Positions 1-64,000 of a stretch of 64,000 nt of DNA are shown one piece after another (the stretch's first letter is position 1; each line of letters starts with the position of its first letter). The DNA comes from Branchiostoma floridae (Eukaryota; Chordata; Leptocardii; Amphioxiformes; Branchiostomatidae), in assembly GCF_000003815.2 (NCBI RefSeq), contig NC_049992.1, positions 5,512,570 to 5,576,569 of the forward strand. The letters are read 5' to 3'. Both the position numbers and the translations under genes were made by a program. The notes under the pieces are model-generated. The model worked only from the letters and a program-made list of their open reading frames with translations. It ran no database searches and was not told the origin of the DNA.

Positions 1-2
1 TT

Positions 3-3000
3 CTACAGATCTTCATCATGTACATGTCTTTTGACTTCCAAAGGTTTATCCATATTCACGATGAGGTGATAGTAAAAGTTCATGACTCTCTCGTAATCCC
101 TCACAGAGATCCTCTCGTTCAGCCCGTGGAATCTCGGGAGATCGGACGGTGTCATGACACATGGGTTGAACCGGTAGATGGCGCTGCTCAGGTTCCAGTA
201 GTGCCGTGTGTCCGTGTTGGCAATCATGAAGGTGGGGGTCACCAGGGCATCTGGGTAGATCTGTGTGTGTACAACATCATGTCGATACTATTACAAATCT
301 TATTAAATCGTATTAGTCGTACTATCCTTTTACTACTTTTAGACTAGAGTAGACACTTGTGATATTGTTTTTACACTGTATGAATCTCTCATGTTACCTG
401 CAATTAGCACACGGACAAGAATTTGCAATAAAACTTTATCATCAAAATTTGACCTTGACCTTTGCCCCCCCCCCCCACACACACCTACCTACATAACAAA
501 TGGTATTGCAATTTATCCAGAGGTTCAAAAGTTATGCATGAAACACGAACACACACACACGCAAAAGTACACACACACACACATAAAAAAACCGCTTTAA
601 TGGTTGTAACAACGAAAGACAAATGAAGCAATAAAGAAACAGTATATACTAGAAATTGAGAAATGGTATATTGTTCTTCTTAAACACACATGTGCTTACA
701 TGTACCCACCTGCTGAATAGTCTCCTGAAGCAACATATATGTAGGAGAATCCTTCCCGTAAGGTGAGGTCGGAGCAGGTTCCAGACTGTTTATAACATTA
801 ATCTTAACCCTGGGATCATTGATGACCTTTAGGTCATGTTCCATCACTTCCTCCACACTTGACATTGGATGTATCCGGTGGTCTATGACGGCCACGGCCT
901 CCGGTGAGATGACGTTGTCCTTGACCCCCGCGTTGAAACGCGTCACGGCGGTCGTCGTCCGAGCGAACGCGTTGGTTTGTGGTTTTCGTGCGTACACCCA
1001 GGCGACCAATGGAGAGAAGAGCCACAGGTTAGCGGTCAAGATCCGGTAAGGTAGGGTCATCTCCGTGGCAACGTACTCCAACGTGCGCATCTCCGGACCC
1101 GTGCCGAACAAGTTAGGGTGTGGGTTGTCCTCAAGCTTACTGATGGCTCTGGATAGGATTCCTGAAATACAAAATGAAAGTGGCACAATAACCTAGCAAT
1201 CAGGTCTAACGGCTTGACCTGGATATCTAGAAGAACAAGTTTACTAAAGATAATGCCTTAGAAGAGTCAAACCAACTGAAATGATTAGTCCATGGGCTAG
1301 TTCCCCAAAAATGATAGATAGTTTTATTTATTTATTTATTGAAACTTCACAGATCAGTTACAATCTGAGGGGAGCCGGCAACAGAAATCCAGTTTCTCTA
1401 CGAGGCCGACTCCCCAGAAGATCTACAAGCAATGTAATAAAAACCTATAATCGAAACCTACATATAAATACAATAAAAGATTGATAACAAGTTAACAAGT
1501 TCAATAACGGTTGGGAATAAAATAGCTAGTGAATCATGAAAGTAAGCAATGAGAGCAGCGGCAAATAGAAGTCCAGGTACAAAAATCATCAGCTGAGAAG
1601 GTGTGATCTGTGCGGGATGTATAGTGATTGACCAGTAATTTCCTAACAGATGGAATGGTAAGGTTTGAGTACATATGTTGTCGGATTGTTGCAGGTAAAG
1701 TGTTCCAGATAAGTACAATGCGGCTGAAGTAAGAGAAAGTAAATGTTTCGGTTTTACATACACGGACAACAAGTTGGAAAGGGTCAGTTGAACGGAGTTG
1801 TCTATGTGATAATGATACTTGTACAAACCGATGAATATCAATGGAGTATAGGCCACGAAAACACTTAAAGAGAAACAATATGTCAAAAAGTTCACGCCTA
1901 TAACAAAGAGGTAACAACTTAGTGGTTACAAGTCTGTCCCTATATAACAAATCATAGCTGTTACAGATGTATTTGGTGGCTCTCCGTTGAACTCCCTCAA
2001 CTTTACGTAAAAGAAATCTCGTGTGAGGGGACCACACCTGTGAGCAATAATCTAAATGCGGTTCTCACCGATAGCTGACTCGGATCTAGGCATGGAGGCG
2101 TGGCCGCCTTCTTCTTTCACCTCTAGGCGCAGCTGCAAGAATCCTTTCTCAGCAACACTGACGAGGGCAACAAGTTTGTCTACACCTGAAGACAAAATTG
2201 GACACTTGTGGGGACTCTTCAATCATCATCATCACCATATCTCTCTACAGCACAATGCCTACAATATTTCTGCTAGATTACCTTTTTCTGTCTGTAACGA
2301 CCATGACACGTACTATGAACAATATGTGCGACCAAATTGTTTAAGCATGAAAGTTCATCTGTGTTCACTTGGTATTGTGGGAAAACTTAAGTCCCATTTA
2401 AACTTGGTGTTGGTTAAGTAAAGTTGAGTTTTCCCACAAAGAAATTGTTTTAAATCATTCTTGATGTCAAATACATGTATATCTACATGTAAGATATCGC
2501 ACATAAGATGCTCACCGGGCATAAGACCATCTCCTACCGGAGTTCCTTCGTCCAGGATGAATGCTATTTTCTCTCCCCTCTGAGTCAACACGTCACTGAT
2601 AACCTTTGCCCCGAAATGACCACCTATCTCCTCATCGTGTCCGAAGGCGAGGTACAAAGTACGTTTGGGCTCATGTCCTCTCGATAGGAGAAACTCCACC
2701 GCCTCTAGACTCCCCATTACGTTATGCTTGTCGTCTAGCGTCCCTCTCCCATAGATGTACCCGTCTCGGACCTGTCCCGAAAATGGCGGTGCCTCCCAGT
2801 CAGTTTCCTGTGTGATGGGCACCACGTCTAGGTGAGACGCCAACATGTAGGGTTCTAGCGAGCCGTCCGACCCTTCCACTCGGTACAACAAGCTGTAGTT
2901 CCCGACCACTTCCCTCCGGACCAACGGTGAGCTGTGGATCGTCGGGAAACCGTCCTGGATAAACCGGACGAACTTGAGTAACTCCTGTGGTGTCCCCACG

Positions 3001-3230
3001 CCGCGTTCATAAGACACGGTTTGGAACTGAATGGCTGAGCTGAAACGGGCTAGTCTTTCCTCATCGGCAGGGATGAAGTCAGGGTCGGTGGTCTTACACT
3101 CCGGTGGGGAGGTTTGGTAGGACGGGAAGGTCAAAGTTGTAATAACAACAATCATCAGAACCAAGGCCAGCAACACAGTCAGAAGCTTCAGGGCGGCGAA
3201 TAGAGTACGCTGGATTCCCACTGTCGCCAT
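3..3230 (-). CDS. PM20D1: PM20D1-like M20 family peptidase (N-acyl amino acid synthase/hydrolase), complete, 4 exons
   Basis: Coding exons on the minus strand are 3230-2516, 2179-2069, 1161-710 and 260-3; phases join exactly to 511 residues plus a stop (human PM20D1 is about 502). Residues about 10-35 form a hydrophobic segment (signal peptide or anchor). M20 metal-ligand motifs are all visible: HLDVVP, GRGTLDDK, HDEEIGG, FILDEG, and HGLNERIS near the C-terminus. The dimerisation-domain motif GHASMP is in exon 2. The ANTDTRHY and AIYRFNP stretches in the last exon are also typical of PM20D1. The family condenses or hydrolyses N-fatty-acyl amino acids outside the cell; that role is taken from the family. 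The start at 3230 gives MATVGIQRT; an in-frame ATG at 3266 is possible. A LINE fragment fills most of intron 2. Confidence 0.93.
261..709. other. PM20D1 intron 3, simple repeats
   Basis: Non-coding. It holds a C-run and CA-rich simple repeats at about 465-590 and nothing else recognised. Confidence 0.6.
1312..2063 (-). mobile_element. 5'-truncated CR1/Jockey-like LINE, reverse-transcriptase C-terminus and 3' tail
   Basis: The minus-strand frame reads HLDYCSQVWSPHTR, then GVQRRATKYI, LLPLCYRRELFDILFLFKC, FSYFSRIVLIWNTLPATI and VRKLLVNHY. This is the RT C-terminal region seen in many non-LTR elements. The 3' end is an A/T-rich tail with AATAAATAAATAAA (plus strand about 1320-1342). The frame is open to 1534. 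The fragment lies inside PM20D1 intron 2 in the same orientation, and its 5' truncation point is only about 5 bases past the exon 2 donor (GT at 2068-2067). Confidence 0.85.
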
Positions 3231-4511
3231 GTTGCTTAAACTGTCTCGCCGTAAATACACACACAAACACGCCAGACTGTTTATTTTTTGATTGCTTTTT
3301 TGTCTGTCTTATTCAAACAACCGTGGGACCGATGTACGTATCATGTTTCTTCTAAGCCCTCTGCTCTATTAGTGCAATCAACGGTCACGATTCTGAACTC
3401 AGTTAGTGTTTTTGGCTATTTTTTTCTGTCCATTTCCTTTTATTTGACAAACCGACAATAGCGAAACCCATACAGTCCTACATTTTCACTATTACCAAGA
3501 AGCGAGAAGAAGCCGAACTTTTGTGTTAGACTAGATTTGTGACACTTTTATGTATGTAACGCTCCTATTTTTTGGAAAAAAAAATAAAAATAAAATTACC
3601 ACTCAGCAAATTTTCACCATTAACGAAGCCATTCACCAACTTTCTGGTGTAGCAAACATAAAAACTGACACTACTTTTGTAATTTTCAATGAACAGGTGC
3701 TGTTACTGTACAGTAATAGTGTTTTTGTACTTTTTTCAAGCTGAGAACTTTTTATTCTTTATGTTTTGGATTAGCCTTTACCTTTACCCCAACCATTTTA
3801 CAAGTTTTAGTTTTATTTTTATTTCGCCCTCTCGCTCCATATTTTTTATGAAAAAATCCGTGAACCAAGAAATTAAATTGGTGTGGCCTTATAGAGGGAT
3901 TGAAGACATTATAAAAGGCTCTCAAAGTACTGTATAATTATGTACAACTAAGTGAAAATCTAGGCCAAGTAAATCATTAAGGGTACAGTTAAACTTAGCG
4001 GCCACCTTTGCATGGCGACCACCTGGCTATTGCGGTCACTTTTTGTAGGTCCCTTGGATTTTTTCCATTGACCTAAGCATTAACAAATAGTCTACAATAA
4101 AAAAGAAATTACACTACACAAAACATGCAAGATTTTTCAAGCAAAATTTACTATTCGGATGCAAAAACAAAAGCTTCAGGCATTCTTATTATTTCCAAAT
4201 ACAGGATAATTGTACATGTACCTCTATCTAAGTACAACTAATATACACTGTACTTTCTTCATCATTTTCTATATTTTTACATAGACTTTATGTATTGTAC
4301 TAGACAAGGCGCAAACAACAATACTTTACTGTTAGAAATGAATTGAATGAGCCATGGGAAGACATCGTACGTCCTTTTGATTGTATGAAGTTGTAGTAAA
4401 CCTGGTCACATGTCAGTTGCATGGAACATGAAGTAGTGCATTTTTCTTACTGCCTTTGCAGTAGTCAGAATTGAATATTGCACCACTATTTCATTTACTC
4501 TTCAACTTCAG
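3231..4511. other. PM20D1 upstream intergenic region
   Basis: AT-rich sequence between the PM20D1 start and the first MITE, presumably including the PM20D1 promoter and 5' UTR. A GCGGCCACC / GGCGACCACC repeat at about 3997-4040 resembles a decayed MITE end. No gene was seen. Confidence 0.4.
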
Positions 4512-4833
4512 CAGGGCCGGACAAGTTTTCTCAAGTTCACTTGTCCTATCGGGCAAGCACATAAAAAATCTACTTGCCCGAACCAATTTTTCACTTGCCC
4601 AAAATTCAAATGTCACCGTTACTCGTATATGTATTTTCACTTCCAGCAATTGAATTCTCTGTTGACCATTGCTTGATGTTATGACAGTAAAAAGTAACAA
4701 GTAAATCAAAATTGAGGTCAATCAATGGAAAATCTTACTTGCCCCATCGGGCAAGTGGTGTAGGTCATGCACTTGCCCGATCAGCACTTTCACTTGCCCT
4801 GGACAATAGGGCTAGTGGACTTGTCCAACCCTG
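4512..4833 (+). mobile_element. MITE family 'CTTGCCCG' copy 1
   Basis: The ends are inverted: CAGGGCCGGACAAGT at the left and ACTTGTCCAACCCTG at the right. They are flanked by a 5-bp direct repeat TTCAG. The interior has many CACTTGCCC / GGGCAAGTG subrepeats. The CAGGG terminus suggests a hAT-like element. A second copy is at 17885-18272. Confidence 0.75.
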
Positions 4834-5567
4834 TTCAGACATTTGAGAATAGGTACTTGTAAAATATCATTTCTTGTGTATATTGCAGATCTTAAGTATC
4901 TTTTTCTTGACATGTCTTAGATTTCACCTCCAGAGACAAACACAGCATTACTGCCACCTTGTTGACGGAGAAACTTTCAATAAAACTTTTGCACAATGGA
5001 AGACAGTCACTGAAAACGTCAGTTGTTGAGAAGGGAGAATACAGTGTTCTGGGCCATATACTCTGGACAAATATCTGCTCAACTCATGTCTTGTCTTGTC
5101 AAGTCTTAGAGTAACTGTTGTGTACATGTGTTTAGTTCCAGCTTAATTACTGTGAACGGCTAATAATTTCATCTGTTTGAATACTTGATCCTAAAAATTC
5201 AAATCTTCTGATCCTTTTTAAACTTTTAAAGTTATTGCTAAGGTCACATGTCCAAAGTTTCTAACAAAAAGTGCAATTGTGGAGGAGACGTCCAAACATG
5301 TGGAATGTCTGTAATTGTTCTGTGATAGACACTTTTCTTTTTCGCTTCTCTTTCGAAACATCCTGGTCGGTGCCTATTTTGGAAATGTGACCTTAAAGCA
5401 TTACAATGCGGTCACAACGCGGTCACATATGTATGACTTTGATGCTTCAAGCAGGTTGTGACAGACCCAACCACCGACATGGATCCAAAACAGCATTTTG
5501 TGCACCAAGAGAGTTGAACTTTCTGGAGACATACATTTTTGTCCTCCAAATTGCCTGAAGCTAGCGA
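4834..5567. other. ATAD3-PM20D1 intergenic region
   Basis: AT-rich non-coding sequence in which no gene or clear repeat was recognised. Confidence 0.4.
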
Positions 5568-5958
5568 TCATATGACGAATGTGACCGCAACCTTAGACTC
5601 TGTATGTGACTGCAACCTTAGAGGACAAGTTTGACAACATCTAAGAGAGAAAGAGACATCAATATATGCTCCCTTCTGTGGGACTGAGTGTAGGCTTTGC
5701 GGGAGGGGGGCTGCCAGGAGACTCCGGTGTCTGAGAGAAAGAGACATCACTACTTGCTCCCTCCTGTGGGACTGGGTGTAGGCTTTGCGGGAGGGGGGCA
5801 ACCTACTGTATGTGACCGCAACCTTAGAGGACAAGTATGACAGGAGAGAAAGAGATCTAAGAGAGACAGAGACATCACTGCTTGCTCCCTCCTGTGGGAC
5901 TGGGTGTAGGCTTTGCGGGAGGGGGGCTGCCTGGAGACTTTGCGGGAGGGGGGCTGCC
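5568..5958 (-). repeat. Tandem duplication of the ATAD3 C-terminal exon tail into its 3' flank
   Basis: A segment containing GAGACATCACT(G/A)CTTGCTCCC and GTAGGCTTTGCGGGAGGGGGG occurs three times (about 5646-5710, 5743-5798, 5871-5930). Its copies include the stop-codon context of ATAD3. A further unit, TGTGACCGCAACCTTAGAGG, occurs near 5580-5625 and 5811-5830. Inside the coding exon a 27-bp in-frame duplication gives SPGSPPPAK twice. Confidence 0.8.
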
Positions 5959-8900
5959 TGGAGACTCGGGTGTCTGTGTGTGCAGCCATTCCATCTTCTG
6001 TCTGTGGGCGACCACAGCGTCTTGGACACGGGCGTCAATCAAGTCTTCTCCCAGGACCCCGTCTTCAGAGGCATAGGCTGTAGCCTGGTTGGGGCAAATA
6101 AAGTAATGGTAAACGTTATCTATCTAATATACTGTAAATTCATTAAAGTTTGCGGAAATTTCACAGTAGCGGGAAAAAGGACTTTTTGCGGTGGTTTTAA
6201 GTTTGCAGTAGCACCATGCACTGGTGGGGGCAAATAAAGTAATATTAAACATTATCCATCAAATATATTGTAAATTCATTAAAGTTCGCCGAGATTTAAT
6301 TTTGCGGTAGCGGGAAAAAGAACTTTTTGCTGTGGTCTTAAGTCTGCGGTAGGATTATGCACTGTACAGTCTCTAACTGCCATGGAAAGATGTTTGGTGT
6401 GGTTCTTATTCGCGGTGAATCAGCTACTGCAAAAACCACGAAAATTACACCATCGTGAAAGTTTCTGCATTTACAGTATATAGGAAAGATGTTCGCTGTG
6501 GTTCTTATTCGCGGTGAATCAGCTACTGCAAAAACCACGAAAATTACACCATCGTGAAAGTTTCTGCATTTACAGTATATATCTAATAAATAAAGTATAT
6601 ACAAATTAACAGAAGTCTACAAATTTTCAGTTCTATAACAGCTGAGCAGATTCAAATATCACATCGCATAGTACAAGAAACAAGACTCAAAACAAACAAG
6701 CTCACACAAGCTGTCACTCAAAATGTACAGACGCCAGATATAAATCTCTGTTTTAATCTATTTGTAGAGACTTCATTGCATTTGAAGACTGTTTAACTGG
6801 ACTTCTAACCTTTATAAACGTAAGCTAACACGCAAATAACAAGGAACACCTGGAACTGTAACGGAAAGTATCGCTTAACACATTTTCACTGCCTTTATTA
6901 TATGTATATACATCAGGCTTTTAGCTAGGATTTTATAATAGGGAGTCCAAACTTATCTGTGAGTCGTGGTAAGTGACTATTGTAGGGGGTCTGGGGGCAT
7001 CCACCTTCCATGGTGCAGAGTTTTTGATGATTTCAAGTTAAAGTAGTGCATTCTAAGGTTTCCCAAGTGGCAAAAATACTGTTACAGAGGTCACAGTAGA
7101 AGACTGTGAACACAGATGACCTGGTAGCATCCCTGGTCAATCAGAATTTCATGCATGTCAGATGATTTTCTCCCCAGTACAGGGCGTCCAGGGGCATCAA
7201 ATTTCTTGTTGTTCTAAGAAAAGTGCGTCCAGATGACGCGTTGACGCATGCCTTGCTAAAAGCCTGATATACATCACAAGATGCTGGCACTTTAGTTTAT
7301 GGAAGAGTGCAGGGATATTTTGCGTCACAACACTTATAGAATGGAAAATGCTTTGCATTTCAATAAGTAGGTATCTACGACACAGAATTAGTTCCCGCGC
7401 CTGATGGCGCATAGGGCGGCGCCCATCTCCGTTTCAGTAGCCCTTGGGCCACACAACGCAATCACTACAGCAGGGGGCTAGTCCACTGGTAGTGGTGTGT
7501 GTTCAACTTTCATACTCTTTCCCAAATGCTGAGTGCTAAGCATGAGCAGAGAAAGCAGCATTTACCATTTTTAAAGTCTTTGGTATGACTCGGCCGGGTA
7601 TCGAACTCACGACCTACCGAATGCAAGGTGAACACTCTACCCACTCAGCCATTGCACCGGTTTACGACACAGAATTGTTAGAGAAAAAGGTCCATTGAAT
7701 TAGTGCTGTTCCATACCTGCCAGGCCACTCCCAGCTTGGCTATCTCCCTTCCAGACAGACCCTCCACAGTTCTGGCAATCTCAGAACACTTGGCACCGTA
7801 GTCAAAGTCGGCTACCTTTATTCTCCTGAAAAACAAAACAGCAACATGCTCTAACACGACATTTCTCAGAAAAAGAAAACTGGTTTTCTTATAAAGATGC
7901 AAAACATGAAAATTCTGAGATAGCAACTGCAACTGTACCAGACTTCTTAAAATTTCAAAACGGCAACATGCTCTAACACAATATTTCTCAGAAAAAGAGA
8001 ACTGGTTTCTTATGAAGATGCAAAACACGAAAATGCTGACATAGCAACTGCAACTGTACCAGGCTTCTTAAAATTTCAAACATTAATCGATAAATGAACT
8101 AGTATGCCTATATCTATCCAGGACTTTCGTCAAGTGTTGAAGCCAAAAAGATTTGGTATTGATTCCTATATATAGAATGGTAGATGCAAGCTTTCTGACA
8201 ATTGGGAAATCAAGTTGGTATGGGCTGGAATAAAAAAAGAAACTAGAATAGTAACATTTGCAAGCAAATAAAAAATGTCTACCTTCACATGGCAGGGCTC
8301 AAAATACTGGGTGCATGTGCACCCAGGTGCACCCAAAATTGGAGCTGTGCACCCAATTATTTTCTGTGGGTGCACAGCCCGTGCACTCAAATATTTTTTT
8401 TAGGTTAAAGATATCGAGTATACTAGTATACATCATATTCTTGACATCTAAGTGTTAGAAAGATAATAAAAATGTCTGTCATGGTACTTGTTTAAGAATT
8501 TGATAGCTTGTAACTTAAAGTTTTGTTATTACGTTTTTCTGACATTCTACTTTAATTTAAGTGGTGCACCCAAAATTATTTTGGTGCACCCAATTTTTGC
8601 CTTGCCGCCAGGCAAGGCTTTACGCCAGCTTTCTTCCTTGGACGGACGGACGGACCTGTTAACCTTGCTCTTCCAAAGACCCTTTCAAAGGCCCTTCCAA
8701 ATCGCCTTTCTCATGGACAAGTTTGACGGCTCAGGCAGACAATGGTACATCCCTGTTGAATTTTAAACCGTCCATTTTACGTATTTGTTTCTGTTTGCGG
8801 TCGGTTCTAAAAGCATTTAATATTTGGTTACATTGAATAAATGAAGCGTTTGTATGGTAAAATTCCAAATTCATTTGGAGTGACATAAAATCAAGTGCAT

Positions 8901-11900
8901 TATCTCGCAACAAGAATTGCATTAGCTATTCATAAAGATGAAACAATTTCCAAATCAGGCTAATAAATTGTATGTGAATATATAAGTAGCCATGACGTCA
9001 TCAAAACGTTGGAGAGGCCTTCCGAGACCGCAGCAAAACGCTAACGTGAGTTTAGGAGAGCGCCAGCTCAAAACGTCACACGAGAAGTCGCAATAGATAA
9101 TATTTAGGATCATTTTGTTATATCGCTGTGGCTATTGACACACTGAGTGTGCCTATAGCCTAAACAGGCTATTGACACACCGAGATTCCAGCCAGCCAAT
9201 CAGAGCTTGTAACATGCCTTTCCCGACATTATTTTGCCAGGCTCTCGTCTCATTACAAACTTTTCACATAAGTAACAGTTGTTTAGACATTTTTCGGAGG
9301 ATTAGACATTAGAATCTTTGAATCTTGGAATGAACGGACATATTCAAGTTATGCCTTAGATTTGGATACCTGTTAATACAATTTGGTACTGTGAATGTTA
9401 GCATGGCGTAGTGGTTAGCGTGATTAGTCGCCACACTGCCGACCCCGGTTCGAACCCGCCTAGGGAAAGTTTTTTTTTTTCAATTGTCCTTTTACCTTTT
9501 TATAACATCCATTTGATATAAGAATATTTTCGTCATGCGACCAGAACCATGAAAACCCACCTTTGGGACTTTTTGGTCTGCATTTTCAAGAGTGCATGTT
9601 TAGGTAACAGTTACGTTTATTTTTTTCAGCCGCAGAATCCACCCGCTACGTTCTTATTTTGGACGGTACACTTATTATTTCTTTTAAATTGGACCAGGGA
9701 CCCCTGAAATAATAAAATGTGGGGTTTTCCAAGGATAAAAGCTCCTTGGGTTTTCTAACCATAATTCTGCGGTATTTTTGCTCAAAATTCACGCCGTCGA
9801 AGCATATATTTCCGCGCCGCTATGTCATCCAAACATATCGGTTGATCTCGCTATGACGCTACAAAGTTCTTTCAAAATAATGAAAGTAAAACAACAACTA
9901 TAACTTCGCTTCACTTGTGATATCAGTTTTGAGGCCGCAAATTCTCCCTAACGGCAGGAATTCGTCGGCAAACACAGCTGAAAACGTGTTCCAACATGGT
10001 CACATGCGGTGTTTGCATGGTACTAAATATAGTTAGCTCATTTGCATACTTGTGACTGGCTACATGCGGCCTATACCGTAAACACGTGAAAAAGATCGTA
10101 TTTTGGGTTGATGATGGGCACAGAATGCCATTTGTATTTTCAGAGTGTTGCCTTTCAAATATAATCGTAAGATTTTCTCATTTTCGTGGTTTCTAGTGTC
10201 AAAATTTTAATAATACGTATTTAGCAGACAAGCAAATTATCCTTACTGCACGCCAAGGCACAGCATTTTGCCTTGCCGGGCTTGAAGTGCCGACCTACCT
10301 TTTCCTGACGATATTCCTACCACGCGGCAAGGCACAGCTTTTTTAAAAAGATTTCTTGTTTAAGCTGGGTGCACCAGTGCATCTAATCCCAAAAATGAAT
10401 TTCGAGCCCTGCATGGTTTAGTGCGCTGTTTACTCTTACTCAAAAACATTCAGATATACATGATTGTATTATGTTGACCAGCCCCTCCAGCTATGTCCTA
10501 CCACTTGCTATAAGATGTAATCGAACACCAAGTGTGTCTGATACTTTTATAGTGACAGTGGTCTGGTCCGTGTCACTGACTTTATTTCATTGGAGAAGAA
10601 GAAGAAAGAAAAAGAAGGAATGTGGACAAAAAAAAAACAGTGAAGGGAAGTGGAGTGGCTCTGATCTCCGCCATGACAGACAGATTAGGACTTCACGTAG
10701 TCGAAAAAAGAGACAAGAGTTGTCATTTATGCCTAGAGCTCTGAAGTTGTACAATACGAAAACTTATTGAATGTGCTATACTGCGTGAAACTGACTCTTA
10801 TACAACTGTTTTAAATAGCTTTTAACTACTTGTAATCTCGTTTTTGCCTTTTTAACATTCACTTTGTTCTGTAACAGTTAAATAGAATTAATCATATGTA
10901 TTAAATAGTAGATGATTGCTTTTACCTGTACTGTAATACTATTTAAATCCTTGTATGAACCTCGCAATTCAGCCTTTCTGGCTGCGATGAGTTTCGTTTT
11001 CAATAAACCTTGAACCTTGAAAACATAACGACACTGACCTTCCCCTGCCCCCCGCGGCGGGCTCCAGGACGTACTTGTCGAAGTACAGCCTGACGAGCCG
11101 CTCGCGCTCCTCCAGACCTAGAAGACAGAAGGAAAATGTCCAGACTTTCCATGATGTACAAAATAACCAATAAACTGGTATACCAACTGATAAGTATCTA
11201 ATACCAGCTCAAAAAAGAACAAGAAACAGTCATGCCTTCAAATACCAGAGTTACCAACCTAGGATTGATGTGTTCAAAAATTCGTACTTTCCCAGAACTA
11301 TCGTAGAGTGGAATTTGTTATCACCAAGTACAGTAGGGGCATCTTCTCTGGGTAGTTTTAAAAAACTCTTGCAGATAGATGTGCAAAAGTTAGGTGTAAT
11401 GAGTTGTTCGGTGTAATATAACAAGCTGCTGCCGCACGGCGTGCCTGCGAAGCTGGTGTGTTACGCCGAACAGTGGTTATACCGGCTATATAGATACAGA
11501 TACAGACCTGGCAGGTCAAACAGCACGATCTCGTCCAGACGGTCGTTGATGGCCCAGTCCAGCTGCTCGGGCTGGTTACTGGCCAGCACTAGCATGAACC
11601 TGACAAAAAAACAGCATAATTCTTTATGTTGCAACTTTAAACTATATCCGTACACAAAGAAAACGCTTACCAACTATCTAGTGCTCTTTTTATTCTGAAA
11701 TGACCCAAAGTCTACAAATGTATGTCACACATCTGGACTGGAAGTAGCCTCCACTTACTTTCTTGACTGTTCACCAGTTCGGTACAGGAATGCATTAAGT
11801 GTGCTACGGAGGTCTTCACTAATCTTTTCCTGTGGGGAACGAAAAAAGAGAACATATTTCAAGATGGAGACAAAAAAAGCAATAATAAGAATTTATCATG

Positions 11901-14900
11901 AGCAGTATAAGGTACATTAGTCTAGTTGAGCTAGCATACAATCCACTATTGGCTGTATTTCTATTTCTCCAATACTCAGTACTATCACCCATGTTGACAT
12001 AACACCAAGCATTCAGTCTCTTTCACAGAAGGCATTCAAATCTAACTTACTTGCTGTATTATGGCAAGCACCTTTAACTAGTTTATCATGTCCTAAGACT
12101 AGAGTGAAATACTGTTGGACTTGAGCTTCATCATTGTTGTACTCACTGTAGCTCTTTTCCTGAGGAATGCATCAGATTCATCCACAAAAAGCAGAAGCCT
12201 GTATGGAAAGTAATAGTATCAATATAATAAGATTATAGAAGTGAATTGTGAATATACAGAGCTACAATGTACTAAACCAGCTAAAGCTACTATTAATATA
12301 TTATAACAGCTAAAACTAGAGATTTACTGTCTACAATGTACAATGTACTATTATATTATAACAGCTAAAACTAAAGATTTAGTGTGTCTACAATGTACTA
12401 TTGTATTATAACAGCTAAAACTAAAGATTTAGTGTGTCTACAATGTAATTATATTATAACAGCTAAAACTAGAGATTTAGTGTGTCTACAATGTACTATT
12501 ATATTATAACAGCTAAAACTAGAGATTTAGTGTGTCTACAATGTACAATTATATCATAACAGCTAAAACTAGAGATTTAGTGTGTCTACAATGTACTACT
12601 ATTAAAAAGTATTATATTATAACAGCTGAAACTAGAGATTTAGTGTGTCTACAATGTACTATTAAAAAGTATTATATTATAACAGCTAAAACGAGAGATT
12701 TAGTGTGTCCACAATGTACCATACCAGCTAAAGCTAGAGGTTCAGTGTTGGGACCACTTTGAATGGAAGGACTACAAGGAAGTTCATGACAAAGAGAAAC
12801 TGAATCTTTCAAAGCAAAAAGCAGTATACAGTATACTCTCCATTACATTTGTAATCTGTATGTTGTAATGATGTAAAACTTTGGATTCAGAACCAAGGAC
12901 GGGACATGGTATTCGATACTTTATGGTAGATCTAGCAACAAATAAATCTATCTTTTGCATGAGTCACTCACCCTCTTCTGCTGGTGCCTGCCCAGTCGAA
13001 CACTTTGTGCATGGCTGTAACCCCCTCCCTCCCCATGGGGGCTACGTCCCCTCCAGTCATAATGGCATAGTCCATCCCAGAATGCAATGCTAAACTCTGC
13101 AACAAAAAAGTTGTTTTTCATTCAGGAGCAACTGCAGCAATGTTTGATAAAGATAGACAAGACAACAGAAACTACAAAATCTAGCTTGCTGTTGGTAAAA
13201 AATTCATATGTGGACAAATTACACCATATCTGACAGCAGAAAATTAAAATATGTTGTTGGGACATTTTGAAAATGGTGATATTCATTGATGTCGAACATG
13301 TAGATAAGTTATGACACTTAGTATGTATTACACATGAAGGGATTCTTTTTTGTTACATAACATGTACTGTTCATCCATGCAGATGATAGATTTTCCTTTA
13401 GAACAATTTAATCATCCTTTTACACATTTTAACTACATCTACTGCCTTTTAACATGCAAACATGTAATCTAAGCCAGTACTAAGTCTAATTCTTGAAGTT
13501 CTGTCTTACCTTTGCAAACATGGTCTTGCCAGTACCCGGGGGTCCGTGGAACAGGATATTTCTGTACACGCCTCGGTTCGCCTTGGTGTTCCTAGTTGCT
13601 ATGGCAATGTCTCGGACACGGGATTCCAAGGAAGGCTTGGGGGTTCAGAAAAAAATTATAATGTTTTCCCAGGTAAACATATTGTTTATGCAGGTGTGTT
13701 ATTTTTTCTTCTTCTGTCTGGGCTTAAAAGTGCATTAAGATATTGTAAATACCATACTTTTTATTCATTTTCAATCCCAAGCAATACTATAGGGCAAGAC
13801 TGACTAAAGGCCAAATGGGAAAACATTCTACATTTTTGCAAATATGTTGCCTTTCTAGTTTCTTTTATTTTCTCAATACCTACTGATATTATTATGGTAC
13901 GTGCACAAAGTTAATTATTTACTTTCTTATATACATCAAAGAGCATGAAAAACAAGTGCCAAATATAAAATTAATCTGAAAAATTTTCCCTGCACTATTT
14001 GATATGAAAGACAATTCAAAAACCTCACATTGAAGAGTATTCCCTCCAGTGCATCTTCTGGCTTGGTCATCAGTCTCTTGACTGTCTGAAAATTGAATTA
14101 TACGTTGTCAGTATCTTTGCATTTAAATGCAATCTTTATGAGCAGGCAAATCAAATCAAAATGTGTATCTTCACTACGTGCAGGGCAATCACTTTTGAAA
14201 AATAATCTTTTAAACATTTATCATAACTAGCTTTGCATTTAATATCACAAATAACAACAGCAATTATATCAGTAATAGGGGTGGGTACGGGTACAGAATT
14301 TTCAGGTCCGGTCCAGGTATAGAAGATTAGGTCCAGGTTCGAACCTGGACCTAACTGTCTATAAAACTTGTGAATGGACAATATGTAAAATAATGGTTGA
14401 TTATGCTAAAAAGGAACCTGTTTGGTGGAGTATCTGACTCCACTTGGTGTATTAACATCACATCTTCATGTAAACAACACTAACTGTCTGTAAGTTTTGA
14501 CAGTAGAAATTTGGTGACACTATAATACTAGTACTTTGCTCCTGTTATTTTTGTGGACCTGTAAGTCCTGAAACGTACACTGTATTAATGCCTGCCGATA
14601 CAATCTGACCATATTCTAATTGGTCCAAAATCTGGTCCCCTGATATCTTTCAGGTCAGTTCTTTTTACCGTTCCAACGGGATAGAAAAAAACTCTTTGTA
14701 CCGGTAAACCAACCCCTAATCAGTAATGTACTGTACATGATGATTTTCTAAAAATGGACATAACAAATTTTCTCAGGTTATTTCTTGTGGCTTGTCTTAC
14801 CTTAACGGGGTGTCTAATTCCCTCGAAGACACTTATTCTGGAAGTCTCCCTGACGAGTGCCGGTTTACCTAATCTGGCCTCGATGTAGCGTGCTGCGACT

Positions 14901-17900
14901 CCGGTCGCACCTCTGGCGGTATAGACACCTACTGCTAGTAACGTCAGACCAGCAACCTGAGGAGGTCAAGAGGGCTTTTAGCTAGGATTTTATCATAGGG
15001 AGTCCAAATTTATTGGTGAATTGCCGTAAGTGACTATTGTAGGGGGGTCCGGGGGCATCCACTTTCCATGGTGCAGAGTTTTTGATGATTTTAAGTTAAA
15101 ATAGTGCATTCTAAGGTATCCTAAGAGGTAAAAATACTGTTACAGAGGTCATAGTAGAAGACTGTGACCACAGATGACCTGGTAGCATCCCTGGTCAATC
15201 AGAATTTCATGCTTGTCAGACTTTTCTCCCCAGTGTAAGGGCGTCCAGGGGCATCAAATTTCTTGTTATTCCAAGAAAAGTGACGTGTTGACGCATGCCT
15301 GGCTAAAAGCCTGAGGTCAAGTTCAGAAAATATAGCCACTGCGCTCGAAATTCATTTTTGGGATTAGGTGCACTGGTGCACCCAGCTAAAAAAAATTGGG
15401 TGCACAAAAAACTTTTTGGGTGCACCACTTAAATTTAAGTATTCTAATGTCAAAAAACCTAATAACAAAACTTAGTTACAAGCTATCAAATTCTTAAACA
15501 AGTAACATGACAGACATTTTTATTATCTTTTTAACACTTAGATGTCAAGAATATGATGTATACTAGTATACTTGATATCTTTCCATACATAAACCTAAGA
15601 AAACATTTGGGTGCACCCTGTGCACCCACTGAAAAAAATTGGGTGCACAGTTCCAATTTTGGGTGCACCTGGGTGCACATGCACCCAGTATTTCGAGCCC
15701 TGATAGCACAGCATTCAGTTTTGAACAAATATATTGGAAGGCACCAATATCAAAGACAGGCCCCTAGTGTGGCTTCTACTGATGCCAGCATAATTATATG
15801 TGTGAAACAACTACATATAGAGGGGCAAGAGCAACAGAAAGAAACAATATCCTGACTCCCGGGATTCGAACCCGGGTAGCCTGATCTTGTCCCAACACGC
15901 AAACCACAACACCAAAAGCTCAGAGCTGTTGGCCTGGTCAGTTTGGCCTACTGTTGAACCCCACTGTTACACGTTCGTGCAAGATGACCAGGTTCATAAA
16001 ATTGTTTCACAATCTACAATATTGTCGTTTGAAAGTGTTCAAGGTGGCTTGGCATGGAAGTACACGAAATGTTAACACTTGATGCATGACAATGATGACT
16101 GAGTACACTGTACTTATAGTGCAAAAATTTATAACATCATCAGCTTGTGATTAAAAGCAGGGCTCGAAATACTGGGTGCATGTGCACCCAGGTGCACCCA
16201 AAATTGGAACTGTGCACCCAATTATTTTCTGTGGGTGCACAGGGTGCACCCAATATTTTCATAGGCTTATGTATGTAAAGATATGAAAGTATACTAGTAT
16301 ACATCATATTCTTGACATCTAAGTGTTAGAAAGATAATAAAAATGCCTGTCATGGTACTTGATGAAAACATATATTAACTAAGTTTTGTTATCAGGTTTT
16401 TCTGACATTCTACTTAAATTTAAGACTTAGTGGTGCACCCAAAATTTTTTTGGTGCACCCAATTTTTTAAGCTGGGTGCACCAGTGCACTTAATCCCCAA
16501 AATGAATTTCGAGCCCTGAAAAGAGATGAACCAATGCAGCATGTAGTAATCCTGAGGTATATATACTTCAGATATTAAGGTATAAAAACTCACTGTGGCT
16601 GAAACTTTGTCCCAATCTGCAATAAAAGCCTTGAAACCATCCCCCAATACTGCACCTGCAGTTCTGGAGTGAATCACAAGGGGGCATTGTCAGTACAACC
16701 TGTCACCAATACCAACACAATTACTGCCTTAAAATCACTTTGTAGCAAGATGTATCATCGGTATGTTGTACTTTAATGCAATAGTGAAGGCATTCAGTAG
16801 TTATGCTAGATAGATCTTGCTCACACAGCACACTACTTGTTTGTAAAAATGGTCTTGTGCTACCATGCTAAGGCTAAGTTTGATACAGAAACAACAATTT
16901 GTGCCAAGATGAGAGTTTCTAGTACAACTTACTTGATCCCCTCCATGACCGTACTTCTGTGTTCGGAGGCCTTCAGTTCCACAACAAAATACTTTGGTAA
17001 AATGTGCTGTGCTACCATGGTCAGGCTAAGTTTGATACAAGAAATAACCCCACAGTATGTTTTTTTCCTTCCATTTTCACTACAAGATGAGAGTTTTCCA
17101 GCACAACTTACTTGATCCCCTCCATGACCGTAGTTCTGTGGTAAAATGTGCTGTGCTACCATGGTCAGGCTAAGTTTGATACAAGAAATAACCCCACAGT
17201 ATGTTTATTTTCTTCCATTTTCACAACAAGATGAGAGTTTTTAGCACAACTTACTTGATCCCCTCCATGACCGTAGTTCTGTGTTCGGAGGCCTTGAGTC
17301 TGATCTGCTCCAGGTTCAGGTCTTGGTTCTCACGGTCGGCTTTCGCCTTCGCTGTCGTCTCCGCTTCTATTCTCTTCATGTCGTTCTGCAGACGGAGCTG
17401 TGCCTCGTATTCCATCGTAGCTGAAGGAAATAATAATAATAAGTTTATTGCGAATCCTTGTTCTTCAGTCAAAGGGGCATTGTTTGTTTCATTTGCGGAT
17501 CCGAAATTAACTTTAACCTCCTCAAAATCTTTGTTCAAAGTACAAGACTCATAGACCATCGTCCTCAAACAAATATGCAAATTTTCTTTAAGCCAATCTT
17601 TTGCTCTTTAATCAGATTTTGGATACCCAATAGATGGAAAAAAAGTTTCTGTGGCCTGTTTGATATGTAGCAAATCCCAAGGATATCAGATCAATCATCT
17701 GATAAGTTAAACACTTATCTAATAGGAGTAGTCAGTGGGTTGGTATGGTGTCAGTCTCTTTGGAGCTTACTTGTGAGTACACCCACTTTCGGTTGCTAGA
17801 AAGCTTTCAGTTGCTCTCTCAAAGTCAAACATGCCTGTCTAAGATTGTTGCCCCATCAACTTTTGCTTGCCAGAAAGGTGACTGCAGGGTTAAACAAGTT

Positions 17901-20900
17901 TTCAAAAATTCACTTGTCCTATCAGGTAAGTACATAAAAAATTTACTTGCCCGAACCAAATTTTCACTTGCACGAAATTTAATTATATTTTTCTATGTAT
18001 TTTCACTTTGTTTACCTCGCTGACGAGAGAAAGTTTTTGAGTTTTGATGTGGCCCTATCATCCAAAATCGATGTTTCTACTGGCTTGAAAATGACATGGT
18101 CAATATAGGTAGGCATTCAGCCCCATGTGCTGTCACACTCAGTGGTAATTTGAGCGGGTCACAACTGGAAATTCTTACTTGCCCGTCGGGCAAGTGGGGA
18201 AGCACTTCTGCTTGCCCGAACAGCACTTTTACTTGCCCGGAACAATTGGGCTAATGGACTTGTTTATCCCTGGTGACTGGCACCCAAGGTACAGAATAGG
18301 AAGTTGAAACACACCAAGGCCAAAGAAACCTAATCTCCATGCAGATCCTACGATGGAATAAAATAGTACTAAACTGGCAAAGGAGTGTAGTCAGCTAAGA
18401 GGTGTGCATTTTCCTTGTAGTGTGTTTGGCAAATGTACACCTCTTGGCTGACTATACTCCTTGGCCAGTTTGGTTACAACTTATGCCATCATAGGATCTC
18501 CTTGGAGATTACTCCTTGACCAGCTTTGACCACGGTAGCGAAACACACTAAGCCGGCTTCACTCCTCTGCCAGCTTTTGATACTATCACATGCTACCATA
18601 GGATCTGCTTGCATTGGAGATTATAAGAAACCCTGCTGGGCTCCAGGGCTGTAACAAAGACAAAGAGTGAAAGTACATCACACCTTTCCTCATGGCCTCC
18701 TGTTTCTTGACCGACTCCTCCTGTCTGGCCAGCTGGTCTTCCTGCATCCTCTTCTGCTGAATAAGCTGATCGTCGTACCGCCTACGCGCCAACTGGTCCT
18801 GGTACTGTGCTCGCTGTGAAGGAGAAGGGCAAAATAGTAGATAAACTAGAGTTCAGGGACCTCATACCTCCATGAAATATTTATTGCTTTTTTTGTGGAT
18901 GGTATGTATGTTTATAGTCGGTTGTATTTGAGAGTAATGGTTATAAATGTTATGGGAAAGTAGTGGTGTATTTACACAGAGGATGTCCATCTGATTAGTA
19001 ATTATTAAAATGTGACACTTAATTGTGGAATGTGCGTTTAATAGGTCGGTGGCATATGGTAGCGTGGTGTTCCTTAAGCTTGATGTTTGGCATTTAAACT
19101 GTCTAAGGTTGTCAGCATTATTGAGGTTCGACTATGTGCCTCAGAGCGGTGTGGTGGGAGGAAGTTGGGAAACTCAAAAAGAAGGGATGTGGCCAATTTT
19201 AGTCAGATGGTGATTTGATTTTCCAACAATATGTCATAACATCAGCTGTTCACACAGTACAAAAACGAGATGCACACTTTCCTCTGACAGCCCTACACCA
19301 ACTGTAAGATGAATACTTGGCGCCAACCCCGTCTGCTAAAAAACAAGCACCATTGGCTACAAAACAGACAACTAACAACTGTCCCTTATCGTAACAAAAT
19401 CTGTATCGCCCATAAAACTTCTGACACCCAACCCAGATGAATATAACCTCCATTCCATGACATTTCATGGAGGTAACTATCATCAGTACCATTCGATTAG
19501 CTGACAGTGACAGCCTGAATTTTGTCTGCACAGAGGACCAATGCTGTCTGATGTTTTACTGATTTCAGCTGGGCAAAAGTCAATAAGAAGAACTGCTCCA
19601 TGATCATTTTCATCATCATCTTTGTCATCTCTATATAATGTTGAAATTAGGGGTGTGTACCAGTACAGATAATTCAGATCCAGGTCCAGTCCAGGTGCAG
19701 AGGATCAGGTCCCAGTCCAGACCTAAAGCTGGACCTTACTGTTTGTGAATGGGCAATACTCAAAACAATAGTCCATTTTGCTATTAATAATAAAGGAATC
19801 TGTTTGGTGGAGTGTCCTATCTTCGTCTTAACAACACTAACTGCCTCTGTTAATTTAGACCAAATATGACTATAGCAACTTGATAGATAGAATTGACTAC
19901 TGTAAATGCAGAAATGACCACTTCACCGCGAACTTAAATCCACTGCGAACATTTTTCTATCATGATATTAGATTGCAGTCTATGGTGTTACTGCGAACTT
20001 AAGTCCACTGCGAAAAGTCCTTTTTCCCGCTACCGCGAAATTAAATCCCTGCGAACTTAAATGCATTACATTATATCAACTCTCCTCTATGCACTCGTGG
20101 TATTTGCTTGGACCAATAAACGTCAAAACATAACTGACGCCGTAGTGCCGGTATAATCTGTTCATTTTCCAATCGGCACAACATCCGGTCCACTAAATTT
20201 ATAAGGGTCCATTTTTTTCTGGAATGGCCCAACAACAAAAAAAATGGATTTTTACCGGTGTGCCAGTACTAACCCCTAGTTTGTTCAAAGATCCAATATT
20301 ATGCATCTCAGCAAATTGACTCTAAATTCTTAGGAAGTCAAACTCAAAGGAGCTTCTTGAGCAGCTGAGGACCTTGACTTGTGCCAGTTCTTACCTCCTG
20401 ATGTTGTTTGGTCTCTGCTGCCATGAGACAGTTCTTACCTCCTGATGTTGTTAAGTCTCTGCTGCCATGAGACAGTTCTTACCTCCTGATGTTGTTTGGT
20501 CTCTGCTGAGACAGTTCTTACCTCCTGATGTTGTTTAGTCTCTGCTGCCATGAGACAGTTCTTACCTCCTGATGTTGTTTGGTCTCTGCTGCCATGAGAC
20601 AGTTCTTACCTCCTGATGTTGTTTAGTCTCTGCTGAGACAGTTCTTACCACCTGATGTTGTTTAGTCTCTGCTGAGACAGTTCTTACCTCCTGNNNNNNN
20701 NNNNNNNNNNNNNNNNNNNNNNNNNNNNNNNNNNNNNNNNNNNNNNNNNNNNNNNNNNNNNNNNNNNNNNNNNNNNNNNNNNNNNNNNNNNNNAGCTGCA
20801 CTCTGTGATGCGCAATTCCTCACATGGATTAGCATGGAAAATGTTACAGTTAAAAGCTGGACACACTCAAGGAAAAAGACGAGCCTGGAGACAGCTTTGT

Positions 20901-22218
20901 GTCTACCTTGTCTCTCGAACGACCTGGAGGTCAAGGGACAAGGTAGGTACATGTAGGTAGACCCTAAGTTTTAAAGATACATGTATGATGTACTTTCTAG
21001 CTCTTATATAGAGATATGAAGATAGTACATGTCTGTATATTAGACCATTCAATGATAGTTATCCTAAACTGTGAATACAAACTGCTGACATTTGATGAGG
21101 AATTAACACTTTGTTAGCAAGCTAAAGTATTGAGCCAGCGTTTACTACAGAGTGACCTCTGGCTCAACACTTTCACTTGCTAACCACTGGTCACTACAGG
21201 AGAAGGTAGTCAGGCTAGAATTTACTCACTTTGATCTCTTTCTGTTGCTCCAACTGTTTGGTCTCCTCCTGCATGCGAGCCAGCTGGAGAGCCTCTTTTG
21301 CATTGACTGGGAGTGAGGAATAGAGAAACGATCAGTCAGACTTACTCAGAGCATTTCGAGTGTCTTTGAAATCAAAGGTCTTTGATTTGGAAGGTTGATA
21401 AGGAGTTTGAGGTGACTCTGACAGCTGAAGGAGTGGCCTGGATGCCAGACTGTTTCCAGGGCCTACAGACCAGCTCCTCTAGCTATCTGCTCTACAGCGT
21501 ATACATTTGTACACCATTACATGCAGGCCTGAAGAACTTTAACCACAGCCCTTTTACCACCAACTACGATTTCTTTCTTCGTTCATCAAACTGTGTCATT
21601 CAAATTTCAATATTTATGTTAGTCATCGCTCATCAAGTCACTGGAATATTGTGAATATTCATGAATATGATTTGTGACCTTCATAAATTGATCCGCATAT
21701 GGAGGTCAAGTGCCAGGCCACATGCACCATAATGCTTAACAATCATATACATACATGTATTCATACCTTATATTCATAAAAGAAATTTTGCATCATACGC
21801 TCAATCATAAATCATGCAAGTATTTTGAGGTACAAATAATTATGTACGAAGAAAAAGCATGCTAGTACTGTATTTAGTAAAAATAAGAGAGGTACTGATG
21901 TAAATTAAACCATAATTTGTATGGCTGACCATCAACACATTTTAACGTTCATTATTCAGTATAAAACAAAAATTCCGATCTCTATCTACGCCCAGATCTC
22001 GACTTACCAGATTTGTCCAGCTCTCTTGCCGCCGACGCTGCCCGTTCAAGTCCCGTCGGGTCGAACTTCCATCCTCCCCCTCCTCCACCGCCGCCTCCCT
22101 CCGAACCTTCCGACGACCCCTTCCCCTTGTCGTCTCCCCCCGGGGGTGGTGGGGGGTTGGCGAACTGGGTAAAGTCCTGGGGGTACTGGTCCTTCTTCAC
22201 TCCGAATAACCACGACAT
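5875..22218 (-). CDS. ATAD3: ATAD3, mitochondrial inner-membrane AAA+ ATPase; exon 3 largely in assembly gap
   Basis: Exons on the minus strand: 22218-22008, 21306-21230, [exon 3 in gap, ending at or near 20688], 18813-18684, 17420-17255, 16663-16594, 14956-14801, 14085-14029, 13635-13510, 13096-12972, 12198-12147, 11829-11759, 11599-11508, 11117-11039, 7825-7717, 6084-5875. Visible exons give 576 residues; exon 3 would add about 30 (human ATAD3A isoforms are 586-634). The N-terminus MSWLFGVKK is followed by a poly-Gly run and [10 protein letters not shown], then a long coiled coil ([31 protein letters not shown]-like KASEHR). Then come [18 protein letters not shown] (membrane segment), Walker A GPPGTGKT, Walker [12 protein letters not shown], sensor 1 [16 protein letters not shown] and [10 protein letters not shown]. 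In the known family, the ATPase spans the inner membrane and organises nucleoids and membrane contacts. The C-terminus is Pro/Ser-rich, with SPGSPPPAK twice. Confidence 0.97.
6119..6585. mobile_element. Rearranged TA-flanked MITE ('GCGGTAGCGGGAAAAA' family) with duplicated halves
   Basis: The left half (ACTGTAAATTCATTAAAGTT, then TAGCGGGAAAAAG) appears twice, at about 6130-6230 and 6269-6360. The right half (GTGGTTCTTATTCGCGGTGA to GTTTCTGCATTTACAGTATA) appears twice, at about 6398-6482 and 6499-6583. A simple copy of the same family is at 47457-47664. Confidence 0.7.
6914..7266 (+). mobile_element. hAT-type MITE family B, copy 1
   Basis: The 353-bp element has ends CAGGCTTTTAGC and GCTAAAAGCCTG and an exact 8-bp target duplication ATATACAT on both sides (6906-6913, 7267-7274). 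CAG ends with an 8-bp duplication are the hAT signature. It lies in the last ATAD3 intron. A second copy is at 14971-15313. Confidence 0.9.
7390..7662 (-). mobile_element. tRNA-derived SINE, copy 1
   Basis: Read on the minus strand, the head is tRNA-like: box A TGGCTGAGTGGGTAGAG and box B GAGTTCGATACC, followed by a body shared with 36400-36670. An exact 14-bp direct repeat TACGACACAGAATT flanks it (7376-7389 and 7663-7676), as expected for LINE-mobilised insertion. It lies in the ATAD3 intron between exons 15 and 16, antisense to the plus strand and parallel to the gene. Confidence 0.85.
7826..8060. repeat. Partial tandem duplication downstream of ATAD3 exon 15 acceptor
   Basis: A segment with CAACATGCTCTAACACGA, ATTTCTCAGAAAAAGA, AACTGGTTT and ATGCAAAAC occurs twice (about 7850-7945 and 7965-8062), giving a period near 116 bp within the intron. 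Confidence 0.7.
8598..10334. mobile_element. 1.74-kb TIR element nested in MITE A
   Basis: The outer ends are exact 11-bp inverted repeats, TGCCTTGCCGC and GCGGCAAGGCA. Subterminal copies of the same motif (GCCAAGGCACAGC, TTGCCTTGCCGG) occur near 10250-10280. No transposase frame was found, so it is non-autonomous. It carries a tRNA-like Pol III unit at 9398-9480. Confidence 0.7.
9398..9480 (+). ncRNA. tRNA-like Pol III unit (SINE head or tRNA pseudogene)
   Basis: A box-A-like TGGCGTAGTGGTTAGCG (9404-9420) and a perfect box B GGTTCGAACCC (9448-9458) are followed by a T-run (9470-9480) that could terminate Pol III. The T-stem pairs poorly and the acceptor stem does not close, so it is not a functional tRNA. 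The anticodon cannot be assigned. Confidence 0.6.
10440..11025 (+). mobile_element. LINE 3' end fragment
   Basis: The frame ends at 10770 with [20 protein letters not shown], which resembles the extreme C-terminus of non-LTR reverse transcriptases. A 3' UTR follows, ending AATAAACCTTGAACCTTGAA (about 11000-11020), a short-repeat LINE tail. It is antisense to ATAD3 and ends about 15 bases from the exon 14 donor. Confidence 0.65.
11220..11421 (+). mobile_element. LINE reverse-transcriptase C-terminal fragment
   Basis: The plus frame reads [20 protein letters not shown], then [12 protein letters not shown] and GSFKKLLQ, and stops near 11419. This is the conserved C-terminal block of CR1-like RTs (FFPRTIxxWN). 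It is in the intron between ATAD3 exons 13 and 14, antisense to the gene. Confidence 0.8.
12290..12740. repeat. Minisatellite, about 50-60-bp unit, about 9 copies
   Basis: The unit contains ATAACAGCTAAAACTAGAGA and TTTAGTGTGTCTACAATGTA and is repeated between ATAD3 exons 10 and 11. Two copies carry an extra ATTAAAAAGTATTA insertion. No coding content. Confidence 0.9.
14276..14718 (+). mobile_element. hAT-like element 'TAGGGGTGGGTACGG', copy 1
   Basis: The ends TAGGGGTGGGTACGGGTAC and GTACCGGTAAACCAACCCCTA are inverted, with an exact 8-bp duplication ATCAGTAA on each side. It is 443 bp and non-coding, in the ATAD3 intron between exons 7 and 8. A related element is at 19649-20277 and a partial one at 38890-39045. 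Confidence 0.85.
14971..15313 (+). mobile_element. hAT-type MITE family B, copy 2, beside an ATAD3 splice acceptor
   Basis: It matches 6914-7266 end to end, with an exact 8-bp duplication AGGTCAAG (14963-14970, 15314-15321). The left edge is 14 bases from the exon 7 coding boundary (14956), so the element supplies sequence where the branch point would lie. Confidence 0.9.
15339..15702 (-). mobile_element. MITE family A copy 2
   Basis: Opposite orientation to the other copies: it begins with a mutated end CTGCGCTCGAAATT and finishes GTATTTCGAGCCCTG. The interior GGGTGCACC subrepeats are conserved. ATAGC occurs at both edges, slightly offset. Confidence 0.85.
15855..15930 (-). ncRNA. tRNA-like Pol III promoter unit (SINE head)
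   Basis: The minus strand gives a T-arm CCCGGGTTCGAATCCCGGG with a perfect stem, preceded by a box-A-like TGGTGTTGTGGTTTGCGTG. Its spacing resembles the unit at 9398, suggesting one tRNA-derived family. A functional tRNA cannot be folded with confidence. Confidence 0.55.
16158..16518 (+). mobile_element. MITE family A copy 3 (most intact)
   Basis: 361 bp, with ends CAGGGCTCGAAAT and ATTTCGAGCCCTG and a 5-bp duplication AAAAG on both sides (16153-16157, 16519-16523). Confidence 0.9.
16840..17300 (-). repeat. Triplicated ATAD3 exon 5 3' end with splice donor
   Basis: A block starting at AGATGAGAG, then CAACTTACTTGATCCCCTCC and ATGACCGTA(G/C)TTCTGTG, occurs at about 16908, 17085 and 17228. The last is the real exon 5 end (donor at 17254-17253). 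Each upstream copy keeps the donor plus 30-60 bases of exon, joined to an intronic segment with TGTGCTACCATGGTCAGGCT. The two extra copies lie in the downstream intron. Confidence 0.9.
17424..17460 (-). mobile_element. LINE-like tail at the exon 5 acceptor
   Basis: On the gene strand a GCAATAAACTTATTATTATT tail lies directly before the exon 5 acceptor (AG at 17422-17421), so it forms the pyrimidine-rich tract. The same tail type recurs at 54460-54490. Confidence 0.45.
17885..18272 (+). mobile_element. MITE family 'CTTGCCCG' copy 2
   Basis: Ends CAGGGTTAAACAAGT and ACTTGTTTATCCCTG; GTGACTG occurs on both sides. It is homologous to 4512-4833. Confidence 0.75.
18300..18625. mobile_element. MITE-like repeats 'ATCTCCATGCAGATCC / GCCAGCTTTGATAC'
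   Basis: The segment shares CCATAGGATCTGCTTG, TTGGCCAGTTT and AGGAGTGTAG motifs with 25541-25676 and 26143-26360. It appears as rearranged copies between ATAD3 exons 4 and 5. Confidence 0.55.
19649..20277 (+). mobile_element. hAT-like 'TAGGGGTG' element copy 2 with nested MITE
   Basis: Ends TAGGGGTGTGTACCAGTAC and GCCAGTACTAACCCCTA. A MITE of the 'GCGG' family (CTGTAAATGC ... GCATTACA, 19900-20071) is inserted within it. Confidence 0.7.
20388..20693 (-). repeat. Splice-donor minisatellite of ATAD3 exon 3, 8 copies of 39 or 44 bp, running into the gap
   Basis: On the gene strand each unit reads AGACCAAACAACATCAGGAG followed by GTAAGAACTGTCTCA. The first part encodes ETKQHQE, matching the conserved ATAD3 sequence before RAQYQD of exon 4; the second is a good 5' splice site. 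Units differ by a 5-bp CCATG insertion (39 versus 44 bp). The array is cut by the N block at 20694. Confidence 0.92.
20694..20793. other. Assembly gap (100 N)
   Basis: Exactly 100 N, the usual placeholder for unknown length. It falls where ATAD3 exon 3 must lie. Just beyond it the gene strand reads TTGCGCATCACAG then AGTGCAGCT, a possible acceptor and first codons. Confidence 0.95.
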
Positions 22219-22544
22219 TTTGAAGATTTTTAGATGGTTTTGCGGAGAGAGGTTTGAAGTGATGTAACTCGCACGTGCGGTTTCACCTCTGTTAAAGCGC
22301 CGGGTAAGAGCACGTGCGTAACAACAGTGTATGTTTGGCAGCTTCAAAATTCGCATTGAAAAATTTCATATTTTTATCATAAACAGCAAAAATGGAAACA
22401 TTTCCAACAAAACAACTTTTTGTAAACTTTTAACATGCTTACTTTATAACTTAATTGACAAATATTGAGTGTATTGTACGTTTTAAGGTTAGTAGTGCAG
22501 GGTTAGGCAATAAAGGACTACGTTTTTATAAATGATTTTCCAAG
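22219..22544. promoter_or_regulatory. Divergent ATAD3/TYW2 promoter region
   Basis: 326 bp separates the two start codons. It contains two GCACGTGC palindromes (about 22271-22278 and 22311-22318), which are E-boxes of the USF/MYC/TFE type. AAGATGGCCGC overlaps the TYW2 ATG and matches the YY1 motif (AAGATGGCGGC) with one difference. No TATA box is obvious near either start. Confidence 0.7.
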
Positions 22545-25500
22545 ATGGCCGCGCCCATGGATTTTTGTGTGGCCGTGAAAAAAGAGGACGCACAAAACGT
22601 TCGAAAGAAACTCGAAGCGGCGGGGATTCTCGACAGATCAAGGAAAATTCAAATTCTGTCGACTGGAGAAGCTGTTATACCTGTCAAGAATCACACATCT
22701 GAAGAGATAAATGACATTTTAGGAACGTTAACATTAGACCACAGGATTTTGGATGGCGCCCCCCTCCAACCCTCTAGGAGAAAACAACATATTTCCCAGC
22801 AAGACCGACTGCGGACAGCCATTTCTAAGTTGTTAGATAAAGAAGAGTTGGACAGAGAGCTTGAAACGGACATTCCAACGAGATGGGAGAAACATGGAGA
22901 CCTTATCCTTTTGCCAGAATTTTCTTTTAGGTGTGCCCCATAATTTAATATTCTAGCCATTAAACTATGATTGATGTTATAACTTTATTTTGTGAATTTG
23001 AACAAAACAAGTTGTAGTCTGGCAGTTTGGATGGAAACCGGTTGTTGGAATTTTCGACAGCAGTGCACATACATGAGTTTGAATCAATCAAACTATGGAG
23101 CCCCAAGCAGTTACCGTAAAATACGGACTCTATACTGATATCGAGTCTAAGGGACCGTACGGCGTTTAGTGAGGGGGGAGGGCCGGTCGCCAGAGGGTCG
23201 GGTCAAAAAATTTTTGCATGGCCCTCCCCCCAGGTAAAAATTTTTTTGCTAGGCCCTCCCCCCAAGACAAAATATTTTTGCTTGGCCCTCCCCCCTCCTA
23301 TCAACTTTGAAAAAAATATTCAAGACGCCAATAAAACACTGCGCTCCCGCATTTGGAAATGTGCTTTGCGTCATACTTTTTCTTCATCGAGAAGCAGATC
23401 TCTCACCCCTAGTAAAAAAGGAAAACAGAATGGCTCAAAATATCTGCTAAATAGAGGGATAAATATCTGCTTCATAGAGGCATAAATATTTGCTTTATAG
23501 AAGCTATTTCATTGTTTTGATATTAAAACAACACCTAAAAAGCATTTGTACCTGGATTTCTAGTAGATTTGCGCCACGAAGCGGCGCGCGCCCCGCTCCC
23601 TAAATGTACGTATTGCAAGCTCGCGGGAGCGGGCCTGAGCGGCTTGACGGAAACTATTTTCAATTTACATATATTTTGGACTTTTTCTTGGTTCTGTGGT
23701 GGTAATAACTTTTGGTAAATCGGGGGAAAAAATGAATACCAAAACGACAGCACGATTCGACTTCCAAAACTGTAGTGGGGAGGGGGGCGCCGACGCGTGA
23801 CGCTGATTTTCCCACGGCGGGGTAAGACCGGTCGCCTCTCTCTAGCCGCCAGCGGGCGTGAGACCGCAGACTTGCAGGAGATCTTTTAGAAATGCCACGC
23901 TTTTTTTGCCACGATTTCCTGCATTGCTTTTTTATGGGAAAATTTGCTGGTTAGATGACATTTCTATGAAAAAAAAAATACGAGGGTTTCAAGTTTTTGA
24001 GAACGACGTTCCGAACACCATGTTCGGCGCGAAAGGCACGAAGAATCGCAAGGTAGGTCCGGGAGAATTTTGAAATCTTGACCCTCTTAAAAGCTATTTC
24101 CTTCAGTTTGAGGAGATATTTTGCTGACAAACAAAGCTAACTTTAATAGCATTTCAATTTAGAAATACAAAATTAAATCCCCCCCAAACACATTATCACG
24201 ATGTCGGTCATCAAAGGCGCGAGGCCGGTCACGTCAAAAGGGATCCAGGGAAATTTGCAAATGTTTACCTTCGAGCTCTGAAACGCCATTTCTTACATTT
24301 TGAGGGCAATAAGACAGGGATAAATTTTGCTGGCAGACTAATCTAGAGTTTAATAACATTTCTGTGCGTGAAGAAGGTTTTCGAGGGCGTCATGCATAAG
24401 CCCTGCCCCCTCACTTTCGCATTTTCACTGTATCCCGAGCGCCAACCTCGGGCGATCCCTTGCAGAGGTCCAGAAAAATTTTGAAATCTTGACCCTCTGT
24501 AACGCCGTTTCTTGGATTTTAAGGGACATCTTTTGCTGGCAGACCAAGCTATTTTTTTTTTGCTTGGCCCTCCCCCCAAGTAAAAAAAAATTGCTAGGCC
24601 CTCCCCCTGGCAAAATATTTTTTTGCTTGGCCCTCCCCCCCCTGGCGACCGGCCCTCCCCCCTCGCTAAATGCCGTACGGTCCCTAAGTATGCAGACCCA
24701 GGTACAGGGCTTTAGCCAGCTTAAATTTTTTTTCCGTCAGCCAATTACAATCGTCGCGAAAATTAATTAGAAGAACTGAACTGAAACCTTGAAAAACGGG
24801 TTTTAATGAGATTATCCTATCCGAAAGGGCGCCGACACATATTGTCAACAATCATAACAATTGAATAGCAAAACAAACAGTGTATGGCTTTTACGGCCGT
24901 GGACGGCGTCCCCAAGCCGCCTGTAGCTTCCAACAAGGATTTTTGTCCTTCAAGGTTGACGGAGTGGTTTTAAGATTTTTCCGTGAGACGCAACAAATTT
25001 CCGTCAATTGACGGAAAAACGGACGCTGGCTAGAGCCCTGCCCAGGTATGATATAAAAGCTTAAAGGCATCTCCATTCAGATTCGCCATGACTAGCATAT
25101 CCCCAATATGTATGAAATGTTTCATTATTAACATGTCTAAAATTTGGATTCTGAGGTCAGCTTAGAATTGCTTTCTCAATTTTTTCCAGATCTCCCAAAT
25201 GGAAAGAGATCCAGGCAAAATTTCACCAGCAGGACTGTGAGAACCAAGGCCTGCCCTGTCAGATGTACAGATGTTTCTGGCAGCTGATAACTGAGTCCCT
25301 GGGGGGGACCCGACTGGCCAGGAAGGGCACCATACAGGACGACCTCTACAGGTCACCCAGGGTGGAGCTGTTGCTAGGCGACCATGGATGGGTGGGGCAC
25401 ACAGACAATGGGATCAGGTGGATGTCTATTCTGTTTTCTAGCATCTACCAGGCTAGAATTTGCCCCCAAAATGGTGAAATTGACCAGGGGAGTTAATCAA

Positions 25501-28500
25501 TGCTAAGCTTTAAGCGTTTCCCCTTTGGTGGTTGTATGTAATCTCCAGGCAGATTTATTGACAAGTGGCATAAGATAGTAGCTGGCCAATGGCTTGCTGA
25601 CTCCCTTTGCCAGCTATACTCCTTGGCCAGCTTTGATACTGTCTTAGTATGCCACTGGAAAATCTGCCTGGAGACTATATAGGCTCCGTGATCTGATACA
25701 TCTCCTTGATAAAACTAATCAGACCACTTGAGGAAGGATTATCATTAACCCGCCCCTCCCTGTCCCTTGTGGGAGACACAAAAGATATTCTTATGTTAAA
25801 AAGGTGTGAAGAGGATTTTATTGTGTCCTGCCCTCATTGTAACAACAATGATGATAATTACACAGTGCTTATCTGTGCTATACACATGTAAGTGGGGTAA
25901 TCTGCAATAACAGTAAGGGGTAGATTTATCAACTCTTTAGAGAGTGAGTCCCAGAAATACTATTTTTAGACCATAAGAATTTATTTATTTATTTCTGACA
26001 TTAAAAAAAAGATGAAAGATGAAAACATAGCATTTGGTAGAAAACTTGAATCTATTTCACTTTCTAAAACTGTTGAGACATATACATGACCTTGTGTGCA
26101 TGGCAAAAAAAGGCAAAATGTAGAGAACGACCAAAAAGGCAAATCTCCAGGCAGATTTATACCATTGCCATAAGAGGTGTATATTTGCCAAACACACTCC
26201 TAGGCTGGCTTCACTCCTATGGCGCCTTTTGATACTATCTTATGCTACCGTAGGATCTGCTTGTAGATTAGAGTACAGCTGGCCAAAGGGCCCGTCTGAC
26301 TCCCTTTGGCCGACTATGCTACGAATACTCCTTTGCCAGCTTTGATCTGCCTAAAGATTACATAAAGGCAAGTTATAGGGAAGCCCCTCTTCACTACCAC
26401 CAGCTGTTTACAAAAAGGTCATTCAAATTTTACCTTACGTTTACCTTTCTCCTCAGGTACACCTTTGATGTGACAAGGTGCATGTTCTCACCTGGAAACA
26501 TCACAGAAAAGCTGCGAGTAGCCAGGATGGGCTGTGAGGGACAAACTGTCGTGGATCTGTATGCAGGTGTGTTTCTTTATTTCTTTATTTCTTTATTTGA
26601 ATTCACCACATGCAAAAACAAGTGGAAGGGAGGACAAAACAGGTGTATCAACACCTTTACAAGTTGTCCTCCCAAAAACCCGTGTTGTGAGAAGATATAT
26701 TTTACATTGTAACTGTGATGAACTGATGACAAATGTATGCTCTGTAGGTATAGGATACTTCACCCTCCCGTTCCTGGTGCATGGCAAGGCGGCAGAGGTG
26801 CACGCCTGTGAGTGGAACCCTGCAGCTGTAGAGGCACTGCAGAAAAACCTGCAGATCAACAAGGTCCAGGACAGGTAAGTAAAGGTGCACTCTCACTGCA
26901 CTTGAGTCAAGCTTGCGTCACTGCGGGGTTCATTCACCGCATCACTGTGTTGTTATTTTCTCCAATTTTTTCGAATTTAGATATTGCGTAACAGGTCAAA
27001 GTATGACTTAGAAGATGGCAAAATGCACAAAAAGTAAGAAAATTCGTTCTTTATCTCTGAAATGGGTTAAGTATTTTGGGAACCCTGCAGTGACGCAAGG
27101 GTGACGCAAGTGTAGTGAGAGTGCATCTTAACAGGCTCAGGATATTTTACAGAGAAACAAACAGTGCTCTAGTCATTGTCTGTTTTTGCATCAAAAACGA
27201 AACTTTACTGGGTGTGACAGAAAAATTTGTCAACCAATCTGTCCACCTTGACTTACAAAAATCATTGATATTAACCCTCTCAACATGTCATAATTTCAGT
27301 CTATACAGGTGCCAATTAGTACTTTTTGTGTATTATTATTACAGCTGTTATGTAAGGAGTAGACTAGGAAAACTATATATTGCTGGAAAGCTCACAGAAT
27401 GGCCTTTCCAAAACAAGCAAAATAAATATCATACCATCTTTCTGAGGACAGCAATCGTCATGGAAACCACTAAAAAACACATTTGCAACACTCCCAAAAA
27501 AAGTTTCACAAAAGAAAACATTTGGCTAGGGGCTGAGTTTTTTGTGTCATTATATTTCAGCCATACCATATATGGTATGGTGAAATATATTGTATTCGTA
27601 ATGTTTCTTTCTTTCTTTCTTTCTTTCTCCTGTCAAATCTTCAAAGCGATTCATCTCCGTCGTTCCGTGACCGAATGACCTGAAATTTGGCACAAGGGTA
27701 GAGTGGGTCAATACCGAGGTGCTGTTTTCTCATTTTTTTCATATCTGCCTCTAAAATGATTTTATTGAAGTTTAAAGGTCATGTTTTGACCAAAACGGTA
27801 TATTGTGGCCCCCTGTTCCCTTGAATTACAATGGAATGACCTTAAATTTGGTGTAGATAGGCATTAGATAGTTTGTAAAATGATCCAAGTAAAATTTTGG
27901 GCATAAACTACTTTAAAATGCTTAATTTCAGCGCTTTTCTGAGGGGAAATTGGTTTTCTTTCGGCTTCCTGCCGTGAACTCCAGTGACCCCAGAGCCCAC
28001 ACGTGCCAGGTGCCGGCGGTCTGGGGAGAGCGAGAGATAATTACTTTATGGACGCCAGCCAATCAGCGACGAGAAAGGCGAATGCTAGTTAATATTCATA
28101 AGCGGGGCCTTGCAATCCCGTATATACACAAACAGATGCATATTACAGCCTTACAGTGGCCATATGGTCCCCTTTGCCGGGTTTGAAATTGTAGTTTGCG
28201 AGGATTTGGAGTTCAGACAGGGTCATTTGAGCGGTAGCGGACGGTACGCGTGCATTGAACGTTAGTGTCGATGAATTTACCAACATTCCGCATAGCACTA
28301 TCAATCATTTTCGGCAGATTTGGACAGGGAAAATTGGACAGTTTGCGTTTAGTTTTGATACGTAAGTTTGACAGTGGCGAGAATGCATGTATTTTTTCCC
28401 GAACAAATGTAGGTATTTCTAGTGTTGTTGTTGTTCTTTTTTGACGTAAACTTTGTACATTCAAATTGTAAGTAACTTTAAACTGCCAGAGTTTGAGCCC

Positions 28501-31488
28501 AATAAAACACTCTCAGTACCAGAGTATCACCACTGACCTCCGAAAAGAAACCCCCGAACAAAGTAGAAACACCTATCCTCCAGGTCTCGCACGCTACGAG
28601 CAGGAAATTATAACACTCAGACAAGATTACGTCCGATGGCTGATTGCATACAAAGTAAAACAATTTAACAGTGGTATGCAGGGGCATATACTTAACAAAG
28701 AATTCGAAGAAAAATGAAATATATAGATAAAGCAAAATCAAATTAACTTGTTGGTCCTGGGATCTTTCAGAAAAGAAATGAAGCGACAGAGTGGTAAAAT
28801 TCTTGTAAAATTTCGAGACGTCTCCGTTTATGTAATGGCTCATACAAAACAAGAAGAAGATTGAAGTTTTTAGCTTGAAAAAAAAAACAACAACACTCCT
28901 ACTACACAGTACCTGCACCTGACAATTATTAAAACGTATGCCCTACTTGCTTAAAAAAGGTTCATTGCAATAATAAATGTACCCACATCACAAAGAGATT
29001 ATGACGGTACTTAGACCTAGTTATCGAAGTGGAAATTGTTGAATGGCGTCATGTAATTTCATTATGAAAATTTTCTGAATGGAAGATGCGTTTTTTTTTC
29101 ACTCTCGGAAAAATAGGAGTTGCCGCAATTCTAAAAACCAATCAGTTATGCCTAGGCGCTCCTGTGGAAGATTATATTCTTCCATATGGGCCCGGGGCAT
29201 ATTGGACAAGCTCTGTTTTGACCTGGAATCAATTCACAATATTATTTCTCTTTTGGGGATAACTTACAGTTAAAATTTTGCATTTTTGCGCAGGGGTGAC
29301 TTGGAACAGTCCAATGTTGCGTGGGAATGGGTATGGCTGAAATATGCTGTATTTGCACCCAAGCAAATGTCGGCCTTTCTAGTTTATCATAAAACTATGT
29401 AGAAATACTCAAACATACATACACAATGCTGGTATGCTGTTAGAATGACCAAAACTAAAAATCAAAGCATGATTTCAAATAAGTTCAGTGTTGATAAACA
29501 AATGTTCACCCCAATAAACAACATCTGTGCCCCCCTCCCCACACCTGTAGTTAAAATAAATAAAAATGATGAATATGCCTTGTGCTAAATAGCAAATTAT
29601 TTTTCTGGATGTTCTCCACATATCAGGGAGTCAAATAAATCCACTTACTATGACTTGGGTAGAGAAACAGGTATCAGAGTATCTAAAATGTCAATTGGGA
29701 CCAGTGACCTATCTGACCTGACCTGGTCCACCTCATGTCCCAAGAAAAACAACAAGGAAGCATACATGTAGAACTCATTAGACACAGTGATATCAGCTCA
29801 TTTGATCTCAACAAAAACAGCTGGGTGTTTGCCTTGCTGTCCCTCAAGGATTTCCCTGTCATCACTCTTGTAAGCCTCCAACAAAATTATCCACCAAACT
29901 GTCTCCATTTCTGCTAAATTTACTAAATAAACCTGTAGAAAACTGAAGCCAAAACACACGCTGGAGGCCTCAGAAACAGGGCTCAAATGCTACATCCCTT
30001 CTGGTTGGTCAAAGATCCTGATTGGCAGACTCTGCCAAATTTCCCATTTCACAGTAGTCAGTTTGAATTTCCCGCCGAATTAAACCTGAAGCCACCAGCG
30101 ATGATCGTGGCTTCTCGCGTCCTATGGGAAAGCCATGATAGTGGCTTCTCGTGTTGAGAGGGTTAAATGATGAAAAAAAAACTGAATTTGAATAAATAAA
30201 ATCCCATCTTATTAGCCCATCAAAAATATCAAACAACATTTCTTCCTAGCCTTGAAAAGTTCAATCAAAAATAGGTCGGCTGTAAGTTACTTTTGCACGA
30301 TTTTTATGTTAATGACCATACCCAGGTTAGAACTGATGGTAACTATGAAGCATTAGCTGTAATAGCAATTGCAAAATACTGTAATTCCTGATTTTTTCAA
30401 TGTTCACGGTTTTCACGGTGATGACTGTAATGTGAACTTATCATTACTGATAACAAATAATTGACAGACTTTTTTTATGTGCACTTGCCGTGACAGTGAA
30501 CATTTAGTTCCGAGAACAAGTTAAATTTTCTCAGACCGTGAAAGTTTAGTACAGAGAAGACAAAGTGAATTACAGTAATACAAATGTGAGAGATGTTTTC
30601 TTCCTTCTTTCCTTCGTCCTGTATTTTCGTAAATGTGGCCTCTCTGGTTTACATGTGTGTTTTATGTATTTGTCCTACAGATGTACAGTCCACCATGGAG
30701 ACAACAGACAGGTGTGTCCGAGGGGCGTGGCGGACCGTGTGAACCTTGGTCTGATACCCTCCTCCAGGAGTGGCTGGCCGGTGGCCTGTGCCGCACTGAG
30801 ACCAACCACAGGAGGCATTCTGCACATTCACGAAAACGTCACAACTTTCCACAAAAACGACACTTATGGTGGCAAAATTTCTGTCGCTGGAACAATGGCC
30901 AATACAAAGACACATGATTTTAAACAAGATTCAAGCCAACATACAAGCAATAGCTTTGAGGAAGATGTTTCTTCGGAACATACGGAGATATGTGGTAGTA
31001 GCAAAAATAAAGACGCTTCAAGTGAGTTTTCTGTAAATCATAATCTACAGAAAGAAGAGCATGAAAGTCAAATATACTGTAAACAGTGCTGTCATAAAGT
31101 ACATTGCAGTAGAGAGAGTGAAGCAGGCACATGTGATTTAAAGGGTTTTGCTACATCTTCAGATAGTGGTGAAAGTGTTCAAATGGTAAAAGATAATGTA
31201 CAGAATACGGGAAAGGACAATTCTGGTTTTGTTGCCATTCAAGATGAAAGTTGTCAAAGACAAAAAACACACCAGACAGATTCTGCTGTGAGTGCAAAAG
31301 CTACATCTGTAAAAGAGGAATGGAATCTTTGGGCTGACAGAGTTGCTAATGACATCCAAAGATTGTTGTCAGAAATGCAAGGTGGTACATGGCAGACAAG
31401 GGTTTTACATATTGAGCATGTAAAGTCGTATGCACCACATGTTGACCATCTTGTGGTGGATTTAGAGTGTAGGCCTTTACAGACCTGA
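22545..31488 (+). CDS. TYW2: TYW2 (TRMT12), tRNA wybutosine-synthesising aminocarboxypropyl transferase
   Basis: Exons 22545-22930, 25190-25417, 26457-26566, 26748-26874 and 30681-31488 join in phase to 552 residues. The enzyme moves the 3-amino-3-carboxypropyl group of SAM onto the modified G37 of tRNA-Phe during wybutosine synthesis (family knowledge). Hallmarks: LLLGDHGWVGHTDNGIR, FSPGNITEKLRVARM, SAM-binding VVDLYAGIGYFTLPFLVHG, HACEWNPAAVEAL, HHGDNR, NLGLIPSS, GGILHIHENV and the C-terminal VKSYAPHVDHLVVDLEC. It is about 100 residues longer than human TRMT12 (about 448). The excess is largely a Ser/Asp/Glu/Lys-rich stretch in exon 5 between HIHENV and WNLWADRV, including a Cys cluster CKQCCHKVHC. 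AATAAA lies at 31522, 34 bp past the stop. Confidence 0.95.
23147..24688. mobile_element. PIF/Harbinger-like 1.5-kb element with TAA duplication
   Basis: Inverted ends of about 45 bp start GGGACCGTACGGC and include GGGGGGAGGGCCGGTCGCCA. They are flanked by TAA on both sides (23148-23150, 24686-24688). Subterminal GGCCCTCCCCCC motifs are repeated 3-4 times per side. No transposase frame is seen. It lies in TYW2 intron 1. Confidence 0.85.
24705..25040 (+). mobile_element. hAT-type MITE 'CAGGGCTTTAGCCAGC'
   Basis: The 336-bp element has ends CAGGGCTTTAGCCAGC and GCTGGCTAGAGCCCTG and an exact 8-bp duplication CCCAGGTA. The interior has an inverted TTCCGTCA / TGACGGAA repeat. A related element is at 47842-48210. 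Confidence 0.9.
25541..25676. mobile_element. Short MITE 'TCTCCAGGCAGAT'
   Basis: Terminal inverted repeats TCTCCAGGCAGATTT and AAATCTGCCTGGAGA enclose about 105 bp with GGCCAGCTTTGATAC. Related rearranged copies lie at 26143-26360 and 18300-18625. Confidence 0.75.
26143..26360. mobile_element. Rearranged MITE 'TCTCCAGGCAGAT' copy
   Basis: It starts AAATCTCCAGGCAGATTTAT and ends TGATCTGCCTAAAGATTA, with internal CCTTTGGCCGACTATGCTAC-type motifs, in TYW2 intron 2. Confidence 0.6.
26883..27128. mobile_element. Harbinger-like MITE at the TYW2 exon 4 donor
   Basis: 246 bp with ends AGGTGCACTCTCACTGCACT and AGTGTAGTGAGAGTGCATCT and a TAA on each side. It begins 8 bases into intron 4 (exon end 26874), directly after the GTAAGT donor. 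A related, interrupted element is at 54417-54890. Confidence 0.85.
27560..27960. repeat. Palindrome-headed interspersed repeat with TTTC microsatellite
   Basis: CCATACCATATATGGTATGG (27561-27580) is a perfect palindrome, extended by TATATTTCA / TGAAATATA arms. A (TTTC)n run and AT-rich sequence with CCTGAAATTTGG / CCTTAAATTTGG subrepeats follow. It appears to be a repeat in TYW2 intron 4, not a gene. Confidence 0.5.
27961..30376. other. TYW2 intron 4, unassigned
   Basis: No gene was seen. At 28055-28130 there is a promoter-like cluster (AGCCAATCAGCGACG, AATATTCATAAG, CGTATATACAC) whose significance is unknown. Confidence 0.4.
30377..30577. mobile_element. TA-flanked MITE 'ACTGTAATTC'
   Basis: ACTGTAATTC at the left and GAATTACAGT at the right, each within TA dinucleotides, with further internal inverted GTTCACGGTTTTCACGGTGA-like sequence. 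This is consistent with a Tc1/mariner-type MITE. It lies about 100 bp before TYW2 exon 5. Confidence 0.7.
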
Positions 31489-31521
31489 AAAGTTAATTTT
31501 AATGAGTTTGTCAAGAAATGT

Positions 31522-31527
31522 AATAAA
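31522..31527 (+). terminator. TYW2 polyadenylation signal
   Basis: Canonical AATAAA 34 bp after the TYW2 stop, followed by a GT-rich TGTATTGTTGTTGTTT stretch. Confidence 0.7.
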
Positions 31528-32700
31528 TGATGCAAAATATCGCTGTATTGTTGTTGTTTCCTTTTTTAGTGTTATTACTTTTAGAATAGGTAGATTTGTA
31601 TCAGACCTAAATATCTGGTCTGTTTCAGTAATGAGAGAAGAGGGAGCTCAGGATAATCATGGGATAATGTAGGACACCACTAATATGATGACTTTCTAAC
31701 ATACCAGTATATCCTGCAATAATAGAAGGTTTTGCTATGTGGCGTAATTGAAGCGTGTTTGTCAGCTGTCGCACCACTACATTTAGGCATTTACATAGAA
31801 AACCTACCATGCGTAACTTTTCCTTCGCAGCAATGCGCAGGTGAATTGTTCCCAAGTAAAGGCAACAAGTGTACTCAGTGGATAGCAAACATTGTCTGGG
31901 GGATTTGACACAATAACCGTTTATGCGTCATTGACGAATTATGTTTCAGGAAATAGTAAGGTGAGTAACCTTAGCCAGGAAGTAACGTTACTCCATTCTG
32001 ACTCAATGTTTGCACAAGGCAGGAATATGTAAAAAACAGGCCTTTGGGTCTTTCTGGTCAACATTATTGCTGAACAAGTTGGTCAAAACAAAAGAAACAA
32101 TAGACTTTCACAACTTGATATACGGAAAGAATGTCTTGATTTCCCAAAGACTTCACTTCTTAAAATTTCACCTTTTTTTTGTTGCAAATATCAAAACAAC
32201 GCTCTTTTTTGCTGATATTTCTAGTACTACTGTTAAAAGAATAAAAGAAAGGAAACGAAAGCAAACAAATGACTGAATACTTCGGCGTAACGTCAAAGAG
32301 TAAACTTTTAGGTTACGTTAACGTTATTACTTTGATGACGCATAAGGATACAGCAACAACAGTATTGACTTTCATTTAGGTTATGCATTCATTTTGAACA
32401 ACTTCAAGAGCCACTGAGACGATTTCCTTGTTCCGGTGATTTAAAGACGCTTATCATGACAGGTAAGTGACCCCGCCCATCCTCTTTATTTATTATACCC
32501 ATGGTGATGTGACGTCGGCTGACAGGCTAAGCATGGGGCAGTTAGAGGGTCATTGTAGGGGTTTTCACATACATTCAAATGATCATTTATAAAAATATGC
32601 AGCATCTAAAAATAATCTAAACCAATACATACATCTTGTAATATATTTTATGAATCGTTAAGTCATGTGAGTGAGGTATACTTGGCTTGGATATTACTAA
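31528..32700. other. TYW2-LRR gene intergenic region
   Basis: No gene was recognised. ATGACAG/GTAAGT at 32457-32468 looks like a donor, but its phase would give an immediate stop in LRR exon 2, so at most it is a non-coding alternative first exon. Confidence 0.4.
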
Positions 32701-32739
32701 ATGATCTAAAATCGAGTTCACAAAAGCCTAATACTGAGC

Positions 32740-33165
32740 CCCAGTTTTGGACGCCATCTTGAACGAGTCGCTACGCACGGAATATCGACCACCACGGGGA
32801 ACTTTCGTCCTGTCTTCACGTTGGATCGGATTTCTCGGCACTGTTGACATCAAAACGTTTGAAACTGTATCGGACTGTGTCTCAGATATTTACAACACTT
32901 AAGGATTACCCAAGGAGTGGATTGTACGACGTTTGGCGGACAAAAAAACTATCGCGAAGCTTTAGTTTGGGACACTTCTTCTAGGTTTGGGACGTCCCGA
33001 AAGAAGGATAAAGTTTTGCGGCTCAAACTGTGCTCCTCACGAAGTGATTGTGAAGCCATGGTGAGCTGAACAGCTCTGAGACTTCTGACAGACTTACCAA
33101 GCGACTGTCTGGACAGGAAAAATCAAACTTTCGGAGATGTCAGGGTAGCGGAAACCACGAGAAAG
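32740..33165 (+). promoter_or_regulatory. LRR-gene promoter/5' UTR with two minimal uORFs
   Basis: GACGCCATCTTGAACG (about 32751) matches an inverted YY1-like motif. Two tiny upstream frames precede the start: ATG GTG AGC TGA at 33058-33069 and ATG TCA GGG TAG at 33137-33148. The transcription start is not resolved. Confidence 0.5.
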
Positions 33166-36100
33166 ATGTCGGAAAGGTGAGTGTACGAAGGGGAGGGGGG
33201 CGACAGAGAGGTCTGTCATAAAAAACGAAAACATGCCCAACATGTTTTACCTTTAACTAAAACTTTATTAAAGTTAAACTAAGAATGTTCATTTTGAGAT
33301 TCGTACAAATTAGGAGTTCAAGATACGCTCGAGATCTTAAAGTATACTTAAAAACAGAAGAATGTAAAATGTATGGCCTGGTGATTCAAATAATGTGGAT
33401 GTGTTGATACTTCTAACAGCAGCGAAGTCCAGTGTGTTTGTCTTTAAGGATCTGATGTTAGTTCTCAGTGAGCGTTCTGTCTCACCAAGATACTAGTAGG
33501 ATTCTTCCCAAGTGACCCTTTACTTGTAGTTCCCAGTGGCATCCAATGTGGTATTCTAGTAGTGTAAGTAGAAGAAGAAGAAGAAGAAGTAGTAGTAACT
33601 TACATGCTCCCTGGGGAAGTGACCATTGTGTATGCTGTCCTCTTGAGAGTAATCAGACATGTCTGTGGTTGATTCGCAAAGTTATTCACATAATTTTTTA
33701 ACCGAAATCTTTAGCCATGTACTTATACTATAGTAACATTGTGGTTAGTCCATAATTGACAACATTTTCTTAATTTTTCCAGAACAATATTAACTGACTG
33801 CATTTAGCTCCAATGGGGCATGAATATGCAATAAACTTCATTGTCATTAAAAGTTGCAGTGTCACAATCAGATGTTGGACCTGTAGCAATTTCATAATTA
33901 TAGGCCAAAAACTTAAGGTAGTTTAACCCTAAATAAAGGAAACTTAATCTTGGTTTCACATATTTAGGAAAGGTGCAGTGAACATTAGAAAGTCACTTCA
34001 TTAGAATAGATTGCATGGTCTAAATGAAGAAGAAGGTGGGAGGTCAGGGAGGATGACCCAATTTTTCTACCATTATAATTTGCAGTTTAACAATACCCCA
34101 GGGACTAAATGGCCCACCTGCTAGACGACTTTGTCATGAATATGTCACATCTGATCTATTTAAAAACCTGCTCCACCAAATTAAGCCAGGTAGAAAATCC
34201 ACATGTTGTTGTCTTGAATATAATGTGTTCCCCAAAGCAGAGGGATTCGTTCAGCGAAAAAGTAAAACACAAAAATCGTAAAACTAAAATTGAGATGAAG
34301 TTGTATCAATTTTGACATACACATGTAGCTGAAAATACCTTGCTATGATCAAGGATGTTAGATGATCAAGGACGTCTTTGCTATGATTACGAATGTGTGC
34401 GAAGTCCCGTGCACAATTTTCTTCTATCCTCCTTCATAGTGGACAGATTCGCATACGATCAACGTACATATACTAATACAAGTACACATGTACGTACTGC
34501 GGCCAAGTTTTATGCCGGGAAGGTTCAATTTCCAGGAGGTGCAGGAATATCTGTGGGTGCAATATGTTGAAATATGATATATTTAGTTCCTGGCCACGAC
34601 ATGTTTAAAATAGGGAATCTGCGCCCCAAACAAATTATGCCAATTGATGCCTGCAAAAAATGTCACGAAAGAGGCTAATTTTCTTGCTGGTAAGTTACAG
34701 GTTCATGTAACTGCACTTTGATGTTGTCACATACACAAGTCTTGTGACAATGATCTATATTATTGGTAAACACAAGCCAAGAACTTTCTCACGGTACTTT
34801 GTGTGTGACAAGTCAGGTGTATTGTATACACTACATTACATACAGGTGTCTTTGAACCTATGTGTACATTCGTGTCGGGGTTGGGGTTCAAGGTTTTCTC
34901 AAAGTTCACTAAAATTCACATATGACTTGGACAGTTGTAAGGCTATGTAGCTGTATCTAATATATCTGTACCTATATCTTTTTTTCGCTGAGTTCGATCC
35001 CAGGGTCTGCTCAGCTCGGATAATATTGTTGTAAGGGTTTGCATTTGTCTTTTGGAAGGTGTACAATTGCAAGATGGGGATCCTGTGTTTGAGGAGGTGC
35101 ATCTAGCACGTAAAACAGCCTTATTACTCAGATTTGGTACGTACTGTCTGCAACAATATACCAAGGTGACCACCTTAAAACTAATACTACTAGTTACATG
35201 TAGAATAGACTTATACTATATGTTATAGTTGAACAGAGGTTGACCTCAAAATGGGTCGTCAGCAGTGTTGTACCTCCCCTTGGTAGAAGCATTGCCATGC
35301 AATTGTTCAACTCTACCCACTGGTAACAGACAGCCGTGACCAGTTCCATAGCGACTGCTTATTGTCACTACGGTTCGTCTCACTTCTGTTTGCATTCTTC
35401 CGTCTTTGTGGTGGTCAAAACTTTGCCTCTCGCGGAAATCTTTGTAGAACGCAAGAACGTTTTGCCGATTGTGGCGGCTAGAACATTGTCTTACTTAGAA
35501 CTGTTGTAACAATTATTACAATGTTCAGCAATGCGTGGTATGACACAAAGAGGCGAGCGCTATTGTGTCACATATTGTTCATTTGCAACAATGCATGACA
35601 GACCCTTACCTGAACCCAAGTCTCATTGACATACATACAAAGGTAATCTGGTAAGGATAGCAGCAGTCTTGTTTTCTCTGCACTACAAAAAAAACTTACA
35701 TTATCAAGAAGTTTTAAGGTAATACCAGATTTGGTACTGTTAATGTTTGTTTCTTTTAAATAATCCATTGAAAAGCAAATTAACAGCTTTTTCATCCCTG
35801 GCAAAAGTAATATACATAATCATTGCCTTCCACTGTAACAGTTACTGTAAGCCCTTTGCGTGACATTAACTATAGTACTTTAAGCCAACTAACGCAAACC
35901 CAATGGATTGCGTGCTAAAGCCTAAAGTACATGTATGTATGAAAGCAAACAAAAAAACTTCTTCATATAGAAAAGATAACAACCAAGGAAGCTTTATTGT
36001 CTATTGATGCAGCAAAAAGTACAGTAAGTTTTGTACAATCAACTACATGAATGTTCAACTTTTGCCATTCAAACTAAATTAAAGACGAAATACTAGTAAC

Positions 36101-39100
36101 TTATTATATACAATTTGAAATTAGCAGTGTACCATTTTATTCTGACATCAATTTATAGTTAGACATCTGCATAACAACAAGAATGATGTAAGAAATTATC
36201 AGCAGGGTCGTTACTCTACCAAAGGTCATCGTGAATTACAATGGGTTCCGGTAATTGCTCGTTATCTCCTGGGTACCCAATAAGAATAAGGTGATAACAA
36301 CAGCTGTTACCATGGTGGTCTCAGGAGCGATGAGACAGGCGATAGTTTCCTTTAATAAGAAGTGCATATTTTGTTACTTTGTATATCTTAGTTCCCATGT
36401 CAGTTGGTGCATAGGGTGGCACCCATCTCTGTTTCAAGCCCTGGGCCACACAACGTTTGTGCACTCACTCAAGATACAGCAGGGGGCTTGTCCACTGGCA
36501 GTTGTTTGTGTGTTCAACTTCCATACTCTTTCTCAAATGCTGATTGCTTAGCAGAGAAAGCTGTTTGTGCCATTTTTTTTAAATTAAAGTCTTTGCTACG
36601 ATTGTCTAGGGTTCAAACTCACGACCTACAGAATTTGCAAGTTGAACACTCTACCCATTCTACCCACTAAATCGTACATGTCTATATATGTAATAGCTTA
36701 ATGTTTGGTTACTAGTACTGGTATCAAATATTTAAATTTACATTAAGAATGAGTCATAATTTATGTAGATAAATATTCAAGGCAGCATTCATCAAGGCAG
36801 CAAACCATAATAATTGGTTCAAAACTTTGGCAAAAGATTTTAAAATAAGCTCCCATCTGGAGTTTTGGTTAACACCTGTTCTGCAAAGCTTGTTTAATAG
36901 CTTCTGTAACACCTGGGAAATTGGACCATTCCTACGTCACCTAGTGTTGAAAGTATTTGAGTGACATTTTCCTTGCCATGTTGTGTTGTTTTGCAACTCT
37001 CTTTGTTTTTGTCATTGTTTCTCCCAAGGAGTTTATTTAACCAGCGTGTTTCTCCCTGTTGTTTCAAACTTGGGAAAGTGTTCTACCAATTAGTGTATGT
37101 ACAAGTCATGTAATAATTACTAATATTTACGATAATTGTAGGTCACTACTACTTAGCAGAAATTACAGTAGATATACAAGCAACAAAATACGTGTTACTA
37201 AACATGCAGTTACTAGTAGTACTAGTAGTACTAGTAGACATTTAAGATATACAAAGATGCATCCACTATCTTCTACCTGTAACATCTGACAATCTACAAA
37301 ACATTTCTTGTTTCTTGAGTAACTAATTTTCTTTCAAGTGTTCAATTAGCCCTTTCACAGAATGCATGTGCAGTAACAGGAATTCTACTAATTATAATAT
37401 AATGTATTTTAAAGGTAAAGGCTTCGAAAAGAAAACTGTCCTTGTCTTTTTGTGGGCCTTTACCTTCAATATAACCGAGAATTCCTGTTGCCAAACATGC
37501 GTTCTGATCTTAAATGTGAAAGGGCGTCTTAACTGGTTGTCTAAGATGAAATTAGAGGCATTGCTTAGTCTTAGTTCCCAACATAGATCATTGTAACAGT
37601 ATCACCTAGGAATCAAAAGGAAAAATGAATTTTTTTTCTATAGCGAAAGGAAGATAACTTGCACAGGGGTCACACTGGACCAGTGCTTTTGTTCAGTGTT
37701 CTTTCAGCTGTGGTATGCAGCAGACAAAAGCACCCACGGACTTCTACAGTTTGGGCAGATTTATGTTCTTTCTATCCTTAGTTATGCAAACCGTCATTCC
37801 ACTTTGTTCCCTGCTGCCAGTTCCAGCGATTTTTCTGTTTGTTTGCTTGGTTTTCCGCTCCTAGATTGAGGTTCAGTGCATGTGTATATTTAAAATAATT
37901 ATCTAAATTAATGTACCTTTTGTCTGTATTTGATATCAATATTGATTGTGATAATGCTTTTTCTTTTTTGGCAGATGTGTCTTGATATTTGATTATATAT
38001 ATATATGTGGAGAAAACAAAATAAGATTTCGTTTTTGGCCCCCTTGTGCCTTGTTATGGTACTGTGCAGGGAAACCTTTAGTTTTTATATCTCCTGTTCT
38101 AAACAGACTAGGCATGAGTTGAGGGGTGGAAAAATCATTCTAGTGCATGAGAAGGAATGATGATAATTGATATGAATGTTTGACTGTTAATTTAGTGTTG
38201 GCCTAGTGTCTCTGGTCACGGTCTGACTGTCAATATACAGGGCTCGAAATACTGGGTGCATGTTCACCCAGGTGCACCCAATTATTGTGCACCCAAATAT
38301 TTTCTTGGGTTTATGTATGTAAAGATATCAAAGTATACTACTATAACATAATATTCTTGACATCTAAGTGTTAGAAAGATAATAAAAATGTCTCTCATGG
38401 TACTTGTTAAGAATTTGATAGCATGTAAGTACGTTTTGTTATTAGGTTTTTCTGAGATTCTACTTAGATTTAAGTGGTGCACCCAAAATTTTTTTGGTGC
38501 ACCCTTTTTTTTAAGCTGGGTACACCAGTGCACCTAATCCACAAAATGAATTTCGAGCCCTGCTATATCATCTGTGTAGTCCATCCCAGTACTACCAAGG
38601 AGGTTGAAAAAGGCAACCTTCTTGGTAGTAGTATTATGTACATGTAGTAGGTCAGGTGCCCAAGAGACATGTTATAGGTTAATGACATTCTTTGTAATCT
38701 GATCTGTGGCTGTTATAGAGGCCATAAAATAATCATGATGTTGTGAGGAGCGATATGTAGGCCTGTCATAAATCATATACGTCAACCTTTAAATACCAAG
38801 CCAAGGACGTTATAACTTATATAATAAGGAAATGGCTATTGGTAAAAACAATATTCTAATGATGATATCCTAATTCATGAATTTGTCCCAAACATGTGCC
38901 GGTATTATCTGTTAATTTTCAGTACAAAATCTGGTCCGCTGATTTTTTTTCAGGTCCAGCATTTCTGGACTGATCCAACAAGAAAAAAAGAAAAAAGTTT
39001 TGTATCAGTGTCAGTACACCTTTCCGGTACCCAATCCTAGTCTCTATAGTCTATACAAAACTTTTCTGCACTTACTGTAACCAAAATAGGCAATTATGTT

Positions 39101-42100
39101 TATTAAGGAACTTCAAACCCTTAAAATGTAACCTCCTGTCATTTGAATTTATGGTTATATACATTTGGATAGGTGTAGCTACGTGAAGCATTGTTGACTC
39201 ATGGCATTCTTGCTTGCTTTGTACGTTTGCGTTGCGTGACAGTGGCGTCATAGGTCCATGGAACGCAGGACTTCAGCTGTTGGTACCTGATCAGTTTTAC
39301 AATAGAACTTGACATAAATTGAAGACGTAACCAATGTCTATTGACAGTAGAGGTCCGACCGTGATAGTTGCATTGGTACATGCCATGGTGAATGGCAAAT
39401 TTGAAAACATACATTTTATCATTGTATGTTGTATAGCTTTGGTACAATGTCTTTACCCTAGGATTTTTAGAGTCATGAAATTTGCAACTGGATATGATAC
39501 AAGACTAGTACAAGTGCACATTATAAATGAACTTGATATTTAAGTACAATATATATTTTTTATCCTTATGATCATCGTCAATAAGAGTATGAAATATTAA
39601 TGATATCAATGAAAAACCTTTGACTACCTGTCAGAAATGATATCATTCAAGTCCCAGGGTATAGATATAATTATAGAATTTTGCAGCAAAATCTTTGATG
39701 CCATGGCGTATTTCAAAACTTGATGTATCTGTACAAAGTTAACTTAAAAAAATCATAATAATTGATTATTATTTCTGACAATTGAATTCACCACACTATT
39801 TAATATGCTATTTAATATGCTATTATCAAAATACTCTTTTAAAGAGGGCTCCTTCCAGGTGTTAGTAAATCTGAATTGAATCTGTCTCAATATATGCAGC
39901 TTGCACTCTTCAGTACAAACCTGGTGTGTTATGCCATAAGGTGGTTTGCCAGGTACTGTGCAATATAAACAAACAAACAAATTTAAAGCTCATAAACATT
40001 TTTGAATATGAACCTTTGTTCAGTTTTTAACAGTACTAATTGATAACTAAGTCAACCAAACATAAAGTTATACTTGTCTAACTTTTTTCTTTGTTTCCCC
40101 CCAGTTCCTCCATAGGTACCAACAGTAGCAGTGGTCTGGGGACCATCCAGAGTTCCCAGTCTGGCTCCAGTGACTACAGTGACATCAGTGGGACGACAGT
40201 ACCTCTGATCCTGGTCACCTCACACAGGGACGATACCACCAGCAAACTGGGCAGTCAGGCATCGTTCAAACAGGTGAGGAAAATCATGACAGTCTTATAA
40301 TAAGGTGTTATGAAAAAGTAGAGTGGCAACATTTTTGCAAAAATTCAGAATGTTTTCCCAGGTCTGTAGCCTTTAGTCAAGCTACTAGCATACAATACTA
40401 TACCATTAGGCTTGTCCCCAAAGAAGTGCGTGCTATGAATGGAGGTACATGTATCTGAGTAGCCTGACGTGATAGCCAGTCCAGGTAGCCAGGCCTGGTG
40501 CACAGTCCAGCTTTTCTGTAAACCTTTTTTGCTAGGAGTAGGATGGAGGTAAAAAAAGAACAGACGAGCAAAAACGATATGTTTTCTCCTTTCGGAAAAC
40601 ATAAAAAATGCATATTTGCTGTTGGAATCCTGAAAAACTTAGGGTCTTTTGGTATGGATTTATTTTAGACTTTGGCCAAAGTATGTCTATTGAATAGTTG
40701 CTGAAGAAATCACTGTGATGTGAATAAGCTGCCGACTGTCACAGACATTACACAATGTCTTATATAGTAGTTAAATGACCTTGTAGTCTATTGGTCACCT
40801 ATTTTATGATTCGGTTATAGTTGTTTACAATTGGGTCAAATTGTTTTACAATCACTGCCTTAGCTTGTTTTTATCTACCATTGAATTTTTTTAGTCCATC
40901 GTTTGTCCTAATCAGCAAGTTAATTTTGTGCTTTTAGCAGTTTTTTGTAGGTCAGAAAAGTCTTCATTTTTTACTCATGTCATTTCAGCTAAATCCAGGA
41001 GAAAAGGAGTGTTTTATAATTATTACAAAATATCAAATTCTTAAGTGACCCCAAATATCTTAGCCTAAGGAAATGTTTTCATGTACTGTAACTAGAAAAC
41101 ATGTCGTGCCCAATGAGCTAGCCCAAATTGAGTTTGCTTAGCTCAACAGTTGAAATAGCAGGGGGAGTGGTACATGTACATACACGCAACAGTACACCTG
41201 GCTGTGCGTCAATAATCATTCACTCTTCCCTGCCGACAAATAAGCAGATTACGTTTTCTAAAGCCTAGGGTCTTCCTGTTCAAACTGTTTAGGCTGTTAA
41301 AAGTGCTTGCATTACCAGGTTGTATTGACTACGCACAAAGGCGTTTGAAAGTGGACCTGTATGGTCTGAAACGGGTAGGTGTAACGTTTCCCCGCGTCCA
41401 AGAAAAAGACAACAACGGGGTTTCGTTTGGCGTGACTGGATCAGGTCGGCACGGGCAGACGAACAAGAAGGGTGGAATGTCAGGTAACCACTGTTGACGT
41501 GGTTGCCATGGCAACAAGATAAACAGAGCTTTAAGCTCTTATTAGCCCCCAGGAGTCGCTGACCTATATATAGTGTCAGGCTGTCTACCTAGTTTACAAA
41601 CTAAATTATTCAACCAACTGTGAAAAAAAGGTATAATGTAGCAAAAAGCAACTTGTTGCACCTTAGCTGACTGTCTCAAATATAGCTTGCCATTGACAAC
41701 TTGCTATCTTTAACGTTAACTTGACCATTAGCATTGTCAGGCCATGTTGATTTGATGTGGATGACATCTGCACACACAGTTTTCAGTTTTCCCAGAGTTC
41801 CCAGAGAATGTCATACACGTAATCAAATCAAAATATCCTTATGGACAATCAGAGATATGTGATGCCACACCTGTTATGTTATATTTATAAAGAGTCAGCA
41901 TGTAAAGGATAACCTTTAAGAGACTTGTTGGGTGCTAAGCTTGAGCTTTGTATGTTTCAGTATCTTTCTATGGAAGGAAATTGGATCAAAGTACTTGAAA
42001 ATTTAAAGTCAACATGCGTTGAGTCAAATGTATCATTTACAATTTTCATTATTAGATGTGAACATTCTTTGACACATTTACAATGTAGTTGAATTTATCC

Positions 42101-45100
42101 ATCAAACAAAAAGTATTAAATTTTACAATGCCATGTAGTAACTGAAGTAGTAAACAAAAATGTTGTTGTGTTTGTCTCAGCTGCCAGCCAACAGATACTG
42201 CTACACATCCTGGCATGAAGTCAGAAATGCGGAGGTCAAAGGTGACCAGCTCAACTGTCCACGGATTAGAGAAGGTAGGGAACAGTCACTTTATATTGAT
42301 GGAAAAGTATTTGCAATTACCAATACTTAGTTCTAGTAGAAATGCTTTGTTTGATTATTTGCCATTAATTATGAGGCCTGCCCTAACGTATAAATATGTG
42401 ACACCTTAAGAAATTGTCTTGTTTGGTGTGCAGTATCTTGACATTGGTTTGTCGTTTACCTCAGGTCCCAGAGAAAAGGAGAGAACGTTTTACTCTCTGC
42501 GTGATGAGGATGGTAACCCGATCCACCACGACAGGAAAGGGAAGAAACGGATGGACTATAGGAACAAGATGGAGAACTGGGAAAACGCAGTGGTGAGGCT
42601 TCAAGTTTTTATAGATATTCAACTGAATGTCTTCTTTCTTAATCTAGTTGACCGTGTACTTGAATGTGATTTTCTTAGAGAACAAAAGAGAGGATTTCTT
42701 TTTTCTAGCCTAAGACCGTATCAACAATGTAATAAAATCAGATTAGTTAGTCTAACCAAAAAATTGAAAACTACAAAAAAAGTACATTTACTTTATATGT
42801 TGGAGCATTTGCCTGGAGTCCCAGCAGTCCCTACCTTGTGGGATAGTAACAATTGAGAGTGGACCAAAGCGAACAAGGCTTAGCCTCCTTCACCGGCCTC
42901 TCTGAGGGCATTGGCATCAGTTGTTAGGGGGGAGGTCGATTCGCGATTTTTACTGATACGCCAGGAAGGAAAATATGGCGTGAGAGGAATATATGCCGGG
43001 AAGCTTGTACTCGCCCCCAGCGAGCCTGCGAGATTTCGGCATGCACAAAGCCCCATTAAAAACACTTAAAACCATTTGGTATGGATGTGCAAACTTCCCG
43101 TCATAAAATGTTCGCTGTGGTTTTAAGTTCGCGGTGAAGTGGCTACTGTGAAAACTGCGAAAATAAGACCACCGCAAAAGTGTAGTACTTTGTAGCTAAA
43201 TGGCTGTCAGAAATACTGCAGACTTTTGCTCCAACATCTGCTTGCATTCTTGCGAATCAATAAACAGATGTTGATACATTGTGTTCTCTTTGTCTCCAGT
43301 CCGTCAACTTGTCCTTCCAAGACCTGGGCGATGCCTACCAGCGTGAGAACTTCATTAGAGTCTTGAAGAGGCTGATCAGAGCTGAGGAGTTACAGCTGAT
43401 GGACGACTCACTAACGGACTTACACTCTGTCTCCTTACCAAGGTACAGACCAGTAACTCTGTCTGTCTTCCATGATTCTTGATAAACTCACTAACAGACT
43501 TACATGCTGTTTTCTTACCAAGGTACAGGCCAGTAACTGTGTCTGTGTTCAGTGATTCTTTATAAACTCACTAACAGACTTACAGGCTGTGTCCTTACCA
43601 AGGTACAGACCAGTAACTGTGTCTGTCTTCTGTGATTCTTTATAAACTCACTAACAGACTTACAGGCTGTGTCCTTACCAAGGTACAGACCAGTAACTGT
43701 GTCTGTCTTCTGGGATTCTTTATAAACTCTCTAACAGACTTACAGGCTGTGTCCTTACCAAGGTACAGACCAGTAACTCTGTCTGTCTTCTGTGATTCTT
43801 TATAAACTCACTAACGGACTTCAGGCTGTCTCCTTACCAAGGTACGGGCCAGTAACTGTGTCTGTCTTCTGGGATTCTTTATAAACTCACTAACAGACTT
43901 ACACGCTGTGTCCTTACCAAGGTACAGGCCAGTAACTGTGTCTGTCTTCTGTGATTCTTTATAAACTCACTAACAGACTTACACGCTGTGTCCTTACCAA
44001 GGTACATGCCAGTAACTGTGTCTGTCTTCTGGGATTCTTTATAAACTCTCTAACAGACTTACACGCTGTGTCCTTACCAAGGTACAGGCCAGTAACTGTG
44101 TCTGTCTTCTGTGATTCTTTATAAACTCACTAACAGACTTACACGCTGTGTCCTTACCAAGGTACAAGCCAGTAACTGTGTCTGTCTTCTGTGATTCTTT
44201 ATAAACTCACTAACAGACTTACACGCTGTGTCCTTACCAAGGTACGGGCCAGTAACTGTGTCTGTCTTCTGTGATTCTTTATAAACTCACTAACAGACTT
44301 ACACGCTGTGTCCTTACCAAGGTACAGACCAGTAACTGTGTCTGTCTTCTGTGATTCTTTATAAACTCACTAACAGACTTACAGGCTGTGTCCTTACCAA
44401 GGTACAGGTCAGTAACTGTGTCTGTCTTCTGTGATTCTTTATAAACTCTCTAACAGACTTACAGGCTGTGTCCTTACCAAGGTACAGGCCAGTATCTCAA
44501 CGTGTCTGTCTTCTGGGATTTGATAAAAAGCATTAAAGTTTGATGTTTAATTCTAAGTGTGCCTAATACATGTAGTATACTACTAGTATGTGAAACTGAA
44601 AAAAAATGTCAAATTCAATCTCAAATCTGATTGTAAAATGAGGATACTAAATTTCTTGAGTTGCATGGCTGATTTGTTTATTCCCTCTTCAGGTGTAAAT
44701 ACTTGAATTTGAGCAGAAATTTCCTCCCATCATTTAAGGTAAGACAGACTTTTATCATAACTGTTTTAACTTTATGATAAATTATTACATGTAAGAAATA
44801 CAGTTGTGTGTTGTTTGTTCTCTTTCTGTAGTATTCCAGTTATTATTCACTACTTACTTTGGATATTTCTAAAGGAATTGAGCATTTTTCTCTACTTTTG
44901 TTTCTTATTGAATATGAAAAGCTTTAAAGAACATCTTAATTATGTTGATTGTGTTATATTTACTAACGATGTTTGTTTGTTCTATAGAAGTTGCCCAGGT
45001 TACCAGTGGTAGAACACCTGTATCTGGAACAGAACAACATCACTTCGTTAGACGGTCTGGACGTGTTGAGAAAAGCACCACTTCAGTCCCTCCATCTCAG

Positions 45101-45957
45101 GAGTAACCCTGTCTCCTTCACTGTCAACTACAGGCAAAGGTAAAAAAAAACAAATACATGCATCTATGTCATACCTGGTCTGTGATAAAGTTCTTGAAGG
45201 GTGATACAAGGTGATAATTTTCTGGATCACATACTATTACTAGTATTAGGCTTTTTAGTTGTATCACACAGACTTCAATTAAATAGAACACACTCCAGTG
45301 TGTCGCCTGCCGTTGCAAGGGAGCGGATTTCTTTTCTTCGAATTTTTCTCAAATTGAAGTTCTTAAAGAATAAAGTTGTTGGCGTAGGTTGAAACAATGT
45401 GTCCAATTTTATCCTTTTTATGACTAGTTTGGCAATCAAATAAATGACTTCCGACCTGGCTATGACATAAATACTGACCGTATCACCCTTGGTTGTATTC
45501 TATCTGTAGTGCTGTAAATTATTGTCAGTATGATTTTGTTTTTACAGATTTTGCAGATTTTCACTGCAAAGTCATGTGACAGGAAATATGTGCTCCCACT
45601 GTTTTGCTTTTGTAATATGGAAATATTTCATACATGTGAACACCCCTTACGTCTTGTATTGCAAAATTAAAAAGTTAAATAAAAAGATAAATAAATTTAA
45701 ATCAATCTCCAAGTAGAGGTGGTCTGTCCAAGCTTCACAGTCTATTGTACATGGAAAGGTTTTTCATTGAATCAAATGTACATGATGGTAGTTACCAACT
45801 TTCAGGAGTGTGCTAACATCTTTTTTTTCATCTTCCTTCTTGCAGAGTTTTCCAAATCTTGCCAAACTTGAAGTCCTTAGATGGAGTAAAAAGACTTCCC
45901 TCGGATTCCGTGTTTGACTCAGAAGAAGAACCCTCAAGAATGTGTGTCATCTGCTAG
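33166..45957 (+). CDS. Leucine-rich-repeat protein with C-terminal CaaX-type box, unnamed, 8 exons
   Basis: Exons 33166-33176, 40105-40273, 42181-42274, 42465-42592, 43300-43442, 44693-44738, 44988-45139 and 45846-45957 join in phase to 284 residues. Residues 1-60 are Ser/Gly/Thr-rich and disordered-looking. Residues 61-135 are basic and charged ([19 protein letters not shown]). From about 165 there are LRRs: [31 protein letters not shown] and [13 protein letters not shown]. These are closed by an SDS22-type cap, [19 protein letters not shown]. The last residues, [11 protein letters not shown], end in C-V-I-C, which fits a CaaX prenylation signal. The 11-nt first coding exon rests on phase and on the absence of any Met in exon 2. 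I do not recognise the orthologue. Exon 5 ends in a 14-copy donor repeat. Confidence 0.85.
33177..36396. other. LRR-gene intron 1, first part
   Basis: Contains a short (GAA)n run near 33573. No gene or clear transposon was recognised. Confidence 0.4.
36400..36670 (-). mobile_element. tRNA-derived SINE, copy 2
   Basis: Homologous along its length to 7390-7662, sharing GGGCCACACAACG, CAGCAGGGGGCT, CATACTCTTTC and CTCACGACCTAC. Its box B is mutated and it is more diverged. It lies in LRR-gene intron 1. Confidence 0.8.
38238..38562 (+). mobile_element. MITE family A copy 4
   Basis: Ends CAGGGCTCGAAAT and ATTTCGAGCCCTG; it lacks part of the internal GGGTGCACC block. Flanking ATATA / CTATA is a near 5-bp duplication. 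Confidence 0.85.
38885..39048. mobile_element. Partial 'TAGGGGTG' hAT-like element
   Basis: Right-hand part only: TCTGGTCCGCTGATTTTTT, GACTGATCCAACAAG, then GTACCCAATCCTAG. Homologous to 20140-20277. Confidence 0.55.
43090..43195. mobile_element. Partial 'GCGG' MITE
   Basis: Right half of the family at 47457-47664: TGTTCGCTGTGGTTTTAAGT, then TCGCGGTGAAGTGGCTACTG. It lies about 100 bp before LRR exon 5. Confidence 0.65.
43409..44510 (+). repeat. 80-bp splice-donor minisatellite at LRR exon 5, 14 copies
   Basis: The unit runs CTCACTAACAGACTTACACG, then CTGTGTCCTTACCAAG / GTACAGGCCAGTAACTG, then TGTCTGTCTTCTGTGATTC. Copy 1 is the real exon end, encoding [11 protein letters not shown] plus two bases, with its donor at 43443. 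The other 13 lie in intron 5 and keep TTACCAAG-GTAC. Most copies match closely, suggesting recent or ongoing homogenisation. Confidence 0.95.
45195..45492. mobile_element. MITE 'AAGGGTGATAC'
   Basis: AAGGGTGATAC at the left and GTATCACCCTT at the right enclose about 280 bp of AT-rich sequence in LRR-gene intron 7. Confidence 0.55.
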
Positions 45958-46016
45958 CACACAGCAGTTAGTCTGGGTCGCAGACACTCTGGACGCTGTG
46001 GTAATAAACAACAATG

Positions 46017-46022
46017 AATAAA
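46017..46022 (+). terminator. LRR-gene polyadenylation signal
   Basis: AATAAA 60 bp after the stop. Further AATAAA-like sites (for example near 46948) may give longer 3' UTRs. Confidence 0.5.
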
Positions 46023-46637
46023 GTGCCAGTCTACTGAGGCCATGTACAGATGATCCACTCGCAAAGCTCAGTCATACAGTAGACACATGTTGTGATTCCA
46101 ATGCAAAACATAGCTAATGTCCATGACATGATGACCAATTGCTTCACCCACAGAAACACAAGGACCCGCCAGCCTGCTGTCTGCTATGCTCTCTTAGGAG
46201 TGATAGGAGTCACTTATTGGCCTTTTTGATATGTATCCTCCAAAGTAATTATAAGTCTGACTAGGGAAAAAAGGGAAGATACACACATGAAATATCTCCC
46301 CTTCTGCTGGGTGTGTTTCTCCCGTGTTTCCCCTGAGTTTCCACTATTGAACTGAGTATGGGGTTTCACCCTTGGATCACAAGGAGCTGGAATATTCTGT
46401 TTTGTACATTCATTAGCTAAGGCAGAAAGAGGAAAACTATTTTAAGCTGTAAATTTTATGTAAAAAGTTGTCAATGAATCGTAACACGGTTGGATGTGTA
46501 AGAAGAGAAAAAAAGGTCTTTTGTCAGTGCAAATATTTGGCATTGTGTGTGTCCTAAGAGCTTTAATGTTTGTAAATTTTTTGTACTTTGAATACCTCTC
46601 CAATACTTAATATGGGATGATCTGCAATTTGTGTACA

Positions 46638-46803
46638 TGTACAGTCAAGTCTGCCCAAGATGACCTCACTGTTCACAGGATTCTTGAATCTGTGCCGAAA
46701 AGTATCTACATTTTTGTATATAAGAGGCCACCAAAATGTGGTCACATTGGCAATTTGGTCCTTGCATAGAGGTCACTTCTGGTTCTGTGCAGGTTTGACT
46801 GTA
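46638..46803. mobile_element. Tc1/mariner-type MITE 'TACAGTCAA'
   Basis: Inverted ends TACAGTCAAGTCTGCC and GGTTTGACTGTA with internal AGATGACCTC / GAGGTCACTT inversion, ending in TA. Confidence 0.6.
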
Positions 46804-47456
46804 CCTGAAAGAAATGGGAAATTGTGTATGCTGTTGTGCAGTATGTTCAAACATTTTAAATTCATCTAAATGCCTTTTAAGTAATTGAAAATTTGCATCT
46901 TTGGAAGTTTGACATTCTTGTGTTAGAAATTACTGTTAAAAGCTCTGAATAAATTCTATCAACAGATGAACTTTAAATCTTTCATGTTGATGTTGGTTCT
47001 TCTCTACTGTGGAAATTGGTGAACTAATTTGTTGAATTTGACTCTAAAGATGAACTATGTTCCTAAAAAAAAGCTTTATATTTTTATTCTCTCATCTCTA
47101 TCAATGTATATACACTGATAGTATGTACATACATGTAGATGTATTGATTAACAATACCACATGTAGTGTTTTTACTTAAGATAAAAAAGACTTACATGTA
47201 ACATTGGTAGTGTGTTTCTTAGCTTTAAGTCTCTGTGTGTGTCATAGATTCAAAAGAATATAAATCTTATTCTATGAGGTAATAATTTTATATGATGTGT
47301 ATGTAATTGATTGTCTCTTGTTATACATTATACAAATGTATGTGCAACTTGACAGCAGTGTTCTATGCCAGTGTAAATTCATATTTACTTGTGGCTTTGC
47401 TGTTTTATTTTACACAATTGTAGATGCTTGCTGGTCCTTATTCTTCTGTTACAGTA

Positions 47457-47664
47457 CTGTAAATGCATTTAAGTTCGCGGGGATGTAATTTCGCGGTAGC
47501 GGGAAAAATGACTTTTCGCAGTGGTTTTAATTTCGCGGTAACACCATAGACTGCAGTCTAATACTATAGTAGAAAAATGTACGCGGTGGTTTTAAATTCG
47601 CGGTGAAGTGGTCGCCGTGAAAACCGCGAACATTAATCCGCCGCGAACATTTCTGCATTTACAG
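47457..47664. mobile_element. 'GCGG' family MITE, intact copy
   Basis: CTGTAAATGCATTTAAGTTC and CATTTCTGCATTTACAG are inverted ends, flanked by TA on both sides. The interior has TTCGCGGTAGCGGGAAAAA. Copies or parts are at 6119-6585, 19900-20071 and 43090-43195. Confidence 0.85.
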
Positions 47665-47841
47665 TAATTTCATCCTTAGCTAGCCAGATGGTTTGTTTTT
47701 GTCTCTCATACACAATTTTGCGCATTTTCATACATCATATCACGCCCTGTTAAACCATTGGAGGCTATAATTACTTATGTGGTACAAAAAGCACACAGTA
47801 ACTTATTTGTTCGTTAGTCCTGAAATGCCTGCAGTCCCTGC

Positions 47842-48210
47842 CAGGGTTGTAGCCAGCCTGAAATCATTTTCAGTCCCCTTGATTTTGAATGGGAATCCTA
47901 TGGAGTACCGAAGGCATGGCATGACGTTGCGCGTCATTTCTAGGGGGTCTGGGTCCCAGAAAATCTTTAAATCAAGACCCTCTGAAACAGTATTTCCTGC
48001 ATTTTGAGGTGGAAATTGTGCTTGTAGACTAAGCTGTTCAATGTCATCTGTTTTGGTGAAGAAGAACACATGGGTTTCAGTTTTTTTTATATATCTTTAC
48101 ATATCAATTTTGGTCTGCCACAGGGGACGGAATGGGGAAAACTTTTTTCAGTCCCCAGCTGCAAAATTCCTTCAAAGGAATGAAGGACAGGTGCTGGCTA
48201 CATAACCCTG
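47842..48210 (+). mobile_element. hAT-type MITE 'CAGGGTTGTAGCCAGC'
   Basis: Ends CAGGGTTGTAGCCAGC and GCTGGCTACATAACCCTG, flanked by GTCCCTGC / GTCCCTAC (7 of 8 identical). Terminally related to 24705-25040. Confidence 0.85.
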
Positions 48211-49680
48211 GTCCCTACCCTTTGGTCTTCGTACATGTACTGTGCTGTATGTTCAGCAACAAAACCAATAGACTGATTCTATGCAAATGCCACACAGTGA
48301 ATTCCAGTGATACACCTTGTCAAGATAGTGCTTTGTGTAAATAATACCAACCAGGTTTTGTACCTATTGTAATGTTTGCATGGGGCAGCTCTTAAGTACT
48401 AAATTTGTCTAACCAATAAGATTTACTCGCAAACTTACTTAGACTCGCAAAGGAACACGGAAAATTTAGATTTTTTTCATATAAGTATTTTCATTGGAAA
48501 AAAAAAACTATCAATGGTACAATGGTACCATAAGGTACAATGTATATGCACAATTTTTTTACCACTGTAAGAAGTTAAGCATTTTTCACCATAGATTTTG
48601 TTAGAAATGTGACAAGGATGGGTAAAATATGGAGGCAATGGTCTTACTATGAAGGTTAGCCTATAATGTTAAACAGAGTTTGTAAGTGTATATGATTTTC
48701 TACTTGTGTGTAAAGAATTCCCAGCTGTCTGTACAGTGCAATCTTCGATCTAAATGATAAGACTGTGTTTTGATACCACCTTTGGAAGGAAAATATATTT
48801 TCAAGCATAAAAGGACAATGTGTGGAGTCTGTATTTTGGGTGAATGGGTTGATGCATGAATGATTGGATGTTTTAACACGTATCTATTAAGTACAAACAC
48901 TACATTCACAGTTGATAATGGCAAGGACATTATATATTGCCCTTGATAATGAGTGAAGGCCAGAAACGAATCTTTAGAGAGCAGTACAAAGATGCCCCTT
49001 CCCAAAGGCGGTCTAACAGCGCCCTCTGGTGGAGGCAGTCAGCAGCACACTGTTTTCAGCCTGTAGTATTGTTATCACCCACTAGTCGGCGCTTCAATAC
49101 CGTACAATGTGAGTGCGTGTGCTGTATTCTTGTACATATGTTTGGGAGACTTACATGTATACAGACTCTGTAAAACAAAGGAATGTAAAGGATTTGGACA
49201 GACTTTGCGTGTACACAGGTAGTTAGAGAAGTGAAGCCGACGAATAGACAGTTCATTTTGATTTCCCCTTGTGGCCAAACTGTCCCAGGAAATTTAAAAG
49301 GGCTTAGAGACACGCTATAATCTTTGACGTTTAATCTTTGCGCTATTCCTCACATGATTAGACTACTGAACGCTTAATTTCCCTTACTTGATATATATTC
49401 TTCGTGTTTTGAACTATTAGCCTGAAAAGTTTATACATGAATAAGATATCCTGTGATATAGTATATGAACAGTTTTATTCAAATGTTGCGAACTTGCATA
49501 ACCTGTAACGGTCGTGCTTCATGAAAATGTCATTGATCGATGTTTTTAACATGCGTATTTAGTGCTATTGATCGACATTTTTTAACTAGTGTAACGCTAT
49601 ATGCATTTTATCCATCATGATCGTCAGCAAAATGTTACTTAACTAATGATGATTTCAATGACTCTGTAAAGTTTCCAACG
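48211..49680. other. Intergenic region with CTCF-like motif
   Basis: No gene was seen. AGCGCCCTCTGGTGG at 49018-49032 is one base from the vertebrate CTCF core in this orientation. Confidence 0.4.
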
Positions 49681-49745
49681 CAATTCAGCCCTTGGCTGCA
49701 GTGTGGCAAAACTGCAGCATCTGAATAAACAATTATTATCGTTAT
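49681..49745 (+). mobile_element. LINE 3' tail remnant
   Basis: CAATTCAGCCCTTGGCTGCA followed by CTGAATAAAC and an AT tail, similar to the 3' end at 54130-54230. Confidence 0.4.
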
Positions 49746-50484
49746 CATATAACCCCCATAGAAATATTCGTTCAGCGAAGCCAAGCCAAGACAAGGCGTG
49801 CAAGGTAACTATGGTAAGAGGCACTAGTAGTCTATGGATTAGTATTGAGTAGGATGTTAACGTTATATATAAGATCATTTAACGTCCTTGGTATTGGCAA
49901 TAATAGATGGGCTTGCAGTTCGTACAAAAGTCTTCATATCAGACAAATTGTACGCCAAAAACTGGAATATGTAATTCTGTATCTTTGCAAGCCTTGTGCT
50001 ATGTGCTTTATTTTCCCGTTTTAACCACGACACCGAATTCGTTCAATCTGATCATGATTTGGCGGTCGTTTTGGAGCATCTTCTCGTTGCGGTCGGGAGT
50101 GGTACTGCAGATTAGACGCTTACACTGAATTATAGGTACATTGTTCCAACTTTGAAAGTATCTAAGGTTTGAAAGCAAGGAAGCTTTAACGTTCATTTTG
50201 TATATACAATACGTGACTGTTTTGGTAGCTTACGATGTATTGTTTAAATCTCATGGGAAATATACAGCTATGGTTAGCACTGACTTCTCTTTCAATTGAC
50301 AAGGCAGAAATGTTACTTTCATGCGCCAGTGATTCAGTAGATAGCATATGACTACATCCATCACGATTCTTTCTGCCCGCAATACATCCTGACAGAAACC
50401 AGAATAACTCCAAACAGAAACTGTCAGTAGTCAAAAAATCACGTTCTAGCAACGGCATGTACATATTAATTGAGTAAAGGTTCG

Positions 50485-50925
50485 GAGTCTATTTGCCTCA
50501 TTGCGCCCTTCAGCTAATTATAGAGAGTTTATTATACATTTTATTTCTAACTGCCTCTCCAATGACCAGAAAAGAAAGGAGTTATTTGAAGAGGTTTGCA
50601 AAACACACAAAAATTTCCAAACGCTTACCGACGAAAACAAAACTATAAAGCTGTTGACGTCACATAACCCACTCATCATAGAAAAAGTGGGGTACTTCGT
50701 CTTCCACTGCTTCCAGAAAAGAAGTCAAACCCCAAATGCGTAGATTGTAGTTCTCAGCAGTCAATATCATTGATAGAATAGTCACTTGTTTACACTTGTC
50801 ACCATTGTTATCTACACCAAATTACTTTATTTTATGTATGTTTACTATATCTTCTGTATGCTTCATGTTGCATTTAGCCCTCGGGCAAGAACTTGCAAAT
50901 AAACGTCATTATAAACGCTAGAATT
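50485..50925 (+). mobile_element. LINE 3' fragment with RT C-terminus
   Basis: The frame to 50743 reads NYREFIIHFISNCLS, LFEEVCKTHKNF and VGYFVFHCFQKR. This fits the C-terminal CxxYxxxR...F/YxxxxF region of LINE polyproteins. A 3' UTR follows, ending GCAAATAAACGTCATTATAA. Confidence 0.6.
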
Positions 50926-50929
50926 GGTG

Positions 50930-52810
50930 TAGAGATAAGGAGGATGTAGATTTCTTTCTCAAAAACATGAATAACGGTATATATCTGTAACTAGCCATCA
51001 TATTAAAACGCCCAAATGCAATCACTTGACTACAGACAAGAAAGCATAAGAAAGAAATAATTTCAAAATCAAAAGTAGCCGCCATATCAAAGGTGTGATG
51101 TGCCCATGGCATTTTGAGTACAGACAAGTCAGAAACAAAATTCAGCTTCAAAACGATATCTAATCTCAGTACGTTTTGTTGTAGAGTTGGAAAAATAGGA
51201 GTTTATATAAAAAAATAACCGCCAAATCCGAATGGTGTAATGTACCCACTGATATTTGACTACAGAGAGGCCAGAAACAAACTTGCAGCTTCAATGCGAT
51301 ACATACTAAGTATTTTGGGCCGAACGGTGTAATGTGTCCATGGCATTTTGTACAGACAAGCCAGAAACAAAATTCAGCTTCAATACGATATATAAGCTCA
51401 GTACGTTTGGTTTTGAAAAAAGATAGTTAATGTAGAAATTAATCGCCAAATCCGAATGGTGTAATATGCCTAAAGACATTTACAAGCCAGAGACAAAATT
51501 CAGCTTCATAATGATACATGTATATTGTCTCATTATGGTTGGTTGTAAAATTGAAAAAAAAAAGATAATTTATATCAAACCTAACTGCCAAATCCGACTC
51601 ATGATGGTGTAACTAGCCATCATATTAAGACGCCCAAATGCAATCACTTGACTACAGACAAGAAAGCTTAAGAAAGAAATAATTTCAAAATCAAAAGTAG
51701 CCGCCATATCAAAGGTAATGTGCCCATGGCATTTTGACTACAGACAAGTCAGAAACAAAATTCAGCTTCAAAACGATATCTAATCTCAGTATGTTTGGTT
51801 GTAGAGTTGGAAAAAAAGGAGTTTATATCAAAGATTACCGCCAAATCCGAATGGTGTAATGTACCATAGATATTTGACCACAGAGAGGCCAGATACAAAA
51901 TTGCAGCTTCAATGCGATATATAATCTCAATACGTTAAACTTTGGTCTTGAAAAAAAGATATTTAGTTTATATAAAAACTAATAGCCAAATCCGAATGGT
52001 GAAATATGCCCATAGACATTTACAAGACAGAGACAAATTTCAGCTTCATAATTATACATGTATATGGTCTCAGTATGTTTGGTTGTAAAATTGGAAAAAA
52101 AAGATAATTTATATCAAACCTAGCTAACTGCCAAATCCGACTCATGATGGTGTAATGTGCCCATGGCATTTTGACTACAGACAATCCACATACAAAATTC
52201 AGCTTCATAACGATATCAATTTATAATCTCAGTACGTTTGGTAATGAATTGAAAAGAAAGAGAGCTTATATCAAAACTAACCGCCAAAACCGGGTGTAAT
52301 TTGCCCATGGCATTTTGACTGCAGACAAGCCAAAAAAAAAATTAAGCTTCATTACGATATACAATCTTAGTATGTTTTGTTGTAAAATTGAAAAAAAAAG
52401 AGAGTCTATATCAAAATTTAGAACGAACGAATATTTACGAACGAACGAATATCAAAATTTACTGCCAAATCCGATTAATGTAATCATGTTCATGGACATT
52501 TAACTACAGACAAGCCAGAGTCAAAATTTCGCTTCTTTGCAATATGTAATCTCAGTCTGTTGGTTGTAGAATTGAAAAAAAGAGAGTCTACATCAAAAGT
52601 AATCACCAAATCCGAATGGTGTAATTTGACTACTGACAAACCAGAAACAAAATTCAGCTTTAATAAGATACATGTAACGTTATACTGTCTCAGTATGCTT
52701 GGCTGTAAAATTGATACCGTTTGCATCAAAAGTAAGTTCAAAATCAAAAGGTCTAACAGATCCACTTGAAAGACAAGCTCTATACAAAATTCAGCTTCCT
52801 TGCGACAGTA
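50930..52810. repeat. About 140-bp satellite array with about 620-bp higher-order repeat
   Basis: Degenerate monomers share CAAAATTCAGCTTC, AATCTCAGTACGTTTGGTTG, CGCCAAATCCGAATGGTGTA and GCCCATGGCATTTTGACTAC, with a period near 140 bp. Blocks starting at about 50989 and 51611 (AACTAGCCATCATATTAA) repeat a multi-monomer order, indicating a higher-order duplication. About 13 monomers. Confidence 0.85.
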
Positions 52811-54129
52811 TCAGCTTTCATTACATAAAACCGACCAGAGGCGTTTAATTTCGCAGACGTCTTTTTTTCCACAACGTACACTAAGTGTTTTGCACTTTTG
52901 AAATCAAGGTAACATTTCCGGCTTGGAAAATGTCACTAATCTGTTTTGCGTGGATAACTTAGCAACGAATCGTAAAGTTAACCAACTCAATGTGTACACG
53001 TGGCATGCAAATGCCAAGGACTTTATTTAAAAGCCTATCCAGACCGGGTGGAGTGGTTGTTTGTGTGTGTCGGGGGGGGGGGGGGGGGACTTTCATTTCG
53101 CATAACGCTCGAAAGGCTTACGATAGCGCCACCAAATTTAGTGAATTTTCTTAGAAATTTGTTGGCGACAATTTTTTAACAAAGTTTAGTGAGTTTTCCA
53201 TCTTTTAGTGTTGCCCTGACAACCTGTTGTTGACAGGCATTTTAACGAAAATTGTTAATTTCGGTTCCAACAATGTATTTTCAGGTTTTCTCGCTTATAA
53301 TACGCAACTGCACTTTCATTTCATGAATAAGATCTTATCTAATTGTACAAAGTAAACATGTCATTCCGGACATGATAACTTTTGTAAAAGCATTAATAAA
53401 GTACCCTGGACCATAAGATTTCACAAATACAATATCATAGTTAGTTTGCGGAACTCTGTCGAAACGCAATATTGGATTACACTGAAATTTTCCGTTGTTT
53501 AAACTGCATTTCATCTTGTATATATCTGTCACGTTTCAACAACAAATATGTATAAATATTCGTACTCTATTACACACATAGGCTTAATGCAATAGTTAAA
53601 CTATTACATAGAATATGTAAGGTAAGATATCATTACATCATTACTTGTAGTTTTGCTAGTGAACAATAAGAAAGAAACAGCTAAATTCATGTTACCACTA
53701 AATCTATGTCTTCTTTCAAAACAAGTGGATACAAATTAGTTTTTTTTTGCCTGAAATGTTGCCCAAGTATGTCACGACATATGCAGTTTCCTTGGCTTCT
53801 ACTAAATCATACCAAAAGCATTCACCTTTTTCTTCATTGATATGATCGTCCTTGCCCTACTACTCACATTCCAGAAGGACCGGATAGGTATCATGGCAAC
53901 CTGGCGCCGTATCTACAAAACTTACCAAACTGATGAAGAGAAATTGAGATCAAATGAAGATTAAGTGAATGAAAAACCGGTGAGATCGAATTAAGGTAAT
54001 CATGTTACGGAACGTGTAGATTCCCTCCAGGCCTAACGCACCAGCATGTACTATTAGCACATCATAAAAGATGTTGAAAAACGACTTTATAAGTCTTTTT
54101 CAGTCGTATTCAATTTAATTACAGCAAAT
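52811..54129. other. Intergenic region, unassigned
   Basis: AT-rich; a G-run of about 18 at 53073-53090. No gene was recognised. Confidence 0.4.
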
Positions 54130-54235
54130 TAAGGCCAGCCCTTTGAAATTGCCTTGGCTAGTTGGGCGACCTTGGCTGCCTGTAATGTCAGCCGAATGAA
54201 TAAATAAACAAATTTGAAATAAAATTGATATCGAT
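54130..54235 (+). mobile_element. LINE 3' tail remnant
   Basis: GCCTTGGCTAGTTGGGCGAC then CTGTAATGTCAGCC and AATGAATAAATAAACAAATT, a typical LINE tail. Confidence 0.45.
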
Positions 54236-54416
54236 ATATATCTTTGAATAGCTCGGTGGCGAGCTTGAAATTTTAACCGGATACATAGATTGCCAATAAT
54301 TAAGCAAAAAATATCTAAGATAGATTCTACAATTAGTGTAAATGTATGGAAATGATATCAATAGTGTAGTATTTGATTGGGGGATTGTGTAGACTTGATC
54401 CAACCGCACTGGCTTA

Positions 54417-54890
54417 TGGTGCTACTCACTGGTGCGGCACTGCGGGGTTCGAAATGTTATAAATAATGATAATAATAATAGCCTTTATTGCACATTCATG
54501 GCTTATCGGGCTAAGTACAGCATATAGATACAAAAGGTAGTAATGCAGTACACATGGTTTCTAAAACATGGATTCTAAAACTAGTCTAATACATTTGTTC
54601 GGCTTCTTCTCGTTTCTTGGTAATGTTGAATATGTAGCTTGAGATGTGTTTGTATAATGTCGTTCGATCAAACCTCATAAGAAAAATGAATTTTTCAACA
54701 TCAGACAAAGAACAAATTTCCTTAGTGTTTTGTGTATTTTGTTCTCTTCTAAGGCATACATTTGTGTATTACGCACTGAGTATCTAAATTACAGAAAAAA
54801 TTGCGAACATATCGCTGACAACAGTGCCGCAGTGAACGAACCCCTCATTGCCGCGCCGGGGCTCCAAGTGCAGTGAGATAACACCTTTAA
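54417..54890. mobile_element. Harbinger-like MITE (related to 26883) split by a LINE 3' remnant
   Basis: The left end GGTGCTACTCACTGGTGCGG and right end AAGTGCAGTGAGATAACACC are inverted. The middle (about 54460-54800) contains ATAATAATAGCCTTTATTGC, the inverse of a LINE tail. Confidence 0.6.
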
Positions 54891-54970
54891 TCATGTCAAT
54901 AAATGTGGTGGTTGTACGACATACTAAAGACAGAGGCTTTATACATTAGGCCTCACACAAACAAAATCTA

Positions 54971-55019
54971 TGTACCTTCACCCACGCATGTCCACGCACA
55001 GTGCGTGGGTGAAGGTACA
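54971..55019. repeat. Perfect 18-bp hairpin
   Basis: TGTACCTTCACCCACGCA and its exact reverse complement are separated by 13 bases (TGTCCACGCACAG). Confidence 0.9.
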
Positions 55020-55219
55020 GCCACACATAAAAACAGGGCATCTTCCTTGTCTGCTCCAAATTGCTTTAGGAAACTGCGTCTTCCGTATAAATTTGTACCA
55101 ATTTGTCCTTGTGGTCACGCTGACGTGCAACGCATTAGACCCTGGTAAACCAAACAAACTGGCCGCGCCCAGAATGTCACTTTTACATATTCTAACCTCT
55201 ACTTAATTACCTCCATGAC

Positions 55220-56090
55220 AATTGGAGTTTTTTTTGGCTTGTGTGTTTGTACATGTATGTCTGTGTTTCCGGATATTCATCACCATAACTTGAGAACCTC
55301 ATGATGGACTACAATAATATTTAGTATATAGTTAGGGGTTGGAAAGCGAAGGTCAAGGTCTATTTGGGGCCCCCTGGTGTGTGACCTTGGTACTGCAACA
55401 GAACTCCAATTTTTTGCATCTTTTGACCTGGACATGCTATGGTCTTGATTTCTTGGTGGCAGATAGCTTATGATCTAAGGAAGAAGTGATGTATGTTTTG
55501 GGCCCCCTAGCAGCTTGCTCTGGAAATGCAAGGGCGTTATTTCAAGTAACAGTGTTGACACTGAATTAATAGCCAATTCACAAAGATTGACAATTTACCA
55601 AAAAGAAATTTGTGGTGGTTAAAATACATATTCGCGTCTTTTTGGGGGGTGGGGGGTGGCGGTGGCATGGTAGGATTTTCACCAATGGATTTTTGTCAAT
55701 TTGAAATGTTTGTTGCAAATGCCTAGCGCACTTTGGAGCAGTATACTATTGCGTTACCAGCTATACATACGCACAATCACAGTGCCCCACCGGTGCCCCA
55801 GGTGCAGTGAGATACCACCTTTACCTGCTGTACATACGCACATACAAATTCATTGAGCCACGGGATCATTTTGGAGTACATTTATGTTTAACTTCAAACG
55901 TCCGATTTCAGACATTTTGTTTGATTTTCTGTTTGAAATCTCTGACATCTAATGTACATCAAACAGAGATATAACCTTCAACCTCGCTCACGAGGCAAAT
56001 ATATACAATGTATCAAAAGAAAATGAAACATGACGTGTACCGCCCGCGGCCACATCTATTTACGCAACACCGCCGGATTCGAAGAAGCTT
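55220..56090. other. Repeat-rich intergenic region
   Basis: Repeat-like sequence with GGCCCCCTGGTG / GGCCCCCTAGCAG units (55367-55510). A MITE-end-like CAGGTGCAGTGAGATACCAC lies at 55799. No gene. Confidence 0.4.
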
Positions 56091-56099
56091 TTATACTTA

Positions 56100-56352
56100 A
56101 ACACCGCCCTCTGATGCGGATACTAACATAATGGTCCGTGCGGTGCGGTTGTGAGCACAGTCCTCCGGTCTTTATTTGGTCTCAAAAACCCATCATTTGA
56201 GGAGGCTGCATGACAACCGGCTGGAACTAGTATTTATCTCCAGGCGGAGGGAATTGTTTTTCTCTTTTTCTTGCATCGATTCTGTTGCCTCAGTCTTTGC
56301 GCTGAAAGCCTTGCGAGACGGACGCAGGGTGCTATTTACATCTGGATAGAAG
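56100..56352 (+). promoter_or_regulatory. Candidate non-coding first exon/promoter of the downstream GPCR
   Basis: A GC-richer island ends GGATAGAAG then GTACGT, a good splice donor at 56353. The GPCR coding exon begins only 5 bases after a good acceptor (pyrimidine tract then CTGTACAG at 62410), so an upstream 5' UTR exon is required if that site is used. The link is inference. Confidence 0.3.
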
Positions 56353-56499
56353 GTACGTACTCCGACATTTCTACGATTCTTCTGGAGAAAAAAACCCGGT
56401 ACATTTCATCTTCCGAAGCTTGATGATGGCATATGGATTCATTTTCATTTGGGTTTATGCTTCAAATTTTCGATGAATTTACAAGAATTACAATGTTTT

Positions 56500-57080
56500 T
56501 TGTACATCACTGAGTTGGCTACGGTCACAATTGTACCGGTGCCCGTCAGGGATCTAGCCCCGGCCGGGCACCGAAGCCACACATTTGCCCCACGGTCCGG
56601 CAAACTACTGAACACCGGCGTACCCCTCGGTGTACCCCACGGATAGTTACCGGCGTCTTTTTGTTACCGGGTCCCGGAGTGATTTTAAGGCACGATCTAC
56701 ACCGGTTTTTCCCGATATCGGAGAACCTATAACCTCTCGCCGACAGCTTTTTTTCATCGTCTAGATGGAACTACTATGTCGCCATTACGATATCGGGAAA
56801 ATTTCTCCCGAAAGGTCCGGACCATTCGTACGATACCTTACCGATAGCTTAGCAGGGGTCCCCGACAGCTTCGCGCTTGTAGATGCCTCCCGACTTCGGG
56901 AAGGCTCATTAGCATATAACGGGTGTCCGGCCCCCTACGTTCTAGATCCCTCCCGACATCTCCACAGATATCGGTAAAAACTGTGTGTAGATTGGGCCTA
57001 AGTCCGAATTGAAATAAACCCGGGGCCCGGTTGTCCCAAGGGGCCGCGTAGGAGTGACGGCCGAAAGTAAAATAAAAACG
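56500..57080. other. GC-rich block with CCGATATCGG-type palindromes
   Basis: Contains repeated CCCGATATCGG, CGATATCGGG, ACCGATAG and ATATCGGTA and several TCCCGAC. The short open frame at 56765-56977 has no recognisable protein features. Confidence 0.5.
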
Positions 57081-57099
57081 GCCGTCAGTCCTCCCTTTT

Positions 57100-58729
57100 T
57101 TTAGATTTAGACCGAAACTGTAGTAAGGGGTTGTGTTCACATTTATGCATAGTTCTTTACCCGTAGTCGAGGATGTGAAGGAAGTACATATAAGTATTTT
57201 TAGTACAAAGAACCTCGATATGTGGTTTCAAGTGTTTTTTTCCGATGCAAACGCACCGTTATATGCGTTGTGATACACCGTATGACTCTACTCAGTTCTA
57301 CTAAGGTGTGGTTGAGCGATAAATTCTAGCATGTATACCTCTTTGCGGGCTTTCGCAGTGGACAAATGCGTTCTTTATTTCACTCCTTTATATCCCCCAT
57401 AGGGAACATGTACATATATCGTGGGTCTTACTTACACCTTCGAAGGCTATCATGACCATGTGAACGGCTTATGCGGGGCACTGGCGACGTTGCTAGCAAT
57501 GGCCCCTCTTCTCTAGGACGGCGCTCTCGCCGCGCTCTCTCTGCGACCTCAAATTTGACAGATCCCTCAGCGAATTGCGTAGAAAAGAAACGAATCTTTT
57601 TACACTTTGAGCGTTCTGTTGTCTTTTGATTCACACTTTTACGTTTTGTATGATATACCCAGTGTGAAAGCGAAGGTTACACATATCCTATTTAGGTCGC
57701 TGTGAGAGCGAAGCACGATCGCCGTCTAGTGGAAAGGGTGCCTTACCTGCACATGTAACACCGGATCTTTTGGTCATTTATCGAAGTTTTTGCCCTCTTT
57801 TTGCTTAACTATCTTTTGATTATTGAAAGCAACTGGCAGATCATCGAATGTTGCATGGAAATAGTACCTGTATGAATGAAAAATGCGTTTGGTGTGATGT
57901 GATATGCTATGACATGTGGTTATCGTTACAAAATGGAAAATAGGTATCTTTTAATTGAGAAATATCGCATTCATACCGCCCCCGCTGCAACGTGATTTAT
58001 TCTTATTTATAGTTCCATCGTATATCATGTTGAAAGGCATTCAATGCTGCTACTAAAAATGCTGGTTGATTCTGTCAGACCGATGTCGGCAGCCCAGAGC
58101 CTTGACGTTAGCTTAAATGGCAGTTATCAAAAATGTGTGCATTGTTATGTCGCTCAGTTCTTCGTCGGCCGTACTCTCTTTATTAATCTGACAACTAAAG
58201 ACGTAACTTATGGAAAATGGAAAATTGCAGTTTCTTTCTGGAATTGCATTATAAGTTTTGTACGGCGTGGCATGCAGTATTCATGAGTATGCCATTAATT
58301 AAATAATAACGACGCCAAACTCTTGTTCATAGTTTATCTTTGTTGCATGACAATTGAGGTTTTGGACTTATCCACCACTTAAGTAAAACGGTGACTTTGA
58401 AAAAAGCAACAGTGGTCGTTGGAAACTTAATCCGTGCATACCTTTGTGTTGGAAAAAAGTTTAGCATTGTACTATGTTTACTACCAACACAGATAAGCTT
58501 CCATGATAATGGTGACTCAGTTAATATCTACTAGGTTATCGGTATATGATATTACACTGCCAACACCCCCCACCCCCACCCCCCCCTCCACACACACACA
58601 CAAGAAAAGTCTATTCTTTTCCATACCATGGCCGGATTGCATGGTGTACTGCAGCTTATGTTCCAAGACACTAAGATTTGACACCTTTAGTTGAACCCCA
58701 CATCCCACACCAAGGAAGGACATCCTATG
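57100..58729. other. Intergenic region, unassigned
   Basis: No gene seen. A C/A-rich simple repeat is at 58560-58600. Confidence 0.4.
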
Positions 58730-60240
58730 TATAAGACCCAAGACAAACACTACATGTGAAATAGGACTATAACATTGACTCTGTTTTTGTGAGGGGATGT
58801 TTCCATTTTCCACCCCAAAAGACGTTCTTCCTCTATAAGACCCATGGCCAACATGATTAGTATTGTAAGTTGCACTGGTGGTCGAGCTTTACGATAGTCC
58901 GTTAAGGCTCAGATATTGTTACTTTTGATGTGATGTTGGCTTTTTCATCAATCTCTGCAAAATATCTCCCAGAAAAAAGTTCATTGACCCCGTATAATAC
59001 CCATGGTGAACATGATTAGTATTGTATGGTGCACTGACGTTTGAGCTTTACAATAGTCCGTTTAGGCTCAGATATTGTTACTTTTTGATATGATGTTGGC
59101 TTAAGACAAAACTTCATAAATCACTGCAAAATGTCACACAAAAAGAGGTCAATCCTTTATAAGACCCCTGGCCAACATGATTAGTATTGTATGTTGTACT
59201 GACGTTTGAGCTTTACAATAGTCCGCTAAGATTAGGACACGGTTACTGTTGAGGGGATGTTGGTTTAAGAAACACTTCATCTTTCGTTGTAAAATGTCAA
59301 CCGCAAAGAAGTCCATCCTTTATAAGAGCCATGGCCAACATGATTAACATTATATGCTGCACTGTCGTTCGAGCTTTACAATAGTCCGCTGAAACTCAGA
59401 TATTGTTACTCTTAAGAGGATGTTGGTTTAAGACAACAATTTATCTTTCGCTGCCAAATGTCACCCAAAAGAAGTTCATCCTTTATAAGACCCATGGCCA
59501 ACATGATTAACATTATATGCTGCACTGTCTTTTGAGCTTTACAATAGTCGGTTAAGACTCGGATATTGTTACTTTTAATATGATGTTGGCTTAAGATAAA
59601 ATTTCATCAATCACTGCAAAAGGTCCCAACAAAAAGTTCATTGACCCATGGTATACCGGTAGTATTTTATGTTGCACTGACGTTTGAGCTTTGCAGTGTT
59701 CCGGTGAGACTGAGGTATTGGTACTTCTGACGGAATGTTGGTTTAAGGCAACATTTCATCATTCGCTGCCAAATGTCACCCAAAAGAAGTCCATCATTTA
59801 TAAGACCCATGGCCAACATGATTAACATTATATGGTGCACTGTCGTTCGAGCTTACAATAGTCCGCTAAGACTCAGATATTGACTTCGCTACTGTTGTGA
59901 GGATGTAATTTTAAGACATGTTTCATCATTCGCTGCAAAATGTCACTCCGAATGAAGTCCATCTTTATAAAACGCATTTATGACTTGATTAGTATTTTAT
60001 GCCGCACTGCCGGTTGAGCTTTATAATAACCCACTTAGACTCAGATATTGACTTCGTTACTGTTTGGTGGATGTAGGTTTAAGATATATTTCACCATTCA
60101 CTTCAAAATGTCACTCCAAAGTAAGTCCATCTTTTCTAAGAGCCATGGTGAACATGATTTGCATTACATGGTGCACATGCCGTTCGAGCTTTTCAATAAT
60201 CCACTAAGACACAGATATTGACTCCGTTACTGTCCAGGGA
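58730..60240. repeat. About 163-bp satellite array, 9 or more copies
   Basis: Monomers share TATAAGACCCATGGCCAACA, TGATTAGTATTGTATG, TTGAGCTTTACAATAGTCCG, ACTCAGATATTGTTAC and CGCTGCAAAATGTCACCC. Anchors recur near 58834, 58990, 59153, 59317, 59481, 59640, 59797, 59960 and 60128. Copies are diverged. Confidence 0.9.
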
Positions 60241-60884
60241 TATAGAATTGTGGTGACACTTTATCAACTTCAGCACAGTAATCCCATCCATTGAAACCGT
60301 TGAAACCACGTCGTCTGGATGACGTCGAACCGTATTCTCAAAGGGCACAGAAAGAACGACTTTAATAAAACGCAGCGGGTGATTTTATGAAGGGTGAAAT
60401 CCAGCCAAATGCGATACTGGTCCCATGCGTTTAAAAGAGAATTAGAGTTATAAACAGTGCTACTGTAGACGAACCTCGCAAGGCGGTGGTCGGGCGTGGG
60501 GTAGAATGCAAAGACCAACTAACCAGGACCTTGAATGTAAGTTCAGCTGTGTCGGTAATCAACATTACGTTGCAATTTTAAACTCAACATCCATACACAA
60601 AATAAAGCGCTTACAAACAAGCTTTCTATCAGTCCTCTGATCCTTATCAAGTTGAACTAAGTATAGAAATAAAGGTTTGATAACCTTGCATTGGTTCGTT
60701 GGTTTCTTATCTTTTTTTTTCATTATTCCCATCGCATGGATATAAATTGTTCTTTCTTGTACAGTTCTTTCCCTGGCTTCAACTATACATGTAAATGTCT
60801 TGACCATTGATGTTAATTTTACGTTTATAAAACTATGAATTTGAAGGTCGTTTCAACTTCAAAGCTTACCCATTTGTAAATTTG

Positions 60885-61005
60885 ATATCATACCGGAGAA
60901 ATTAATAGAAAAACTCCAAAATCAACGTCATTATAGAGCAGCAAGATATTTATAATACGATGTAAACAATATCTAGCCGAGCTACATCTCCCAAACACGC
61001 AGAGT
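60885..61005 (+). mobile_element. Degraded LINE RT fragment
   Basis: The plus strand encodes IEKLQNQ and RAARY around a frameshift, resembling the IExLQxxxxRAAR block of LINE RTs; stops interrupt it. Confidence 0.4.
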
Positions 61006-61569
61006 TTCCAATTGTAAACTCGGTGGAAGGTATTGACTAGTGAAGACCTTGTACATTTCTGCTCCACTGTGCTAAACACAGGTCACATGTTAACAATCAT
61101 ACATATTTGTGTATAACGTCTAGCCTACTCCTGGACGAATACATTCGACTTCCTCTCGCTTCTTCGTAATTGCATAAATGTAGTGAGTTGTATGATGAGA
61201 TGGGATCGGTTTACCGAAGGCTGACATATAAATTTTGAAGTTGAATTGAATTTTCAAAAAGCAATGTAGAGAAGCTCCAAACACGTGTATACAGTTGAAA
61301 CGTTGCGACTATTTTTGACGCTCGGTTGATCAGAGAAATACGGACACGCCGCTGACAGGGTCTGCACTTTCATCCGATGAAAGCAATTAGCTTTTACCCA
61401 AACCATTGATTAAATTCAAAGACGCTACTCATATAAATAGCAAATGTAATGCTTGAGATGCAATGACCTACTTTTTAGTTAAAAGCATGTAATTTTGCAC
61501 ATAGACACATAATCAAGTACACGTATTCTTCTCAATCAATGCATAACCGTACTCCTCTAGAATACGGTA

Positions 61570-61918
61570 TATGTAGATCTACATAAATCTAATAAGTTAG
61601 GAGATGAACATCATTTTGTAGTAAAATGTATTCTATACGAAAAAAAAACTGAAGTCTATAGACTGCTAGAGCAGTTCCCCTACTCCATACAGCTAAGTAA
61701 TATAGAAAAATTTATATTCCTTATGAATTTAAACAAACCTTTACTTCTAAAGCATATCTGCTCCTATATTTTCAATATCATTAAGAATCGAGATGAAGTC
61801 GAATAGACGTAGTAGTATTTTTAGATTCATTGTAAATTTATTTCATATATCTTTTGTTGCGACCTGTACTTAACCCAGTTGGTATGAATATACAATAAAG
61901 GTCTTCATTCATTCATTG
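61570..61918 (+). mobile_element. LINE 3' end with RT C-terminus
   Basis: The frame to the stop at 61804-61806 reads NKLGDEHHFVVKCILYEKK, then LSNIEKFIFLMN and CSYIFNIIKNR. This is the characteristic C-terminal GDExH...LSxxEKFxxLM block of lancelet-type LINE proteins. The 3' UTR ends AATAAAGGTC and (TTCA)n. Confidence 0.8.
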
Positions 61919-62414
61919 TTGGTACAGGCAATTAACAGTGGGAATTGCCTCTAGCAAAAGCGTTTCACCCATACTTCGCGTCACCCTTAAGTTGCTGCAG
62001 AAAATGTCAAGAGGCAATTGGAGTGTCTTGAGAGATTGTATACAGAAGACGTGATGGCTGACTGTAGGACGCGCCGGAAATGGAACCAATAACAAGCTGC
62101 GTGAATGGCATGAATACTAATTGCTGCATGCGTGTGCTTTGATCTTAACATTTCAAAAGAAGTCATTTTAGATCTTTGAGTGCTGGCATAAAGTCCTTAG
62201 GTGCGGCGGACTACAAAGTAGTTGCTTCGATATTTCACATGGATGAGAGATCTCTTGCATAGGACTGGTAATTATTTTCACAGATGAATCGGACAACGTT
62301 TCAAAAGATCCCCCCCCCCCCGATAGATTTTGTTGCAACCAGCTCCTCTCTAGTCTGTTTCTTTGAGTGTGTGTGATGTAGTTTATCGTTTTTATCGTCC
62401 GCTGTACAGAAACG

Positions 62415-63947
62415 ATGGAGTTCGAGTACGTTTTACCCGGCGACATGGATGTTTTCGTGGACAACGCCACGACCAACGCTTCCTGTGGCAATGGGACCGT
62501 ACTGGAAGGTGCAGACATCCTGCCATCTGTTGGACCCACCGCTGGGAGGATCGCTACAGCAGCCTTCCTCTTCCTGATCGCTGCACTGACTGTGGTGAGT
62601 TGTGAAGAAACATCACATCGTTGCTTTGCTTATTTGCAATGTTCATTTGCTTCTGAATCAATATCTCTCGTATTTATCATTACACGTATTGTTACCTTGC
62701 TTTGATAGTTGTAAGTTCTTGTTATGTTACCATTATGTTGTCAACATAACATTATTTATTTTATTGTTTTGTTTTAATATCTTATGTGTTTCATACGCTA
62801 CCTTGTGTTGATTGTTACTAGTTCTTGTTATGTTCTTATTATTAACATTTCTTAACTGATTTGCTGATTTTGTTTCAATATCTTACGTATTTGTTATCAT
62901 TAAGTTACTTTGCATTGATATTCGTAAGTTCTTGTTATGTTACCGTTGTTAACATCACATCAATTATTTGCTTATTTTATTTCAATATCTTACGTATTTG
63001 TCATCATTAACTTACCTTCCGTTGATATTTGTAAGTTCTTGTTTTGTTACCGTTGTTACACATTCCATGATTCATCTGTTCATATTATTTCAATATCTTA
63101 TGGTGCATTTGTTAACTTACGTTGATAGTTGTAAGCTCTTGATGTGTTACCGTTGATTTTAATTGATATCAATATCGATGACTGTGTTATTTCTGAGGTA
63201 TTCCTCCAAGGAACATTAAAAACGCCAGCTTATAGAGGATATACCTCCTGGATGATAAGTAAACAAACAAACAAAAAACAACTAATCTTCAAGCAGATCT
63301 CTTTACGGTAATGGGACATCCGGTCGCTCATTTTCTTCAGATGATAAAGTTCATGCAAGTGTTTTGAATATGTACACGTAATTTTTTAGGCATAGCACAA
63401 TTTCAAGAGTCCTTATTACCAAAAACAACAGCAGGGTAATGCGTATAAAGAACAAGAGTTAATCTAGCAATCACCCAAACTTGCAAACAATTCTATTGGC
63501 AGGGTCAATTTAAAATAACTAGTCCTACACCATGCACCTGAGGCCGTTGCAATTTTCCTTATAAGCTGTAGTGGCCATTGGTTTGCAACGGAAATCCAAA
63601 ATTTCAATAGCGGGCAATTACTGCTCTCCAAGCAAAGGTTAGGCTCCGGCTGTTTTTTAACGTTTTTTTAGTCGTTTTTATCGGGCTTTCTATTTTTTTT
63701 AATTTTATCTTGCTGGGTACTTTAAAAAAAATGACAAAATAGAAAGCCCGATAAAAACGACTAAAAAAACGCTAAAAAAACGGCCCGAGCCTAACCTCTG
63801 CTTGGAGAGTAGGCAATTACAGTGGATGTGTCTTTCTTTGCCCCGCAGGTTGGAAACGGGCTGGTCCTGTTGGCTGTAGCCAAGCATAGAAGTCTGCAGA
63901 CTCTGACTAATGCCTTCATCATGTCTCTCTGCGTCTCAGACTTGCTG
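62415..63947 (+). CDS. Class A GPCR, aminergic-like, first two coding exons (N-terminus to TM2), continues past window
   Basis: Exons 62415-62594 and 63849-63947 join in phase to 93 residues. The extracellular N-terminus carries three N-glycosylation sequons (NAT, NAS, NGT). TM1 is RIATAAFLFLIAALTVVGN, with the conserved GN (Asn 1.50), followed by the basic loop AKHRSLQTLTN. TM2 runs NAFIMSLCVSDLL, with the Asp 2.50. LQTLTN-FI-SL is typical of beta-adrenergic, dopamine and related amine receptors, so an amine ligand is likely but not proven. The second exon ends at CTG/GTAAGT inside TM2. The start has AACGATGG context and lies 5 bases after a probable acceptor. Confidence 0.88.
62620..63165. 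repeat. About 105-bp tandem repeat in the GPCR intron, 5 copies
   Basis: The unit includes TTGATAGTTGTAAGTTCTTG, TTATGTTACCGTTGTTAAC and TTTCAATATCTTACGTATTT; anchors are near 62703, 62811, 62916, 63020 and 63121. Confidence 0.85.
63614..63818. mobile_element. Foldback element, about 83-bp arms
   Basis: The left arm 63614-63696 and right arm 63736-63818 are nearly exact reverse complements (CTCTCCAAGCA, GGTTAGGCTC, TTTTTATCGGGCTTTCTATT), separated by about 39 bases. The right arm ends about 30 bases before GPCR exon 2. Confidence 0.9.
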
Positions 63948-64000
63948 GTAAGTGTACGAGAATGTCCTGTAGATAGGCAACAGTATTTATAGTTGTAAAC

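What the first reader, a model, noticed from the sequence alone, without database searches (positions are those of the whole stretch)
20388..20793. Donor minisatellite in ATAD3 whose nearest copies are in frame
Eight units repeat ETKQHQE codons plus a GAG/GTAAGA donor. Reading past the donor beside the gap, the first two units are 39 bp, giving 13-residue repeats ([13 protein letters not shown] type) with no stop; the next 44-bp unit shifts frame and ends in a stop. Donor choice could therefore lengthen the N-terminal coiled coil by 13 or 26 residues. The array may continue into the gap.
Basis: partly seen in the sequence, partly recalled or inferred. Interest (0 to 1): 0.75.

Follow-up and report, generated by a model that had tools for sequence, protein, structure and literature searches.

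The report
Tandem-repeated splice donor in amphioxus ATAD3
The end of one exon of a mitochondrial ATPase gene, together with its splice signal, has been copied about eight times in a row; this is a kind of repeat already known from lancelets, and its open reading frame is no more than chance would give.

Summary
On the minus strand at 20693-20385, eight GTAAGAACTG donors lie 39, 39, 44, 44, 39, 44 and 44 bp apart. Each unit is the last 29 or 34 bp of ATAD3 exon 3 plus 10 bp of its intron; the array runs into a 100-N gap. Using donor 2 or 3 instead of donor 1 adds 13 or 26 codons without a stop; donor 4 shifts the frame and donors 5-8 put a stop in the insert.

It is a 'mirage' minisatellite, a tandem copy of an exon-intron boundary, as reported in lancelet Adh3, troponin C, globin and PGBD5 genes. 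ATAD3 exon 5 has a second one, where read-through stops at once; a third ends an exon of another gene.

Being in frame is unremarkable: a 39-bp unit of this layout would be open at 9 of 15 ATAD3 donors, and the family profile has one copy. I infer that the exon-attached donor is used and the other copies stay intronic. Twenty-two residues of exon 3 should lie in the gap. No RNA data were available and no second copy of the locus was found, so use of donors 2 and 3 is not excluded.

The parts
20385..20693 (-). Minisatellite of exon-3 tail (29 or 34 bp) plus intron-3 head (10 bp): eight donors, seven full units; may continue into the gap
20610..20693 (-). Gap-proximal 39-bp units, open in the ATAD3 frame across donors 1-3
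20694..20793 (.). Gap of 100 N; should hold the exon-3 acceptor, 22 residues of exon 3 (PF12037 columns 69-90) and perhaps more units (inferred)
22008..22218 (-). ATAD3 exon 1, coding part from ATG (MSWLFG)
21230..21306 (-). ATAD3 exon 2, phase 0 donor
18684..18813 (-). ATAD3 exon 4 (RAQYQDQL...), phase 0 acceptor, the splice partner of the array
17255..17420 (-). ATAD3 exon 5 with its authentic donor
16933..17255 (-). Second mirage in ATAD3: exon-5 end plus GTAAGT with last exonic base at 17255, 17112 and 16933; read-through meets TAA from the second intron base
   Evidence: TRF 16995-17283
43406..44520 (+). Third mirage: exon end ...[15 protein letters not shown] repeated; 14 AAG|GTAC sites 79-80 bp apart in an array of 13.9 TRF copies, in a leucine-rich-repeat-like gene (named by eye, no Pfam support)

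Best explanation
It is a mirage minisatellite: a tandem array born when the tail of ATAD3 exon 3 and the head of its intron were duplicated, then expanded by slippage or unequal exchange. Splicing most likely joins the real exon 3 (acceptor and first 22 residues in the gap, then one [12 protein letters not shown] copy) to exon 4 from the donor attached to that exon, and the downstream copies leave with the intron. The in-frame 39-bp units are the exon's own end repeated at a length that happens to divide by three; the 44-bp units differ by a 5-bp indel. Shown: the array, its make-up, the frames, the single-copy fit to the family, two sister arrays in the window. Inferred: which donor is used, neutrality, and the origin of the first duplication (perhaps at a short shared ACTG; its exon side is in the gap).
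For: Unit composition and frames. One copy aligns to PF12037 columns 91-102 and exon 4 continues at 103; extra copies lower the score by about 15 bits. Block structure 39-44-44, 39-44-44 (TRF period 127; units 4 and 8 identical) is what array turnover would give. In the sister array at exon 5 read-through gives TAA at once, so only the first donor can serve the protein there. Two of 15 ATAD3 donors, 0 of 14 acceptors and 42 of 400 random positions in the gene have a copy within 1500 bp at 30 of 40 bases or better: no sign that donors are targeted. In 264 kb of this genome 3 of 41 arrays repeat a strong donor, against a mean of 3.16 (sd 1.70) in 500 draws, 315 of which reach 3. Published lancelet mirages have the same anatomy. 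Genome size 513 Mb and 19 sampled contigs of 17-35 Mb that sum to 484 Mb fit a lancelet with 19 chromosomes (B. floridae, PMC12373286, passages).
Against: No RNA was available, so donor use is inferred. The authentic donor may lie in the gap. The two spacings next to the gap are the ones that keep the frame, though with three 39s among seven that order has a 1 in 7 chance. All eight copies keep an intact GTAAGA, so none is disabled by mutation. In lancelet PGBD5 a published gene model did read two repeats as an exon of 57 residues; the authors left it out without transcript evidence either way. One search is a small sample and its motif misses the third array. No tool names the species.
Confidence: 0.87

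Rival explanations
1. Functional alternative donors: donors 1-3 are all used and give ATAD3 with 0, 13 or 26 extra residues in the N-terminal coiled coil.
For: Donors 2 and 3 are intact, open and in frame. Human ATAD3A isoform 1 has 48 more residues in coiled coil 1 than isoform 2 (PMC10419812, passages). PMC3087553 says mirage splice signals could act as cryptic sites.
Against: In-frame openness is common by chance; the family profile has one copy; Adh3 and globin mirages are reported not to interfere with splicing; 13 and 26 break heptad register.
Confidence: 0.07
2. Poison-donor switch: use of donors 4-8 gives a frameshift or early stop and lowers ATAD3 mRNA through nonsense-mediated decay, so that donor choice tunes expression.
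For: Donors 5-8 put a stop in the insert and donor 4 shifts the frame, with a stop in exon 4.
Against: Most downstream donors in any such array would do this; no conservation or transcript evidence was available.
Confidence: 0.03
3. Assembly artefact: the copies result from collapsed or concatenated haplotypes beside the gap, and the true locus has one or few copies.
Against: Units differ by substitutions and a 5-bp indel in an ordered pattern; seven complete units lie in contiguous sequence; the genome search found the array in one place and ATAD3 exons 4-5 in one place, though it scores only the best candidates.
Confidence: 0.04

Closest known systems
Mirage minisatellites of lancelets (Adh3; globins BflGb6 and BflGb9; troponin C; PGBD5)
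   Same: Tandem units that span an exon-intron boundary and repeat splice signals; units of 10 to 160 bp, 60 and 108 bp in PGBD5; several copies (PMC3087553 and PMC3902484, passages).
   Different: ATAD3 is not among the genes named in the passages seen, nor did a paper on this locus appear among those listed. Here the exon-proximal units happen to keep the frame. Length variation, reported for Adh3 and BflGb6, was not testable.
Intron gain by tandem duplication of an AGGT proto-splice site (Rogers model, as discussed in PMC3087553)
   Same: Repeated AGGT-containing units inside a gene.
   Different: No new exon or intron is evident; the copies lie in an existing intron next to an existing exon.
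Human ATAD3A isoform 1
   Same: Longer coiled coil 1 in one isoform (48 residues; PMC10419812, passages).
   Different: Nothing seen ties it to repeated donors; its position relative to this exon was not checked.

Membership tests
Mirage minisatellite | Tandem repeat whose unit spans an exon-intron boundary | tested here: met
   29/34 bp exon tail plus 10 bp intron head in each unit; exon identity by PF12037 columns 91-102
Mirage minisatellite | Splice signal repeated in the copies | tested here: met
   8 of 8 donors GTAAGA
Mirage minisatellite | Regular splicing not disturbed | not testable with these tools
   No RNA data held
Mirage minisatellite | Length instability between haplotypes or tissues | not testable with these tools
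   One locus found in the assembly, no reads
Mirage minisatellite | Lancelet genome | tested here: inconclusive
   513 Mb in 431 contigs, 19 sampled contigs of 17-35 Mb fit B. floridae with 19 chromosomes; no tool names the species
ATAD3 | ATAD3_N domain | tested here: met
   PF12037 313.3 bits, E 1.6e-93, columns 20-265 of 265, for joined exons 1-7 with 22 X
ATAD3 | AAA ATPase core with Walker A | tested here: met
   GPPGTGKT in exon 9; residues 321-374 of the joined protein match AAA chains; PF00004 on unspliced sequence only E 0.0048, 17.8 bits, below its cut-off of 21.2
Functional alternative donor | Transcripts that use more than one donor | not testable with these tools
   No RNA data held

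The most novel reading that the evidence does not exclude
The array works as a length-variable coding element: donors 1-3 are all used, and alleles or cells that differ in the number of 39-bp units make ATAD3 proteins whose coiled coils differ in 13-residue steps, so that a mirage becomes a source of protein variation.
Probability: 0.05. Interest if true: 0.6.

Novelty: new member of a known kind. Interest (0 to 1): 0.22.

Why it matters
It adds a gene with two arrays in it to the lancelet mirages in print, and shows that the reading frame of such arrays needs a chance estimate before function is read into it. A first small sample gives no sign that minisatellites in this genome prefer donors. 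The locus would be a natural test of how the spliceosome picks one of eight identical donors.

Tried and rejected
Enrichment of arrays on donors, as a sign of targeting or function: not found (2 of 15 donors, 0 of 14 acceptors, 42 of 400 random positions; 3 of 41 arrays against a mean of 3.16). In one search the exon-12 boundary was entered one base off and exon 3 was tested from donor 2, as donor 1 is too near the gap; the exon-3 acceptor is not in the sequence. The third array was not counted, as GTACAG does not fit the motif used there; one of the three counted (L016) lies at the end of its stretch.

A second haplotype or stray copy to close the gap: not found (the tool scores only the best candidates and skips common words). 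The missing part of exon 3 between gap and exon 2: no ATAD3 match in three frames of 20794-21229 (proteins 4-6; two weak hits to other families, both below their cut-offs). Solved ATAD3 structures: none in the 58 chains listed, which match the AAA core only; the unspliced query gave none. Arrays at 62820 and 12297 were taken as intronic by eye; that at 7834 abuts but does not span the exon-15 acceptor. Passages of an earthworm metallothionein paper with intronic minisatellites (PMC12783039) did not bear on the question. The helix content of the open stretch could not be predicted (structure jobs never ran).

Full report
What is there. The minus strand at 20693-20385 carries eight copies of GTAAGAACTG with spacings 39, 39, 44, 44, 39, 44 and 44. 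TRF finds the array at 20385-20693 with the best score at period 127, that is 39+44+44. Each unit is an exon tail (29 bp, or 34 bp with a 5-bp indel) and a 10-bp intron head. Units 4 and 8 are identical, and unit 6 equals them apart from the indel. The array runs into a 100-N gap, 20694-20793.

The gene. Sixteen ATAD3 exons were read on the minus strand from 22218 to about 5875; boundaries were set by eye on reading frames and GT/AG signals, and the exon-3 acceptor was not seen. Joined exons 1-7, with 22 X for the missing part, match PF12037 (ATAD3_N) at 313.3 bits over columns 20-265 of 265. Exons 1-2 end at column 68, the repeat [12 protein letters not shown] takes columns 91-102 and exon 4 starts at 103. 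So exon 3 should encode 34 residues. Twenty-two of them (columns 69-90) were not found between the gap and exon 2 and, with the acceptor, should lie in the gap.

Frames. Taking donor 1 as reference, donor 2 adds 39 nt and donor 3 adds 78 nt, open and in frame. Donor 4 adds 122 nt, a frameshift that meets a stop in exon 4. Donors 5-8 have a stop in the insert.

Is the frame special? The unit is the exon's own end plus ten intron bases, so it is open if its length divides by three and the ten bases hold no stop. Simulating units at the 15 ATAD3 donors, 6682 of 35735 (18.7%) are in frame and open; for the exact 29+10 layout, 9 of 15, exon 3 included. Adding one or two copies costs the family match about 15 bits (298.2 and 298.1 against 313.3), about the price of opening a gap, so only mild evidence. 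I saw no sign of selection for the frame.

Sister arrays. Exon 5 of the same gene has copies of its end and GTAAGT with last exonic bases at 17255, 17112 and 16933; read-through gives TAA at once, so there the first donor must serve the protein. On the plus strand a leucine-rich-repeat-like exon ending [11 protein letters not shown] is followed by copies of its end, with 14 AAG|GTAC sites 79-80 bp apart; in its frame read-through stops within the first unit. That gene's name rests on reading alone, as Pfam gave no match above its cut-off.

Chance. Two of 15 ATAD3 donors have copies within 1500 bp at 30 of 40 bases or better, none of 14 acceptors, and 42 of 400 random positions in the gene. In 264 kb (20 fetched stretches and the window) 3 of 41 arrays of period 20 or more repeat a strong donor, against a mean of 3.16 (sd 1.70) with units drawn from elsewhere; 315 of 500 draws reach 3. 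In this sample the arrays need no attraction to donors.

Known kind. Tandem repeats over exon-intron boundaries in lancelets are called mirages. I saw passages of PMC3087553: it reports them in BflGb6 and BflGb9, cites Adh3 and other loci, says that Adh3 data and globin RT-PCR suggest no interference with regular splicing while the repeated signals could act as cryptic sites, and describes haplotype and somatic length variation. Passages of PMC3902484 report 60- and 108-bp repeats at PGBD5 splice sites and cite troponin C; there a gene model read two repeats as a 57-residue exon, which the authors left out without transcript evidence. The original Adh3 paper is not held, so I know it only through these two. 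The window's genome has 513,431,437 bases in 431 contigs; the 19 contigs sampled are 17-35 Mb and sum to 484 Mb, which fits B. floridae with 19 chromosomes (PMC12373286, passages). No tool names the species. No paper on this locus appeared among those listed (15 of 15; 20 of 85; 15 of 68; 15 of 21; 12 of 18); the library holds open-licence papers only.

Mechanism. Most likely the exon-attached donor is used and the rest are spliced out. Shown: anatomy, frames, single-copy fit. Inferred: donor use, neutrality, origin by duplication. Against: all eight donors are intact, the authentic one may be in the gap, and there is no RNA. Human ATAD3A isoform 1 has 48 extra residues in coiled coil 1 (PMC10419812, passages), so an insert in that region is not absurd.

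Noticed in passing
16933-17283, minus strand: A second donor-spanning array in ATAD3 (exon 5), three donors spaced 143 and 179 bp; the third copy holds a longer piece of exon.
   Followed up: yes
43406-44520, plus strand: An 80-bp unit repeated about 14 times that carries the end of a leucine-rich-repeat-like exon and AAG|GTAC.
   Followed up: partly
5911-5966 and 5662-5802, minus strand: The last ATAD3 exon has a 27-bp coding repeat (SPGSPPPAK twice), and a further copy of the protein's C-terminal end lies downstream of the stop codon.
   Followed up: partly
7834-8080: A 121-bp duplication in ATAD3 intron 14 stops a few bases short of the exon-15 acceptor without copying it.
   Followed up: partly
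L016:9741-10000: A 134-bp tandem repeat elsewhere in the genome, at the end of the fetched stretch, with a CAGGTAAGA-type donor twice: another candidate mirage.
   Followed up: no
22545-22940, plus strand: A gene starts head-to-head with ATAD3; its first exon looks like the tRNA wybutosine enzyme TYW2 (by recall, no call tested it).
   Followed up: no
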